A model generated the notes under the pieces. It searched no databases and was not told the origin of the DNA. It saw nothing but the letters and a program-made list of their open reading frames with translations. Position numbers and translations under genes: made by a program. A stretch of 64,000 nt of DNA, from assembly GCF_001690495.1 (NCBI RefSeq), contig NZ_LZGS01000048.1, positions 62,001-126,000 of the forward strand. The letters run 5' to 3'. Origin of the DNA: Gilliamella sp. App4-10 (GTDB lineage Bacteria > Pseudomonadota > Gammaproteobacteria > Enterobacterales > Orbaceae). This document shows, piece by piece, positions 1 to 64,000 of the stretch; the first letter of the stretch is position 1; each line of letters starts with the position of its first letter.

Positions 1-1141
1 GCAAAATAGTATAAAAAAGCTGCATAATCAAGACAGGATCTTTTTTAAAGAGGTTATCCTCTTTTATATCAATTAAGTTTTCTCTAATTTGAAAATATTC
101 ATCAATATCATAAGGTTTATTTTTTGGGTTATGCTCAAGTATCGATTCATAAAACAGTTGTAATAACATCTGATTGAGTTCAGTAATGTTGTGAGCGACA
201 CGATAGTAGTCGTGCATCATTTTTTCTACTGGTGTGTTACCTTCGCCTTTGTAACCTAACATATTGGCAATGCTAAGCTGCCGATCAAAAAGTAAGCGGT
301 TATCATAACGTGAGATCACGCAGTGTAAGGCAAAACGCATTCGCCATAAAAATTTACGGCAAGTTTTGAAGTCTTCAATATCTTCAGGGGTTAAATAATT
401 GAAGTCAGCCATTTTTTGTAAAAATTCACCACCAAAATGGCGAATGGCGATCCATTGGATTATCTGCATATCGCGTAATCCGCCAGGACTATTTTTCAAA
501 TCAGGTTCTAGATTATAAGAGGTACTGTGATACTGCTGGTGGCGGTTTTGTTGTTCTTTAATTTTTGCTTGATAAAAAGCACGAGAAGGCCATATCTTAT
601 CGCTAAAAATTTGTTTGTGTAATTCATCTAATAGTAATTGATTGCCCGAAATAAGTCTTGATTCAATTAAATTAGTCATTATGGTGATATCATTTTTCGC
701 TTCTTGCAAGCAAATTCTCAATGTTCTAACACTGTGACCTATATCTAAATGTAAATCCCATAACAAGCGAACCAAATCACCGATCTGTTTTTCAATCTCT
801 TTAGTCAATGGATAATCACTTAGTATCAAAATATCAATATCTGACAATGGATGCAATTCAGCCCGACCATAGCCCCCAACGGCAACCAAAGCGATGCGAT
901 TGCGTTTAAAAAAAGAAGAGACATGTTTAGGAATTTGGTAAAAACACCATAAGCGCTCAAGTAAATGGTCGATAAATTGACTGCGTAAATGCACTAATAT
1001 ATCAATATCGGCTTGTTGCTCAAATTGAGACTTAGACCATTGTTGAAAATCATCAAGTTGTTGTTTGAGGTAACTAACATTTATTTGGTCATCGCTAAAA
1101 TCAAGGGGAGAAATAGGGTATGATAAGCGGGTCTCATTCAT
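1..1141 (-). CDS. glnD: Bifunctional PII uridylyltransferase/uridylyl-removing enzyme GlnD (N-terminal part)
   Basis: Uridylylates and deuridylylates PII signal proteins in response to glutamine, which controls nitrogen assimilation in the cytoplasm. The gene runs off the left edge, so about 380 N-terminal residues of a protein usually near 870 are present. The nucleotidyltransferase motif GGYGRAELHPLSDID lies at residues 89-103 and holds the metal-binding acidic pair; the visible part then continues as GlnD-like helical sequence. The start is the ATG at 1141, which gives an N-terminus of family length; no clear Shine-Dalgarno is seen. The HD and ACT domains lie outside the window. The call rests on the motif and on overall resemblance recalled from the E. 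coli protein. Confidence 0.93.
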   Translation of the reverse strand, partial: MNETRLSYPISPLDFSDDQINVSYLKQQLDDFQQWSKSQFEQQADIDILVHLRSQFIDHLLERLWCFYQIPKHVSSFFKRNRIALVAVGGYGRAELHPLSDIDILILSDYPLTKEIEKQIGDLVRLLWDLHLDIGHSVRTLRICLQEAKNDITIMTNLIESRLISGNQLLLDELHKQIFSDKIWPSRAFYQAKIKEQQNRHQQYHSTSYNLEPDLKNSPGGLRDMQIIQWIAIRHFGGEFLQKMADFNYLTPEDIEDFKTCRKFLWRMRFALHCVISRYDNRLLFDRQLSIANMLGYKGEGNTPVEKMMHDYYRVAHNITELNQMLLQLFYESILEHNPKNKPYDIDEYFQIRENLIDIKEDNLFKKDPVLIMQLFYTIL

Positions 1142-1163
1142 AGTAATAACATTAAAACAAAGG

Positions 1164-1216
1164 AAATTTATTGATATCCTTACCCGATTTAGTGTTGCTG
1201 TCAAGCAACAGTTGTT
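1164..1216. repeat. Diverged short repeat, copy A
   Basis: This stretch between glnD and the next gene resembles 4595-4648 in the same orientation, with about 70 percent identity by hand alignment and one single-base gap. The best conserved parts are TATCCTTAC and CTGTCAAG followed by ACAGTT. The latter forms a small imperfect inverted repeat around TCAAG. The two copies lie outside the gene pair at 1278-4035. Whether it is a mobile-element end, a regulatory site or chance similarity in AT-rich DNA is not clear. Confidence 0.4.
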
Positions 1217-1277
1217 ATTACTTAGAATGAAGTTGATTAACGTACCCTATTTAAATTATTTAGTTTCCATTTTGTCA

Positions 1278-3113
1278 TTAAAAATGTTCAAACAATATCA
1301 TTTCAAAACCATCAGGATTGAAAGGTAAGTTATCGTAGAGTTGTGGGTTATTTTGGTCTTTAATTTCATTAGTGGTAAATAACACGTTGCCATTCTTATC
1401 AAGATATTGGTTCTCGATATCTCCTTCACTCGATATTTCAATATGATTAGTTTTAATACCTTGTTCATTAAATCTGTCTAACATTGCAGTAATTTTCTGC
1501 TTTTTACAGTGTATGAATGTTCTGATAGTGATTCCTTGGGTATTTTTGATAACTTGAGATAACGGCACATAACTGCCTTTTTCATACTCGGTCTCTATAA
1601 CTAACTTTGGCACCAGATGACTTTCAAGCACAGTCAATTTACTGCTAACAGGGGTATTTTTCTGGTATTCAAATTCAGTTGATAGCCACTGTACTCGTGT
1701 TTTTTGTAATATTGATACGATTTTGCCCATTTCTTTTTCAACACGGATATAAGAGGGGAGGCTAACCGCCTGTTCTACGCTATCTAGTGGAGTTAATTGG
1801 TCTTTATTCGCTAGTGTATAAAAATATATACCATTTTCTAATGATTTAAACTGCGCTAAAGGTAATGAGATTGGTGATTGTTGCCATTTTATTTTGTTAA
1901 TTTTTTTATACTGATAATTATCTCCTATTTCTACTTGAATTAAATCGCTGTATTTATCAAGTGGGAATTGGTTTTCGGCTTCAATTAACGTTAATGGTGC
2001 CTGATGGGGAAAATTTTTGTAACGTTCAACCATAAAATTGGGGAAGGGCAATTGATGGTAATAAACTTGATGGGGCTTAATACCTAAATATTGAGCTCTA
2101 TTTGCAGCTTCACTGTCATATTGATTATTATCACCCATACTATGTTCAAACATCGAACCAGTTAACAGTGCATTACTTTTTTGCACATCCATGATTAATT
2201 TATTGTAAGGATAGGGCTCATCGAGATCCTTTTCAAAATCGAAGATTTCTTCCGGCTTTTGGCTTTTGGTTTTAATCACGTTGCCATCTTTATTTAAGAT
2301 TTGATTTTCTATACGCTTTGGTTTTTCATAATAAATTACGTGATTAGTCTTAACGTCTTGATTATCAAAATAATTATCAATTTCATAGATACCATTCTGT
2401 CTAATATAGGATTCAATGATATAACGTCCTGTTTTGATATTTCTTTTAATCGCTTTAGACATTAATCCAGTATTTTCATCAAACCATATTTCAGAAGAAT
2501 AAATAATATTATGATTTGTATCATACATTTCTAATTTAAGATTCTTTAAGTTATTATTGGCCCAATAATCATAAGTATAATGATTTATAGATGTTAAACA
2601 TCTTTTTTGGGTACTGACCACAATGCCATGTTTTTTTTCAACCCGTAAATAGCAAGGTAGCTCAAATACCTTTTCAAATGAAGCTTGTTTATGTAATTGT
2701 TTATTTTCATCTAACGTATAAAAATAAACTCCATCTTCTAATGACTGAAAAGAATCAGACGGATACATAATTTCAATAATATTGCGTTCACGTTGAAATA
2801 TATCGCTATATTGATAGTTTTCATTTAATTTTACTTGAGAAATATTTTGAGTCGCCATTTTATACATCTTTGGATTGGTTTCTAAACCATTTACTGACGA
2901 AAATAAATCTTTTTCAGGAAAGCTATATTGATTATCGATAAAGAGCATAAAATCAAGTTGAAAATAGACTTTATTCGGAATAATGCCTTGTTTTTTTAAA
3001 TTTTTTATTATTTGAACGTGTTGGTTATTCATTTTTACCTCGGCTAAAGCATATTGAAAAGTTCCTACCCATAATAAAAAAGGGATTAAACTTATCTTTA
3101 TTAAGTTTTTCAT
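1278..3113 (-). CDS. Secreted protein of unknown function with two 300-residue repeats
   Basis: I do not recognise a family. The reading frame is open from 3176, but I place the start at the ATG at 3113 because it opens a signal peptide: Lys-rich start, hydrophobic core, then an ALA-type cleavage site. The longer start would add 21 polar residues and overlap the upstream gene by 17 bases. The mature protein is an internal duplication. A block with FQSLEDGVYFYTL and LPCYLRVEKK recurs exactly 300 residues later as FKSLENGIYFYTL and LPSYIRVEKE, and each half ends with an IENQ-L-K-GNV motif. It is predicted to be periplasmic or surface exposed. It lies directly downstream of the 291-residue gene and is probably co-transcribed. 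A periplasmic immunity or inhibitor role is a guess from this pairing. Confidence 0.75.
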   Translation of the reverse strand: MKNLIKISLIPFLLWVGTFQYALAEVKMNNQHVQIIKNLKKQGIIPNKVYFQLDFMLFIDNQYSFPEKDLFSSVNGLETNPKMYKMATQNISQVKLNENYQYSDIFQRERNIIEIMYPSDSFQSLEDGVYFYTLDENKQLHKQASFEKVFELPCYLRVEKKHGIVVSTQKRCLTSINHYTYDYWANNNLKNLKLEMYDTNHNIIYSSEIWFDENTGLMSKAIKRNIKTGRYIIESYIRQNGIYEIDNYFDNQDVKTNHVIYYEKPKRIENQILNKDGNVIKTKSQKPEEIFDFEKDLDEPYPYNKLIMDVQKSNALLTGSMFEHSMGDNNQYDSEAANRAQYLGIKPHQVYYHQLPFPNFMVERYKNFPHQAPLTLIEAENQFPLDKYSDLIQVEIGDNYQYKKINKIKWQQSPISLPLAQFKSLENGIYFYTLANKDQLTPLDSVEQAVSLPSYIRVEKEMGKIVSILQKTRVQWLSTEFEYQKNTPVSSKLTVLESHLVPKLVIETEYEKGSYVPLSQVIKNTQGITIRTFIHCKKQKITAMLDRFNEQGIKTNHIEISSEGDIENQYLDKNGNVLFTTNEIKDQNNPQLYDNLPFNPDGFEMILFEHF

Positions 3114-3159
3114 ATTATCAGCAACTTCTTTAAATTTAGGTTTACTAGTTGTATTTGTA

Positions 3160-4035
3160 TTATTTTGGTTTCGCATTTTCAGATATGTCTAATAGCTTTT
3201 CCATTAATATTCTTCTTTTAATAGTTGTTTCTTTTACGCCTTTACAGTGTTTATCTAATGATTTTTTATAACGCTTAAAATGTCTATCTAGTTCTTCTCC
3301 AATACAATCAGGATCAGCCAGATTACAGGTAGCTAACAATAAAAATAAAAAGGTATGACAATTAGTTTCCTTATAACAGTCATAGCCCCAACTCCATTCA
3401 TCTTCAAACGCTTGTGCAAATGCTCTAATTTCATTAAATATCTCTTCATCGCTTCGCGTATCACTAGGCAACACATAAGGGTGAGAGGTAAATTTAATTT
3501 TCTCAGGATGAAAACGATTACTTTGATGCGGATCAAAGGCACGACTAGAATATTCATTATTATTTGATTTGCGCCCAGCTTTCCGATCTTTTGTATGAGT
3601 TAATTCGGTTAATGTTTCTTCCTCATCTTCTTTTCGTCTTTGAGCATGGTCGCCGTTTAAAATACCGTCACTTGATACTATTCTCTTGTCAATAAAAATA
3701 TTTAGTAGTTGGATTTTCATTTGCACTGGATACCAACCATAACTTTCTCTAAAATTGTTGGCTTTGGTCGAGTGTTGTAGCGGATTTCCATTTTCATCAT
3801 TAATGTCTTTTTCTTTCAATCCCTTTTTAAATGTATTTTTCATTAACTCATCTATTTCAGTTTCATCTTTATGTAAAAGTTCAATCCAAAAATGCCCAAC
3901 TTGTGATACCAGCAAATTAACCGGTATTCTTCGAATTAAAATATTTTCTAATGGTCTCAACCCCGTCCTGATTTTGGTGGTTACTTTTGATGATTGACGG
4001 TGATCGGTGACTGATTTTGCTGTTATCCAAGTCAT
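3160..4035 (-). CDS. Unknown protein with papain-like His and Cys motifs, candidate effector
   Basis: The family is not recognised. The protein has 291 residues, no signal peptide and no membrane segment. Two motifs stand out: GHFWIEL (His48) and TNCHTFL (Cys226, His227), with an aromatic ESYGWYP segment near residue 100 and a charged, low-complexity middle at 130-165. A His before a Cys in such settings recalls circularly permuted NlpC/P60 or LRAT-like papain folds, but this is a weak pattern match and the fold is unproven. AAGGATTG lies 7 bases before the ATG at 4035. The gene is the first of a two-gene unit with the secreted protein below it. A cytoplasmic protein made together with a signal-peptide partner is the arrangement of type VI effector and immunity pairs, which is inference here. 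Confidence 0.65.
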   Translation of the reverse strand: MTWITAKSVTDHRQSSKVTTKIRTGLRPLENILIRRIPVNLLVSQVGHFWIELLHKDETEIDELMKNTFKKGLKEKDINDENGNPLQHSTKANNFRESYGWYPVQMKIQLLNIFIDKRIVSSDGILNGDHAQRRKEDEEETLTELTHTKDRKAGRKSNNNEYSSRAFDPHQSNRFHPEKIKFTSHPYVLPSDTRSDEEIFNEIRAFAQAFEDEWSWGYDCYKETNCHTFLFLLLATCNLADPDCIGEELDRHFKRYKKSLDKHCKGVKETTIKRRILMEKLLDISENAKPK

Positions 4036-4680
4036 AAAACAATCCTTTAATCCTTTTTATATCTCAATATGACCTTATTTTCTGAATAGCCAGAGTCGGT
4101 TGTGTTGTTGTTACTCTAAGCGATTACATGATTAGCTTTATTTAATATTTGATGATCTCAATTAATAATCGGGTGGTCGTTTCCTTTCCCAATTAAAATA
4201 AATTGTGTAAGGTGATACTCACCAAAATATCAGATAGAATTTGCCTGTATAAATTACTTCTTTTAGTCATACAAGTGTTTATACTGTTGTTGTAATAACC
4301 GGTCATTGATGGAGTACTAACGACCTTTTTATAATAATTTTAAATATATTCAAATAGTAATTTATTTCTTCCTTCCTCCGTGTTTGATAATAACATATCA
4401 CTCATAATATGAGTTTTTAATATATGAAAAAATTTCAGCTATTCCTTTATCCTAATAAATTCTAGTTTGGCTCATACTTTACCTAATCCGATTCTATAAC
4501 AATAATTACTTAAAATGAGCATTGTAATAGTAGTTTCCTTGGTTGCCCGTGAAGCAATTCTTTTTTAGGAAACCCCGTCGGAGAAAAATAGAGAAAATTT
4601 AAACAATATCCTTACTCTATTTTAAATGACTGTCAAGTTACAGTTAGTAGAAAGTGTATTATTAGCGACTGATATGAATT
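4036..4680. other. Intergenic region upstream of the two-gene unit
   Basis: About 650 AT-rich bases with no convincing open reading frame on either strand. It must contain the promoter for the leftward gene starting at 4035, but no single promoter stands out. The second copy of the short repeat lies at 4595-4648. I see no tRNA, insertion-sequence end or long palindrome. Confidence 0.5.
4595..4648. repeat. Diverged short repeat, copy B
   Basis: Partner of the stretch at 1164-1216, in the same orientation. Shared segments are AAATTTA, TATCCTTAC and CTGTCAAG with ACAGTT. Together the copies bracket the 1278-4035 gene pair between glnD and nrdB, as an acquired segment might be bracketed, but the identity is modest. 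Confidence 0.4.
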
Positions 4681-4681
4681 A

Positions 4682-4710
4682 TTAAAAAGGAACAATAATT
4701 TGTTCCTTTT
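4682..4710 (-). terminator. Rho-independent terminator of nrdAB
   Basis: A perfect 11-bp stem (4685-4695 paired with 4700-4710) closes a TAAT loop. In the leftward direction the stem ends in a T run. It lies about 40 bases after the nrdB stop codon, the expected place for the end of the nrdA-nrdB transcript. Confidence 0.85.
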
Positions 4711-4750
4711 GTCAAAAATTTTCAGGATGGTATATGTCTGAATATAAAAA

Positions 4751-5887
4751 TTACAATTTAAAATCGCTTAAATCTTCTTCGTTAATTTCAGAGTCAATTT
4801 GTCCAACTAAATATGAACTCATTTCGGCTTCTTGCGGTGCTACTTGTACATTATCAGACACAAGCCAGTTATTGATCCATGGAATTGGATTTGATTTAAC
4901 TTCAAAGGGTAATTTTAGTCCTACGGCTTGCATGCGAATATTAGTAATATATTCGATATATTGGCATAATATATCTTTATTTAAGCCAATCATTGAACCG
5001 CCTTCAAACAGGTATTCTGCCCACTCTTTTTCTTGATTGGCGGCTTGTAAAAATAGATCATAACAATCTTGTTCGCACTCTTTGGCAATTTCTGCCATTT
5101 CGGGATCATCTTCTCCACTACGCAGTGTATTTATCATAAACTGTGTGCCAGTTAAATGTAGCGCTTCATCGCGAGCAATCAGTTTGATGATTTTAGCGTT
5201 ACCTTCCATTAGTTCACGCTCAGCAAAGGCAAATGAGCAGGCAAAACTGACATAAAAGCGAATAGCTTCAAGTGCATTGACACTCATTAAGCACAGATAA
5301 AGTTTCTTTTTTAGTTCACGTAAATTAATGGAAACGATGTGATTATTAATGTTATGTTTGCCTTCGCCAAATAAATTATAGTAACTTGCATAGCTAATAA
5401 GGTCATCGTAATAACCTGCAATATCACCTGCGCGTTTTTGAATTTCTTTATTGGTGACAATATCATCAAACACGACCGATGGATCATTAACAATATTACG
5501 AATGATATGGGTATAAGAACGTGAATGAATAGTTTCTGAAAACGACCACGTTTCTACCCAAGTTTCAAGTTCTGGAATTGAAATCAGCGGCAGTAATGCA
5601 ACATTGGGACTACGTCCTTGAATGGAATCGAGTAATGTTTGATATTTTAAATTACTAATAAAAATATGCTTTTCGTGTTCAGGAAGGTGTGAATAATCAA
5701 TACGATCTTGTGATATATCAACTTCTTCTGGTCGCCAGAAAAACGAGAGTTGTTTTTCAATTAACTTTTCAAACATCTCATATTTTTGCTGATCATAACG
5801 TGCAACATTTACCGATTGTCCAAGAAACATCGGTTCTTTGAGTTGATCATTATGCACATGCGAGAAAGTACTGTAATTCATACTCAT
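4751..5887 (-). CDS. nrdB: Class Ia ribonucleoside-diphosphate reductase, beta subunit
   Basis: Carries the diiron-tyrosyl radical cofactor that starts reduction of ribonucleoside diphosphates by NrdA. Visible iron and radical residues are Asp87 in [10 protein letters not shown], Glu118 and His121 in the [10 protein letters not shown] segment, and Tyr125 as the radical site, matching E. coli D84, E115, H118 and Y122 with a shift of three. The later ligands lie in the MEGNAK and [11 protein letters not shown] segments. The C-terminal tail ends YLVGQIDSE plus an acidic stretch that docks on NrdA. Its 378 residues are standard. AGGAG lies 8 bases before the start. It is the second gene after nrdA, 138 bases downstream. 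No yfaE-type ferredoxin gene follows it, unlike in E. coli. Confidence 0.97.
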
Positions 5888-6025
5888 AAAAGAACTCCTA
5901 CTAATTTATCGTTGCTTTTACCGCTACCTTCCGACAGTGTAAAAGGTAAATTAAATGGGGAATGACTTGTTACTCCCCATAAAAACTAAGTGTTAGCGTG
6001 TAGCTATTTTTTGTTTTAATAATGG

Positions 6026-8311
6026 TTAAATCTTACAAGCGCCACCTTCGCAACCATCATCACTTTTAGTCAGTGCTATATCACCTTGAATATCTTCAGC
6101 ACCATCGCGGGTATTGTGATAATAAAGTGTTTTTACGCCAAACTTATAAGCAGTTAATAAATCAGCCAATAACTGTTTCATTGGGACTTTATCATTTGGG
6201 AATTTAGTCGGGTCATAATTGGTATTAGTCGAAATTGATTGGTCAATAAATTTTTGCATAATTCCCACCAAATGCAAATACCCTGTATTATTAGGAATTT
6301 GCCAAAGTAGCTCGTAGAAATTTTTTAGCCCATTATAATCTGGCACAACTTGTTTTAAGATACCATCTTTCGAAGCTTTAACACTAATAAATCCTCGTGG
6401 TGGTTCAATGCCATTTGTTGCATTGGATATTTGTGAAGATGTTTCTGACGGCATTAATGCCGATAAAGTTGAATTACGTAACCCATGAGTTTTAATTGAT
6501 TCTCGAAGTGATTCCCAATCATAGTGTAAAGGCTCTTTGGTAATAGTATCTAAATCTTTTTTATAAGTATCGATTGGTAAAATGCCTTGCGCATAAGTTG
6601 TTTCGTTAAATAGTGGGCATGCTCCCTTTTCTTTTGCAAGGTTATTAGAGGCTTTTAGCAAGTAATATTGCATGGCTTCAAAAGTACGATGCGTTAAATT
6701 GTTGGCACTACCATCAGAATATTTAACGCCATTTTTTGCTAAATAATAAGCATAGTTAATGACGCCAACGCCTAATGTGCGACGATTGATTGAAGAGTTT
6801 CGAGCTGCAGGAACTGGGTAATTTTGGTAATCCAGTAGTGAATCAAGTGCACGTACAGTTAAGTCAGCAAGCTCTTCAAAATCATCTAATGATTCGATTT
6901 TACCAAGGTTAAAGGCCGACAACGTACAAAGTGCAATTTCCCCGTTTTCATCATTGACATTATTAAGTGGCTTGGTAGGTAATGCAATTTCCATACATAA
7001 ATTAGATTGATGAACAGGCGCCAATTGAGCATTAAATGGGCTGTGGGTATTACAGTGATCAACATTTTGGATATAAATACGCCCAGTTGATGCGCGTTCT
7101 TGCATTAATAATGCAAAAAGTTCAACCGCTTTAACCACGCGTTTGCGAATATTGACATCTTGCTCATATTGGTGATAAAGCGTTTCAAACTTATCTTGAT
7201 CAGCAAAAAAAGCCTCATAAAGTCCAGGTACATCTGATGGGCTAAATAGGGTAATATTTTCGTTTTTGATTAACCGTTGATACAGTAATTTGTTGATTTG
7301 TACCCCATAATCGAGATGACGAACACGGTTTTCTTCAACCCCACGGTTGTTGCGTAAGACTAATAAACTTTCGACTTCTAAATGCCAAAGAGGATAAAAA
7401 ACGGTTGCAGCACCACCTCGAACACCACCTTGCGAACAAGATTTAACAGCTGTTTGGAAGTATTTATAAAATGGAATACAGCCAGTATGGAAAGCTTCAC
7501 CATCGCGAATTGAGCTACCTAAAGCACGAATTTTCCCCGCATTGATGCCAATCCCGGCGCGTTGTGATACATATTTTACAATCGCACTTGCCGTTGCATT
7601 GATTGAATCTAAGCTATCATCACACTCAATTAATACACAAGAACTAAATTGGCGAGTAGGCGTACGAACACCTGCCATAATAGGGGTTGGTAATGAAATT
7701 TTAAAGGTAGAAACAGCATCATAAAAACGTTTAATATAGTTAAGGCGTGTTTCTTTAGGATAGTTAGCAAATAAACAAGCTGCGACTAAAATATATAAAA
7801 ACTGCGCACTTTCATAAATCTCGCCAGTAACACGATTTTGTACCAAATACTTCCCTTCAAGTTGTTTGACCGCCGCATATGAAAACGACATATCTCGCCA
7901 ATGGTCAATCATTTTGTCCATTTGTTCAAACTCTTCTTGGGTATAATCCTCAAGTAAATGTTTATCGTAACGTTCACTGTTGACCAATTTTTTAACATGT
8001 TCGTATAGTGATGGAGGCGTAAATTGGTTATAGGCCTTTTTACGTAAATGAAAAATGGCCAAACGCGCAGCTAAATATTGATAATCAGGGGCTTCTTGTG
8101 AGATCAGGTCGGCAGCCGCACGGATAATTGTTTCATGAATATCCGATGTGCGAATACCGTCGTAAAATTGAATATGTGAACGCAATTCAACTTGAGAAAC
8201 GGAAACATTGTCTAAACCCTCAGCAGCCCACGCAATGACCCGATGGATTTTATCAAGGTTGATTGGTTCTTTATTTCCATCCCGTTTTGTAACTAGTATT
8301 GATTTATTCAT
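6026..8311 (-). CDS. nrdA: Class Ia ribonucleoside-diphosphate reductase, alpha subunit
   Basis: Catalytic subunit that reduces ribonucleoside diphosphates to deoxyribonucleoside diphosphates. The N-terminal ATP-cone (about residues 5-95, starting VTKRDGNKEPINLDKIHRV) gives activity control by dATP and ATP. The barrel contains the SSCVLIE and NLCMEI cysteine regions, and the C-terminus ends CEGGACKI, the redox pair reloaded by thioredoxin or glutaredoxin. Its 761 residues equal the E. coli length. It is first in the operon with nrdB. Two NrdR-like boxes lie upstream at 8373-8388 and 8404-8419, so repression by NrdR-dATP is the likely control. Assignment is firm. Confidence 0.97.
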   Translation of the reverse strand: MNKSILVTKRDGNKEPINLDKIHRVIAWAAEGLDNVSVSQVELRSHIQFYDGIRTSDIHETIIRAAADLISQEAPDYQYLAARLAIFHLRKKAYNQFTPPSLYEHVKKLVNSERYDKHLLEDYTQEEFEQMDKMIDHWRDMSFSYAAVKQLEGKYLVQNRVTGEIYESAQFLYILVAACLFANYPKETRLNYIKRFYDAVSTFKISLPTPIMAGVRTPTRQFSSCVLIECDDSLDSINATASAIVKYVSQRAGIGINAGKIRALGSSIRDGEAFHTGCIPFYKYFQTAVKSCSQGGVRGGAATVFYPLWHLEVESLLVLRNNRGVEENRVRHLDYGVQINKLLYQRLIKNENITLFSPSDVPGLYEAFFADQDKFETLYHQYEQDVNIRKRVVKAVELFALLMQERASTGRIYIQNVDHCNTHSPFNAQLAPVHQSNLCMEIALPTKPLNNVNDENGEIALCTLSAFNLGKIESLDDFEELADLTVRALDSLLDYQNYPVPAARNSSINRRTLGVGVINYAYYLAKNGVKYSDGSANNLTHRTFEAMQYYLLKASNNLAKEKGACPLFNETTYAQGILPIDTYKKDLDTITKEPLHYDWESLRESIKTHGLRNSTLSALMPSETSSQISNATNGIEPPRGFISVKASKDGILKQVVPDYNGLKNFYELLWQIPNNTGYLHLVGIMQKFIDQSISTNTNYDPTKFPNDKVPMKQLLADLLTAYKFGVKTLYYHNTRDGAEDIQGDIALTKSDDGCEGGACKI

Positions 8312-8372
8312 TCTTTCTACTCAATTTTTAAAATTTATTTTTTTACTTATGATAATTGATGTTTATCAAATT

Positions 8373-8388
8373 ATACAATATGTAGTAC
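8373..8388 (-). promoter_or_regulatory. NrdR box 1 of nrdAB
   Basis: ATACAATATGTAGTAC matches the NrdR consensus (ACACWATATMTWGTGT) at about 12 of 16 positions, including the central AC-W-ATAT-x-T-W-GT core. On the leftward coding strand it overlaps a TATAAT hexamer (8371-8376), as expected for a repressor covering the -10 region. Its centre is exactly 31 bp from the centre of box 2, the three-turn spacing typical of paired NrdR boxes. Confidence 0.75.
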
Positions 8389-8390
8389 CT

Positions 8391-8432
8391 ATTAATTTAT
8401 TAACTACTACATGTAGTAGTTAATAAATTAAT
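8391..8432. promoter_or_regulatory. NrdR box 2 within a perfect 42-bp palindrome
   Basis: The box CTACTACATGTAGTAG (8404-8419) retains the NrdR core pattern, centred on 8411.5. The symmetry extends without a gap or mismatch to 21 bp on each side, far beyond a 16-bp box. It could form a cruciform in DNA; if transcription starts downstream near box 1, it would not be part of the mRNA. The rest of the 280 bases between nrdA and the next gene is AT-rich with no other clear signal. Confidence 0.7.
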
Positions 8433-8540
8433 TATATTCTAAAAAGTAATAAATCAAATTTGTTGTCGCTTATATAAAAGCAGTACAATTATCATTAAAA
8501 ATGATAAATATAGTGAAAAAAAATAAAATTACGAAAGTAG

Positions 8541-8570
8541 AAAATCTACCTATTATTAGGTAGATCTTTT
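8541..8570 (-). terminator. Terminator of the third gene in the secreted-paralogue array
   Basis: A 7-bp stem (ATCTACC with GGTAGAT) and short loop are followed in the leftward direction by a T run. It lies just after the stop codon at 8592. The same hairpin, slightly diverged, follows the other two paralogues, so it was duplicated with the genes. Confidence 0.75.
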
Positions 8571-8591
8571 AGATAGCTTAATTGAAGGTAT

Positions 8592-9953
8592 TTATTTTAT
8601 AGCAATACAGACGCCATTTTTATGTTCACTCTCTGAGCGACAGTGATATCTAGCGTTGTAAGGGTGTAAATCACAGTATTCTTTTGCAACGGTGTCATAC
8701 ACCCAGATACGTTTAAAAGACAAAGCTTGGTTAGAGGCTGCCGCCCAAGAATTAGGGTAGGCTTTTTGATTTGGATCTCCCCATTCACCTAATAATGAAC
8801 CAATTTCTCGGGTGAATTTTGCAGTACCGGCACTCTGACCAAATGGAGCATTACTCAATTCATCTGCATGGCTTATACGATAATTACCATTTAGTGTTTC
8901 ACAACCTAAAATAACTTCTTGTACGCTACCCCTATTGGCTTTTGATTGGCCAATAAAATTTTTATCCCAGTCAGAAAACCATTTGGTAATGGTGAATGGG
9001 TATTGAATAGTGTGGCCTGTGACTTTATTTCTTCCTTGAATGATAACGGTATACCCATTATTAGACTCCATAACATGCTGCCAAGCTGTTTTGGTATTCG
9101 CTGCTTGTGCAGTATTAAACTTGACGGTGACTACATCGGCATTATTAGAAATAGTGATAAGTTCATTTCCTTTAACGATCTGCCAATCATAATTTTTAGC
9201 AAGCCCATTTTTGGCTAATAAAAGGTCAAATTGAGCACCATAAAAAGCGGTCGTTGGAAAGTTTTTATTAGTATCAATGTTAGACTGAGTTAAGAATCCA
9301 TACTTTATATTCCATTGATTTTTTGTACTTGCTGAAGCTTGTGTTGGTGCTAACTCAGGCTTTGCATAACAAATTCCTGCGTCTTCTAATACGGTATAAA
9401 TTTTTGATGGGTGTGTAATGATATCTTCATTAGGATATTCATTAGAATTGGGAATACCATACTTGGAGGATAATGTTAGATCAGCCGATATTTTTACTTT
9501 ATATGGGCCTAATTGCCCTTTTTGTGTTAATGAGCAAAAAGTGTCGTTATCTTTAGGTGTAAATTCGACTAATTGATTCGATGCATTTGTATAATACCAA
9601 ATCAATTGAGGATTTTCTTTTGTATCAAGGATGGCTAGCTCATCGCCATCAGTGTCTAAATATTGGTCACGATTGGGTTGTTTTAACGGTGCTATTTTAA
9701 TGCGATTTTTAAATGAGTAGCTAATAGGTATTGACATATTACTTATTTCATTGCCATAGTAATTTTTATCATCAACGGTTAAGCCAAAAAGCTCAAAATC
9801 ACTAATATTTGCTTCGATTGCAGATGAAAATTTTGGTTTAGTTCCTTGAACTATATGTGCGGTTTTTGTCGATAAAACTGCATTACTAGTTGTAAGGTGT
9901 AGTAAGCATATTGCATATATGATTGTTTTAAAATGTCCTCTAATTATATTCAT
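8592..9953 (-). CDS. Secreted adhesin-like protein, paralogue 1
   Basis: A 453-residue exported protein with a signal peptide of about 25 residues ending SNA. It is one of three tandem paralogues here. The middle carries an Ig-like stretch (NYDWQIVKGNELITISNNADVVTVKF). The C-terminal third (GNYRISHADELSNAPFG, GEWGDP, NSWAA, then RIWVYDT and four Cys-bearing turns) recalls the C-type-lectin-like adhesion domain of enterobacterial invasin-type and DUF823 proteins. That likeness is from memory and not firm. No membrane anchor or autotransporter domain is visible, so it is probably periplasmic or secreted. A GAAAGAAG sequence precedes the ATG at 9953. It has its own upstream region and terminator and so is probably a single-gene transcript. 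Confidence 0.8.
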   Translation of the reverse strand: MNIIRGHFKTIIYAICLLHLTTSNAVLSTKTAHIVQGTKPKFSSAIEANISDFELFGLTVDDKNYYGNEISNMSIPISYSFKNRIKIAPLKQPNRDQYLDTDGDELAILDTKENPQLIWYYTNASNQLVEFTPKDNDTFCSLTQKGQLGPYKVKISADLTLSSKYGIPNSNEYPNEDIITHPSKIYTVLEDAGICYAKPELAPTQASASTKNQWNIKYGFLTQSNIDTNKNFPTTAFYGAQFDLLLAKNGLAKNYDWQIVKGNELITISNNADVVTVKFNTAQAANTKTAWQHVMESNNGYTVIIQGRNKVTGHTIQYPFTITKWFSDWDKNFIGQSKANRGSVQEVILGCETLNGNYRISHADELSNAPFGQSAGTAKFTREIGSLLGEWGDPNQKAYPNSWAAASNQALSFKRIWVYDTVAKEYCDLHPYNARYHCRSESEHKNGVCIAIK

Positions 9954-10352
9954 TGTTATCTTCTTTCCATTATTAATTATCTTTATTTAAAAACAATCAT
10001 TGCAACTTCAATCAAGGTTTTTAGTGTAAATTTTATACTGAGCTTTATATAGGGTAGAGGTTTTATTGGTTATAAACAAATCGTTTAATTCGTTCAATCA
10101 GGGTATTAATGATAGTTAAAATCAATGAAAAAAAATTTATTGATGGTTAAAACTTTTGTTAACTAATGATTAATATCAAAATAATAATAAAAAATACTTA
10201 GTTGTAGTATAACTCGATTTTTCCGGGCTGTTTATTCTTATGTATTTGGTTAAATAATCATAATGCATTTTTAAGCCAAGCTTTTTTAATTGAATTATCG
10301 ACAGGTTTTAACATAAGGATTCAAAATTAAAATATTAATAAAATTATGAATA
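9954..10352. other. Spacer between paralogues 1 and 2, with conserved 22-bp element
   Basis: AT-rich and without a gene. It should hold the promoter of the leftward gene starting at 9953. At 10071-10092 it has TATAAACAAATCGTTTAATT and two more bases; a 22-bp copy with one mismatch lies at 11887-11908 at a similar distance upstream of paralogue 2. This shared element is the best candidate for a common promoter or activator site. Confidence 0.5.
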
Positions 10353-10386
10353 AAAAGATCTACATATTACTAAGTAGATCTTTTAG
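10353..10386 (-). terminator. Terminator of paralogue 2
   Basis: An extended stem, with AAAGATCTAC pairing GTAGATCTTT around a short loop, is followed leftward by a T run. It directly follows the stop codon of the gene that begins at 11779, and matches the hairpins after the other two paralogues. Confidence 0.8.
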
Positions 10387-10405
10387 AAAATTTAATTGAT
10401 GGTAT

Positions 10406-11779
10406 TTATTTAATTGCCGTACAGATACCATTTTTTTCTTGAGTTTCTTTTTTGCAATGATATTTAGCGTTGTAAGGGTGGTAGTCGCAGTAATTTTTTA
10501 CATGAGTATCCCATACCCAAATACGTTGATAAGATTTACCTTGATCGTGATTACCCTTAATTTTTGCAGCCCAAGAATTAGGATAAGCCTCTTGAGAAGG
10601 ATCTCCCCATTCTCCTAATAATGTGCCTATCTCTCGGGTGTATGAGGCATCACCTTTTTTACCCATAGGTGCATTACTTACTTCATTTGCATGACTTATA
10701 CGATATTTTCCTTTCAATGAGTTACATCCTGCAATTATAGCGTCTACCTCTCCTTTACTTGCTTTAGCTTGCCCTTGTGTTCTTATATCCCAGCCAGTAA
10801 ACCATTTTGTAATGGTGAAAGGGTATTGAATAATATTGCCTGAGGTTTTATTTATTCCTTGAATAATAACTGTATATCCGTTATCAGATCTCATAACGTG
10901 TTCCCAAGCCGTTTGATTGTTCAATGCTTGTGGAGTATTAAATTTGACGGTAACTATATCAGCATTGTTAGAAATAGTGACAAGTTCACTCCCTTTTACT
11001 AGAGTCCAATTATAATTATTGGCACTTCCTGGTTGAGCAAATACAAGGTCAAATTTAGCACCATAAAAGCCGGTTGTTGGGAAGTTTTTAGTTGGGTCAA
11101 TAGTAGATTGAACTAAAAAGCCATTAGTTGCATCCCATTGATTTGCGAAACTTTGATCTACCATTATTGGAGCTAGTTCTGGTCTTGCGTAACAAAAACC
11201 AGACTCAGAAAGTATCGTGTAAGTTTTAGAGGGTTGTTTGATAATGTTTTCATTTGGATATTCATAAGACTTCGGATCACCATATTTTGACGATAATATT
11301 AAATCAGCAGATATTTTTACTTTATATGGGGCTAATTTTTTATTTTTTGCTAATGAACAAAAAGTATCACTTTTGGTCGGAGTAAATTCGACTAATTGAT
11401 TTGATTGATTTGTATAATACCACGTAATTTTTGGAGGCTCTTTTGTATTAAGAATGCCTAATTCATCACCATCAATATCTAAATATTGACTATCATCAGG
11501 TTGTTTTAACGGTGCTATTTGAATACGATCTAGGAATGAATAGCTAACGGGAAGAGGCATGTTCCTCACTTCGTCGCCATAGTAATTTTTCCCGTCTAAG
11601 GTTAAGCCAAAAAGTTCAAAATCTTCAATATTATTTTCAATAGTATCGGAAAGTTTTGGTTTATTTCCTTGTATTGTTAGTGTACTTTTTGTCGATAAAG
11701 CTGCATGGCTTATTGTTGAAAATTGTAATAAGTATATTGTATATACCATTGTTTTTAAAAATTTTTTATTACTAGTCAT
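10406..11779 (-). CDS. Secreted adhesin-like protein, paralogue 2
   Basis: Second of the three tandem secreted paralogues. The frame is open to 11821, but the ATG at 11779 is preferred because it begins a compact signal peptide (MTSNKKFLKTMVY, hydrophobic core, SHA cleavage site) like its siblings; an AAGGAAAA tract lies about ten bases upstream. The mature domain order is the same as paralogue 1: N-terminal FELFGLT block, IWYYTN-like strand, Ig-like block with NYNWTLVKGSELVTISNNAD, then the Cys-rich C-terminus with GEWGDPSQEAYPNSWAA. It differs from both siblings in the SNAPMGKKGDAS segment. The function is unknown; a role at the host or cell surface is inferred. Confidence 0.8.
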   Translation of the reverse strand: MTSNKKFLKTMVYTIYLLQFSTISHAALSTKSTLTIQGNKPKLSDTIENNIEDFELFGLTLDGKNYYGDEVRNMPLPVSYSFLDRIQIAPLKQPDDSQYLDIDGDELGILNTKEPPKITWYYTNQSNQLVEFTPTKSDTFCSLAKNKKLAPYKVKISADLILSSKYGDPKSYEYPNENIIKQPSKTYTILSESGFCYARPELAPIMVDQSFANQWDATNGFLVQSTIDPTKNFPTTGFYGAKFDLVFAQPGSANNYNWTLVKGSELVTISNNADIVTVKFNTPQALNNQTAWEHVMRSDNGYTVIIQGINKTSGNIIQYPFTITKWFTGWDIRTQGQAKASKGEVDAIIAGCNSLKGKYRISHANEVSNAPMGKKGDASYTREIGTLLGEWGDPSQEAYPNSWAAKIKGNHDQGKSYQRIWVWDTHVKNYCDYHPYNAKYHCKKETQEKNGICTAIK

Positions 11780-12290
11780 TGTTTGTTTATTTTCCTTATT
11801 AGTAATTTTGATTTTAATCAAAAAAGTTTTTTTTATTCAATCATAAACATATATATAACGCCGAATAGAATAGACAATTTTGGATATATAAACAAATAGT
11901 TTAATTCGATAGATTTTTATGGAAAAATTTTGTAATACCTATTGATCATTTTTAATTAAACAGCAAAAAGTATTATTTCTATATAAAATTTGCTTTTATT
12001 TGCTTAAAGAAGCGAGGATGCTTATTAAATTTTTGATTTGATGGTGATGTTTTTATATTAATATCCATATTATTAATACAATATTTCATGCAATAGTGCA
12101 ATAGGCTGACATAATTTCTCGAAAATTCAGTATATCGCCTAGATGCAAAGATAATGTTTTATTTTCATAAACTTATTTTAAACAAGATGGCGATACTTAC
12201 AACGGTACCAATTAATATCATTATTATCTGTCTTTGGATGGTATTTTTTGGAGATATAATAAGTTTACATTGTTTTTGTTTGTTTTTTTC
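11780..12290. other. Spacer between paralogues 2 and 3
   Basis: AT-rich, no open reading frame of note. It contains the second copy of the 22-bp element (11887-11908) upstream of paralogue 2. No other repeat or hairpin stands out until the terminator of paralogue 3. Confidence 0.5.
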
Positions 12291-12322
12291 TAAAGATCCA
12301 CATGTTATTAAGTAGATCTTTA
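12291..12322 (-). terminator. Terminator of paralogue 3
   Basis: An inverted repeat related to those at 8541 and 10353 (AAAGATC-AC with GT-GATCTTT-like arms, slightly imperfect) lies just after the stop codon of the gene beginning at 13725 and reads leftward into T-rich sequence. Confidence 0.65.
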
Positions 12323-12342
12323 GGACGCTTAATTATTGGTTG

Positions 12343-13725
12343 TTATTTAATAGCTGTACAGACGGCATTTTTATCTTCAGTTTCTCCTCGGCAGTGATAT
12401 TTAGCGTTGTAAGGATGATAGTCGCAGTAGTCTTCGACATCAGTATCCCATACCCAAATACGTTGATAAGCTTTACCTTGGTCGTGATCACCTTTGATTT
12501 TTGCAGCCCAAGAATTAGGGTAAGCCTCTTGAGAAGGATCTCCCCATTCCCCTAATAATGTGCCTATCTCTCGGGTGAATTTTGCAGTCCCAGCACTCTG
12601 ACCAAATGGAGCATTACTCAATTCATTTGCATGACTTATACGATATTTTCCTTGCAATGAGTTACATCCTGCAACTATATCGTCTACCTCTCCCTTACTG
12701 GCTTTAGGTAGACCAATGACTGTTTTATCCCAGTCACTGAACCATTTGGTAATTGTGAATGGGTATTGAATAATATTGCCTGTGGTTTTATTTCTACCTT
12801 GAATGATAACTGTATATCCATCACTTGATCCCATTATATACTGCCAAGCCATGCTAGTGTTCATTGCTTGAGAGGTATTAAATCTAACGGTAACTACATC
12901 GGCAGTATTAGAAATAGTGACAAGTTCACGCCCTTTCACGAGCATCCAATCATAATTTTTAGCTAACCCTTTTTGGGCTAATAAAAGGTCAAATTGAGCA
13001 CCATAAAAAGCGGTTGTCGGGAAATTTTTAGTGGGGTCAACAGTAGATTGAGCTAAAAAGCCATTATTTGGGTCCCATTGATTTGCGATACTTGCAGCAG
13101 CCTCTTGGGGAGCTAATTCTGGTCTTGCGTAACAAATTCCTGAATCTGAACTTATTGTATAAGTTTTAGATGGGTGTTTGGTAATTCTATTATTCGGATA
13201 TTGATTGGTAAGCGGAATTCCATACTTGGAAGTTAAAATTAAATCACCGGATATTTTTATTTTATATGGGCCAAATTTTCCTCCTTTTGCTAATGAGCAA
13301 AAGGTATCGGAATCTGTCGGTATAAATTCCACTATTTTATTTTTTGAATTCGTATAATACCATGTTATTTTAGCGGGAGGTTGTATTGCAAGATATCCTA
13401 ATTCATCACCATCAATATCAATGTATTGATCTAAATTAGGTTGTTTTATTGGAGCTATTGCGATTTTATTTTTAAATGGATAAGCTGCTGATAAGGAGAT
13501 TTGGTCTATCTCGTTACCATAATAGTTTTTGCCATCAACAGTCAGCCCAAATAGTTCTAAGTCTTCTATATTTTTTTCAATTTCTGTTGATAATGATGGT
13601 AAATTACCTTGAATTTCTTGAGCAGTTTTGGCTGTCAGATAGGCGTGGCTCATAGTGCAAAACAGGAATGGATATAGCCCAGATACAATTTTATTAAAGT
13701 TTTTTTTCGTTATGATTTTGTTCAT
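12343..13725 (-). CDS. Secreted adhesin-like protein, paralogue 3, behind a heptanucleotide repeat
   Basis: A 460-residue secreted paralogue with a signal peptide ending SHA. Its domain order matches the other two. The sequence is a mosaic: SNAPFGQSAGTAKFTREIG and the AKNYDW region match paralogue 1, while GDPSQEAYPNSWAAKIKG, HDQGK and YQRIWVWDT match paralogue 2, which suggests gene conversion. Eight perfect copies of a 7-bp unit lie 8 to 64 bases before the start codon, so expression may depend on copy number. It is the furthest upstream of the array in the direction of transcription. The conserved 22-bp element seen before the other two is not obvious here. Confidence 0.8.
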   Translation of the reverse strand: MNKIITKKNFNKIVSGLYPFLFCTMSHAYLTAKTAQEIQGNLPSLSTEIEKNIEDLELFGLTVDGKNYYGNEIDQISLSAAYPFKNKIAIAPIKQPNLDQYIDIDGDELGYLAIQPPAKITWYYTNSKNKIVEFIPTDSDTFCSLAKGGKFGPYKIKISGDLILTSKYGIPLTNQYPNNRITKHPSKTYTISSDSGICYARPELAPQEAAASIANQWDPNNGFLAQSTVDPTKNFPTTAFYGAQFDLLLAQKGLAKNYDWMLVKGRELVTISNTADVVTVRFNTSQAMNTSMAWQYIMGSSDGYTVIIQGRNKTTGNIIQYPFTITKWFSDWDKTVIGLPKASKGEVDDIVAGCNSLQGKYRISHANELSNAPFGQSAGTAKFTREIGTLLGEWGDPSQEAYPNSWAAKIKGDHDQGKAYQRIWVWDTDVEDYCDYHPYNAKYHCRGETEDKNAVCTAIK

Positions 13726-13727
13726 AA

Positions 13728-14053
<326 letters not shown>

Positions 14054-15397
14054 TCAACTGTTTCTTTTAGATTTATAGCGTTGAATCGGGCTTGTCCGGT
14101 TTTGTTCTTCTATCCATGCTATTTTATCAACATAATTTTTTTCTGCACCACGTGTTGTAGGGTGGTAATATTTTGTATTAGCCATTTCTAGTGGAAAGTA
14201 ATTTTCTCCGGCAGCGAAAGCGTTGAGTTCATCATGAGCGTAACGATATTCAGCGCCATAACCTAAGTTTTTCATTAAACTTGTTGGTGCATTGCGTAAA
14301 TGCTCAGGAACATCATAATCAGGTTTAGATTTGGCATCAGTCATTGCTTGTTTAAAAGCAAGGTAAACAGCATTACTTTTTGGTGCGCAAGCAAGATAAA
14401 TGATTGCTTGCGCAATTGCACGTTCACCTTCAGCCGGCCCCACTCGTGTAAAGCAGTCCCATGCTGCAAGAGCTACTTGCATGGCTCTCGGGTCGGCATT
14501 GCCAATATCTTCTGAGGCAATGGCTAATAATCGACGTGCAACATAGAGTGGATCACCACCAGCAGTGATAATCCTTGCATACCAATAAAGTGCAGCATCG
14601 GCTGCAGAACCACGTATTGATTTATGTACCGCTGAAATTAAATCGTAAAAACGATCACCTTGATTGTCAAATCTAGCGCTGCGTTCTCCCGTCACTTCTT
14701 TAAGTAAATCTGGTGTAAGTTCATGGCCGTCTGACATTTCAATTAATAGTTCAAGTGTGTTGAGTGCTCGCCTTGCATCGCCTCCTACAAATTCAGCAAT
14801 TTGTTTTTTTATTTCTTCAGATAGAATGATGTCTCGATTACCGTAACCACGGTTTGGATCGTTCATCGCCTGCTGTAAAATTTGTTCAATTTCATAGTTG
14901 GTTAATGATTTGAGCAAATAAACTCTGGCACGAGATAACAATGCAGAGTTTAATTCAAATGAAGGATTTTCGGTTGTTGCACCAATAAACGTGACAGTAC
15001 CATTTTCGACATAAGGCAAAAAAGCATCTTGTTGACTTTTGTTAAATCGATGGACTTCATCAACAAATAAAATAGTGCGTACCCCTGCTTGCTGATTGAT
15101 TTTTGCACGCTCGATGGCTTCGCGAATATCTTTGATACCTGATGTTACAGCCGAAATTCTTTCAACTGTAGCATTAGCATGGTGGGCAATAATTTCAGCT
15201 AAAGTGGTTTTGCCTGTGCCTGGCGGTCCCCAAAGGATCATTGAGTGTAAGTTTCCTGCTTCGATAGCTTTGGGTAGTGATTTATCTTTACCTAATAAAT
15301 GAGATTGGCCTATATATTCAGATAGATTACGTGGACGCATTCTTGCCGCTAAAGGCTTAAACTCTTCAGTTGTAAATTCAAAAGACATACTAGGCAT
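14054..15397 (-). CDS. rarA: Replication-associated recombination protein A (AAA ATPase)
   Basis: An ATPase of the clamp-loader clade that acts at stalled replication forks. Walker A is GPPGTGKT near residue 58, Walker B is [18 protein letters not shown], followed by the sensor segment [20 protein letters not shown]. The C-terminal tetramerisation region with [13 protein letters not shown] is intact. At 447 residues it matches E. coli RarA. The start may be the ATG at 15397 or the second Met three codons later. In E. coli the gene follows lolA in the same direction; here lolA is divergent, so the pair is neighbouring but inverted. Confidence 0.96.
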
Positions 15398-15563
15398 GGT
15401 ACACTATATCCAGTTTTTGCAATATGAAATATATTATATACTTGTTAATCAATAAGTGAAAAAGAAAATCGCTTTCTTTGTAAAGCAAAAAAGTAAGATT
15501 TTAATCTAAATTAAACTGATTAAAATGTAGTTATAGAGCCGAAAACAAACATAAGGACTCGTC

Positions 15564-16160
15564 ATGAAGAAATTTTTATTATTGTTAGGATTATTGATTG
15601 GTGCATCGTCAACATGGGCTAGCGATAAAGAAGTATTGCAACAACGCCTAGATAAAATTGAAGGATTTTATGCAAGATTTTCTCAAGATGTGAAAACTGT
15701 CGACAATCAGCTGGTGCAAGAAGGAAAAGGTGATTTATGGGTCAACAGACCTTATTATTTTAATTGGACAATGAACGAACCAGATGAAACATCAATTATT
15801 TCTGATGGAAAGAATATTTGGGTGTATACGCCATCTGTTCAACAAGTTAGCGTGATGGACTTAAAAAAAGCAATTGATAACCGATTAATGCTATTAATTA
15901 CTAATAGCCATAATCCAATTTGGGATATTTATAATGTGACTCGAAAACAAGATTCATTTACGTTAAAACCAACAGATGGTTCTAATCAAGATTTTATTAT
16001 TTCGGTATTGCCTACCGGTATAATTTCTAACTTTACTATTATTGAAGAAGATGGCCAACGTAGTTTTTACAACTTATCTCACCAAACACTGGGCAAGGTG
16101 TCGTTAGAAAAGTTCCAGTTTATGCCACCATCAGGTGTGACCATTGATGATCAACGTTAG
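15564..16160 (+). CDS. lolA: Outer-membrane lipoprotein carrier protein LolA
   Basis: Periplasmic chaperone that takes lipoproteins from LolCDE and hands them to LolB. It has a signal peptide of 19 residues ending WA before SDKEV, and the typical FYARFSQDVKT, GDLWVNRPYYFNW and ISDGKNIWVYTP strands that form the hydrophobic half-barrel. Its 198 residues are the usual length. AAGGA lies 7 bases before the ATG. It is transcribed away from rarA across a 166-base gap. Downstream, an imperfect stem at 16182-16210 followed by T-rich sequence could terminate it. Confidence 0.95.
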   Translation: MKKFLLLLGLLIGASSTWASDKEVLQQRLDKIEGFYARFSQDVKTVDNQLVQEGKGDLWVNRPYYFNWTMNEPDETSIISDGKNIWVYTPSVQQVSVMDLKKAIDNRLMLLITNSHNPIWDIYNVTRKQDSFTLKPTDGSNQDFIISVLPTGIISNFTIIEEDGQRSFYNLSHQTLGKVSLEKFQFMPPSGVTIDDQR

Positions 16161-16292
16161 TTGATTAAAACACCTTAATAAATCAAATTAGCTTAAATTT
16201 AATCTGATGGTTGTTTTATTTTTATTCAGTAGCTGTCAGGTTAAGTATGATTATTAATATTAACTTTAAGTTACCATTAATAATAAAGAAAG

Positions 16293-17807
16293 TTATTCTG
16301 TTACGCCATTTTTAAAAATGGATAGATCTTTAAAATGGTTGATTTCATTACATGTCTGTTTACCATTAACTATTTGTACAATTAAATCAATAAATTGTTC
16401 TAGTAACTTATCCATTGTTATTCCATTTACTAATTGTCCCGCATCAAAATCTATCCAATGTGTCTTTTTTTGTGCCAATGCTGAATTAGTAGCAATTTTT
16501 ACTGTTGGCACGACACCACCATAAGGTGTTCCTCGTCCTGTGGAAAATAGCACCATATGACAACCTGCTGCGGCTAATGCTCCCGTTGCAACAGCATCAT
16601 TGCCCGGAGAAGATAATAAATTTAAGCCTGTTTTTTGGAGTCTGTCACCATAATCTAATACATCCATAACGGTACTATTTCCCGCTTTTTGTGTACAACC
16701 TAAAGATTTATCTTCTAGTGTAGTAATACCTCCAGCTTTATTACCAGGGGAGGGGTTTTCGTAAATAGGTTGATTGTATGAAATAAAATACCGTTTGAAG
16801 TTATTAATCATATTTACAGTTTTGTCAAATATTTGTTCATTAATGCAATGAGACATTAAAATCGTTTCTGCGCCGAACATTTCTGGAACTTCGGTTAGTA
16901 CACTTGTTCCTCCGTGAGTAATTATATAATCAGAAAATTTGCCCAATAATGGGTTAGCTGTAATGCCAGATAAGCCATCAGAACCTCCACATTCAAGTCC
17001 AAATTTAAGTTCGCTTAGTTTACCCGGTAGACGCTGATCTGATTTCATGATTTGGTAAATATCGTGCAAATAATTGATACCTTGTTTAATTTCATTTTCA
17101 ACTTCCTGGGCAACTATGAAGCGAACTCGCTCGCCATCATACTCTCCAAGACTTTCCTTAAATGTATTAAGTTGATTATTTTCACAACCTAAGCCAATAA
17201 CTAAAACTCCGCCTGCATTAGGATGTTTAACCATATCTTGTAATATGGTTTTTGTTGTTTGATGATCGGAGCCTAATTGTGAACAACCATAAGGATGAGA
17301 GAGCAGATAAACACCATCAAAATTAGAGGGTTTTTGTAAAAGGTCTTGAGAAATATCGGTTAAAAATTGTTTACGAATTTGTTCAGCAATACCATTAACA
17401 CAGCTAACTGTAGGAATGATCCAAAGCTCGTTACGTATACCAACATCGTTATTGTTTCTTCGATAAAGATTAACTTCTTTATCTCCAAATTGAGTTGAAA
17501 TTTGTCCTGTAACAGGTTGATATTGATATTCGTGAAATTTGCCAAGATTAGTTTTCACATTATGAGTATGAACATGCTCGCCTACTTGAATCGCTTGTGT
17601 TGCATGACCAATTGGGAAGCCATATTTTACAATATTTTCTCCTTGTGCAATTGGTTTTATTGCTATTTTATGACCTGATGGGATAGTTTGTAATGCAGTA
17701 ATTTGATGTTGAGTTACAGGTTCGCTAATTATTTTATCGCCTTGATGTAATGGTTCTAAGGCAATAATTACATTATCATTATCGTTTATTTTAATAGTTT
17801 TTTTCAT
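16293..17807 (-). CDS. uxaA: Altronate dehydratase
   Basis: Dehydrates D-altronate to 2-keto-3-deoxy-D-gluconate in galacturonate breakdown. The N-terminal SAF domain (about residues 1-80) and the long galactarate dehydratase/altronate hydrolase domain with SHPYGCSQLG, GLECGGSDGLSG and the FSTGRGTPYGG segment are all present. The frame is open to 17855, but the ATG at 17807 has a good Shine-Dalgarno (TAGGAAT, spacing near 8) and gives 504 residues, close to E. coli. It is the last gene of a leftward cluster after the zinc dehydrogenase and uxaB. Confidence 0.93.
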   Translation of the reverse strand: MKKTIKINDNDNVIIALEPLHQGDKIISEPVTQHQITALQTIPSGHKIAIKPIAQGENIVKYGFPIGHATQAIQVGEHVHTHNVKTNLGKFHEYQYQPVTGQISTQFGDKEVNLYRRNNNDVGIRNELWIIPTVSCVNGIAEQIRKQFLTDISQDLLQKPSNFDGVYLLSHPYGCSQLGSDHQTTKTILQDMVKHPNAGGVLVIGLGCENNQLNTFKESLGEYDGERVRFIVAQEVENEIKQGINYLHDIYQIMKSDQRLPGKLSELKFGLECGGSDGLSGITANPLLGKFSDYIITHGGTSVLTEVPEMFGAETILMSHCINEQIFDKTVNMINNFKRYFISYNQPIYENPSPGNKAGGITTLEDKSLGCTQKAGNSTVMDVLDYGDRLQKTGLNLLSSPGNDAVATGALAAAGCHMVLFSTGRGTPYGGVVPTVKIATNSALAQKKTHWIDFDAGQLVNGITMDKLLEQFIDLIVQIVNGKQTCNEINHFKDLSIFKNGVTE

Positions 17808-17877
17808 AAACCCATTCCTATAAATGCACATTTTCGCTACTTTTAGCAAAGGCATTAATTAGCAGATTGTTATTGAT

Positions 17878-18903
17878 TTAACTGATTTTTATTACTGATT
17901 TTAGTCGAGCATGTGGGGCATCTCGCATTTCTTGGAATGCATTTTCAGCATCAGATAACGGGTATACATCGGTAATGATTTTTTTGACATCACATTTTCC
18001 TGATCTGACTAAATCAATTAATTCGATAAAATCTTTTTTGAGGGCATTACGAGAACCAAAAATATCTAACTCTTTTGTTTGAATTTGGGTAAAAGCAAAA
18101 TCTAACGTTTGCTTACTGACACCGACTAAACCAATGCGCCCACGGTACGCTGCTGCATCAATGCAGTTTTGAAAAGTTTGTGGTAGTCCTGCACATTCAA
18201 TGCAAACATCAAATCCATCGCCTTGAGTAAGATTTTTTACTCTTTCTTCAAAGTTTTCTTTATCTGTTCGAATAACACCTTTTGCACCTAATGATAATGC
18301 TTTATCTAATCGTGATTGCATTATATCACTTACATATACTTGAGCTCCTTTTAATACGGCAGCCATAACTGCAAATAAACCGATAGGTCCTGCGCCAACA
18401 ACTAATACTTTATCACCTTCTTTTACTGATGTTCGTTGAACGGAATGATAGCTAATACAAAACGGTTCAATCATTGAAAGCGTTAATGCATCTAACCCTT
18501 TACCGTCATAAATACGTTCAATTGGCATGCTATAATATTCTCTAAAAATACCATCACGTTGTGCTCCAAGAGTTTGATTGTTTGTACAACAATTAACAAA
18601 TCCACGACGGCAAGAGTAACATTTACCACAGTTAAAATAAGGATTTGCTGTCACAATCATGCCTTTTTTGATGCCATGATTATTTTCGCCAACCTCTACA
18701 ACTTCGGCCGAAAATTCATGGCCAGGAATGCGAGGATAGCTGGCATAAAGGAAAGTACCTTTATACGTTCCCATATCTGAACCACAAATCCCACCATATA
18801 GCACTTTTAAAATGGCTTCACCCTTTTGTAATGTTGGTTTTTCCATTTCATTGATTTCAACTTTTCCTGGTTCTGGAATAACAATATATTTCATTTTAGA
18901 CAT
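17878..18903 (-). CDS. Zinc-dependent dehydrogenase, probable L-galactonate 5-dehydrogenase
   Basis: A medium-chain dehydrogenase/reductase. The catalytic zinc ligands fit Cys40 (GGICGSD), His62-Glu63 (GHEF) and Glu146. The structural zinc uses the Cys92-95-98 and 105/106 cluster, and the NAD fold is VVGAGPIGLFA at 168-178. The 341-residue length is normal. It resembles E. coli LgoD (YjjN), including the GSRNAL-x-DFIELIDL region, and it lies between uxaB and uxaA. Oxidation of L-galactonate to D-tagaturonate would feed exactly these two enzymes. Related enzymes act on sorbitol, threonine or idonate, so the substrate is an inference from context. Confidence 0.75.
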   Translation of the reverse strand: MSKMKYIVIPEPGKVEINEMEKPTLQKGEAILKVLYGGICGSDMGTYKGTFLYASYPRIPGHEFSAEVVEVGENNHGIKKGMIVTANPYFNCGKCYSCRRGFVNCCTNNQTLGAQRDGIFREYYSMPIERIYDGKGLDALTLSMIEPFCISYHSVQRTSVKEGDKVLVVGAGPIGLFAVMAAVLKGAQVYVSDIMQSRLDKALSLGAKGVIRTDKENFEERVKNLTQGDGFDVCIECAGLPQTFQNCIDAAAYRGRIGLVGVSKQTLDFAFTQIQTKELDIFGSRNALKKDFIELIDLVRSGKCDVKKIITDVYPLSDAENAFQEMRDAPHARLKSVIKIS

Positions 18904-18921
18904 TTGATTGACTCCTGATGT

Positions 18922-20361
18922 TTAATTATTTGGAATATAATTTTTAATATCGTGTGATAAAATGTTTTTTAGATTTTCCGTGACTAAATCGGTTAATCCA
19001 TTGACATTATTTAGATCTTGTCCCCAATGCTCAGTCATTTTTAAGACATTTGTAACTAATGTTTTTACGTCATTTTGATAAAGTGGTTGCCATTCATTAA
19101 ATTTTTCTAATAAATGAGCATCATCCGTTAATGAAATCGTTTGACCTTGGTACTCTCCACGATAAAAAGCAATAAGTGCAGCTAATGAAAATGAAATATA
19201 TTTTGGTGGTTGGTTAAATCGTTGACTATAGGTTAATAACTGTGGTAGCAAGCGAGTTTTAAATTTAGTTAATGAATTTAATGAAATAGACATTAATTCA
19301 TGTTTGATGAATGGATTTTTAAAACGTTTTAATACCTCATCGGCAAATTGTTTTAGTTGTTCTTTATCCAAAGATAGGGTTGGAATTACTTCTTGATTAA
19401 GGAGATTTTTAACAAAACTTTCAATTTGCGGATTATTCATACATTGGCCGACAGTACGTAGTCCAGCAAGGTAAGCGACGGGAACCATTGCTGTATGGGC
19501 ACCATTTAAGATTCCAACTTTTCTTTCTTTGTAAGGTTTAATATCATCAACCACTAAAATATTAATATCTACTTGATCAAGCCTTAATTTTTGTTTTAAC
19601 CAATCGGGTCCTTGAATAACAAATAAATAGAAGTATTCTGCTGTATCTAAAAATCGGTCTTGGTAGCTTAGTTGTTGTTCAAGCTGTGTAGCTTCATCTT
19701 TTGGGTAGCCTGTTACTATACGATCAACCAACGTTGAGCAAAATGTATTACTTTCGTTAATCCATATAATAAAGCTATCACTAAGTTGCCATAATTTTGC
19801 ATATTCTAGTACCAACTCTTTTAGTTTTTCGCCGTTATAATCAATGAGCTCACATGGAATGATAATTAAACCTTTATCTTTTTGCCCGTTAAAAAATTCG
19901 AATCGATGATGTAAAAAACAGGTTAATTTTGCTGGGAAAGTTGTTGGTGGTGCATCGGTAGCTTTATCTTTATCATTAAATACTATTCCTGCTTCAGTTG
20001 TATTTGAGAAAATAAATTCTAAATCAGGATTTTCAGCACATTTTAAATATAATTGATAATTTTGATATATCAAGATTTCACGATTAACTGAGTAGATAAT
20101 TTGAGGTATAGCAATAGCATCACCTTGTTCATTAAGACCGCGAATAATAGTTGTATAAATTCCATCTTGTTCATTAATTGAGGGTTGATGGGTATCAATA
20201 GGCCTTATAATTGTTACACCACTATTAAAGTCTGTTTTTGTGTTTAGATTATCAATAATCCAATCAACAAATGCTCTTAAAAAATTACCTTCACCAAATT
20301 GGATAATCTTTTCAGGGTAATTTCGACCAGGAAAGTTAGTTCTATTTAATTGTTTAGCCAT
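18922..20361 (-). CDS. uxaB: Tagaturonate reductase (altronate oxidoreductase)
   Basis: Reduces D-tagaturonate to D-altronate with NADH. The N-terminal cofactor fold begins [21 protein letters not shown], and the conserved catalytic segment is [18 protein letters not shown], typical of the mannitol/uronate dehydrogenase family. At 479 residues it is close to E. coli UxaB. GAGAA precedes the ATG. It lies 18 bases upstream of the zinc dehydrogenase and is surely co-transcribed with it. Its DADH-like relative UxuB lies elsewhere in the window at 54566. Confidence 0.93.
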
Positions 20362-20479
20362 ATAATAGTTCTCTTTAATTATGTGGTTAGGCAGTAAATA
20401 AAGAGAACTATAAAAGAGGATTAAAAACCGTATTCATTTTTTTTGTTTTTTCGTGTTGAGTATAAAATTTTTTTGTTTT

Positions 20480-21397
20480 TTATCTGTTTTTTATGGTTAA
20501 TGTTCGACCAATCGACTCTTGCATTGATGTTTTAGCTGTATTTAGATGTCGGCATAATGCTGCGATGGCAGCCTGTTCATCTTTTTGTAAAATTGCTGTT
20601 AATATCGCAATATGTTCCGATACGGCAATATTATTACGTTCTTTTAAATTACTGTTGTCCCACTGATAATGAAAATGAAAGATAACCGAAATTAAATCAA
20701 AAGACTGCATGAAAAATGGATTATCATTACAAGACAGAATTAACTGATGAAAATCACGATCAAGCGTTGAAAAAAGTGTATATTCATCTTGTATATTTTT
20801 CTGAAAATTCTTATGGTGTTGTAATAATTCTCGTGCTTTTATCCAGTTAATGTGATTATCAGGTTGAGCCATAAATGCTTTAAGCGCAAATATTTCTAAG
20901 ACACTCCTAAATTCATAAAGTTTTTCTGCATAATCTTTGGCAAATGTAACTAATTTCCATTCTCCTTTTTTTATGTTATTAATCAGTCCATAATGTAAAA
21001 AACGTAATAAAAATTCACGAACTACAACGGGATTCACTTTTGTATCTTTTGCAAGTTGAATTTCGTTAAAATTATCACCAGGTAATAACTTCTTATGATT
21101 TATTAAATGGTAAAAATAGGTTTCGAATTTTTTATCTTGTAACGATCTTTTTTCAAAAATACAGGCTATTTTATCCTCATTTGTTGGTTCTCGTAATAAA
21201 TGGTATTGATTATTGTTAAACAGGAGAATTTCTGTTTTGCATAAATGCTCTAGTACTGCTCGAATAGTTGTTCTACTCACATTAAAAGTATCAGCAAGAA
21301 TTGAAATAGAAGGTAATGGAAAAGATAATATTTTGTTATTAATACAATCAATAAATTGATTAATGGTATTTTGCCTTAGTGTCTGACTTCTGCCCAT
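20480..21397 (-). CDS. GntR/FCD-family regulator with two winged-helix domains
   Basis: Likely regulator of the surrounding galactonate/altronate cluster. Residues 8-70 form one winged helix (ADTFNVSRTTIRAVLEHL). Residues 91-150 look like a second GntR-type winged helix (AKDTKVNPVVVREFLLRFLHYGLI). Residues 155-290 are an FCD ligand domain with Asp213, His217, His262 and His284 in the metal-ligand places. Ordinary FCD regulators of about 230-250 residues have only one DNA-binding domain. It lies between the transporter and uxaB on the same strand. Effector and operator are not known from the sequence. Confidence 0.85.
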   Translation of the reverse strand: MGRSQTLRQNTINQFIDCINNKILSFPLPSISILADTFNVSRTTIRAVLEHLCKTEILLFNNNQYHLLREPTNEDKIACIFEKRSLQDKKFETYFYHLINHKKLLPGDNFNEIQLAKDTKVNPVVVREFLLRFLHYGLINNIKKGEWKLVTFAKDYAEKLYEFRSVLEIFALKAFMAQPDNHINWIKARELLQHHKNFQKNIQDEYTLFSTLDRDFHQLILSCNDNPFFMQSFDLISVIFHFHYQWDNSNLKERNNIAVSEHIAILTAILQKDEQAAIAALCRHLNTAKTSMQESIGRTLTIKNR

Positions 21398-21489
21398 ATT
21401 ATGTTTCTCGATAATGTTATGGTGATTATAAGAATTTAAGAAAATCCTACCAAATATTTTTAATAGGATTTTCTAATAAAAAGGCTAAG

Positions 21490-22770
21490 TTATAAAGTAG
21501 ATTGAATTTCTGTAATTGGTTTAATATCTTTCAATACGAATAAATATACGAATGCACCTATAGCACAAGCACAACCTGAAACCACGAGAGCATACATAAA
21601 TGAACCTGTTGCGCCAATAATATACCCAGTTACAATGGGTCCTAATATGCCACCACAATTTGAAACCGTATTTTGAATTCCACCTAAAACGGATGTCATA
21701 TTTCTTGGCGCAATATCGCCAGGTAGACACCAAATAGCTGAACCAGCAAAGGCCAGCCCAATATATGAAATACAAAGTAAAACCATCATTATGATTATAG
21801 AATCAACTAAGCCGGCAAGTGTAATTGATGTTGCAATTAACATTCCTGCAACCAAATTAAATTTTCTAGCAAGATTGATATTATTGGTTTTTATATAAAT
21901 AAAATCAGTTAACCAACCACCAAACCATTGTCCAATTATACCACATAAGGGCGGTAACATGGCCAAAAAGCCCATTTCAGTTAAGCTTAAACCACGTTCT
22001 TTCATTAAATAGGTGGGGAACCAAGTAATGAAAAAATAGACTGCATAATTAAGCATAAAAAATCCAACACACATAGCAACTACATTGCGGTATTTTAATA
22101 ATTGATACCATTTCATTGGTTGTATGGTATCTATTCCTTCTTTTTTGATTTGACCTTCACGAATATATTTTAATTCTGTTGTACTTATACTTGGGTGTTG
22201 TTCTGGATCTCGGTAAATACATAACCACCAAACAACCCAAACAAGACCTAAAGCACCACAAATAAAGAATGTCGCATGCCATCCCCAGACCGCAATAATC
22301 CAAACAACAAGAGGCATCGTAAAAGCTGTCCCGAAGCGTGAACCACTATCAAATAGTGCGGTAACGCGTCCTCTTTCTTTATCAGGGAACCATTTTGCTG
22401 TAATTCCGCCATTGCAAGGATATGCGGCAGCTTCTCCAATACCCATAAACACTCGAGCAAAAATGAAACCGATAGGAGATGTTGCTAATGCCGTTGCGCC
22501 AGTTGCTAAAGACCACCAAGTTACTGATACTGCAAGCGTTCTTCTTTGCCCAAAACGATCTGCAAGGAATCCAGCAGGAATTTGACAACACGCATAACTT
22601 AAGAAAAATGCAGACATGATCCATCCCATTGCTTCAGGTGAAATATTTAAATCAATCGCAATAATAGGTGCAGCTGCAGACATTACAGTTCTATCTAAAT
22701 AATTAATCACAATAGCAAATAACATAAGTATTGCTATATGGAATCGAACACGACTATTCTTTTTAGGCAT
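21490..22770 (-). CDS. MFS sugar-acid transporter, probable L-galactonate/hexuronate symporter
   Basis: A 426-residue, 12-TM major facilitator of the anion:cation symporter family. The first TM ends NYLDRTVMSAAAP, the loop 2-3 motif is GFLADRFGQRR, and WFPDKERGRVTALFDSG is typical of ExuT, DgoT, GudP and LgoT proteins. It is the first gene of the leftward cluster that includes a LgoD-like dehydrogenase, uxaB and uxaA, which points to L-galactonate or a related aldonate as substrate. D-galactonate and galacturonate remain possible. It differs from the ExuT at 57505. Confidence 0.85.
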   Translation of the reverse strand: MPKKNSRVRFHIAILMLFAIVINYLDRTVMSAAAPIIAIDLNISPEAMGWIMSAFFLSYACCQIPAGFLADRFGQRRTLAVSVTWWSLATGATALATSPIGFIFARVFMGIGEAAAYPCNGGITAKWFPDKERGRVTALFDSGSRFGTAFTMPLVVWIIAVWGWHATFFICGALGLVWVVWWLCIYRDPEQHPSISTTELKYIREGQIKKEGIDTIQPMKWYQLLKYRNVVAMCVGFFMLNYAVYFFITWFPTYLMKERGLSLTEMGFLAMLPPLCGIIGQWFGGWLTDFIYIKTNNINLARKFNLVAGMLIATSITLAGLVDSIIIMMVLLCISYIGLAFAGSAIWCLPGDIAPRNMTSVLGGIQNTVSNCGGILGPIVTGYIIGATGSFMYALVVSGCACAIGAFVYLFVLKDIKPITEIQSTL

Positions 22771-23112
22771 AAAAAACCTCTTTATATAAATTATTCAATA
22801 ATATATTTAATTATTTATATTGTTAATTAGGATGATAAAGACTACTAGTGCATAGGTCATTTCATTAAAATGGCTATATCGATAGTAGAGAAAAAATTTA
22901 TTGAGATAAGGAATTATTTGTTTGATTGTGGTCGGGATAATATTTTTCTGTTTTTTATTTGTTTTTTTTATTTTTGTTCATTTATATTAAATCTTCATCA
23001 ATTTAAAGCATTCCTTTTTTATAACAATAGCGTGTTATTATTATTTAATTTGTTGATTTTTAATATTTAAATTTTTGATTTTAGCTGTTTTTGTCTAAGT
23101 TAATAAAATAAT

Positions 23113-23128
23113 TATGATATTGATCACA
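23113..23128 (+). promoter_or_regulatory. CRP-like binding site upstream of the symporter/GH172 cassette
   Basis: TATGATATTGATCACA matches TGTGA-N6-TCACA at 9 of 10 positions. It is centred about 88 bases before the start codon at 23209, a distance that allows class I activation. Catabolite control fits a sugar-uptake cassette. Confidence 0.75.
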
Positions 23129-23149
23129 TTTATCCAATAAATCTTTTAA

Positions 23150-23165
23150 AGCTAAATTTTTAGCT
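23150..23165. promoter_or_regulatory. 16-bp palindrome, candidate LacI-family operator
   Basis: AGCTAAATTTTTAGCT is a 7-bp perfect inverted repeat around TT, placed between the CRP-like site and the start codon. Its size and symmetry fit an operator for the LacI-family regulator at 25630, although the usual central CG is missing. A second inverted pair, CTGCA with TGCAG, follows at 23166-23183. Confidence 0.45.
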
Positions 23166-23208
23166 CTGCATACTCAATTGCAGTGGTTCACTCTTTATAG
23201 GATAAATT

Positions 23209-24438
23209 ATGATAAGTGCATTTTATAACAAGCCTACTTATTGGTTCGCTTCCTGTTACAGCTTTATGTATTACGCTGCAGGTAGTTTCGTTTTTTCGTT
23301 TTATGCCATATGGCTAAGTAAGGAGATTGGCTTAACAGCAAAACAGACTGGCATTATTTATTCATTTAATTACTTTGTTTCGCTCATCATTATGATTGTG
23401 TATGGTGTTTATCAAGATAAATTAGTACTGAAAAAACAGCTTATCTGGTTTCAAAGTATTATTATCACATTAGCCGCGCCTGCATTAATTTATGTTTATG
23501 AACCGCTACTAAAGCATAGTTTTTATATTGGTGTCATCTTTGGTAGTTTCTTTTTAGGTTTTGGTTGGGTTGCAGGGATGGGGTTAATTGACTCTTACTG
23601 TGAAAAAATCAGCCGCGCTTTTGGTTTCGAGTTCGGTCAATGTCGCACGTGGGGGTGCATTGCTTATGCAGTAGGAACTTTTATAGCCGGTATTTTAATT
23701 AGTCTTAATCCACATCTAAATTTTTGGGCTGCATCGGGTGTAGGTATCTGTTTTATGCTACTTAATCTCAATTTTAAACCCGATTTAAGTCAATCAGCAG
23801 AAACTGTCTTCCAAAAAAAGGACAAGCTAAGTTTTAATGAAATTATATCAGTGTTTACACTGAAAAAATTTTGGATATTTGTTATCTATGTGCTTGGAAC
23901 TTATAGCCTTTACAATATTTATGATCAACAGTTATTCCCTGTTTATTTCACTCAGCAGTTTGACGATATCAATGATGGTTATCGCTTATATGGCATATTA
24001 AATTCGTTTCAAGTTTTTTTAGAAGCGGTGGTCATGTTTTGTGTTCCATTTGTTGTCAATCGTGTGGGAGCAAAAAATGCGTTAATTTTTGCTGCGTTTA
24101 TTTCAGCTTCTCGCATCTTCCTTACTGGACATGTTAATAGTATTGCGATTATTTCCATAATTAAACTCATGCACTGCTTGGAGATTTCTACCATTTTAGT
24201 CTCAGTATTTAAATATATTGATATTAATTTTAATGCTCGTCTTTCTGCAACGGTCTTTTTAATCGGTTATCAGGTGGCAGGTTCTATCGGTGTTATTTTG
24301 TTTTCCACCCTTGTTGGTGATTTTTACGATACCGCCGGTGCGGCAACCACATTTAATAATCTTGGGTTAGTTGTTTTAGGATTTATGATTTTTGCTATTT
24401 TCTTCTTAAACGGTGATAAAAAAAGAAGATACAAATAA
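23209..24438 (+). CDS. Oligosaccharide:H+ symporter (LacY/CscB family)
   Basis: A 409-residue, 12-TM symporter of the LacY, RafB and CscB family. The marker FEFGQCRTWGCIAYAVG corresponds to the LacY segment around Arg144, and YDQQLFPVYF matches the LacY Asp240 region. It is clearly different from the true LacY-like protein at 45733. AGGA precedes the ATG. It is first in a rightward three-gene cassette with a GH172 enzyme and a Cra/ScrR-like LacI regulator. A sucrose-like or difructose substrate is suggested by these neighbours but not shown. Confidence 0.88.
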   Translation: MISAFYNKPTYWFASCYSFMYYAAGSFVFSFYAIWLSKEIGLTAKQTGIIYSFNYFVSLIIMIVYGVYQDKLVLKKQLIWFQSIIITLAAPALIYVYEPLLKHSFYIGVIFGSFFLGFGWVAGMGLIDSYCEKISRAFGFEFGQCRTWGCIAYAVGTFIAGILISLNPHLNFWAASGVGICFMLLNLNFKPDLSQSAETVFQKKDKLSFNEIISVFTLKKFWIFVIYVLGTYSLYNIYDQQLFPVYFTQQFDDINDGYRLYGILNSFQVFLEAVVMFCVPFVVNRVGAKNALIFAAFISASRIFLTGHVNSIAIISIIKLMHCLEISTILVSVFKYIDINFNARLSATVFLIGYQVAGSIGVILFSTLVGDFYDTAGAATTFNNLGLVVLGFMIFAIFFLNGDKKRRYK

Positions 24439-24487
24439 TAAATAGTTAAAGAAAATTACGTTTAATAAATGTTAGTAAGGATTCACA

Positions 24488-25606
24488 ATGAACATATATA
24501 ATTCAGTCACACAATTTCACTTTGAACAAACCAGAACCATTTCGCCTGAAAATATGACGGGTGAAAAAGGTCAATCTTGCATGAAAGCGAGCGCTTTAGG
24601 ACCAAGTCGTAAAGGGCAAGGTTGCATAACAATACCAGCAGGTGAAACAGTCACTATCGCTGAAATTACAGGACCTGCGGAAATTCGTCACATGTGGTTT
24701 ACCTTAACAGATAGAACACATCGCGGTAGTTTTGTGTTACGTGATGTTGTTATCCGCATTTATTGGGATGATGAAAAAGTACCATCAGTCGAAAGCCCAA
24801 TCGGTGATTTTTTCTGTAATGGTTTTGGCGCAAGATGTGATATTAACTCCATGCCCATTGTGGTCAATCCAACAGGGGGATTTAACAGTTACTTTAGAAT
24901 GCCTTTTAATAAAAAAGCAAGAATTGAAATTCAAAATGAACATGAAGCAGATTTACAACATTTCTTTTTCACCATTAATTATGCCTTAATGCCACAACCA
25001 TTTGATGCACCGCTTTATTTTCATGCTCAATGGCGCAGACAAAGAGTAACCAATTATGCCGAAGATTATGTATTATTAGATAATATCGAAGGTTATGGCT
25101 ACTATGTTGGTACTTACTTAGCATTAACAGCCTTGGAACGTTACTGGTGGGGAGAAGGAGAATTTAAATTCTATCTGGATGATGATAGCGAATATCCAAC
25201 CCAACACTCAACAGGCTCTGAAGACTATTTTGGTGGGGCATGGGCATTTCATAATCGTGATAGCCAAGGTCGTCCATCAGCTAAATGTTTTCAAACGTTA
25301 TTTATGGGCTACCCCTATCAGACTAATCGTGATGCAACGCGCGATTTTTTTCAAACTGGAGATGCGAATCCAGTACACGGTTTTGGCGACGATGCATTGC
25401 CTATGCATGGTTTATATCGTTGGCATTTACCTGATCCGATTGCATTTCACAAAAATATCAAGCTTACCTTTCAACAAATAGGTAATGATGATATAAGATT
25501 ATATGAGCGTTGTGATGATATAGCCAGTGTTGCATATTGGTATCAAAATCCATCGGTTAACTGTAATCCAACATTTCCTAACAAACAGCTACGCACTCCT
25601 CGTTGA
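24488..25606 (+). CDS. DUF2961 (GH172) family protein
   Basis: The GH172 family includes difructose dianhydride I synthase/hydrolase and D-arabinofuranosidases. The 372-residue sequence shows the family marks: RHMWFTLTDR near 67, WWGEGEFKFYLDDD at 220-233 with Glu223 and Glu225, and TGSEDYFGGAW at 242-252 with Glu245, the region of the catalytic acids. There is no signal peptide, so it acts on substrate brought in by the symporter 49 bases upstream. The expected reaction is hydrolysis or rearrangement of a furanoside such as a difructose dianhydride or inulobiose. The exact substrate is inference. Confidence 0.85.
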   Translation: MNIYNSVTQFHFEQTRTISPENMTGEKGQSCMKASALGPSRKGQGCITIPAGETVTIAEITGPAEIRHMWFTLTDRTHRGSFVLRDVVIRIYWDDEKVPSVESPIGDFFCNGFGARCDINSMPIVVNPTGGFNSYFRMPFNKKARIEIQNEHEADLQHFFFTINYALMPQPFDAPLYFHAQWRRQRVTNYAEDYVLLDNIEGYGYYVGTYLALTALERYWWGEGEFKFYLDDDSEYPTQHSTGSEDYFGGAWAFHNRDSQGRPSAKCFQTLFMGYPYQTNRDATRDFFQTGDANPVHGFGDDALPMHGLYRWHLPDPIAFHKNIKLTFQQIGNDDIRLYERCDDIASVAYWYQNPSVNCNPTFPNKQLRTPR

Positions 25607-25629
25607 TATAAAAGGAAATAGTAATATCT

Positions 25630-26628
25630 ATGGCGAGTAATAAATTAAAAATCAATGATATTGCTCGTTTAGCTGGCGTGTCGGCAACGACCGTCAGCCA
25701 TATTTTTAATAAACGAGATAAAAAATATCGTATTTCACCACAAACGAGGCAACGTGTATTATCCATTGCTGAGCAATACAGTGAACAGGCCCATATTCGC
25801 CAATATCTAGTTAAAGCAAATAGTACCGATACGATAGGTGTGATAGTGCCAGACATTTCCAACTCTTTTTTTTCCATGTTTTTGCACTATTTAGAAGCTT
25901 CATTCAGGAAAAAGAACATACAATTATTAATCACTTGTAGTCATTATAATAAAGACGTAGAAATTAAAGTGGCACAGAACTTAGTTGAGCGAAAAGTCGA
26001 TGCAATGATTGTCGCTACTTCATTAGATAGCGATGAGTTTTATATTAGTATTAATCAAAATACGCCTGTATTATTTTTCGATCGTTACCTTAAAGATACA
26101 CGGTTACCGTTTATTGCCAGCGAATCATTAAACTCCGTCGCGGAGTTGATTCAGCCGTATGCTAGGCAACTAGATGAATTTTATTTTATTGGTTGTGACA
26201 CACAGTTAACTTCGATTGAAGCTAGACTTAAAGGATTTAAGCAAGGGCTTAAAAATGTTGGTTTAGCTGTTAATCCACAATGGTTAGTGAGTGATAACTA
26301 CCATCCAAATAAAGGTTATCAGTTACTTAAAGGGGTTCATGAGAAATTAGGGCGATTACCTAAAGCTATTTTCACACCATCTGGTAATTTGCTACAAGAG
26401 GTTCTAAGTTATTTAGTTGAAGTTAAAGTAAAACCTCAAGATATCTGCTTATGTTCTTATGATTATCATATCTATCTAGATTATTCCTACTACCCAATTG
26501 ATGCAATTATGCAGGATTTTGAAAATATGGCTCATACTTGTGTTAATGTGATTAATGATTTGCTCAATTTCAACGAGTTAAAATATAATGCGTTTTTTAT
26601 CAAACCACAAATTATTCGTCATAGATAA
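25630..26628 (+). CDS. LacI-family regulator, Cra/ScrR-like
   Basis: The HTH at residues 4-50 reads INDIARLAGVSATTVSHIFN and is followed by a Cra-like hinge and a periplasmic-binding-protein-like ligand domain with IGVIVPDISNSFF and RKVDAMIVATS. In overall form it is closer to Cra (FruR) and sucrose regulators than to GalR. It ends the symporter-GH172 cassette 23 bases after the enzyme gene and probably represses it. The 16-bp palindrome at 23150 is a candidate target. A fructose-type phosphate ester or the free sugar could be the inducer. Confidence 0.88.
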   Translation: MASNKLKINDIARLAGVSATTVSHIFNKRDKKYRISPQTRQRVLSIAEQYSEQAHIRQYLVKANSTDTIGVIVPDISNSFFSMFLHYLEASFRKKNIQLLITCSHYNKDVEIKVAQNLVERKVDAMIVATSLDSDEFYISINQNTPVLFFDRYLKDTRLPFIASESLNSVAELIQPYARQLDEFYFIGCDTQLTSIEARLKGFKQGLKNVGLAVNPQWLVSDNYHPNKGYQLLKGVHEKLGRLPKAIFTPSGNLLQEVLSYLVEVKVKPQDICLCSYDYHIYLDYSYYPIDAIMQDFENMAHTCVNVINDLLNFNELKYNAFFIKPQIIRHR

Positions 26629-26656
26629 TTGAACATTTTTTCATAACATTATACAA

Positions 26657-27139
26657 CTATCGATTAGCATTTTTCATAATTCGTGCTTTATCAACTTGCC
26701 ATTGTCGTTCTTTGATATCAGTTCGTTTATCGTACTCTTTTTTACCTTTGGCCACACCAATTTTTACTTTTGCCCATGCGTTCTTCCAATATAGCGAAAG
26801 CGCTACAACGGTATAACCTTGGCGATTGATTTGACCAAATAATGAATTTAATTCGCGTTCATTTAATAACAATTTACGTGTGCGCATAGGTTCACAAACA
26901 ACATGTGTTGATGCGACATTAAGTGGTGTGATAGTTGCACCAAAGAGCCATGCTTCGCCATCTTTAAGTAAAACATAACTGTCACTAATGTTGGCTTTTC
27001 CTGCACGTAGGGATTTTACTTCCCAACCTTGTAGGGATAATCCCGCCTCAATTTCCTCTTCAATAAAGTACTCATGGCGCGCACGTTTATTTAATGCAAT
27101 GGTTGCCGAACCTGGCTTATGTGATTTTTTCTTAGTCAT
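26657..27139 (-). CDS. smpB: SsrA-binding protein SmpB
   Basis: Binds tmRNA and brings it to stalled ribosomes for trans-translation. From the ATG at 27139 it is 160 residues and begins [20 protein letters not shown], almost identical to E. coli. The frame is open further to 27181, but those 14 residues are hydrophobic and overlap the divergent promoter region, so I reject them. [19 protein letters not shown] and the basic C-terminal tail [11 protein letters not shown] that enters the mRNA channel are present. It is divergent from ratA. Confidence 0.97.
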
Positions 27140-27205
27140 AATGTGCGTTATTATAAAGTTACATGATATGATATGCCACAAATTTTAACTTTTTATTTTA
27201 TTATT

Positions 27206-27637
27206 ATGGCACATGTTTTTCACGAAGTTATCGAGCCTTATTCTGTAGAGCAAATGTTTTGCTTAGTGAATGATATTGCTCGGTATCCTGAATTTGTTCC
27301 TGATTGTATCGCAACTGGCATTATTAGCAAACAAGATAATACGTACACAGCGTTTATTGAAGTTGAGAAATTAGGTTTTAAAAAATCTTTCACTACAGTA
27401 AATCAAATTAATCAACCACATTCTATTGAGATGAAATTGTTTGAAGGGCCATTTAAACACCTATCGGGAAGATGGCAATTTAGTTCACTCGGCGAGAGCA
27501 AAAGTAAAATTAGTTTTAGTTTAGACTTTGAGTTTAAAAATAAGTTATTAGATATTGCTTTTTCTCCGGTGTTTAAAGAGGTGATGACGAGTATGGTTAA
27601 TGCGTTTTCAAAACGAGCAAGGCAGATTTATAAATGA
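27206..27637 (+). CDS. ratA: RatA, START-domain ribosome/ubiquinone-associated protein
   Basis: A small cytoplasmic START/COQ10-fold protein of 143 residues; in E. coli it is linked to inhibition of 70S assembly and to ubiquinone binding. It shows PYSVEQMFCLVNDIARYPEFVPDC and GPFKHLSGRWQF with LDFEFKNKLLDIAFSPVF near the C-terminus. The ATG at 27206 is preferred over an upstream ATG at 27173, which would add a short hydrophobic leader. It overlaps rnfH by 4 bases (ATGA), a translational coupling seen in relatives too. Confidence 0.92.
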   Translation: MAHVFHEVIEPYSVEQMFCLVNDIARYPEFVPDCIATGIISKQDNTYTAFIEVEKLGFKKSFTTVNQINQPHSIEMKLFEGPFKHLSGRWQFSSLGESKSKISFSLDFEFKNKLLDIAFSPVFKEVMTSMVNAFSKRARQIYK

Positions 27638-27912
27638 TAAATATACAAGTTGTTTATGCGTTACCAAATAACCCGACGGTAATTAATTGCGATGTAGATG
27701 AGCAAACGAATGTCTTGCAAGCAATTACAAAATCCAATATCTTATCGTTATGCCAGATAAAATTAGAAGATCATCTAATTGGTATTTATGGAAAACGTTG
27801 TGATCTTAATGAAGTGGTTAAAAATGGCGATCGTATTGAAATATATCGGCCTTTAATCAATGATCCTAAAGAAATAAGACGAAGAAAAGCTGCACAAAAA
27901 AATAATGGCTAA
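27634..27912 (+). CDS. rnfH: RnfH family protein (RatB)
   Basis: A 92-residue ubiquitin-like beta-grasp protein of UPF0125. The segment GIYGKRCDLNEVVKNGDRIEIYRPL is diagnostic, followed by the DPKEIRRRKAAQK basic tail. It is co-translated with ratA through the ATGA overlap, as in enterobacteria. Function is poorly known; the name comes from its linkage to rnf genes elsewhere. Confidence 0.92.
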   Translation: MINIQVVYALPNNPTVINCDVDEQTNVLQAITKSNILSLCQIKLEDHLIGIYGKRCDLNEVVKNGDRIEIYRPLINDPKEIRRRKAAQKNNG

Positions 27913-27928
27913 CGGCAAAGGAAACCGA

Positions 27929-28363
27929 ATGCATAATCTGCTAATTGAAAAGATTGAAACTTTATGTAAAAAGCGAGGTATTAAACTGACAACGCAACGT
28001 CGTACAGTTTTAGATATTATGCTAACTGCAAATAAAGCAATGAGTGCATATGATCTTTTGGATCTACTTAAAGTAAGTGAGCCACAAGCCAAACCACCTA
28101 CAATTTATCGTGTGCTTGAATTTTTACTTGAGCAAGGTTTCATCCATAAAGTTGAATCTTCTAATAGTTATATTATTTGCCCACATTTTCAAGATCCACA
28201 GCATATTTCAATTTTATTTATTTGCGATAAATGTCAGCAGATCATTGAAAAACATTCAAAAGATATTGAATATCAATTTAAACAGTTAGCACAGCAAAGT
28301 GATTTTTTAATCAAACATAGCGTGCTTGAAATACACGGATTTTGTCAGCAGTGCCAACCTTAA
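27929..28363 (+). CDS. zur: Zinc uptake regulator Zur (Fur family)
   Basis: A Fur-family repressor of zinc import genes. LTTQRRTVLDIM and AYDLLDLLKVSEPQAKPPTIYRVLEFLLEQGFIHKVES match Zur closely. Structural zinc cysteines are in FICDKCQ and GFCQQCQP. It ends right after the second Cys pair and lacks the His-rich tail of E. coli Zur. The ATG at 27929 has AAAGGAA 6 bases upstream; a longer frame from 27905 is less likely. It lies 16 bases after rnfH and leads into the two small transporter genes. Confidence 0.9.
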   Translation: MHNLLIEKIETLCKKRGIKLTTQRRTVLDIMLTANKAMSAYDLLDLLKVSEPQAKPPTIYRVLEFLLEQGFIHKVESSNSYIICPHFQDPQHISILFICDKCQQIIEKHSKDIEYQFKQLAQQSDFLIKHSVLEIHGFCQQCQP

Positions 28364-28707
28364 TTGTTGTTCTTTGGTTAATTAATATTATTTGCGATAC
28401 CGTTGGACAAGTTGCATTTAAGTATGCAGCGATTACTTCTAAAAATAAGTCTGGTTTGCATTATTGGCAAAAATTATTTGGTAATTTTTGGCTGTGGTTG
28501 GGATTTGGAGCATACTTTATTGGTTTTATTTTTTGGCTAGCATTTTTAAGTGAAGTACCTTTGTCGCAAGGCATTTTATTAGGATCATTTAATATTATCA
28601 CTGTTATGTTGGCTGGGCGTATTTTATTTCAAGAGCATCTTACTTTATTCCGTGTCATTGGTATATTTTTTATTACTAGTGGCGTAGTTTTAGTGGGGCT
28701 TACATAA
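28351..28707 (+). CDS. Small 4-TM DMT-superfamily transporter subunit 1
   Basis: A 118-residue integral membrane protein with four predicted TM helices, of the EamA/SMR type. It starts at GTG 28351 (or TTG 28342), inside the end of zur. The GTG start puts CDTVGQVAFK at the same place as FDTFGQTSFK in its neighbour, which supports it. It overlaps the next gene by one base, so the two probably form an antiparallel heterodimer as ArnE-ArnF or MdtI-MdtJ do. The substrate is unknown. Confidence 0.75.
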   Translation: MPTLIVVLWLINIICDTVGQVAFKYAAITSKNKSGLHYWQKLFGNFWLWLGFGAYFIGFIFWLAFLSEVPLSQGILLGSFNIITVMLAGRILFQEHLTLFRVIGIFFITSGVVLVGLT

Positions 28708-29090
28708 TGAAAAAATTTTACATTATTGGATTTTTCTTACTATTATTTTTTGATACGTTTGGACAAACAAGCTTTAAATTAACAGCGTTATCGGCTATTC
28801 CATTTGAAGTAAGTACAGCTTGGTTAATTCGTATTTTTACTTATGGTTGGGTTTATTTAGTCATGCTCGGTTATACAGGGGCATTTATCACTTGGATGGT
28901 ATTATTAAAAAAAGCACCAGTAGGGCCTGCTTTTGCCGCTTCTCATTTACAGGTAGTTACGGTGATGTTAGTTTCGATTATTGTTTTTGATGAGCAAATT
29001 ACATTAACACGCATGCTTGGTGGATTATGTATTATTATTGGTATTGTTTTTTTGGCTTTGGCAGAACAAGATTTACAGCGTAAATCATAA
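28707..29090 (+). CDS. Small 4-TM DMT-superfamily transporter subunit 2
   Basis: A 127-residue, four-TM partner of the preceding gene with the same FFDTFGQTSFKLTAL start and an EamA-like second half (PVGPAFAASHLQVVTVMLVSIIVFDE). The coupled start (one-base overlap) argues for equal production. Similar pairs flip lipid-linked sugars or export small cations. Its place behind zur could mean co-transcription with the zinc regulator, but no metal site is visible. Confidence 0.78.
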   Translation: MKKFYIIGFFLLLFFDTFGQTSFKLTALSAIPFEVSTAWLIRIFTYGWVYLVMLGYTGAFITWMVLLKKAPVGPAFAASHLQVVTVMLVSIIVFDEQITLTRMLGGLCIIIGIVFLALAEQDLQRKS

Positions 29091-29370
29091 TTTTTTGTTT
29101 TATATTGAAACACAGTATTATCTAAAATTTTTTAGCAAAACCAATAATACTCGAAATCCACTTCGACTACAAAAATGTCAAAAAATACTTAGCATAAAAA
29201 ATATGATCAAGATTTTATGATAGCGAATTTTTCTACTTTTGCATCGTGTTATTTCAATGGGGGGAAGAGGAGAGTGAAGTTGTTTTATTATTTAAACATA
29301 ATAAATCTATCATTTAACAAAAATATAATTTTAGCTAGACAAGCGAACACGCTAAATCATAATAATTTCT

Positions 29371-29775
29371 TTAGATTTGTTTATCCAAGTTTTTAAGCAT
29401 TTCGATAATCGGTCGATTAGCGTCAGGGAACTCGTCGGCATTAAGGTCTTCTTGGTCAACCCAACGGCTTGGTTGACCTTCTTTTGCAAAAGGAACACCA
29501 TCCCATTCTTCAACTAAATAAGCGTGAATTGTAATATAGCGATCTTCATAACTGTGTTCAAAGATTTCTAAGAATTGGGCTTGATGGATATGGATGTCTA
29601 CTTCTTCAACAATTTCACGTTGTAAGGTTTGATATGGGGTTTCTCCTGCCTCAATTTTTCCACCAGGAAACTCCCAAAAACCAGCAAGATGAGAATCTTC
29701 ACCGCGCTGGGTGATAAAGATTTGACAATTTTGAGAACGAATTATACCTACAGCAATTTCAATATGTTTTTTCAT
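29371..29775 (-). CDS. mutT: 8-oxo-dGTP diphosphatase MutT
   Basis: Removes 8-oxo-dGTP from the nucleotide pool. The Nudix box GGKIEAGETPYQTLQREIVE continues EVDI, so the usual Gly near its end is Asp here while the catalytic REXXEE residues are intact. The ITQRGEDSHLAGFWEFPGG start and WV-QEDL-A-EFPDANRPII end are MutT-like. The 134 residues are normal. It follows secA, as in E. coli, with a hairpin between them. Confidence 0.92.
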   Translation of the reverse strand: MKKHIEIAVGIIRSQNCQIFITQRGEDSHLAGFWEFPGGKIEAGETPYQTLQREIVEEVDIHIHQAQFLEIFEHSYEDRYITIHAYLVEEWDGVPFAKEGQPSRWVDQEDLNADEFPDANRPIIEMLKNLDKQI

Positions 29776-29790
29776 AATTATATTTGCCTA

Positions 29791-29824
29791 TGAGTAAAAT
29801 TAGGGAAAGTTGCGACTTTCCCTT
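29791..29824 (-). terminator. Hairpin between secA and mutT
   Basis: A perfect 9-bp stem (AGGGAAAGT with ACTTTCCCT) closes a TGCG loop, and the leftward side continues ATTTTA. It lies in the 117-base gap after secA. It looks like a terminator or attenuator that lowers mutT transcription relative to secA. Confidence 0.6.
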
Positions 29825-29892
29825 TCAATCAATTGTCGATCCAAATCGACTGTTTAATCATCATTTTCGCTTGATGATACTAAATTTTTTCC

Positions 29893-32625
29893 TTACTGAA
29901 CAGCACCATGACAATGTTTATATTTTTTACCTGAACCACAAGGACAGGGATCATTGCGACCAACTTTGACTTGGGTTCGAACTATTGGTTGTGGTGCAGC
30001 CCCTGCTGATTGTTCTTCATTTTCACTATTTATACTCGCTATCGATTCATGATTAGCTTGCTGTTTAGCCTTTAGCTTTTCCATTTCAGCTAGGCGTTGG
30101 CGTTCTGCTTCGTCAACTTCCTCTTGTGAGCGAATTTGTACTCGACTCAAAATACCAATAACATCATATTTTAACGATTCTAACATGTTAGCAAACATAT
30201 TAAATGATTCACGTTTATATTCCTGTTTTGGATCTTTTTGTGCGTAGCCGCGCAAATGAATACCTTGACGTAAATAATCCATTGCTGCTAAATGTTCTTT
30301 CCAGAGAGTATCAAGTGTTTGTAGCATGACACTTTTTTCAAACTGTCTGAATGCTTCAGCTCCAGCAGTATTTTCTTTTTCTAAATATCTGTCTTGTGCC
30401 ATTTGTAAGATACGTTCGCGTAATGTTTCTTCATGCAGATTTTTCTCTTCATCTAGCCATTTTGCGATTGGTAAATCTAAATCAAAATCTGTTTTTAGTG
30501 CGACTTCAAGCCCTGAAATATTCCACATCTCCTCAATGGATTGTGGTGGAATGTATTGGTCAATTAGGGTGTTAAATACATCACCTCGAATTGAGTCGAT
30601 GGTATCTTTTATATCGGTATTATCAAGTAATCCATTTCGTTCACGGTAAATTACTTTACGTTGATCATTGGCGACATCATCGTATTCAAGGAGTTGTTTA
30701 CGAATATCAAAGTTGCGACTTTCAACTTTCTTTTGTGCATTAGCAATGGCTTTTGTGACCCATGGGTGCTCAATAGCTTCGCCTTCTTGCATACCCAGTT
30801 TACGCATCATATTACCGACACGCTCAGAGGCAAAGATTCTCATCAATGGATCTTCAAGTGATAGGTAAAAGCGCGAAGCACCAGGGTCACCTTGGCGCCC
30901 TGCACGCCCACGTAACTGGTTGTCAATACGACGTGATTCATGACGCTCAGTACCTAAAATATAAAGTCCGCCTAACTCAATTACTTCATCGTGTTTTGTT
31001 TGCCAAACTTGTTTTGCTTTTTCGATATCTTCTGGTGTTGGATTTTCAATTTTTGCTATATCGCTTTGCCAATTACCACCAAGCATAATATCGGTACCAC
31101 GTCCTGCCATGTTAGTTGCAATGGTAACGGCACCTTTACTTCCTGCATTAGCAATGATTTCAGCTTCTTGAGCATGAAATTTGGCATTTAGCACATTGTG
31201 TTTAATGCCTGCTTTTTTAAATGCCTGTGAAACTAACTCTGATTTTTCGATTGACGCTGTCCCAACTAAAACGGGTTGACCGCGTTTGACACATTCTTGT
31301 ACATCAGCGACAATTGCGTTGATTTTTTCCTTTTCGGTCATATAGATAAGATCAGATTGATCTTTTCTTTGCATGGGGCGGTTAGTTGGAATAACAATCG
31401 TATCTAAGCCATAAATTTGGTTAAATTCAAACGCTTCAGTATCCGCTGTTCCTGTCATACCCGCTAATTTTTCGTATAAACGGAAATAGTTTTGGAAGGT
31501 AATTGAAGCAAGTGTCTGGTTCTCATTTTGGATTTTTACGTGCTCTTTTGCTTCAACTGCTTGGTGTAAACCATCAGACCAACGGCGACCATCCATGGTT
31601 CTTCCGGTATGCTCGTCAACGATGATAATTTCGTTATCTCTGACAATATAATCAACGTCACGATGGAATAAGTGATGAGCGCGCAGGGCAGCATTAACGT
31701 GATGCATTAATACAATATTGCTCGGTGCGTAGAGTGATTCATCACCTTTCATGATACCCTGTTTTATTAATAGTTCTTCGACTTTCACTAATCCGCGTTC
31801 TGTTAAGTTAACTTGGCGTGATTTTTCATCAATTGAAAAGTCTCCGTCCCCTTGGAATTGGTCAGAGTCTTCTTTTTCTTGACGGATCAAATAAGGAATA
31901 ATTTTATCAACGCTAATATATCTGTCAGAGCTATCTTCAGCTTGACCCGAAATAATTAGAGGCGTTCTTGCTTCATCAATTAAAATTGAGTCAACTTCAT
32001 CGACTAAAGCATAATGCAATGGCCGTTGTACACGAGCATCTTTGCTAAATACCATATTATCGCGTAGATAATCAAAACCATATTCATTGTTAGTACCATA
32101 AGTGATATCAGCATTGTAGGCTTCACGTTTTATGTGTGGCGGCATATTAGGTAAATTAATACCAACAGTTAATCCTAAAAATTCGAATAATGGACGATTA
32201 TTTTCTGCATCACGCTGTGCTAAGTAATCATTAACCGTAACAACATGTACACCTTTACCAGTTAATGCATTTAAATAGGCCGGTAAGGTTGCTGTTAATG
32301 TTTTACCTTCACCGGTGCGCATTTCGGCAATGCAGCGTTCATTTAATACCATACCACCAATTAACTGTACATCAAAATGACGCATGCCAAACACACGCTT
32401 ACTTGCTTCGCGTACCACAGCGTAAGCCTCTTCCAAAATATCATCTAATTGGGTTCCGGCGGCAATCTTTTGTTTAAGTTCCGTGGTTTTTGCTTTTAAT
32501 TCATCATCGGTTAAAGCTTCCATGGCTGGTTCAAGTGCATTAATTTTGTCAACTCGCTTGCGCATGCTTTTTAATACGCGCTCATTGCGGCTACCAAATA
32601 CTTTTGTTAATAATTTTAATAACAT
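29893..32625 (-). CDS. secA: Preprotein translocase ATPase SecA
   Basis: Drives export of unfolded preproteins through SecYEG. Walker A is GEGKT at residues 105-109, with the [17 protein letters not shown]-type motif and [20 protein letters not shown] further on. The C-terminal zinc site is Cys894, Cys896, Cys905 and His906 in [14 protein letters not shown], used for SecB and lipid binding. Its 910 residues match the E. coli 901. It lies 80 bases after secM, and the linker carries small hairpins that may control its translation. Confidence 0.98.
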
Positions 32626-32705
32626 AAATTTTCTCTTGTTTTTTCAATACGGATTTAAGGAATTAACCTTATATAAAAATTAGTTTTATTTGAGTTATAA
32701 ACTCA
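32626..32705 (-). promoter_or_regulatory. secM-secA linker with small stem-loops
   Basis: Directly after the secM stop codon lies a 15-bp inverted repeat, TGAGTT with AACTCA around TAT (32691-32705). A second, TAAGG with CCTTA, follows at about 32653-32668. The secA Shine-Dalgarno AAGAGAA lies just before the start. In E. coli, SecM arrest opens a hairpin that hides this site; these stems could do the same here, but neither clearly pairs with the Shine-Dalgarno. Confidence 0.4.
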
Positions 32706-33056
32706 TTAAGCGGTAGCTTTAGGTCCAGCTCGTATGCCGTTATAAGGAGATAGCCGAATAACTTTACTTGGTGAAAGTTCAATACAGTTGGGTGTGATAA
32801 AGAGCTCAGTATTGTATTTTTTTTGTAAATACAGCAGTAGTAGTGTTTGTGAATTTTTTCGTTCTATTTCTTGATGATCTTGTACAATAGATGCAATTGC
32901 AATAATCCCAATTTGCGAAACAGAAGCTTCCGAAGGAAGCGCTTCATGTTGATATAAACCAAACCCAGCAGCCATTACACCTAACAATAAGTGAGATAAC
33001 GCGGTTTTAATAATCAAGCATTTGCTGATTTTTTGCCAATAATATATCATTGTCAT
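32706..33056 (-). CDS. secM: Short SecM-like secretion monitor
   Basis: Secretion monitor whose translation arrest raises secA expression. The call rests on position directly upstream of secA, a signal-anchor region HLLLGVMAAGFGL at 22-34 nearly identical to the E. coli SecM segment HLLLGMVAASLGL, and a C-terminus ending GIRAGPKATA (107-116). It has 116 residues against 170 in E. coli. The upstream half of the arrest motif (F-x4-WI) is absent: the aligned place reads RL before SPYN. So the ribosome-tunnel contacts must differ. No clear Shine-Dalgarno precedes the ATG at 33056. Confidence 0.85.
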   Translation of the reverse strand: MTMIYYWQKISKCLIIKTALSHLLLGVMAAGFGLYQHEALPSEASVSQIGIIAIASIVQDHQEIERKNSQTLLLLYLQKKYNTELFITPNCIELSPSKVIRLSPYNGIRAGPKATA

Positions 33057-33201
33057 AATGATGATATATTAGCATTTTTAGCAAAAATGAAAAACAATTA
33101 TTATTTTTTATAGATATTGTGTCATAAGGATTTTGTATAATACAGATCCCCGCTATTAATTCAATGATAATTAGACTATAACGGGAATCATATTAGGTAG
33201 G

Positions 33202-34743
33202 TTATTCTACCATTAATTGTCCCATCATACCGAGTGTTTCATGTTCAACAATATGGCAATGATACATACGTAATCCGGGCATATTTTGTTGAATTTTTAT
33301 GGTGATCTTTTCATGTGGACGTAAATTAATAGTGTCTTTTAAGCCGACATATTCAGGTGGATTTTTTTCACCATTCAATTCGTGTGAAACAACAATAAAC
33401 TGTGCACCATGTATATGAAAATTGTGATCCATATGAGAGTTATTGAAAATTGTCCACTCTTCAACCTCATGAATTTTGCTTTTCAAATCGATCCTTTGCA
33501 TATCATGGCGTTTACCATTAATTAAGAATAGCATGCCACCACGCGGTTCCTTCATGTCCATCACTTCGGTATATTCAATAGATTTATAGGTCGTTGCCTG
33601 CCCTAGTTTTGGCAATGCTCGTAAGGCTGATGGGATAGTCATTGATTTTGACTGTGTCAATACCAATTCTCCAAGTATGATATCTTGCTCTGGTGGTACA
33701 TTGCCCATTTTTCCGCGATCGTAACCGATAGATTGTAAATACACTGTACCAGATTGTTTTGGCAAAATGACAAGTTCTGCACGTTCAGCTGGCGACAATA
33801 GCAGTGGTTTATTGAGTAAAACAGGGGCCGGCATTAATCCACCATCCGTACCAACCAAATAAACATCACATCCAGGAATAGATAAATTAAGATAACGACC
33901 AGAGCACGCATTCCAAACTCGTATCCTTGTTGCCGTATTTATGGTGATTTTGGGACGATAGGCACCATTTATTAATACAAATTGTCCTTCTCGACCATTC
34001 ATCCAATCAACCATTGAATTATCAGCAATTTCGCCTTTATCAGTTAATTTTAAATCTGAAAAAAACCAGTGTTGTTCGGGCAAGAATGCAAGCGGATCGT
34101 TTTTGCTGCGTACAATAAATATGCCCGCTAATCCTCGCGCAACTTGTTCTGCTACGGTTTCATGACCGTGTGGATGATACCAATAGGTACCAGCATTCCC
34201 TTCCGGTATAGTAAACTCATAAGTTCGGCTACTTCCAGCAGGAATTTGATCTTGTGGATTACCATCTTGATTAGATGGGATCAGCAAACCATGCCAATGT
34301 ACGGTTGTCGCTTGTGGTAAGTTATTTTTAACAGTAATTTTAACGTTATCCCCCTCAAAAGCTTCAATCACAGGACCGGGGATATGACTATTATATGCCC
34401 AAAATTCTGTTGTAATATCTTGTGTTAACTTTAACTTAATGGGTTTAGCCTCCAAGATTGCTTCAAAAATACCTTGTTTATTACTGGTATTTTCTAAATG
34501 AGTTAATTCTGGTAAATTTAGACCTTGTGACAAAGCTGAGGTCGGTAATAATTTTTGTGAAACTTTGTTACCCATATTCATCTTCATATTCATGTCTCCC
34601 ATTTCACCTGTTTTACACTGATCAGAGTTGGCTTCACAAGCCATACCTGACATAGTTAAATTATCCATTTTGGCAAAGGCTTTTGTAACTGCTATCCCAC
34701 TTAAAGCCGCTGTAATATTGAACAAAAAATTTCGACGTTTCAT
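33202..34743 (-). CDS. cueO: Multicopper oxidase CueO-like
   Basis: Periplasmic cuprous oxidase for copper tolerance. The N-terminus KRRNFLFN is a twin-arginine signal, with cleavage near residue 24. Copper motifs are HWHG at 149-152, WYHPHGHE, DHNFHIHGAQF and the type 1 site HCHIVEH with Cys496, His501 and Met506. Just after the signal there is a Met-rich stretch at 26-58, whereas E. coli CueO has its Met-rich segment later in the chain. It lies between secM and a small membrane protein on the same strand. No CueR-type operator was recognised upstream. Confidence 0.92.
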   Translation of the reverse strand: MKRRNFLFNITAALSGIAVTKAFAKMDNLTMSGMACEANSDQCKTGEMGDMNMKMNMGNKVSQKLLPTSALSQGLNLPELTHLENTSNKQGIFEAILEAKPIKLKLTQDITTEFWAYNSHIPGPVIEAFEGDNVKITVKNNLPQATTVHWHGLLIPSNQDGNPQDQIPAGSSRTYEFTIPEGNAGTYWYHPHGHETVAEQVARGLAGIFIVRSKNDPLAFLPEQHWFFSDLKLTDKGEIADNSMVDWMNGREGQFVLINGAYRPKITINTATRIRVWNACSGRYLNLSIPGCDVYLVGTDGGLMPAPVLLNKPLLLSPAERAELVILPKQSGTVYLQSIGYDRGKMGNVPPEQDIILGELVLTQSKSMTIPSALRALPKLGQATTYKSIEYTEVMDMKEPRGGMLFLINGKRHDMQRIDLKSKIHEVEEWTIFNNSHMDHNFHIHGAQFIVVSHELNGEKNPPEYVGLKDTINLRPHEKITIKIQQNMPGLRMYHCHIVEHETLGMMGQLMVE

Positions 34744-34775
34744 AATATTCCTATAATCATTTTTTTATGATAAAC

Positions 34776-34793
34776 AATCACTATTTAGTGATT
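34776..34793. promoter_or_regulatory. 18-bp palindrome upstream of cueO
   Basis: AATCACTATTTAGTGATT is perfect 8-bp symmetry around TT, 33 bases before the cueO start codon. It may be a repressor site or a leader hairpin. It does not look like a CueR box. Confidence 0.4.
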
Positions 34794-34873
34794 AGTGATA
34801 AAAACGAAGAACAAAAAATTTTTACTCCAAAGATAGATATTTCGACTAATTTTTTATTGAAAATACAAATTAA

Positions 34874-35206
34874 TTAAACAATTCTTAGTAGTTTTAATTC
34901 AGGAATAAACTTTTTATATTTTTGAGCAAAGTTAAATGTAAGGTATAGTTCGCAATGTGGTAAAAACTGAAGATTAAAAGTGGTACAAGCTGAATCATGA
35001 GATGATTTTTGTAATAAAGAATGGCAATCATTATGCTCATTTATGCCTAACTTAGCAATTGTGTGATGTGAAACATCATTAACAGTAACTAATAAGCCAA
35101 TTGTGATTGTCAAATATCTAGCGGAATAAACAAATAAAAAGAAAATAATTGCTAATGCAACAATAAGGTAATTTTGTTTATTGATGATTCTTAATGACAT
35201 ATGCAA
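34874..35206 (-). CDS. Small membrane-anchored protein with His/Cys-rich periplasmic part
   Basis: No family is recognised. The 110-residue frame has one hydrophobic segment near residues 12-32 and then a soluble part with several His and Cys (DVSHHT, EHNDCH, SSHDSACTTF, PHCE). Metal binding is possible and would suit its place 130 bases upstream of cueO on the same strand, but this is inference. A GTGAG sequence lies before the ATG. It could be a chance frame, though its strand, start and composition favour a gene. Confidence 0.5.
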   Translation of the reverse strand: MHMSLRIINKQNYLIVALAIIFFLFVYSARYLTITIGLLVTVNDVSHHTIAKLGINEHNDCHSLLQKSSHDSACTTFNLQFLPHCELYLTFNFAQKYKKFIPELKLLRIV

Positions 35207-35481
35207 ATCTCACTATTCATCTAACAATTACTTAGGCTATTGTACTGAAAAAAGAAGCAAAGTTATACAAAATTTATATACTTTAAGTGAGACTATTTTA
35301 TCGTAACTATTTGAAGCACTGTTACTTCATTTAGACTAATGAGTAATAACGTTAACCAATGTTGAATTATGACAACTAATCATGAATATCATGTTGCATT
35401 TAATCATACAAAATAATTTACATAATAATAAGTTGTTCTGCTATTATATTTACATAACTTAAATTAACGAATCATAAAGAT
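35207..35481. other. Divergent promoter region between the small membrane gene and the glycosyltransferase
   Basis: 275 AT-rich bases with no gene and no strong operator or hairpin. It should hold both promoters. Confidence 0.4.
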
Positions 35482-36546
35482 ATGAAAATTCTGTTTGGTG
35501 TTCAAGGAACAGGAAATGGCCATGTCAGTCGTTGTAGAACATTAGCTAAAGCACTAAAAAAAGCCGGTGCTGATGTTGATTATATTTTCAGTGGCCGTGA
35601 TCCTAAAGACTATTTTGATATGCAAGCTTTTGGTGATTATAAAACCTATCGTGGTGTTACGTTTGCAACGCTTAATGGTAAAATTAATTTTCGTAAAACC
35701 ATACAGCGAATTCGTGCATTTCGACTGATTAAAGATGTGCGTGAACTTAATTTATCAAAGTATGATTGCATTATCAGCGATTTTGAGCCTGTAAGTGCTT
35801 GGGCCGCGCATTATCAACATCGTAACTGTTTAGGTATAAGTAATCAGGCTGTATGCCAATATCTTAAACCTAAGGAATATGGGTTAGTCGCAAATGTTAT
35901 TATGAAATATTATGCTCCTGCCACTAAACCAATTGGTTTACATTGGTTTCATTTTGGGCATAAGTTACTACCACCAATGATTGATTCATTTCAGACCACA
36001 CCAACAGAAGATGGTAATATTGTGGTCTACTTACCATTTGAAAGCATAGATGAAATCATGGGTATGTTAAAACAATTTAGGAATAATCAATTTATTTGTT
36101 TTCATCCGGATATAAAACAAAAATCGCAACACAGTCATATTGATTTTCAACCACTTGGACGTGATAATTTTACACGAGCTTTAGTAAGTTGCTCTGGAAT
36201 TATTTCAAATACAGGTTTTGCATTGATTTCTGAAGCATTAACACTTGGTAAAAAAATTCTTACTAAGCCTGTTTCTGGTCAATTTGAACAAATTTATAAT
36301 GCTCAATGTTTACAATCTCTTGATATGGCGACGGTTATGGAAAATTTAAACTGTATCAAGCTCAAGTATTGGCTTGATTTACCTTCGCCAAAACCGATAA
36401 TCTATCCTGATGTAGCTACAGAGCTAGCTAATTGGATCGTTGCTGGGCAAAAGGAGTCGTTACTTTCTTTAAGTGAACGGCTATGGAGTCAAACTATCTT
36501 TCCTGAGAATGTAAATTGGCGAATAAAATCTTTAGGGTATGTGTAA
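35482..36546 (+). CDS. MJ1255/VC2487 family glycosyltransferase
   Basis: A GT-B fold glycosyltransferase, 354 residues. The start MKILFGVQGTGNGHVSRCRTL is the diagnostic Gly-rich nucleotide-sugar loop of this family. Later come YVVYLPF-like strands and GIISNTGFALISEALTLGKKIL, which resemble the UDP-sugar site of MurG and UGT relatives. It is cytoplasmic with no membrane segment. The acceptor is unknown. It overlaps the region just before folA and is probably co-transcribed with it. Confidence 0.85.
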   Translation: MKILFGVQGTGNGHVSRCRTLAKALKKAGADVDYIFSGRDPKDYFDMQAFGDYKTYRGVTFATLNGKINFRKTIQRIRAFRLIKDVRELNLSKYDCIISDFEPVSAWAAHYQHRNCLGISNQAVCQYLKPKEYGLVANVIMKYYAPATKPIGLHWFHFGHKLLPPMIDSFQTTPTEDGNIVVYLPFESIDEIMGMLKQFRNNQFICFHPDIKQKSQHSHIDFQPLGRDNFTRALVSCSGIISNTGFALISEALTLGKKILTKPVSGQFEQIYNAQCLQSLDMATVMENLNCIKLKYWLDLPSPKPIIYPDVATELANWIVAGQKESLLSLSERLWSQTIFPENVNWRIKSLGYV

Positions 36547-36556
36547 AGGAATGAAT

Positions 36557-37057
36557 ATGATATTAAGTATTATTGTAGCCATGGCAGATAATGGTGTAAT
36601 TGGCTTAAATAATCGAATGCCTTGGCATTTACCCGCAGATTTGGCGTGGTTTAAAAAAAACACACTTAATAAACCTGTTATTATGGGACGAAAGACATTT
36701 GAGTCAATTGGTCGCTCATTACCGGGTCGTCATAATATTATTATTTCAAGGCAAGCAACTAAAGAATCTAACTTGGTTGCAAATGTAAGTTGGGTACAAT
36801 CAATTGATGCCGCGATATTGTTAGCTCAAACACAGCATGTTGATGAAGCGTTTATTATTGGTGGAGGTGATATTTATAAGCAGGCGCTACCTTTAGTGAA
36901 TCGACTTTATTTAACTCATATAGAGGCAGAGCTACAGGGCGATACCTATTTTCCTGATTATTCGCCTGAAAAATGGCACGTTATTTATCAAGAAACGCAT
37001 CAACCCGATGATAAAAATGGCTATCCGTATCAGTTTGAAATTTTAGAAAGAAAGTAA
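36557..37057 (+). CDS. folA: Dihydrofolate reductase
   Basis: Reduces dihydrofolate to tetrahydrofolate with NADPH. It has the MPWHLPADLAWFKKNTLNKP segment with the catalytic Asp, then MGRKTFESIGRSLPGR and IIGGGDIYKQALP. The ATG at 36557 has AAGGA 6 bases upstream and gives 166 residues; two earlier in-frame starts at 36551 and 36539 are too close to or before this ribosome site. It follows the glycosyltransferase gene by 10 bases. Confidence 0.95.
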   Translation: MILSIIVAMADNGVIGLNNRMPWHLPADLAWFKKNTLNKPVIMGRKTFESIGRSLPGRHNIIISRQATKESNLVANVSWVQSIDAAILLAQTQHVDEAFIIGGGDIYKQALPLVNRLYLTHIEAELQGDTYFPDYSPEKWHVIYQETHQPDDKNGYPYQFEILERK

Positions 37058-37070
37058 TAAACACTAAACT

Positions 37071-37094
37071 ATTGCCACTAAAAAGTGGCAATTT
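37071..37094. terminator. Bidirectional terminator between folA and relA
   Basis: A perfect 9-bp stem (ATTGCCACT with AGTGGCAAT) has an AAAA loop and T-rich flanks on both strands. It lies between the convergent folA and relA genes and can serve both. Confidence 0.85.
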
Positions 37095-37104
37095 AGCATG
37101 TTAG

Positions 37105-39363
37105 CTAGCTTTGAAAACGCTTGGCTTCAATAACATCGGGTAGCTGTTTTATTTTATTGAGTACTCGATTTAAAGAATCCTGATCAAAAATTTCCATATC
37201 TACATCAATAGTTGCTAATTGTTGCTTCATATCCGAGCGGCTAATGAGGCCAAGGACATTAACCTTTTCATTAGCTAAAATCGTAGTAATATCTCGTAAT
37301 AAACCGCTTCGATCGTTGGCAACAATTTGTACTACCATGGTATAACTTGAGTAGGTATTGTTGTTCCAAACAGCTTGGGTAATACGTTCAGGAGCATGAT
37401 TTTTAAGCTCTTGCAATTGTTCACAATCAGCGCGATGAACCGAGATACCGCGCCCTTGAGTTACAAACCCCACAATCGGATCACCAGGAATAGGGCGACA
37501 GCAGTTGGCAATGGTATACATTAAGTTATCCACACCCTCAATAATAATTTCACTGCCTTTTTTATAGCCGTTTTTATTGATACTTTTGGTTTGTATGTTT
37601 GATTTTTGGGCAATTTGTTTTAATACTGCTTCATCTTCTTCTTCAGCTGTTGGTTTGTTAAATTGTGCCTTGATGAAGTTGACTAATTGATTAATCCTGA
37701 CATCACCACTCCCAATACCGGCTAGTACCTCATCAAAGGAATGAGCGTTATATTTATTGATTAAGATTTTTTCAACACTTTTTAAACTAATATTTAAAGG
37801 TTCAAGTTCGTGTTCTAAAATTTGCTGACCGGCTGCGATATTTTTATGTCGATCTTGTTTTTTGAACCAAGCTTGAATTTTAGCTCTTGCTCGACTACTG
37901 TTTACAAATCCGGTATTAAGATTCAACCAATCTCGGCTTGGATTTGGTTGTTTTTGGGTAATGATTTCAACTTGATCACCCATTTTTAAATTGTAGGTAA
38001 ATGGTACAATTCGCCCGCCTACTTTGGCACCAATACAACGATGTCCAACATCACTGTGTATATGATAAGCAAAGTCAAGTGGAGTTGATCCTGCTGGTAA
38101 GTCAACAACATCGCCTTTCGGTGTAAAAACATAAACGCGGTCATCAAAAATCTGGCTACGAACTGTTTCCTGAATTTCACCACTTTCAGACATTTCTTGT
38201 TGCCATGTTAATAATTTACGTAACCAAGAAATCCGCTGATCATAAGCGGTCATTTTGTCGGTACTGCCTTCTTTATACTTCCAATGAGCGGCGATGCCTA
38301 GTTCAGCATCATTGTGCATTTGTTCCGTACGGATTTGAATTTCGATTGTTTTATCTTGTGGTCCATAAACCACAGTATGGATTGATTGATAACCATTTGG
38401 TTTTGGGTTAGCGACATAATCATCAAATTCTTTGGCGATCTGTTTGTAATTGCTGTGGATAATGCCTAATGCATTATAACAATCCTCAATACGATCGCAG
38501 ATGATCCGTACCGCACGGATGTCATATAGATCTTCGAACTCAAGATGTTTATGCTCCATTTTTCGCCATATACTATAAATATGCTTAGGGCGACCATAAA
38601 CCTTTGCACGAATATCATCTTGATTCATCAAATCTTGTAAATGGTTAACACATTGCTTGATATACCATTCACGATCTAATCGTTTTTCTTGCAATTTTTG
38701 GGCAATCAAGCGATATTCATCAGGATGTAAATAGCGAAAGCAGAAATCCTCTAACTCCCATTTTAATTGACCTATACCTAGGCGGTTGGCTAAAGGGGCA
38801 TAAATGTTAAAACACTCTTTGGCTGCAAGTACTTGTTCTTCTTGAGGAGCATTCATTAAATTGCGTAAATAGGTGATGCGTTCTGCCAATTTAATGATTA
38901 CACTTCGAAAGTCATTGACCATGGCTAGCAGCATTCGACGAATACTATCAATTTGTTCGGTAGTAGCACTACCATTGCGAATTGCTCGTAATTGGCGAAT
39001 TTCTTTCATTTTAACAATGCTAGAAATGATATTAAAAATTTCCCGATCAAAATCTTCAGGAATATCTTCTCGACGGATAATTTTGGTATCAACAAAAGGA
39101 AGTAATAAAGCAGCACATAAGCTATTGATGTCCATATTAAGTGTCGATAGAATCTCGACCATTTCTATCGCATTTTGGAAACAAAAAATTTGCTCTGGCG
39201 CACCTGCGCTGTTTTCAAAACAAAACCCCCAAACTTCTCTAAATTTTTTATAAGATTGAGGATTAGTTAATAACAATTCTTGTTTTATCCATTGTTCAAT
39301 ATCAAATTGAGCAAGCGAATAATGCTCTTCACTATGTTGGTGTGCGCCTCTAATCGATACCAT
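37105..39363 (-). CDS. relA: GTP pyrophosphokinase RelA
   Basis: Ribosome-bound (p)ppGpp synthetase of the stringent response. The N-terminal HD-like region is degenerate, as is usual in RelA; the synthetase motif EFDDYVANPKPNGYQSIHT lies near residue 300. Then come TGS (DRVYVFTPKGDVVDLP), the zinc-finger region with CCRPIPGD and HRADC, and the C-terminal ACT (ANDRSGLLRDITTIL). Its 752 residues match the family. It is separated from rlmD by only 3 bases, forming coaD-rlmD-relA. Confidence 0.97.
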   Translation of the reverse strand: MVSIRGAHQHSEEHYSLAQFDIEQWIKQELLLTNPQSYKKFREVWGFCFENSAGAPEQIFCFQNAIEMVEILSTLNMDINSLCAALLLPFVDTKIIRREDIPEDFDREIFNIISSIVKMKEIRQLRAIRNGSATTEQIDSIRRMLLAMVNDFRSVIIKLAERITYLRNLMNAPQEEQVLAAKECFNIYAPLANRLGIGQLKWELEDFCFRYLHPDEYRLIAQKLQEKRLDREWYIKQCVNHLQDLMNQDDIRAKVYGRPKHIYSIWRKMEHKHLEFEDLYDIRAVRIICDRIEDCYNALGIIHSNYKQIAKEFDDYVANPKPNGYQSIHTVVYGPQDKTIEIQIRTEQMHNDAELGIAAHWKYKEGSTDKMTAYDQRISWLRKLLTWQQEMSESGEIQETVRSQIFDDRVYVFTPKGDVVDLPAGSTPLDFAYHIHSDVGHRCIGAKVGGRIVPFTYNLKMGDQVEIITQKQPNPSRDWLNLNTGFVNSSRARAKIQAWFKKQDRHKNIAAGQQILEHELEPLNISLKSVEKILINKYNAHSFDEVLAGIGSGDVRINQLVNFIKAQFNKPTAEEEDEAVLKQIAQKSNIQTKSINKNGYKKGSEIIIEGVDNLMYTIANCCRPIPGDPIVGFVTQGRGISVHRADCEQLQELKNHAPERITQAVWNNNTYSSYTMVVQIVANDRSGLLRDITTILANEKVNVLGLISRSDMKQQLATIDVDMEIFDQDSLNRVLNKIKQLPDVIEAKRFQS

Positions 39364-39366
39364 AAT

Positions 39367-40704
39367 TTATGTCCCTGATTTTATTAGCAACAGCATTGAT
39401 TCAATGTGTTTAGTTTGCGGAAACATATCTAAAATAGCAACTTGATCAATTTGATATCCTGCTTCAATAAGTTGTTTACTGTCTCGTGCTAGAGTAGCAG
39501 GATTACACGATATATAAACGATTTTTGATGGAGCTAATTTTGCAATTGCTATTGTTGCATTAAACGCACCAGCTCTTGCTGGATCTAATAATACTTTATT
39601 ATATTTTAATTGACTCCATCTCGAAATTTGTTGGGTATCGTCTAAGTTGCTGGTTAAAAAATTGGTTTCCGCACAAATCTCAGTGCTATTTAATATAGTG
39701 TTAAATTTTGCTTTTTCAACCAGAGCATCAATACCTTCAATGCCTGTTAGTGTTTTACTTAATGTTGCTATAGGTAATGAAAAATTACCCATACCACAAA
39801 ACAGATCTAAGACTTGGTCAGAGGGTTGCAACGTTAGCCAATCAAGTGCTTGTTCGATCATTTTTTGATTAATTTTACTATTTACTTGAATAAAATCGAG
39901 AGGACTGAACGTTAATTTTAAATGATTAATGAAATAGAAATGTTCAGTATTACCTGTAATATGGACTAAATCTTTGCCATGAAAATAAAGTGAAATCTTA
40001 TTATTTTCGGCGAATTGCTTTAATAAGTTAATATCATCATCGACAAGGGGCATGGTGTGCCTTAACACAAGAATGATACCGCTATCGACCGAAATTAATT
40101 CAATATGACCAAGTGCTTTTTTCTGTTTTATGCAATTGAGTATGCTTTGTAATGGTGCTAGCAAAGAATCTAATTCATCAACTAATACTGGACAATGTTT
40201 GATATTGATTATTTGATTTGATTCCGCTTGGCGAAATCCAATAACTAATTTACCTTTAATAATATTAATCGAAAGTCTTGCCCGTCGACGATAATGATAA
40301 GGCTGATCGGCAATAATTTGGGGAGGGTTTTCAATAATATTTGTTAAAGGTTTTCCTGTTTCTTTTTGCAACAGGTTGATTAACGCATCATATTTTGCTT
40401 GTTGTTGCAAATTTGGTGCAATGTGTTGTAATTCACAACCTCCACATTGTTGATAATATTCACATTGTGGTCTAACGCGATCTTTGCTCTGATTATGATA
40501 TCGAATGACTTTAGCTTTAGCGTAATTTTTTTTATTTTCAGTCAGTTCAATATCAACGGTTTCATCAGGCAAGGCGGATTTAACAAAAATTGTTTTACCC
40601 TTATGATTGGCAACGCCTTGCCCAAAAGTATCTAAGGATGAGACTGTTACTGTCAATTTTTGCGGTGTGAGCTTTTTTTTCTGTGGAGTATAAAAATTAA
40701 CCAT
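39367..40704 (-). CDS. rlmD: 23S rRNA (uracil-1939-C5)-methyltransferase RlmD
   Basis: Makes m5U1939 in 23S rRNA using SAM. An N-terminal TRAM domain (residues 12-70) is followed by the iron-sulfur cysteines Cys81, Cys87, Cys90 and Cys171. The methyltransferase motifs are VLDLFCGMGNFSLP, LLDPARAGA and YISCNPATLARD with the nucleophile Cys400. The 445 residues are normal. It is co-transcribed with relA (3-base gap), as in E. coli. Confidence 0.95.
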   Translation of the reverse strand: MVNFYTPQKKKLTPQKLTVTVSSLDTFGQGVANHKGKTIFVKSALPDETVDIELTENKKNYAKAKVIRYHNQSKDRVRPQCEYYQQCGGCELQHIAPNLQQQAKYDALINLLQKETGKPLTNIIENPPQIIADQPYHYRRRARLSINIIKGKLVIGFRQAESNQIINIKHCPVLVDELDSLLAPLQSILNCIKQKKALGHIELISVDSGIILVLRHTMPLVDDDINLLKQFAENNKISLYFHGKDLVHITGNTEHFYFINHLKLTFSPLDFIQVNSKINQKMIEQALDWLTLQPSDQVLDLFCGMGNFSLPIATLSKTLTGIEGIDALVEKAKFNTILNSTEICAETNFLTSNLDDTQQISRWSQLKYNKVLLDPARAGAFNATIAIAKLAPSKIVYISCNPATLARDSKQLIEAGYQIDQVAILDMFPQTKHIESMLLLIKSGT

Positions 40705-40718
40705 AGACGTTTTTTAAT

Positions 40719-41207
40719 TTATTCTAAGCGCTTTAATAATGCTGTTTTGACATGCAATGGCACTAAATTTGTGATATCACCACCGTGATAAGCAACATCT
40801 TTTACGATTGTAGATGAAATAAACCCCATTGCAATAGATGGCATTAAAAAAATAGTATCTAAATCAGCTTTTAACGCACGATTCATTTCAGCAAGTTGTC
40901 TTTCGTATTCAAAATCGTGTGTTGTTCGAACACCACGAACGATGACTGTTGCATTATGGATTTGAGCAAAATTGGCCATTAAATTATCAAAGCCGATCAC
41001 TTCCACATTAAATAGGTGTTCAACAGCGGTTGAAGCTAAATTAACGCGTTCTTCTAATGAGAAGAGCGTATTTTTATTTGGACTTTCTGCAACGGCAATA
41101 ATTAAACGAGGAAAGAGTAATGACGTTCGCGCAATAAGATCGATGTGACCATTGGTAATTGGATCGAAAGTGCCAGGGAAAATAGCCGTTAAGGTTTTGC
41201 TTTTCAT
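40719..41207 (-). CDS. coaD: Phosphopantetheine adenylyltransferase
   Basis: Fourth step of coenzyme A synthesis: adenylates 4-phosphopantetheine. The nucleotidyltransferase motif is FPGTFDPITNGHIDLI, and VVRGVRTTHDFEYERQLAEMNR and the ISSTIVKDVA segment complete the site. Its 162 residues are standard. It is the first gene of the coaD-rlmD-relA run. The 220 bases upstream, before galM, hold no other gene. Confidence 0.96.
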   Translation of the reverse strand: MKSKTLTAIFPGTFDPITNGHIDLIARTSLLFPRLIIAVAESPNKNTLFSLEERVNLASTAVEHLFNVEVIGFDNLMANFAQIHNATVIVRGVRTTHDFEYERQLAEMNRALKADLDTIFLMPSIAMGFISSTIVKDVAYHGGDITNLVPLHVKTALLKRLE

Positions 41208-41427
41208 ATTTCATATTATCCATTAGCGATGATGTTTATATGATACCTAATTTTGTTATGGATTGTTAGTTTAAGCTGGGAAAATCCTATTTATTGCATA
41301 AAACCAAATAATGGGTTGATATTGCTTGGTAGTATCTTTGTTAATAATATTTTTAATAAAAATTGTCAGATACAAGGTTGATTTTATTTAAGTTTTTATT
41401 AATCCTTTTTTGATGTTATTCAATTGC

Positions 41428-42426
41428 TTATGAAATAATAAATTGATAAGTTGTTTGATAACGGTAAGTTTGATCTGAGTGTAAAAAACAGCTGGGTTGT
41501 GGCCAGTTTGGATGATTAGGACTATCGGGTAAAAATTGTGCTTCTAGTGCTATGCCAGCAAAGTTGCCATATTCACCGTTGTGCCGATTTGGTGTATGTT
41601 GTAAAAAATTGCCAGTATAAACTTGTAATGAAGGTTTGGTTGTAATCACATTCATCATTACTTTTTTATCGGATGAAATGAGCTGTGCGGCGATAGTTTG
41701 CGTTTTATCTAATAAATAAGCGTGATCATAACCACCGGTTATTTGCCGTTCTTGACTTTCAAGCAGTTTCTCTGATAAAAGCTTTGGCTGTCGCAAATCC
41801 ATATCGTGCATGGTGACACTAACTAAATCATTGCTGGGGATACCGTTGGCATCCACAGGTAAATAATAGTTAGCATTCACTTTTAATCTGTGATTAAGTA
41901 TATCTTTGCTTGTTTCGCCATCAAGATTAAAGTAAGCATGATTAGTCAAATTAATAGGCGTGGTTTTTGTTGTAGTTACGTTAAACGCGATAATGATTTG
42001 ATTGTCATCGGTGAGTCTATAAGTTGCCGTGACATGGAGTTCGCCAGGAAAACCCTGATCACCATCAGGTGAAATTAATTTAAAGATTACTTGCTGATCG
42101 GATTGAGATTGAATATGCCAAAATTGTTTATCAAAACCTCGTTTTCCTCCATGCAATTGATTTACACCTTGATTAGCAGTGAGCTGATAGCGTTTACCGT
42201 TAATATCAATTACCGCATTGGCAATCCGGTTAGCGTATCGTCCAATGGTGGCACCTAAATAGGCATCTTGTTGGTGATATTGTTCAAGTGATTGACAGCC
42301 GAGTAATACTTCACGTTTTTGTCCATTAACGGGTAATACACAAGATAGCCATGTCGCTCCCCAGTTGGAAAGTTTGATCTGGGTTCCTTGTGTGTTCGAA
42401 AGCGTAATAATTTGTTTTATAGGCAT
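41428..42426 (-). CDS. galM: Aldose 1-epimerase (mutarotase)
   Basis: Interconverts alpha and beta galactose so GalK can act. It has [14 protein letters not shown], the catalytic His in [10 protein letters not shown] and the catalytic Glu in [15 protein letters not shown]. Its 332 residues are typical. The start codon overlaps the galK end by 10 bases; it is the last gene of the lacY-galETKM operon. Confidence 0.94.
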
Positions 42427-43574
42427 ATCGCATGGGCTCCTTCACTTGGTGTACAGACATAAAAATCTTCTTTAAAACCAAAATTTTTAGCATAATTGTC
42501 ACTAACAACGGTTTTAACTGAATCTATTTTATCTTTTGGTACTAATGCCACAACACAGCCACCAAAGCCACCGCCAGTCATTCGTACACCGCCTTGTTCA
42601 CCAATGACTCCTTGAATTATTTCAACAAGGTAATCAATAGCGGGTACTGTGATTTCGAAATCATCACGCATTGAGATGTGACTATACGCCATGAGTTTTG
42701 ATAACAATTTATAATCGCCATTCACAAGAGCTTGCGCTGCTTTTAGCGTGCGTTCATTTTCGGTGATAACATGATGAGCCCGCTTAAAAACGATTGGATC
42801 CAAGGTGGTTTCAATATTTTTTAATTCAGTTAACGAGGCATCTCTTAGCGCTTTCACCCCAAGAGCCTGAGCTGCAGCTTCGCACTGTTGACGTCGAGTA
42901 TTATATTCACTATCAACTAATCCGCGTTTAATATTTGAATTGATGATAACCACAGCAAAATCTTTAGGAATTGAAACTGGTCTAGCTTCTAGTGATCGGC
43001 AGTCAATTAACAATGCATGTTGAGTTTGACCAAGGGCAGATATGAGCTGATCCATGATACCACAATTGCAACCGACAAATTGATTTTCGGCTTCTTGCCC
43101 AATTAATGCCAACTGATTGCCATCTAAAGGCAAGTCGTACAAAATCTGGAACATTTTAGCTATCGCAACTTCTAGAGATGCTGATGAGCTTAGCCCTGCA
43201 CCTTGGGGAACATTTCCACTAATAGTAAAATCAACGCCATGAATATTATTTGCATATTTTTTTAAGTGTTTTACCACACCACGTATGTAGTTAGCCCATC
43301 TATAATTTGGATGTTTTTCAATAGGAGAATCTAACCAAAATTCATCTTGTTGATTATCGTAATCTACTGCAATGACTCGAACGAGATCATCAGAGCGCTT
43401 ATGGCAGCTTATTACTGTTTGATAATCAATAGCACAAGGTAAAACAAAACCTTCATTATAATCGGTATGTTCACCAATCAGATTTACACGACCGGGAGCT
43501 TGTACAACTATATTCGTTTTATAACCGAATTTAAATTCAAATGCTTGTGTAGTTGTTTGGATTAATGCGTTCAT
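42417..43574 (-). CDS. galK: Galactokinase
   Basis: Phosphorylates galactose at C1 with ATP (GHMP kinase family). [19 protein letters not shown] at 28-46 binds galactose, the ATP loop [15 protein letters not shown] begins at 123, and the third motif is [15 protein letters not shown]. Its 385 residues match E. coli. AAGGA lies 8 bases before the ATG. It is 19 bases after galT. Confidence 0.96.
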
Positions 43575-43593
43575 CTATTTATCCTTTTTATTT

Positions 43594-44625
43594 TTAATAA
43601 TACACATCACTAACGTTGCGTAACCTTTCAGCTGCTTGTTCTGGAGTTAAATCTCGTTGTACTTCGGCTAACATTTCGTAACCGACCATAAATTTTTTTA
43701 CTGTAGCGGAACGTAATAAAGGGGGATAAAAATGCGCATGCACTTGCCAGTAATCATTTTTATCTTTCATAAATGGCGCACCATGCCAACCCATAGAATA
43801 GGGGAAAGAACAATAAAATAAATTATCATAGCGACTAGTTAATTTTTTAAGCGCAATGGCTAAATCACTTTGTTGCTCGTTATTCAACATGGTTAATTGT
43901 GGAATATGGGTTTTTGGTAATAATAATGTTTCAAATGGCCATATTGCCCAAAAAGGAACGACAGCAAGCCAATGCTTCGTTTCAACAACGATTCGTTCAC
44001 GATGAATGAGTTCTTTTTCGACATAATCAACTAATAAATTTCGATGATATTTTTCAAAATAATTGCGCATGTTTAGATCTTCGCGCGCAATTTCATTGGG
44101 TAAAAAGCTAGTAGCCCAAACTTGTCCATGTGGATGTGGGTTAGAACATCCCATTGCCGCCCCTTTATTTTCAAATATCTGTACCCAAGGATAGTGTGTA
44201 CCCAATTCTTGTTGTTGATCTATCCAAGTTTTAATTACCCCTTTAATTGCGGATAAATCAAGTTCAGGTAATGTTTTACTGTGATCGGGTGAAAAACAGA
44301 TCACTCGACTGGTACCTTTTGCATTTTGCATTTGGAACAGCGGGTCATGGTTCTTTGGTGATTCAGGCGTGTTTTCTATTAATGCTGCAAAATCATTAGT
44401 AAAAATAAATGTTCCCTTATAATTAGGGTTGATATCTCCAGTTACCCGTTTGTTACCTGGACACAAAAAACAAGTTGGATCGTAACTCGGTTTTTGTTCT
44501 TCATTTAATACTTCTTGTTGTCCTTTCCATGGGCGTTTCGCTCTATGTGGTGAAACAAGTACCCATTGATTGGTTAATGGATTGTAACGACGATGAGGAT
44601 GGTTAACAGGATTAAAAATATCCAT
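43594..44625 (-). CDS. galT: Galactose-1-phosphate uridylyltransferase
   Basis: Transfers UMP from UDP-glucose to galactose-1-phosphate. The HIT-like active site [10 protein letters not shown] places the nucleophile at His166, the same number as in E. coli. Cys52 and Cys55 ([10 protein letters not shown]) are the zinc ligands. The 343 residues are standard class I GalT. It lies between galE and galK in the gal operon. Confidence 0.96.
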
Positions 44626-44676
44626 TTTTGCCTCTTCTTTTAATTTTGCATGTTTTAGTCTTATTTAATCTAATGA

Positions 44677-45693
44677 TTAATCAGGATAACCTTGCGGGTT
44701 ATTTGATTGCCAATTCCATGAGTCTTTTACCATGTCGTCAAGCGTGAGTTTAGTTTTCCAACCTAGAATTTGCTCAGCTTTGTTAGCATCGGCCCAAAAT
44801 TCGGGTAAATCGCCTGCTCGTCTTGGTGCGAAGTGCCAATTAAGCGGTTTTCCTGATGCTTTCTCAAAAGCTTTGATGACTTGTAATACGCTGTAACCCA
44901 CACCTGAACCTAAGTTATAAATATGTACTCCAGCTTTATTATGATCGGCTTTGAGTGCAGCAATATGCCCATCAGCCAAATCCACAACATGTATAAAATC
45001 ACGAACACAAGTTCCATCTGTTGTTGGATAATCATTTCCAAAAACCGCTAATGATTCTCTTTTTCCTACCGCAACTTGGGTAATATAAGGCATAAGATTA
45101 TTAGGAATACCAAGTGGATCTTCGCCCATTAATCCACTTGGATGCGCGCCAACAGGATTAAAGTAACGCAGTAAAGTGAGTGACCAATCTGGTTCGGCAA
45201 CGGCTAAATCCATGATACATTGCTCTACCATTAATTTACTTTTTCCATAGGGACTGGTTGGTAAACCTTGTGGTAAGGTTTCAACATAAGGTACGGGTGC
45301 TAGTTCACCATAGACAGTGGCTGATGAGCTAAACACTAACTGTTTAACACCCGCTGTACGCATTGCTTTCATAAGTACAATACTGCCGTAGACATTGTTT
45401 TCATAATATTCAAGTGGTTTATGTACCGATTCACCAACGGCTTTTAGGCCAGCAAAATGAATAACTGCTTTAATATCATGCTTTGAAAAAATCTTAGTTA
45501 ATAGCTTTTCATTGCACACATCGCCTTCATAAAAATTGGGGGACTGGCCAGTAATTTTTTGTATTCTATCTAACACTGATGCTTTGCTGTTAAATAAATT
45601 GTCAAGAATAATGGGTGTGTAGCCTGATAGAATAAGTTGGACACAAGTGTGACTTCCTATATATCCACAGCCACCAGTTACTAATATTTCCAT
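44677..45693 (-). CDS. galE: UDP-glucose 4-epimerase
   Basis: Interconverts UDP-galactose and UDP-glucose. The NAD loop is GGCGYIGSHT at residues 7-16 and the catalytic pair is Tyr149 and Lys153 in SPYGKSK, matching E. coli. NPVGAHPSGLMGEDP and the DYPTTDGTCVRDFIHV segment are intact. The 338 residues are typical. It follows lacY by 39 bases. Confidence 0.97.
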   Translation of the reverse strand: MEILVTGGCGYIGSHTCVQLILSGYTPIILDNLFNSKASVLDRIQKITGQSPNFYEGDVCNEKLLTKIFSKHDIKAVIHFAGLKAVGESVHKPLEYYENNVYGSIVLMKAMRTAGVKQLVFSSSATVYGELAPVPYVETLPQGLPTSPYGKSKLMVEQCIMDLAVAEPDWSLTLLRYFNPVGAHPSGLMGEDPLGIPNNLMPYITQVAVGKRESLAVFGNDYPTTDGTCVRDFIHVVDLADGHIAALKADHNKAGVHIYNLGSGVGYSVLQVIKAFEKASGKPLNWHFAPRRAGDLPEFWADANKAEQILGWKTKLTLDDMVKDSWNWQSNNPQGYPD

Positions 45694-45732
45694 AATAAAT
45701 CCTTTCTCTAATGTAATAGTTATCGTATGCTT

Positions 45733-47010
45733 TTATGAATCTTCAAATTTTTCACTGCACTTATGTTTCCATAGATCCCATGGTCTACGCCCTGATAATG
45801 TGAAGGAAGAAATCAGTGTAAAACTAAGTGCAATCAAGCCAAGGACTAGATATGCTCCTTTAAAGCCTATTTTAACATACATAAGCCCCGCAAAGGTGGA
45901 CATAAACATAATAGATAATTGTTTTGCAAAACAAAATGCAATTAAGTAGACAGTTGCAGATAAGCGAATAGGGAAGTGTTGAGTAATATATTTAAATGCG
46001 CCAACAAGCAATAAAGGTGCTTCGAACATATGTAAAGTTTTTAATATAACAACTTCAACTGCTGTGCTGGCAAATGCTGAGCCTGTAATACGAATAGACA
46101 TGATTGCACCCGCAACAAGTAATGTATTTTTACTGCCTATTTTCTTCACAATTAAAGGGGCAAAAAACATCACAGAGGCATTTAAAAATTCACCCAGTGT
46201 GGTGACATAACCGAATGCTTCTCGACCAGCTTGTTCGCTAGAAAAAAATGAGGTGAAAAAGTTAGCAAACTGTTGATCAAATACATCATAAGTACAAGCA
46301 ACTCCAATTATGTATATCATAAAAAACCAAGTTTTACGCATACCAAGTAAATTGATTGCCAGTTTTAGATTAAATGGTTCAGGTTTATTTAATCCCATTT
46401 TTGCAACGACTTCAGTCGTTGCCGTTTTTGCAGGGTCAGCGATTTTTACTAAAACTAGAAGAATCAATGCAAATCCAGAACATAACCAGTAAACAGCATT
46501 GACATCTTTAGATATCATTATTCCAACAAATGAAGCACAAATTGCCCAACCAAAACAACCAAACATACGGCATCGACCAAATTCAAATCCACTACGTCGA
46601 CTTATTTTTTCAACGAGTGCTTCGATGGCTGGCGCACCACCACTAAATACCATACCAAGATAAAATCCACCAACAATTGCACCCAAGCTTACATTGAGTT
46701 GAAGCAACGGCCCCAAAATGAAGATAAAAAATGGACCAAATAGCACAAGAAGTAGCGTGATAATCCAAAGAAGGTGTTTTTTTAACCCCAACTTGTCAGA
46801 AATCAACCCAAACAGAGGTTGAAAAAAAAGTGCAAATAATGAAATAAATGAAAAAACATATCCCGTATTTGCCTCATCTAGGCCATTCATTTTCAACCAA
46901 ACAGGGAAAAACGGGAAGTACGCTCCCATAATAAAAAAGTAAAGGAAGAAGTAGAGACTAAATATCCAATAATTTTTATTATTTAGTGATGACTTAATTT
47001 TTTGATTCAT
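45733..47010 (-). CDS. lacY: Lactose/galactoside permease LacY
   Basis: Galactoside:H+ symporter with 12 TM helices. All residues essential in E. coli LacY are aligned: Glu130 (E126), Arg148 (R144), Glu274 (E269), Arg307 (R302), His327 (H322) and Glu330 (E325), plus [16 protein letters not shown]. It is much closer to E. coli LacY than the symporter at 23209. AGGAAA precedes the ATG. It is the first gene of an operon with galE, galT, galK and galM, so it supplies galactose or galactosides. No beta- or alpha-galactosidase gene lies in the window. Confidence 0.93.
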
Positions 47011-47034
47011 AATAAATTTCCTTTGCTAGGCTTT

Positions 47035-47054
47035 AAATGATTACATAATCATTT
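47035..47054. promoter_or_regulatory. 20-bp palindrome near the lacY start
   Basis: AAATGATTACATAATCATTT has 9-bp perfect arms around CA and ends 25 bases before the lacY start codon. It could fold in the leader mRNA or bind a repressor. It is not a clear match to GalR. Confidence 0.4.
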
Positions 47055-47126
47055 AGACATCGTTCACACTTTTTATGTACAGGGAAGTTATTAATGGCGA
47101 TGATAGCATTTAAGGAATGTGGAAAA

Positions 47127-47142
47127 AGTGATCTTGATAACA
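47127..47142 (-). promoter_or_regulatory. CRP-like site of the lacY-gal operon
   Basis: AGTGATCTTGATAACA matches TGTGA-N6-TCACA at 8 of 10 positions. It lies between the two GalR-like operators and about 125 bases before the lacY start. Confidence 0.5.
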
Positions 47143-47146
47143 TTTT

Positions 47147-47162
47147 ATGAAATCGATTACAT
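47147..47162. promoter_or_regulatory. GalR/GalS-like operator 1
   Basis: ATGAAATCGATTACAT fits the GalR consensus GTGKAANCGNTTNCAC at most positions with a central CG. It lies upstream of the CRP-like site relative to lacY. Confidence 0.65.
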
Positions 47163-47275
47163 TTAATAATTATTTTTTTGTCAAAAAATTTCAGTAAGAT
47201 ACGGATTTGAGTATAAGTGTTAGCCATTTCACTAATTTTATCAGATGGATATACAATAAATAAGATAACAGCGTA

Positions 47276-47291
47276 ATGTAATCGTTTTCAA
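47276..47291. promoter_or_regulatory. GalR/GalS-like operator 2
   Basis: ATGTAATCGTTTTCAA has the same CG-centred pattern. Its centre is 129 bp from that of operator 1, compared with the 114 bp of E. coli gal operators, so repression by a DNA loop is possible. Confidence 0.6.
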
Positions 47292-47535
47292 TTTTAACTG
47301 CAAACTACTTATTTAAATCAACCTCAATTAATCAACTTAAACCTTATTTTCGATAAATATCAATCATTAATCTTTAAGGTTATTCATCATAAAACAGAAA
47401 ATTTATACTCAACCAAATATCTCACTGAAGCTTTTTTCAAAGGATTTTTTAAATAATATTCTCCTCACTTTTTATCAGTATTAGTTTATTCAACTCCAGC
47501 TTTAAATAGGAAGAATTGGATAATCTGCTTGCTCA

Positions 47536-48699
47536 TTATTTAGTTTTTATGGGTTTTATTCGTTTCTCAAAATCTGACCACACATAATAACCATCACTAT
47601 TAACAGAAGCGTTTTTCAAATGAAGTTGATAATGTTGTGGCGGGTTATTGGCATCAAGCGCTTGTCCGTTATGGAGTTGTTCAAAACTCTGATAAATATA
47701 TTCGGTTTTAAAAAAGTATTCACCCGTTATTATGTGACGAAAACGCTGTAAAGCGACTTTTCCTCCAATTGGAGTTGTTTCAAATTGATTTGGTAGTTGA
47801 TAGTCTTTAAAGTCTAAGGCGCCAAGTAATGCTGCAATAGTACTATCGTGCCCAACAAGTAAATTTACTTTATTATCTTGTTGCATAAGATCGTTTATCA
47901 TGTTGATAAGAAGTGCAGCAGAATGTTTGGCAAGTGTTTTAGAATGGAAAACTAAATTAATATATTGATTACGAATCGAGATAAGTTGTTGCCACTGTTT
48001 TTGGTTAGTGAGTCTTCCCCATGCGATTTGTTCTGATGGAAAGGCTGAATAGTATTGTAATAAGAAAGCGTCAACGGCAGAAATCCCTATTGCCAAAGGT
48101 CCAAGCAGTACCGGTTCTTCGTGTTTCTTAAAATAGAGTTCTGATGGAATATCGGCTAAATTACATTGATATTCGGCATATAATTTCGAACGCTTATAAT
48201 CTAAAATATCGGAAAGGATTTCATAAGCTGGTGCTAGATTTTTAAAGATGTTGGCCGCTTTGTCAGCTTCATCAATATCACGCAATACGGCATGTTTAAA
48301 TTCGGGTGAATCGTCTTGTAAACTAGGATCGAAGATAGGATCCATATTTTCAATGGGATATTTATGATGTATAGGAATATCATACCCAGCAAAGGCACCT
48401 GTTGTCAGGAATTGAGCTGTTGCAACTGTTCTTTGCAGGCTGTTAGCATACACAAACAATTCAGTGTTATGTGTTGATAATTTTATATTGTGCTTTTCAA
48501 GCCAAGTTGATAAATAGCGACCAAAATAGACTTCTAATATTCCACCACGAGTAGTTAAATAACCATATGGATAATCCCATTTGGGCCATTTAAAGGGGGT
48601 GATTTTTTCTAAAAACTGCAAAGTGTTTTGTAATGGTGTGCGAATCCCATGACGGCTAAGTATAATGACTTTATCTAATTGGTAATGGTTATTTTTCAT
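47536..48699 (-). CDS. Histidine acid phosphatase, Agp-like, without signal peptide
   Basis: Resembles E. coli glucose-1-phosphatase Agp along its whole length: the phosphohistidine motif RHGIRTP, YANSLQRTVATAQF, and the acid/base motif VGHDST. The E. coli enzyme is periplasmic, but this protein has no signal peptide: RHGIRTP begins about 16 residues from the start. It also has few cysteines where periplasmic relatives use disulfides. The ATG at 48699 overlaps the nitroreductase stop as ATGA; an alternative start at 48711 adds four residues and changes nothing. A cytoplasmic sugar-phosphate phosphatase or phytase-like enzyme is inferred. Confidence 0.85.
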   Translation of the reverse strand: MKNNHYQLDKVIILSRHGIRTPLQNTLQFLEKITPFKWPKWDYPYGYLTTRGGILEVYFGRYLSTWLEKHNIKLSTHNTELFVYANSLQRTVATAQFLTTGAFAGYDIPIHHKYPIENMDPIFDPSLQDDSPEFKHAVLRDIDEADKAANIFKNLAPAYEILSDILDYKRSKLYAEYQCNLADIPSELYFKKHEEPVLLGPLAIGISAVDAFLLQYYSAFPSEQIAWGRLTNQKQWQQLISIRNQYINLVFHSKTLAKHSAALLINMINDLMQQDNKVNLLVGHDSTIAALLGALDFKDYQLPNQFETTPIGGKVALQRFRHIITGEYFFKTEYIYQSFEQLHNGQALDANNPPQHYQLHLKNASVNSDGYYVWSDFEKRIKPIKTK

Positions 48700-49421
48700 T
48701 TGGTGATCCATCCTTGTTTGTGCAAATAATTGAGAATAAAATCGCGTTGCTCGTTATTGATTGTATTAGCAATTTTATCACTCCAACCTCCGGATTTCTG
48801 ATTAGTACTACGGGTTTCATAGTAATTATCCATTTGAGCATCATATTTTTTCAAAATGGCAGGATCAATTGGTTGATAGTGGTTTTCAAAAAACACTAGC
48901 TCTTTTGGTAATCTTGGTTTGAGTTCTGGATGATGATCGGGGTAGCCAAGACAAAGCCCAAAAAGTGGAAGAACGTATTTGGGTAAATCGAGTAATTTCG
49001 TTACTTTGTCAAGATGATTGCGCAATCCGCCAATATACACAGCACCAAGCCCTAAGGATTCAGCTGCAGTCACAGCATTTTGAGCCATAATTGCTGTATC
49101 AACACAGCCCAATAATAGCTGTTCCGCTTTGCCAAGATTAAGTTTTGGTTCAATTTGATAATGGCGATTAAAATCGGCGCAAAACACCCAAAATTCAGGT
49201 GCTTGACTAACATACTTTTGATCGCCCGCATAATGGGCCAGTATTTCTCGCTTGTTGGGGTCTGTAATACGAATAATGGTCGAACATTGAATCAAATTAG
49301 AACTAGAAGCCGACTGTGCTGCGTTAACAATTAAATCTATTTGCTCTTGAGTTAAGTTAGTTGCTTTATAAGTACGAATAGAGCGATGCCGACAAAGTAG
49401 ATCGATCGTTTCATTTTGCAT
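48696..49421 (-). CDS. nfsA: NfsA-like FMN nitroreductase
   Basis: An oxygen-insensitive NADPH nitroreductase of 241 residues. It starts with the family segment LCRHRSIRTYKATNLTQEQI, has SASSSNLIQCSTIIRI, and later LGLGAVYIGGLRN with LPLFGLCLGYP, which bind FMN. AAGGAG precedes the ATG by 5 bases. It is translationally coupled to the phosphatase through ATGA. NfsA and FRP-type flavin reductases are hard to separate by eye. Confidence 0.85.
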   Translation of the reverse strand: MQNETIDLLCRHRSIRTYKATNLTQEQIDLIVNAAQSASSSNLIQCSTIIRITDPNKREILAHYAGDQKYVSQAPEFWVFCADFNRHYQIEPKLNLGKAEQLLLGCVDTAIMAQNAVTAAESLGLGAVYIGGLRNHLDKVTKLLDLPKYVLPLFGLCLGYPDHHPELKPRLPKELVFFENHYQPIDPAILKKYDAQMDNYYETRSTNQKSGGWSDKIANTINNEQRDFILNYLHKQGWITK

Positions 49422-49439
49422 AGTGGCTCCTTAGCATCA

Positions 49440-50141
49440 TTATTTATTTACAAATTGGAGATCCCAAACACCATGACCTAAATTTTGACCCCGTTTTTCA
49501 AATTTGGTAATTGGTCTATCAGCGGGTCTTGGAATGTAGTTACCACTTGGTGATAAGTTTTCAAAACCTTCTGCTTGGGTTAAAACCTCTAACATATGTT
49601 CTGCATAATGTTGCCAATCCGTTGCTAGGTGCAAAATACCGCCCAATTTTAATTTTTGCCGAATCAACTGTACAAATTGGGGTTGAATAATGCGACGTTT
49701 GTTATGCCTTGCTTTATGCCAAGGATCAGGGAAAAAAATTTGCACTTTGTCCAGCGAATGATCTGGGATCATATTTTCTAATACTTCAACAGCATCATGG
49801 CACATCACGTTTAAGTTTGATAATTGGTTTTCTTCAATCGCCATTAAACAAGCACCAACCCCAGGTTTGTGTACTTCAATTCCTAAAAAATTTTTATCAG
49901 GTGTATTTTTGGCCATTTCAATTAATGAGGACCCCATACCAAATCCAATTTCTAGAATAGCCGGTTTGTTAGCTTCAAAACAAATAGGTGCATTTGCATC
50001 ATATTCAATACCAAATACAGGCCATAAATTTATTAATGCTTGTTCTTGTCCTTTTGTTAAACGACCTTGTCGCAAAACAAAACTACGAATGGTTCTTTTA
50101 GATTTGATATTTTCATTATCTGAGTTTAATTGTTCGTTCAT
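49440..50141 (-). CDS. trmB: tRNA (guanine-N7-)-methyltransferase
   Basis: Makes m7G46 in tRNA with SAM. The SAM loop is [17 protein letters not shown], and [13 protein letters not shown] is the family signature. The C-terminus ends with the [18 protein letters not shown] motif. The ATG at 50141 is used; an upstream GTG adds one residue. It is 18 bases upstream of nfsA on the same strand. It is divergent from prs. Confidence 0.95.
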
Positions 50142-50264
50142 CACGTTATCTACTTTGGTTGTGGAATTTATTAAAGCTAATTGATGGTTTGTTTGCTAGT
50201 TTACTCGATTTTGAGTTCACTGCAAAAGCATCTTATGATCGAATTTTTTTAATTAATGATTTCT

Positions 50265-50296
50265 AAAAATATATCAAATATTTTTGATATATTTTT
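50265..50296. repeat. 14-bp perfect inverted repeat between trmB and prs
   Basis: AAAAATATATCAAA pairs with TTTGATATATTTTT around a TATT loop. It sits about 100 bases before prs in a divergent promoter region, so it is unlikely to be a simple terminator. It could be a protein-binding or leader structure; its low GC content makes chance possible. Confidence 0.5.
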
Positions 50297-50397
50297 ATAT
50301 TGTGGTTGAGCATGATAGATAAATGATTATATAATTATAGCCCCGATTTAACCGATTACGAATTAAGTAATCATGAATACATGCTTGAGGATTTCTC

Positions 50398-51345
50398 GTG
50401 CCTGATATGAAGCTTTTTGCTGGTAATGCCACACCCGAACTAGCAAAGCGTATAGCTAATCGTCTTTATACTTCTCTTGGTGACATTGTTGTAAGCCGTT
50501 TTAGTGATGGTGAAGTTAATGTCCAAATCAATGAAAATGTCCGTGGTGAAGATGTTTTTATTATACAATCAACTTGTGCTCCAACCAATGATAATTTAAT
50601 GGAATTACTGGTTATGATTGATGCAATGCGTCGTGCATCTGCTGGTCGTATTACTGCTGTTATTCCTTATTTTGGTTATGCTAGACAAGATCGACGAGTT
50701 CGTTCGGCTCGTGTACCTATTACCGCTAAAGTTGTTGCAGATTTTTTATCAACAGTGGGTGTTGATAGGGTATTAACCGTTGATCTTCATGCAGAACAAA
50801 TTCAAGGTTTTTTTGATGTGCCTGTCGATAACGTATTTGGTAGCCCAGTTATTTTAGAAGATATGTTGCAACGTGAGTTTGAACGTCCGATTGTGGTATC
50901 TCCAGATATTGGTGGTGTGGTGCGCGCTCGAGCAATAGCTAAACTACTTAATGATACTGATATGGCAATTATTGATAAACGCCGTCAGCGTGCAAATGAA
51001 GCTGAAGTGATGAATATTATTGGTGATGTTGCTGATAGAGATTGTATCTTAGTTGATGATATGATTGATACAGCAGGAACACTTTGTAAAGCAGCCGACG
51101 CTTTAAAAGCGCGAGGTGCAAAAAGAGTGTTTGCTTATGCAACGCATCCAATTTTTTCAGGTAAAGCAGTGAGTAACATTAAAAGCTGTGCTATTGATGA
51201 AATTGTTGTTTGTGACACAATTCCATTAACGGCTGAAGTAAAAGCATTGAAAAATGTTCGCCAATTAACGTTATCTGGTATGCTTGCTGAAGCAATTCGT
51301 CGAATCAGTAATGAAGAATCGATTTCAGCTATGTTCCATCAATAA
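50398..51345 (+). CDS. prs: Ribose-phosphate pyrophosphokinase
   Basis: Makes PRPP from ribose-5-phosphate and ATP. The protein is very close to E. coli Prs in length (315) and sequence: [37 protein letters not shown] and the PRPP loop [12 protein letters not shown]. The start codon is GTG, as in E. coli, with GAGGA about 8 bases upstream. It is followed by a strong terminator. Confidence 0.98.
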
Positions 51346-51364
51346 TCTATTTTATCATTGAGTT

Positions 51365-51389
51365 AAATGCTCCTTTTGGGGCATTTTTC
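51365..51389 (+). terminator. Rho-independent terminator of prs
   Basis: AAATGCTCC pairs with GGGGCATTT (one G-T pair) around TTTT, followed by a T run. It lies 20 bases after the prs stop codon and before pth. Confidence 0.85.
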
Positions 51390-51418
51390 ACAATAAAATC
51401 AGTGACAATAAAAATATT

Positions 51419-52003
51419 ATGACAACGATAAAACTGGTAGTAGGACTTGCCAATCCCGGAAATGAATATGCAGCAACGCGCCACAACGCAGGTGCATGGT
51501 TTGTTGAACAATTGGCTCAGCGTTATAATCAATCATTAAAAAATGAACAAAAATTTTGGGGTTACACATCACGTATCAACATTTTTGGTCATGATGTGCG
51601 TTTATTAGTTCCAACTACTTTTATGAATTTAAGTGGTAAAGCAGTGCAAGCTATGGCGTCATTTTACCAAATAAAACCAGAAGAAATATTAATTGCACAT
51701 GATGAGCTCGACTTGAATCCAGGTATAGCTAAACTTAAGTTTGGTGGTAGTCATGGTGGACATAATGGGCTAAAAGATATTGCCAGCAAATTGGGTAATA
51801 ATTTAAATTTTTATCGATTAAGGATTGGTATTGGTCACCCCGGAGATAAAAATAAAGTGGTGGGTTATGTCTTAAACAAACCATCTAAATCTGAACAAGA
51901 ATTAATCGATAAAGCCATTGATGAATCTGTACGTTGTACTGATATATTATTGTCTGAAGGGATAGAAGTTGCGATGAACAAATTACATGCCTTTAAAGCT
52001 TAG
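51419..52003 (+). CDS. pth: Peptidyl-tRNA hydrolase
   Basis: Frees tRNA from peptidyl-tRNA that drops off ribosomes. [20 protein letters not shown] carries the catalytic Asn and His, [12 protein letters not shown] and [10 protein letters not shown] carry the other active-site residues, and [13 protein letters not shown] is intact. Its 194 residues are standard. It stands alone here; no ychF follows, unlike in E. coli. Confidence 0.97.
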
Positions 52004-52049
52004 TTTCATTGTTTAATAACGTAAAAATCAATAAATGTCTGCTTTAATT

Positions 52050-52082
52050 AAAAAAATCCACCTAAAACATTAGATGGATTTA
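52050..52082 (-). terminator. Terminator of the DUF3597 gene
   Basis: The leftward transcript folds AAATCCATCTAA with TTAGGTGGATTT around a short loop, then a run of seven T. It lies 20 bases after the stop codon of the gene at 52102. On the other strand it may also end pth. Confidence 0.8.
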
Positions 52083-52101
52083 ATTGCCTTAACACGTTCT
52101 T

Positions 52102-52533
52102 TTAAGAAAAAAGATGAGTTACATTACCGCCTTTTTCTGCAATTTTTTTCAACACTTCTTTGATTAACCATGTATTCATTGCTGCAGTATCATCAGTATT
52201 GCCGGTATAGTTCAGTTCTTTTGCTAAATTTTTTCGTGCATCTAAACTGCTATCCATACCTAATAATTTCAATAGATCGACGATAGATGTTTTCCAATTG
52301 AGTGTTTCAGGATGCTTTTTAGCTAAATTATCAAGGATAGAGGTGACGTCAACATTCGATGCGGATGTGTTTTGTTCTACCTTTTCTTGAACTTTCTCTG
52401 AACTATTTGATACCGTATCTTTGACAGATGCAGTAATATTTTCAACTTTATCTTTCACTGCTTCAACAGTATTATCTACTGTTGCTTTAGCACTAGGAAA
52501 TACTTTAGAAAAAATATTATTTAAAATACCCAT
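52102..52533 (-). CDS. DUF3597 domain-containing protein
   Basis: A 143-residue soluble protein with no signal peptide. Residues 15-55 are a low-complexity, probably coiled or disordered region rich in Val, Lys and Ser. Residues 60-143 match the DUF3597 pattern: VTSILDNLAKK, LNWKTSIVDLLKLLGMDSSLDARKNLAKELNYTG, and AAMNTWLIKEVLKKIAEKGG. The function is unknown. It is a single gene with its own terminator. Confidence 0.8.
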   Translation of the reverse strand: MGILNNIFSKVFPSAKATVDNTVEAVKDKVENITASVKDTVSNSSEKVQEKVEQNTSASNVDVTSILDNLAKKHPETLNWKTSIVDLLKLLGMDSSLDARKNLAKELNYTGNTDDTAAMNTWLIKEVLKKIAEKGGNVTHLFS

Positions 52534-52788
52534 ATTACACCTCTTTAATTTTAAACTGCTTTAAAAAAGACTGCTTAATGATATAGATGTAGAAAAACAA
52601 AACTAATATAACGTTTAAAAGGATTGAATGTCAAAATAGTTATGCTATTAATAATAGCATCTTGTGTATTATGACACAATGTTTACCAAAATAGTTAATC
52701 AATTCTTATGAAATACTCTTCTAATATTAAGTAAATTGATTGCAATCGAACAAAGGATTATTCATCTGTGAATTTATAATATTTTTAT
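52534..52788. other. Promoter region of the DUF3597 gene with two small hairpins
   Basis: No gene. Two adjacent perfect inverted repeats stand out: ATGCTATT with AATAGCAT around AAT (52642-52660) and TTGTGT with ACACAA around ATTATG (52662-52679). They lie about 110-150 bases upstream of the leftward gene. They could be operators or structured leader elements. Confidence 0.4.
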
Positions 52789-52812
52789 GTAAAAATGCCC
52801 TTAAAAGGGCAT
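52789..52812 (-). terminator. Rho-independent terminator of uxuA
   Basis: ATGCCCTT pairs with AAGGGCAT around AA, and the leftward strand continues with a T run. It lies about 55 bases after the uxuA stop codon. Confidence 0.8.
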
Positions 52813-52867
52813 GGAGATTGTTAGGATTAGTGGCTGTAATAATTATAATTTATTGAACTGATTTCAA

Positions 52868-54049
52868 CTAATTAAAAAAAGCGCGAAGGATTGCATATTC
52901 AATACCGCGAATTTCAGCTAAACCTCGCAAGCGACCTATAGCTGAGTAACCCGGATTGGTTTTTTTCTTCAAATCATCTAGCATTTGATGTCCGTGATCT
53001 GGGCGAACAGGAATAGGGCGTTTGATTCCGGTCTTTTTACGCCGTTGTTCTTCGGTAATCAGTGCTTTCATTACAGCATACATGTCAACATCACCAGCTA
53101 AATGGTCGCCTTCATGAAAAGATAGTGGATTTTCTTCTCGAACTGTTGCTCTTAAGTGAATAAAATGAACACGATCAGCAAATTTTTCTGCCATTGTAGT
53201 CAAATCATTGTCATTACGAACACCATAAGAGCCTGTACAAAAACAAAAACCATTATGAATACTGTCAACGGTATCTTTAATCCATTGCATATCTTCGACA
53301 GTTGAAACTATACGTGGTAGGCCTAAAATTGGTCTAGGAGGATCATCGGGATGTACCGTTAATAACACACCAACTTTTTCAGCAACAGGTACAATAGCTT
53401 TTAAAAAATAGGCATAATTTTCACGTAATTTTGCTTTATCAATACCATCATAGGTTGCAAGATGTGTCCTAAATTGATCAAGAGAATAACCTTCTTCAGC
53501 ACCCGGTAAACCAGCAATAATATTTGCAATAAGTTTGTTTTTCTCTGCTTGCGTCATTTTTTCAAAGTAAGCTTTCGCTAAAGCTATATCTTCTATTGAG
53601 TAATCTTTTTCTGCATTAGGCCTTTGTAATATATAGATATCAAATGCTGCAAAAGCGGTTTGGTCAAAACGCAATGCTTTTGAGCCATCAGGTAACTCGT
53701 AGGCAAGATCAGTACGAGTCCAATCTAAAACTGGCATAAAATTGTAACAAACAGTATCAATGCCACAAGCCGCTAAATTACGAATTGATTGTTGGTAATT
53801 GGCGATATGTTGCAGAACGTTTCCAGTGTGGGTTTTGATTTCTTCATGAACAGGAATACTTTCTACTACAGACCATGTTAATCCTTTTTCTTCAATAATA
53901 TTTTTTCGTTTTTGAATTTCTTCAAGGCTCCAAACTTCTCCATTGGGAATATGGTGTAAAGCTGTAACAATTCCAGTTGCTCCTGCTTGCTTTATATCAT
54001 CTAATGATACTGGATCATTGGGCCCAAACCAACGCATCGTTTGTTCCAT
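52868..54049 (-). CDS. uxuA: Mannonate dehydratase
   Basis: Dehydrates D-mannonate to 2-keto-3-deoxygluconate in glucuronate breakdown. It is very close to E. coli UxuA (393 versus 394 residues): [52 protein letters not shown] and [10 protein letters not shown]-like [20 protein letters not shown]. The ATG at 54049 is chosen because AGGGAG is 7 bases upstream; the ATG at 54055 touches that site. It is transcribed away from uxuB, and the remains of a uxuR-like gene lie between them. Confidence 0.95.
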
Positions 54050-54127
54050 AAACATCTCCCTAACGATTTCATGTATTTGTTTTTCTAAAATAAAAAAGAC
54101 CTATAAACAATGCTGATTATTTATTGC

Positions 54128-54292
54128 CTATTGATTAATAATGTTAACTGGAATTATATCAAATAGATAACCATCAAAATTTGGATTTTTACTATTAGAA
54201 ATTATCATTAATGCTTGTAAAATTTTTCTTGATTATCAAGTCATTTTGAATAACTCGATTTAATTTCCAATTATTTGATAAAGACCATTAAA
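54128..54292 (-). pseudogene. Decayed uxuR-like regulator gene (internal deletions)
   Basis: Remnant of a GntR-family gene related to the intact uxuR at 58945. Bases 54140-54218 align with 58957-59035 without gaps at about 80 percent identity and still encode NPNFDGYLFD-x-IPV near a C-terminus, ending at a TAG (54128-54130). A middle piece at about 54219-54240 resembles the LDDHEKILQAL codons, and 54262-54290 resembles the LYQEIGN codons at the N-terminus, now followed by a stop. About four fifths of the gene is missing, including most of the DNA-binding and ligand domains. Confidence 0.8.
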
Positions 54293-54378
54293 CTCGCCTT
54301 TTATTTAATAAATACTATGAATCATAGCATTTCACAGAATATTTAATGTTAGTGTTTTGTGGTTTAAATTATACATTT

Positions 54379-54396
54379 AAATTGGAATACCAATAT
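54379..54396. promoter_or_regulatory. ExuR/UxuR-like operator of uxuB
   Basis: AAATTGGAATACCAATAT closely fits the ExuR/UxuR box AAATTGGTATACCAATTT. It lies 68 bp upstream of the CRP-like site. The homologous place in the gntP promoter carries the box at 59815. Confidence 0.75.
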
Positions 54397-54429
54397 TAAT
54401 GTCAGAATATTAGCATTGTCAACATTAAA

Positions 54430-54575
54430 TAGAAATAAACCAATTTTAGTGATATTGATCACAATTAAATCAAAATAATAGTGAAAATTTATTTTTTAAA
54501 TGGAAATATATCTAACCAATAGATAAATATATCATTAAACTTTAAATTTGAATGGTGATATAAGTATGCTAAAAA
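54430..54575. repeat. uxuB promoter block, copy 1 of a duplicated promoter
   Basis: This block from AAATAAACCA through the CRP-like site to the uxuB start codon matches 59860-60009 upstream of gntP at roughly 80 percent, including a long shared run TCAAAATAATAGTG and AATGGTGATATAAGT just before the start. Together with the uxuR-like gene beside each block it marks an old segmental duplication. Confidence 0.85.
54448..54463 (+). promoter_or_regulatory. CRP-like site of uxuB-uxaC-exuT
   Basis: AGTGATATTGATCACA matches TGTGA-N6-TCACA at 9 of 10 positions. It lies about 110 bases before the uxuB start codon. Confidence 0.75.
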
Positions 54576-56035
54576 TTTCAGCTTTACCTCAATTTATAAA
54601 AAACCGCCCAACATATGATAGGAAAGAGATAGTTTCTAGAATTGTCCATTTAGGATTTGGTGCTTTTCATCGCGCTCATCAAGCTTTGTTTATAGACCGA
54701 TTATTAAATACAGGGAAAAGTGATTGGGCTATTTGTGAGGTAAATATTGTTGGTGGTGAACGGTTAATTGAAGATCTTCGTAAGCAAGATCATCTCTATA
54801 CTGTTTTAGAAAAAGGTGCGCAATCGGAAGAAGCTTTTGTTATTGGGAGTGTTAAAGAATCACTATTAGTACCGATTGATGGTATGGAAGCTATTTTAGA
54901 AAAGATGGCCAGTCCTGTAATTGAAATAGTTTCACTCACTATCACTGAAAAAGGTTATTGTATGTTACCGGGCGGAGTCGGATTGGATCTTAATAATACT
55001 TTAATTCAATCCGATCTTGTTAATCCAGTGCAACCAGTGTCAGCACCAGGTGTTATTGTGGAAGCACTTTATCGAAGGATGCAACGAGGCCTGAAATCTT
55101 TTACCGCTTTGTCGTGCGATAATATTCCCAAAAATGGTGTAGTTTTAAAAAAAGCAATTTTAGATTTAGCCAAAGCGCGCGATCCTCAACTAGCTCAATG
55201 GATTGAATGTAACACAACTTTTCCGTGCACAATGGTCGATCGGATTGTACCTGCCGCGACAGCAGAAACTTTAATAGAAATTGAGAGGGTATTAGGAGGG
55301 ATGGTTGATCCCTGTGGTATTGCTTGTGAGCCATTTATCCAGTGGATCATTGAAGATGATTTTGTAACAAATCGACCAAATTGGAACGAAGTCGGTGCAG
55401 AATTTGTTAAAGATGTTGTACCTTACGAAGAAATGAAGCTGCGTATGTTAAACGGAAGCCATTCGTTTTTAGCATATTTAGGCTATCTAGCCGGTTATCA
55501 GCATATCAATGACTGTATGAATGATGCAAGCTATAAAAAAGCCACTTATCAATTAATGATAGCACAACAAGCTCCCACTCTTCATGTTCCATCACATGTT
55601 AACTTACTAGAATATGCAAACAAGCTTATTGAACGATTTAGTAATCCATCATTAAAACATCAAACATGGCAAATTGCGATGGATGGAACTCAAAAACTTC
55701 CACAAAGATTGCTTGATTCAATTCGCTGGCATATAAAAAACAACTCTGATTTTTCATTGCTTGCACTCGGTGTTGCAGGGTGGATGCGTTATGTCAGTGG
55801 TATTGATGATAACCACCAGCCAATAGACGTGCGAGACCCAATGTCTCAGCAGTTACAAACACTCGTTGAAGCTAGCGCAGATGGAATAGAACGAGTCAAT
55901 TGTTTATTAAAACTCGAGATTATTTTTGGTGCTGATTTGCCGAACAATTCTCAATTTAGAGAGCAAGTCACAACACACTATCTTACGTTAATGCAAAAAG
56001 GGGCAAAACAAACGATCCAAGAACTAATAATCTAA
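54566..56035 (+). CDS. uxuB: Fructuronate reductase (mannonate oxidoreductase)
   Basis: Reduces D-fructuronate to D-mannonate with NADH. The cofactor fold begins RIVHLGFGAFHRAHQALFIDRLL; TMVDRIVPAAT and MKLRMLNGSHSFLAYLGYLAGY are the family catalytic segments. From the ATG at 54566 it has 489 residues, near E. coli UxuB; the frame is open to a TTG at 54548, but GGTGA 7 bases before the ATG supports 54566. It leads the uxuB-uxaC-exuT operon under ExuR/UxuR and CRP-like sites. Confidence 0.94.
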   Translation: MLKISALPQFIKNRPTYDRKEIVSRIVHLGFGAFHRAHQALFIDRLLNTGKSDWAICEVNIVGGERLIEDLRKQDHLYTVLEKGAQSEEAFVIGSVKESLLVPIDGMEAILEKMASPVIEIVSLTITEKGYCMLPGGVGLDLNNTLIQSDLVNPVQPVSAPGVIVEALYRRMQRGLKSFTALSCDNIPKNGVVLKKAILDLAKARDPQLAQWIECNTTFPCTMVDRIVPAATAETLIEIERVLGGMVDPCGIACEPFIQWIIEDDFVTNRPNWNEVGAEFVKDVVPYEEMKLRMLNGSHSFLAYLGYLAGYQHINDCMNDASYKKATYQLMIAQQAPTLHVPSHVNLLEYANKLIERFSNPSLKHQTWQIAMDGTQKLPQRLLDSIRWHIKNNSDFSLLALGVAGWMRYVSGIDDNHQPIDVRDPMSQQLQTLVEASADGIERVNCLLKLEIIFGADLPNNSQFREQVTTHYLTLMQKGAKQTIQELII

Positions 56036-56052
56036 AATTAGGATGAAAAAGA

Positions 56053-57459
56053 ATGAAAACATTTTTAGATGACAATTTTTTATTGCAAAGTGAAGCGGCT
56101 CAAAGGCTCTATTTTGATTATGCAGAAGGACAGCCAATATATGATTATCATTGCCATTTACCACCTAAAGATATAGCTGAAGATAAAAATTTTCGTAATT
56201 TGGCCGAAATTTGGCTAGCAGGTGATCATTATAAATGGCGAGTACTGCGTACAGCTGGTGTTGATGAAAAGTTTATTACTGGCGATGCGTCTGATTATGA
56301 CAAATATCTCATTTGGGCTAAAGTTGTGCCATTAACACTTGGTAATCCAATTTATCATTGGACACATTTAGAGTTGCGTCGCCCATTTGGAATCAAAAAC
56401 ACGCTTTTTAATGAACAAACAGCGGATAAGATTTGGCATCAGGTTAATGAACAGTTGGCTACCCCAGAATTTTCAACTCGTGGAATCTTAACTCAAATGA
56501 AAGTCAATACGGTGGGAACAACTGATGACCCAATTGATTCATTGGAATATCATAAAAAAATCAGCTTAGATACGACTTTTAAAACAAAAGTAACGCCAAG
56601 TTGGCGACCCGACAAAGTATTTAAAATTGAATTACCAAATTTTGCTGATTATATCTTGCAATTAGGTAATATTACCGATATTGAAATTAATTCCTTTGAA
56701 AAATTACTCTCTGCATTAACTAAAAGGCTAGATTATTTTGAACTTCATGGCTGTGAAGCATCGGATCATGGTATAGAAATATTAAGGTATGCTGATATTC
56801 CAACCGAAAGAAAGCTTAACGAAATACTCATTAACCGTTTAAATAATCATGAAATTTCTGAATTAGAAATCGCCCAATTTAGTACAGCAATTCTTATTTG
56901 GCTTGGACAGCAATATCACAAACGTAATTGGGTTATGCAGTTACATTTGGGCGCTTTACGCAATAATAATCAACGGATGTTCAAAATTTTGGGGCCTGAT
57001 GCTGGTTTTGACTCAATTGGTGATAGGCCTATTGCTGAACCACTATCTGCGTTTCTGAGTATTTTAGATCTGACAGGCCAATTACCTAAAACGATTCTAT
57101 ATTGTTTAAATCCTCGTGATAATGAAGTGTTAGCAACTATGGCAGGCAATTTTCAAGGCTCTGGTATTGCTGGCAAAATCCAATTTGGTTCAGGTTGGTG
57201 GTTCAATGACCAAAAAGATGGTATGGAGCGCCAACTAATGCAGCTTTCACAAATGGGATTGTTAAGTCAATTTGTCGGAATGTTAACAGACTCGCGTAGT
57301 TTCTTATCGTTTACGAGGCATGAATATTTTAGGCGCATCCTCTGCAATATGGTTGGTCATTGGATGGAAAATGGTGAAATTCCAGCTGATTTTAATCTGG
57401 TAGGGACAATGATTAGTGATATTTGTTTTAACAATGCCAATCGTTATTTTCCTAAGTAA
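56053..57459 (+). CDS. uxaC: Uronate isomerase
   Basis: Isomerises D-glucuronate to D-fructuronate and D-galacturonate to D-tagaturonate, the entry step for both UxuB and UxaB. It belongs to the amidohydrolase fold: [16 protein letters not shown] carries the first metal His pair, and [15 protein letters not shown] and the [19 protein letters not shown] end segment are family marks. Its 468 residues are typical. It lies 17 bases after uxuB. Confidence 0.95.
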
Positions 57460-57504
57460 TAACAAAACTAGTTAACTTTCAATATGATTATAAAAGGAAA
57501 AATG

Positions 57505-58785
57505 ATGAAAACAATAAAACATTTTCGATGGTATATGATATTGCTTGTTTGTGTTATCACAATTGTCAATTACCTTGATAGAACTGCATTAGGCATAGCT
57601 GCGCCGACAATTTTGGATGCGACAGGTATATCGAAAGAACAATATTCGTGGGTAGTAAGCACATTTCAATTAGCTTATACCATTGGTCAACCAATTATAG
57701 GTTTCTTTATTGATACCATCGGGTTAAGACTTGGGTTTGCTATTTGCGCTATTATTTGGGGACTAGCTACTATGGGACATGCTTTAACTGGCACATGGCA
57801 AGGATTAGCTTTTATGCGTGGAATCATGGGTTTTAGTGAAGCTTCAGCGATACCAGTTGGCATCAAAACAGCTTCAATCTGGTTCCCTGCAAAAGAGAGG
57901 GGGATTGCTGCTGGTATATTTAATATGGGAACTTCTTTTGGTGCTATGTTGGCTCCTCCTTTAATTGCTTGGTGTATTTTATTCCAAGGTTGGCAATTTG
58001 CGTTTGTTGTTTCTGGCTCTCTGGCTCTAATTGCCGCTATAATTTGGTTTATTTTTTATCGTGACCCTAATGATGCCAAAAAACTAACTGCTAAGGAAAG
58101 AGAATATATAGAAGCAGGGAAAGAAGATCATTTAGAAATAAATAACAAAGAAAAAGTTTCTTTTATGACAATTATTACTCAACGTAACTTTTGGGGTATT
58201 GGTATTGCACGTTTTCTGGCAGATCCAGCATGGGGAACCATCAACTTTTGGGTGCCTATCTTTTTTGTAGAAACCCTGCATTTTAGTTTAAAAGAAATTG
58301 CGATGTTTGTTTGGCTACCTTTTTTAATGGCTGATTTGGGGTGTTTAGCTAGTGGTTTTGTTGCTAAATTTTTTAATGATAGAGGTTTTTCTTTAATCAA
58401 TTCAAGACTTATCACATTTACCATTGGTGCTATTCTTATGATGACTATTGGATTTGTAAGTATTGTTGAGGATCCTTATCTTGCTGTATTTTTAATTAGT
58501 CTTGGCGGGTTTTCTCATCAGTTACTCTCAACTGTCGCTTCAACACTTGGTGGTGATTTATTTAAGAAAAATCAGGTCGCAACAGTGGTCGGAATGGCTG
58601 GAGCATGTGCATGGTCAGGTCAGTTAAGTTTTAATTTATTTATTGGAGCATTTGTGGGGCTTATCGGTTTTGGTCCATTTTTTATTGCGTTAGCTTTTTT
58701 TGATGTAATAGGTGCAATGATTTTATGGATTTTTATTAGAGAAAATAAAACTCAGCCCACCAACTTTCAATTAGAGACAAATTAG
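57505..58785 (+). CDS. exuT: Hexuronate transporter ExuT
   Basis: A 12-TM major facilitator that imports glucuronate and galacturonate with protons. It is close to E. coli ExuT: IKHFRWYMILL start, WFPAKERGIAAGIFN, RFLADPAWGTINFWVPIFF and EIAMFVWLPFLMADLGCLASG. Of three starts (57484, 57502, 57505) the last is best spaced from AAAGGA. It is third in the operon after uxuB and uxaC and is followed by a strong terminator. Confidence 0.92.
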   Translation: MKTIKHFRWYMILLVCVITIVNYLDRTALGIAAPTILDATGISKEQYSWVVSTFQLAYTIGQPIIGFFIDTIGLRLGFAICAIIWGLATMGHALTGTWQGLAFMRGIMGFSEASAIPVGIKTASIWFPAKERGIAAGIFNMGTSFGAMLAPPLIAWCILFQGWQFAFVVSGSLALIAAIIWFIFYRDPNDAKKLTAKEREYIEAGKEDHLEINNKEKVSFMTIITQRNFWGIGIARFLADPAWGTINFWVPIFFVETLHFSLKEIAMFVWLPFLMADLGCLASGFVAKFFNDRGFSLINSRLITFTIGAILMMTIGFVSIVEDPYLAVFLISLGGFSHQLLSTVASTLGGDLFKKNQVATVVGMAGACAWSGQLSFNLFIGAFVGLIGFGPFFIALAFFDVIGAMILWIFIRENKTQPTNFQLETN

Positions 58786-58807
58786 CTATCTGCCCCCTGT
58801 ATTTTTA

Positions 58808-58850
58808 AACTGACAAAAACAATGCTTGAACTGCATTTGTCAGTTTTTTT
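58808..58850 (+). terminator. Rho-independent terminator of uxuB-uxaC-exuT
   Basis: A perfect 10-bp stem (AACTGACAAA with TTTGTCAGTT) with an 18-base loop is followed by seven T. It lies just after exuT and before the convergent uxuR. Confidence 0.85.
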
Positions 58851-58944
58851 ATCAATTTGCTGCTTTATTTTTTACTAACAATTTCTATGGTGAGATTTAA
58901 TTAACTTGTTTAAAGAGGAAATTTACAAACAATGTTGATATTTG

Positions 58945-59706
58945 CTACGGGTTAACAATGGTAACCGGAATAGAATCAAATAAATAACCATCAAAGTTAG
59001 GATCTTCACTATCTGAAACAGTCATTAATGTTTGTTTAACATTTTCTAGATGTTGCCACATAGCTTGTCGTGCGCCTTTTGCATCTTTTACTTGCAGAGC
59101 TTGTAATATTTTTTCATGATCATCAAGCCATTTTTTTCGGTAACTATTATCGGTAATACGATTATGAAGTTGATTCCACATTTTGCTAGCATGGCGTTTT
59201 TGCCACAAGTCTTTTAGTAAATCTTCTAATACGGCATTTTTGGTAGCCTTTGCTATCGTAATATGAAACATTTCATCTGCACTATAGTCATCAAGCACAC
59301 CCTTTTCTAATATCTGCCGTTCTTGTTCTAAGATAGACCTGAGTTTTATTATATCTGCTTTCACTATCTGAGAGGCGGCAAATGCTGCAATATTACTCTC
59401 AATTAATTGCCTTGCTTGTAAGAGTTCAAAAGGTCCAAAATCATTTTCTTCTATTTGCTTATCCTGCTCAGATAACGATGCATTTGGTAAACCAATTACA
59501 TAAACACCCGATCCTTTTTTTACTGTAACTAAATTTTCAAGTTCTAGCATTATTAATGCTTCACGTACTATTGTACGACTTACGCTAAATGTTTCTGCAA
59601 TATCTCTTTCAGGTGGTAATCGATCGCCAATTTTATAAGTACCATTTTTTAACAAAAACTTTAGTTCGTTACCAATTTCTTGATAAAGACGACTAGATGA
59701 TTGCAT
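58945..59706 (-). CDS. uxuR: Uronate regulator UxuR/ExuR (GntR family, FCD)
   Basis: Repressor of hexuronate genes. The winged helix at residues 5-72 has RLPPERDIAETFSVSRTIVREALIMLE, followed by GPFELLQARQLIESNIAAFAA and the C-terminal MWQHLENVKQTL and FDGYLFDSIPV segments, all as in E. coli UxuR. Length is 253. UxuR and ExuR are close relatives, so either name could apply. It is divergent from gntP, and an operator-like box at 59815 lies between them, suggesting autoregulation. Confidence 0.9.
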   Translation of the reverse strand: MQSSSRLYQEIGNELKFLLKNGTYKIGDRLPPERDIAETFSVSRTIVREALIMLELENLVTVKKGSGVYVIGLPNASLSEQDKQIEENDFGPFELLQARQLIESNIAAFAASQIVKADIIKLRSILEQERQILEKGVLDDYSADEMFHITIAKATKNAVLEDLLKDLWQKRHASKMWNQLHNRITDNSYRKKWLDDHEKILQALQVKDAKGARQAMWQHLENVKQTLMTVSDSEDPNFDGYLFDSIPVTIVNP

Positions 59707-59814
59707 TTGATTGTCCTTTATTTAATAAACACTATTAATTAATAAGATAAATTATACGCTAGTTATCTCGTTTAGTAGAATATTTAATGTCCCAGCCTCG
59801 ATAATTACACAATC

Positions 59815-59832
59815 AAATTGGCATGCCTATTT
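59815..59832. promoter_or_regulatory. ExuR/UxuR-like operator of gntP and uxuR
   Basis: AAATTGGCATGCCTATTT matches the AAATTGGTATACCAATTT box at most positions. It is 66 bp from the CRP-like site, nearly the same arrangement as upstream of uxuB. Confidence 0.65.
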
Positions 59833-59859
59833 GAGTATCACAATAGGAATATTTCCTAT

Positions 59860-60009
59860 GAAATAAAAATAAACCATTTTTGGTGATTATGATCACAATT
59901 TTATCAAAATAATAGTGAAAATTTATTTTATCAATGGAAATATGTTGAGCCAATAAATGAATATTGTCATAAAACTTTAAAAATGAATGGTGATATAAGT
60001 CTGCTACAA
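59860..60009. repeat. gntP promoter block, copy 2 of the duplicated promoter
   Basis: Homologous to the uxuB promoter block at 54430-54575. At its right end the former uxuB start appears as AAGTCTGCTACAAATTC, with the ATG changed to CTG, so only a broken uxuB beginning remains. About 135 bases then lead to the gntP start; this stretch shows no gene. The 77-codon frame on the opposite strand here is not supported. Confidence 0.85.
59882..59897 (+). promoter_or_regulatory. CRP-like site upstream of gntP
   Basis: GGTGATTATGATCACA matches TGTGA-N6-TCACA at 9 of 10 positions. It is the counterpart of the site at 54448 in the duplicated promoter. Confidence 0.75.
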
Positions 60010-60149
60010 ATTCACGGTTAAAGAACCGATAACTAAATATTATCAATCATGCACAAAATTGATGATAAGCAAACTGTTAATAATTATTTTTTACCAAATT
60101 AATGCTTACCCAATAACAAAAAATATAAATAAAATAGGAGCTATGATTC

Positions 60150-61493
60150 ATGGAATTTTTAAATATTCTTTGGGTTATCCTTGGAATAGGATTAATGTTA
60201 CTTTTAAACATTCGCTTTAGAATAAATTCAATGATTGCATTATTAGCAGCGGCGATATTTGTTGGTTTGATGGCTAAAATGGATTTATTGAGTATCCTTA
60301 AAACGATTAAATCAGGATTTGGTGGTACGCTTGGTGAACTTGCTATTATTGTCGTATTTGGCGCAGTGATTGGTAAATTAATGGCTGATTCTGGCGCTGC
60401 TCATCAAATTGCTCAAACCTTGTTAAAAAGGCTAGGAATCAAATATGTAAAATTAGCAATTATTATTATGGGGCTTATATTTGGTCTTGCGATGTTTTAT
60501 GAAGCAGCATTTATAATATTGGCTCCATTAGTCATTGCATTAGCCAAAGAGGCTAGGATTCCATTTTTGAAATTAGCGATACCTGGAATTGCGGCGGCAA
60601 CAACAGCTCACTCGTTGTTGCCGCCACAGCCGGGGCCTGTTGCGCTTGTTAATGCTTATGGTGCTGACATGGGAATGGTTTATATTTATGGATTAATCAT
60701 CGCAATTCCTTCAGTAATCGGTGCAGGGATAATTCTTCCAAAATTTCTCAGTAATTTAGATAGACCCACACCTCAATTTTTGCAATCTGAAACACCTGTT
60801 GATGAAAATAATCTTCCTTCATTTTTTACATCAATCACCGTTCCTTTGATTCCTGCTTATATTATGATTGTAACGACGATTGCAAATATCGGATTAGATA
60901 AAGAAACAACCGTTTACTCTGTTCTCAATTTTATTGGTTCATCCCAAATTGCCATGTTTATTGCGATGATTGCTGCATTTATATTATTTGGGAAAAAACT
61001 TAATCATTCAATGGAATGGATTATGCATTCTTTTGATAATGCGGTAAAAGGCATTGCCATGGTAGTATTAATTATTGGCGCAGGAGGTGCACTAAAACAG
61101 ATTATCATTGATACTGGAATTGGTGATGTTATTGGTCAATTAATGTCAACAAGGGGAATATCGCCTTATATCATGGCATGGTTAATTACTGTATTAATTC
61201 GTTTAGCTACAGGACAAGGCGTTGTCTCAGCGATGACAGCTGCGGGAATTATTGGGGCCGCAGTTATTGATCGCACTACTGGATTTGTGAATGGCGTGAA
61301 TCCAGCCTTACTTGTGCTGGCAACTGCTGCAGGTTCTAATACGTTGACTCATATCAATGATGCTTCTTTCTGGTTATTTAAAGGTTACTTTGATTTATCG
61401 ATCAAAGATACTTTAAAAACATGGGGTTTATTAGAACTAGTCAATTCAATTGTTGGTTTAATTACTGTGCTCATTATAAGTATCATTGCTTAA
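60150..61493 (+). CDS. gntP: Gluconate/fructuronate permease of the GntP family
   Basis: A 447-residue membrane protein of the Gnt symporter family with about 12 TM segments. It shows [53 protein letters not shown] and [13 protein letters not shown], all typical of GntP. E. coli GntP carries fructuronate and is controlled by UxuR and CRP, which fits the uxuR neighbour and operator here. AGGAG lies 9 bases before the ATG at 60150. Gluconate remains a possible substrate. Confidence 0.9.
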
Positions 61494-61507
61494 TAATACT
61501 GTTTTTC

Positions 61508-61547
61508 AAAAAGATTAACTGTTATATGTTGAAGTTAATCTTTTTTA
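61508..61547 (+). terminator. Rho-independent terminator of gntP
   Basis: A long A-T rich stem (AAAAAGATTAACT with AGTTAATCTTTTT) is followed by T. It lies about 15 bases after the gntP stop. The remaining bases to dciA at 61777 hold no gene. Confidence 0.75.
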
Positions 61548-61776
61548 TTATTTCTGATGAAATTTCAATTCATAATCAGTTATATATTTTTATCTATTTT
61601 CTTTAACTGAAGTTTTGAACATCATTATAGTAAAGAAATTTTTATCAAACTGTAAATAAAGTTTTTCAATAAGACTTTTGACGATAAATAGAGTAAATTA
61701 TTGAGCTAATACTTTTTTTAGTTTTTAGAAGAAAACTTATTTTGTTATTGATTGAGAAAGTAGAGGAAGTCAAAGT

Positions 61777-62238
61777 ATGCGTTTTAATGAGCCACAAGTA
61801 TTGACGTCAATAATGACACAAGCCTCTTGTTTTTCTAAGATTCAAGAAAGAACTAATGCATTAAGAACATTGGCTAAAGTCGTTAATGACTTATTGCCAT
61901 CCCCATTGCATCAACAGTGCCGAGTGGCTAATTATCGTGAAGGAGTATTGATTTTAGAGGTAAGTACAGCTGGTTGGTTAACGAGATTGAAATATGAACA
62001 AAGCAATTTAATATCTGAGATACGAAAAAATATTTTACCGTCTCTATCTTCTATTCAATATCAGATTAATCCAGATATTTCGGTAAAGTTGGCACAGAGC
62101 CATTTTCAGACTACCAAATCATTTTTAGACTCAAGTGTGATGACACCAAAAAGTGCAATGTTTTTATATGCATTAGCAGAAAATGCACCAGACAAGTTAA
62201 AAAAACAATTGATAAAACTTGCTAACCATGCAAAATAA
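61777..62238 (+). CDS. dciA: DUF721 protein DciA, replicative-helicase loader
   Basis: Helps load the DnaB helicase in bacteria that lack phage-type DnaC. The 153 residues carry a DUF721 core: LRTLAKVVNDLLPSPLHQQCRVANYREGVLILEVSTAGWLTRLKYEQ, then SLSSIQYQINPDISVKLA. The C-terminal 50 residues are helical and basic. GAGGAAG precedes the ATG. In several gammaproteobacteria this gene lies next to secM-secA; here it is upstream of zapG instead. E. coli has no DciA, so this hints at a non-enterobacterial loader system. Confidence 0.8.
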   Translation: MRFNEPQVLTSIMTQASCFSKIQERTNALRTLAKVVNDLLPSPLHQQCRVANYREGVLILEVSTAGWLTRLKYEQSNLISEIRKNILPSLSSIQYQINPDISVKLAQSHFQTTKSFLDSSVMTPKSAMFLYALAENAPDKLKKQLIKLANHAK

Positions 62239-62300
62239 GTGCTGATAATTAGGCTTTAATTTTATAAAATTATATATTTTAAAGATATAAGGAGTGAATT

Positions 62301-62705
62301 ATGGATAAAGATATGTATGTTTATCTTATAATTGGGTTAGTAATTGGTTTTATTATTGGTTTTATTTTTGTGAGCGTTATTAGCCCTAAGGCGCGTAAAT
62401 ATGCCAAAGTTAAACAAGAGCTAGATCAAACAAAAGATGAATTAAGAGTACAAAAGCAAATGATTGCTAAGCATTTTTCGCACAGTGCAGAAATATTGGA
62501 TAGTATGGCTAAGGATTTTCGTCGTCTTTATCAACATATGGCTGAAAATTCTAGCCAATTTATGGATAGTGATAATGTGCAATCTTTGGATTTTGATTCT
62601 AGTTCTGATTCAAATGAAAAAAAAGAAGTTACACTTGATAAGCAGCCTAGAGATTATTCTGATAATTCTTCTGGTTTATTTAAAACGGATGAAAATAAAT
62701 CTTAA
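62301..62705 (+). CDS. zapG: Z-ring/envelope protein ZapG (YhcB, DUF1043)
   Basis: An inner-membrane protein linked to cell division and envelope growth. One TM segment spans residues 5-28 (VYLIIGLVIGFIIGFIF), followed by a coiled coil with QELDQTKDELRVQKQMIAKHFSHSAEIL, and an acidic disordered tail. Its 134 residues match YhcB. AGGAG precedes the ATG. degQ follows 81 bases later, as in E. coli. Confidence 0.9.
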   Translation: MDKDMYVYLIIGLVIGFIIGFIFVSVISPKARKYAKVKQELDQTKDELRVQKQMIAKHFSHSAEILDSMAKDFRRLYQHMAENSSQFMDSDNVQSLDFDSSSDSNEKKEVTLDKQPRDYSDNSSGLFKTDENKS

Positions 62706-62786
62706 ATATTATAGTTTTATTTGCCGTTACTTAATGGCAAATCATTTTTATAGAGATTAAATTTTTGTAAAAGCGAGAGTTATAAG

Positions 62787-64000
62787 ATGATTAATTCATT
62801 AAAACACCAAAAAAAGTTGCTAAGTATTTTGACTTTAAGTTTAGGTGTAAGTTTATTTGCACTGCCGAATGCGTATGCTTCTTTTCCTTCTATCCCAACT
62901 GATAATAATGTACAGCAACCAAGTTTGGCTCCTATGTTAGAAACAGTGTTACCTTCAGTTGTAAGTATCAAAGTTGAAGGTATTGCTCAAATGCAAAATA
63001 ATATGCCAGAAGAATTTAGACGATTTTTTGGTTACCCAGATAGTCAATCAAGATCGTTTACGGGTCTAGGATCTGGTGTGATTATTGATGCCGAAAAAGG
63101 CTATGTTGTGACGAATAATCATGTTATTGATAATGCCGATAAAATTACAGTTGCTCTAAATGATGGGCATGAATTTAAAGCAAAACTAATTGGTAAGGAT
63201 CCACAAAGTGATATTGCATTGCTTAAGATCGATGATGCAAAAAAATTAACAGCAATTAAATTGGCCGATTCTGATAATTTGCGTGTTGGTGATTATGCTG
63301 TTGCCATTGGTAACCCATTTGGCATTGGTCAAACCGTTACTTCAGGGATTATATCAGCTTTAGCTCGCAGTGGGCTTAATATGAATGGTTTCGAAAATTT
63401 CATTCAAACAGATGCTTCAATTAACCAAGGAAACTCTGGCGGGGCACTTGTCAATTTAAAAGGTGAGCTTGTTGGTATTAATACTGCGATTATAGCACCA
63501 AGCGGTGGGAATGTTGGGATTGGCTTTGCAATTCCTAGTAATATGGTGAAAAGTTTAACTTCACAGCTTATTGAATTTGGTGAGGTAAAACGTGGTGTGC
63601 TGGGTATCAAAGGTAATGAATTAACATCTGATATAGCAAAAGCATTTGATGTTGATGTTCAAAAAGGTGCTTTTGTTAGTGAGGTTATTGAAAATTCAGC
63701 CGCGCAGGCTGCAGGAATTAAATCTGGCGATATTATTATTTCGATGGATGGTAAACCAGTTGATAGTTTTGCTGAATTAAGAGCAAAAATTGCGACAACT
63801 GGAGCTGGGCGAACTGTACTATTGGGCTTAATTCGAGATGGTAAAGAAATGTCAGTTGAGGTCAAACTAAAAAATAGTGATGAGGCAACAACCGAAGCAA
63901 AATCACTACATACTGCTCTTGATGGTGCAACACTTAGCAATGGTGAAATAAAAGGACAAAAAGGTGTTTTAATAGAAAATATTGCTAAACATTCACCAGC
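62787..64000 (+). CDS. degQ: Periplasmic serine protease/chaperone DegQ (N-terminal part)
   Basis: An HtrA-family protease that degrades or refolds periplasmic proteins. The signal peptide (about 31 residues, ending AYA) is followed by the trypsin-like domain with the triad His112 (TNNHVI), Asp142 (SDIALLK) and Ser217 (QGNSGGA). A first PDZ domain starts near 275 and a second begins at the right edge, where the gene is cut after 404 codons. The short Q-linker and place after zapG favour DegQ over DegP. The real end is outside the window. Confidence 0.93.
   Translation, partial: MINSLKHQKKLLSILTLSLGVSLFALPNAYASFPSIPTDNNVQQPSLAPMLETVLPSVVSIKVEGIAQMQNNMPEEFRRFFGYPDSQSRSFTGLGSGVIIDAEKGYVVTNNHVIDNADKITVALNDGHEFKAKLIGKDPQSDIALLKIDDAKKLTAIKLADSDNLRVGDYAVAIGNPFGIGQTVTSGIISALARSGLNMNGFENFIQTDASINQGNSGGALVNLKGELVGINTAIIAPSGGNVGIGFAIPSNMVKSLTSQLIEFGEVKRGVLGIKGNELTSDIAKAFDVDVQKGAFVSEVIENSAAQAAGIKSGDIIISMDGKPVDSFAELRAKIATTGAGRTVLLGLIRDGKEMSVEVKLKNSDEATTEAKSLHTALDGATLSNGEIKGQKGVLIENIAKHSP

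Follow-up and report, generated by a model that had tools for sequence, protein, structure and literature searches.

The question raised by this locus is which sugar it serves. Within the window (the whole 64,000-nucleotide stretch of Gilliamella sp. App4-10 DNA that was analyzed), positions 23209-26628 hold a three-gene unit for a LacY-family symporter, a GH172 (DUF2961) enzyme and a LacI-family regulator, with all three open reading frames on the + strand (Table 1) and no GH32 gene among them. An earlier note, made from the sequence alone, had described a compact unit for uptake and cleavage of an unusual oligosaccharide, and it was right about the parts, their order and the regulatory sites. 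The genes, the predicted fold, the catalytic residues and the conserved sites can be read from the DNA. We propose, with a probability of roughly 0.6, that the cassette imports an alpha-D-fructofuranoside together with protons and cleaves it in the cytoplasm, releasing fructose, and that it forms an inducible, catabolite-controlled operon.

Table 1. Features of the cassette, in window coordinates
Feature	Position	Strand	Basis
CRP-like site	23110..23131	+	18/22 consensus matches; 0/2000 shuffles equal it
Palindrome AGCTAAATTTTTAGCT, probable operator	23150..23165	.	core GCTAAAWWTTTAGC kept across related upstream regions
LacY-family proton/oligosaccharide symporter, 409 aa	23209..24438	+	Pfam LacY_symp, 423.7 bits
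GH172 (DUF2961) glycoside hydrolase, 372 aa	24488..25606	+	Pfam DUF2961, 281.1 bits (cut-off 27)
GH172 residues: E223, acid/base; E245, nucleophile; A253, specificity position			alignment
LacI-family regulator, 332 aa	25630..26628	+	Pfam LacI and Peripla_BP_3

Conserved sites upstream of the cassette

The CRP-like site that had been noticed upstream of the symporter gene stands out when the 438-base intergenic region is taken as background and dinucleotide-shuffled 2000 times; it was scored against the CRP consensus. Its GATCACA is found in 18 of 21 related upstream regions, the exceptions being L032, cut at a contig end, and L047 and L048, in which it is degenerate. The palindrome AGCTAAATTTTTAGCT, also pointed out earlier, is weak when taken alone: a palindrome of the same 7+2+7 form occurs in 321/2000 shuffles, so that only conservation counts. 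Its core GCTAAAWWTTTAGC is present in 21/21 upstream regions, 41 to 46 bases 5' of the symporter start (many of these regions come from close relatives and are hence not independent), and the sequence farther 5' has diverged. The same core lies 40 bases before the homologous gene on a Klebsiella plasmid. Because of this conservation, both in the 21 regions and before the Klebsiella homologues, the palindrome is probably the operator of the LacI-type regulator.

The genome has two exact copies of the core, one in the upstream region of the cassette and one at C4:119972; the latter falls within a coding region, recD-like by reading of the DNA, and we rejected it as a second operator and took it as chance. 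With default settings, a repeat finder gave no inverted repeat at 23150-23165. Sites resembling promoters or terminators, scored over 22771-26700, did not rise above chance.

Fold and active site of the GH172 enzyme

The enzyme is probably cytoplasmic, judging from its N-terminus, which by eye has no evident signal peptide, and from accounts of published relatives. Its predicted monomer (pLDDT 82.7) has the double jelly-roll fold, with Z scores of 36.3 to 43.1 against four GH172/DUF2961 entries and 13.7 for the next row. E223, E245, D246, W220 and W252 correspond to E270, E291, D292, W267 and W298 of Bifidobacterium dentium alphaFFase1, and all five are present in 60/60 aligned GH172 rows. This match of fold and catalytic residues to characterized GH172 enzymes is one support for an alpha-D-fructofuranoside as substrate; the residue at the specificity position is another. 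Position 253 is Ala in the query, Gly in alphaFFase1 and Asn in ExoMA1 of Microbacterium (MIAR_33200, 8ic8), where Asn253 is reported as blocking fructose (PMC10509167). Over the 60 rows this position holds Ala in 45, Ser in 9, Gly in 3, Cys in 2 and Asn in 1. Neither the tree nor this count includes L070, L076, L079 and L082, which had no clustered GH172 frame, or the short frames of L080 and L086; Asn also occurs, beyond the 60 rows counted, in L082 and in copy 8001-9014 of L085, a locus with two GH172 copies of which the set includes the other. In the parts of the literature covered we found no assay of an Ala-type GH172, the assayed enzymes compared at position 253 being alphaFFase1 and ExoMA1.

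The query is nearer overall to the arabinofuranosidase ExoMA1, its best solved-structure match both by sequence (E 1.9e-68) and by fold (Z 43.1, against 37.0 for alphaFFase1, 7v1v), and shares with it a Glu at the place of the alphaFFase1 calcium ligand N272. Both points count against the fructofuranoside interpretation, and would fit an ExoMA1-like exo-alpha-D-arabinofuranosidase, trimming D-arabinose oligosaccharides after their uptake. We regard such an activity as unlikely, however, given Ala253 in place of the fructose-blocking Asn.

A second possibility is a DFA I synthase/hydrolase like alphaFFase1 itself, which would convert imported DFA I to inulobiose, to be split by a GH32 enzyme encoded elsewhere. 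Family and -1 subsite residues are the same, and DFAs arise in heated or acid-treated materials rich in sucrose or fructose (PMC6245366). Where alphaFFase1 has G299 the query has Ala, small but not Gly. In the +1 subsite, a K147 mutant of alphaFFase1 retains <5% of the inulobiose activity (PMC8605356); the query residue aligned with K147, in a gapped part of the alignment, is not a lysine, so that DFA I itself is only a candidate substrate. E85, also of the +1 subsite, falls between aligned stretches. The other calcium side chains of alphaFFase1, N31 and D33, align with glycines, which also speaks against the fructofuranoside interpretation. In the tree, alphaFFase1 has a long branch and does not group with the query clade; the long branches of ExoMA1, alphaFFase1, L088 and L089 are of uncertain placement. 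With GH32 missing from the cassette as well, an alphaFFase1-like role appears improbable.

The symporter and the regulator

The symporter scores 416.8 bits (cut-off 220) with TIGR00882, the model for LacY/CscB oligosaccharide:H+ symporters. R146, R302, K319, H322 and E325 are invariant in an alignment of eight members, and the last four are the H+-coupling residues of LacY. Against the fructofuranoside interpretation, it passes the cut-off of the NCBIfam ‘galactoside permease’ model PRK09528 (461.8 bits, cut-off 429), as does the GH32-linked permease. At the places of the LacY sugar-site residues W151 and E269, which would be expected of a galactoside permease in function, the symporter has Tyr and no Glu, respectively; a second LacY-like protein of the window (45733-47010) keeps both counterparts. 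The symporter is 39% identical to the permease of an E. coli plasmid LacI-permease-GH32 cluster; identity is 34% with a permease sited between an alpha-galactosidase and GH32, and 33% with the second LacY-like protein of the window. Its greater likeness to the GH32-cluster permease than to the others compared favors a fructofuranoside.

For the regulator, the best of 17 NCBIfam models is TIGR02417, ‘D-fructose-responsive’ (275.2 bits, cut-off 389.55), and the second is Cra (PRK11303; 200.5 bits, cut-off 385). By sequence the regulator is nearest to the fructose-responsive ScrR/Cra group, with both scores below their cut-offs. This nearest family is a further reason for the fructofuranoside interpretation, and the low score a reservation about it.

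Relatives, their neighborhoods and the host genome

GH172 is carried by 27/44 genomes of the host's family, and when 369 genomes of the class were sampled, 2 had relatives of the enzyme, the host itself and one at 43% identity. The cassette is not confined to insect guts, since Klebsiella plasmids carry a homologous enzyme-symporter pair, at 81.5% and 71% identity respectively, and Anaerobiospirillum has all three cassette genes; complete E. coli genomes had no match to the Klebsiella lacY-GH172 DNA.

Full-length Bacillota relatives with Ala at the specificity position (n=23) have a PTS as the partner transporter in 19, with a Man-family PTS in the operons of these. A ScrK-type fructokinase occurs in 11/62 gene maps, all 11 among these 23 loci, and lies directly 3' of GH172 in 9. 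Such neighbors argue for a fructofuranoside and against an ExoMA1-like enzyme. Set against this, 12 of the 23 loci have no ScrK, and none a GH32 match, within the stretch examined. Neighbor genes were named via one or two members per cluster and not locus by locus; two fructokinases were scored with the NCBIfam ScrK model, one passing the cut-off of 400 (404.4 bits) and one below it (391), and the ScrK-type fructokinase of L063 is split across two frames. Ser-type GH172 lies next to GH32 in three spirochaete loci, which also favors a fructofuranoside. One 725-aa neighbor in the Bacillota operons (L050:5827-8001) barely passes the GH125 cut-off of 23.4 (23.6 bits) and has no NCBIfam or PDB match, and L058:14185-15837 had no NCBIfam match at 1e-20.

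The PTS would phosphorylate the sugar, and the substrates of those relatives may therefore differ. Together with the small number of characterized family members, this would fit an enzyme for another furanoside or a reducing-end fructose compound (e.g. a phosphorylated disaccharide in the PTS-linked relatives), the link to fructose being indirect. ScrK works on free fructose, however, and the Orbaceae version has a symporter, which would leave its sugar unphosphorylated; we thus hold this to be very unlikely.

The host genome encodes a ScrB-family GH32 (500 bits, cut-off 356.4), as an alphaFFase1-like role would require, and, divergent from it, a PfkB kinase that scores highest with the fructokinase model (380 bits, below the cut-off of 450, which tells against a fructofuranoside). 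Fucose_iso_C, the one D-arabinose route searched for, had no match there, while the same search was positive in E. coli; this weakens the case for an ExoMA1-like enzyme. The GH32, the fructokinase-like kinase and the missing Fucose_iso_C match all favor a fructofuranoside.

Proposed function and comparison with known systems

In the mechanism that we propose for an alpha-D-fructofuranoside, the LacY-type symporter would carry protons and a small fructose-containing oligosaccharide together into the cytoplasm, and the GH172 enzyme, as a retaining hydrolase, would cleave its alpha-D-fructofuranosyl bond to yield free fructose, at an active site that by analogy with solved relatives may lie between subunits of a trimer. 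Fructose would then be phosphorylated by the PfkB-type kinase encoded beside GH32. By acting at the AGCTAAAWWTTTAGCT palindrome, the LacI-type protein would keep the operon repressed as long as no inducer, either fructose or the fructoside, is present; CRP would activate the operon. We infer, rather than read from the DNA, the substrate and the inducer, the direction in which regulation works, the coupling to protons and the oligomer. The fructofuranoside side of the earlier reading gains support from A253, the ScrK neighbors and TIGR02417.

Import followed by cleavage, which had been thought new, has already been proposed: for B. dentium, ABC transporters would import the substrates of intracellular alphaFFase1 and GH32 (PMC8605356), and a similar scheme for D-arabinan oligosaccharides is described in Microbacterium (PMC10509167). 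As described (PMC8605356), the B. dentium operon of BBDE_2040, which is alphaFFase1, shares with the cassette a LacI-type regulator and proposed import to intracellular GH172 cleavage, and alphaFFase1 shares the fold and -1 subsite residues; that operon has an ABC transporter and GH32 inside, whereas the cassette has a LacY-type symporter. ExoMA1 is likewise intracellular with the same catalytic residues, but its gene belongs to a D-arabinan locus that also encodes endo-enzymes and an ABC transporter (PMC10509167). Enterobacterial LacI-permease-GH32 clusters, such as that on E. coli plasmid stretch L114, have a LacI-type regulator, a LacY-family permease and a fructosidase in common with the cassette, with GH32 (beta-fructofuranosidase) where the cassette has GH172. 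The Klebsiella plasmid pair (L112) shares the two genes and the operator core but, in place of one downstream regulator, it is preceded on the opposite strand by two frames, one of LacI type and one for a substrate-binding domain. Insertion sequences and a short MFS fragment are found close to it. The PLSDB/RefSeq name of its enzyme is ‘glycoside hydrolase family 172 protein’. Open-licence PubMed Central yielded no paper on Gilliamella with difructose and, in the text accessible there, none on GH172 in Klebsiella concerning this cassette.

More tentatively, Ala-type GH172 may be a distinct alpha-D-fructofuranosidase group that has moved between Bacillota and Gammaproteobacteria with its transporter swapped (PTS, GPH or LacY type). 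The Gammaproteobacterial clade lies beside one PTS group in the tree with weak support (89/69), and we therefore claim no donor. In the bee gut, Ala-type GH172 is found in Gilliamella, Frischella, Lactobacillus and Weissella, and Bifidobacterium asteroides has a Ser-type cousin; if the proposal is true, this spread would suggest that nectar, honey or pollen regularly contains an alpha-fructoside as yet unnamed as a symbiont food.

The enzyme family and the import-then-cleave idea are already known. Characterized GH172 enzymes are few, and little is known of alpha-D-fructofuranosides as natural food. With its single enzyme and apparent operator, a small operon such as this makes an easy test case. 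The sugar, if found, would name a carbon source common to several bee-gut bacteria, and its identity might explain the same gene pair on Klebsiella plasmids.

Cassette organization and regulatory sites

The three genes claimed by the earlier note, in the order symporter, GH172 enzyme, LacI-type regulator, were confirmed in the window by ORF and profile reading. Gaps of 49 bases before the GH172 gene and 23 bases after it are short enough that the three genes are likely to form a single transcript. We compared the region upstream of the symporter gene in 21 rows, comprising the window and 20 loci (L029-L048). The core of the palindrome, GCTAAAWWTTTAGC, is kept in all 21, and the GATCACA of the CRP-like site in 18, the exceptions being L032, which ends at a contig end, and L047 and L048, which are degenerate; DNA farther upstream of the sites diverges. 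The exact core occurs twice in the window's own genome (53 contigs, 2.43 Mb), the second time within a coding region, and also lies 40 bases 5' of the homologous symporter gene on Klebsiella plasmid NZ_CP029387.1. The simplest reading is that the palindrome and the cassette regulator form a putative local repressor-operator pair.

Features of the window and of the compared loci (prefix L)
Feature	Position	Strand	Setting
CRP-like site	23110-23131		5' of symporter gene
Palindrome	23150-23165		5' of symporter gene
Galactose-type cluster	42417-47010		window
Galacturonate-type genes	18922-22770	-	window
725-aa protein, cluster c20	L050:5827-8001		Bacillota
Sigma-54 gene	L081:9143-10444		Lapidilactobacillus PTS operon
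GH172 pair	L112:3372-6507		Klebsiella plasmids
DUF3737 protein	L048:11822-12682		Anaerobiospirillum, after cassette
DUF3737 protein	L065:9555-10442		bee Lactobacillus (also L064), after GH172

GH172 active site

In alphaFFase1, the alpha-D-fructofuranosidase of B. dentium, W267, E270, E291, D292, W298, and Y187' surround the sugar, and E85' and K147' form the +1 subsite (PMC8605356). We located these residues by counting along alignments, a count checked by the named residues in aligned stretches falling on the correct letters. The window enzyme retains the catalytic pair and the counterparts of W267, D292, and W298. Tyr187 is replaced by Phe, a change (Y187F) with which alphaFFase1 is reported to be still active (PMC8605356); of the calcium-binding side chains, N31 and D33 become Gly and N272 becomes Glu, and the alignment places no lysine at K147. 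Gly299 becomes Ala. At this specificity position the arabinofuranosidase ExoMA1 has Asn253, which is reported to block fructose (PMC10509167), whereas the small Ala should leave room for it.

Relatives and their gene neighbors

The nearest full-length enzymes beyond the Gammaproteobacteria are 57-64% identical and belong to Bacillota (Enterococcus, Sporolactobacillus, Trichococcus, Vagococcus, bee Lactobacillus, Weissella bombi, and others). Among the 23 Bacillota loci whose GH172 carries Ala at the specificity position, with families named from cluster representatives, 19 carry mannose-family PTS genes, 17 a sigma-54 activator, and 11 a ScrK-type fructokinase, which in nine lies immediately 3' of GH172; two (L059 and L066) have a GPH-type symporter in place of the PTS. 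GH32 is absent from all 23 within the locus stretches examined; it adjoins a Ser-type GH172 in three spirochaete loci, and in B. asteroides a Ser-type GH172 adjoins a GH13 enzyme. DUF2961 and GH32 joined in one protein have been reported (PMC8812541), and fructooligosaccharide use has been tied to a locus of Bacteroides uniformis that combines one GH172 with four GH32 (PMC9905522). Chief among these cues, the fructokinase points to fructose as a product.

The c20 protein occurs in 10 Bacillota loci, in most of which it separates the PTS genes from GH172; it matches GH125 only marginally and nothing in the PDB, and is possibly a glycosidase, as yet unnamed. In Lapidilactobacillus a gene for sigma-54 itself adjoins GH172, and its cluster has members in L083 and L087.

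Other sugar genes of the genome

The single GH32 match in the genome, of the ScrB family, and a PfkB-type kinase gene are divergently oriented; the kinase scores best against fructokinase, though below cut-off. Fucose isomerase is one usual route for D-arabinose; its domain Fucose_iso_C has no match in the genome. Besides the cassette symporter there are two more clear LacY-family genes. One, on contig C35, adjoins a divergent LacI-type gene and is 47% identical to the cassette symporter; the other, elsewhere in the window, retains the LacY sugar-site residues and adjoins genes reading as galE, galT, and galK, likely a galactoside uptake and Leloir cluster. Another part of the window probably serves galacturonate use, as from pectin: it encodes tagaturonate reductase, a GntR regulator of the FCD type, and an MFS transporter closest to those for D-galactonate.

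Distribution

DUF2961 matches were found in 27 of the 44 family genomes searched (25/35 in the window's genus, 2/2 in a second, 0/7 in three others), and the nearest GH172 rows in the tree are Gilliamella. A scan of genome contigs for relatives gave 61 loci. In all 20 of L029-L048 (16 Gilliamella, an Orbaceae bacterium, an uncultured Enterobacterales bacterium, Frischella, and Anaerobiospirillum) the symporter precedes GH172 and a LacI-type gene follows, inverted only in Frischella L047. Plasmid records matching the enzyme number 131, with 43 at 80-90% identity (42 Klebsiella and one Raoultella); the symporter matches 43 at 60-80%, and the pair was seen in both records inspected. The cassette is thus common in Gilliamella, yet extends beyond bee-gut Orbaceae.

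The locus on Klebsiella plasmids looks rearranged, since the pair has insertion sequences in its flanks, together with a LacI-type frame, a short frame for a substrate-binding domain, and an MFS fragment of 345 bases. The DUF3737 protein is a GH172 neighbor common to different phyla.

Interpretation

We consider LacY-driven uptake and GH172 cleavage of an alpha-D-fructofuranoside the best reading of the cassette, at a probability of roughly 60%. A link between bees and difructose anhydrides is thin, since, according to a review, these compounds arise when sugars are heated or acid-treated and serve as honey-adulteration markers (PMC6245366). The general import-then-cleave scheme has already been put forward for B. 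dentium (PMC8605356); what is new here is therefore the type of transporter, the group of Ala-type enzymes, and the spread of that group among bee-gut bacteria.
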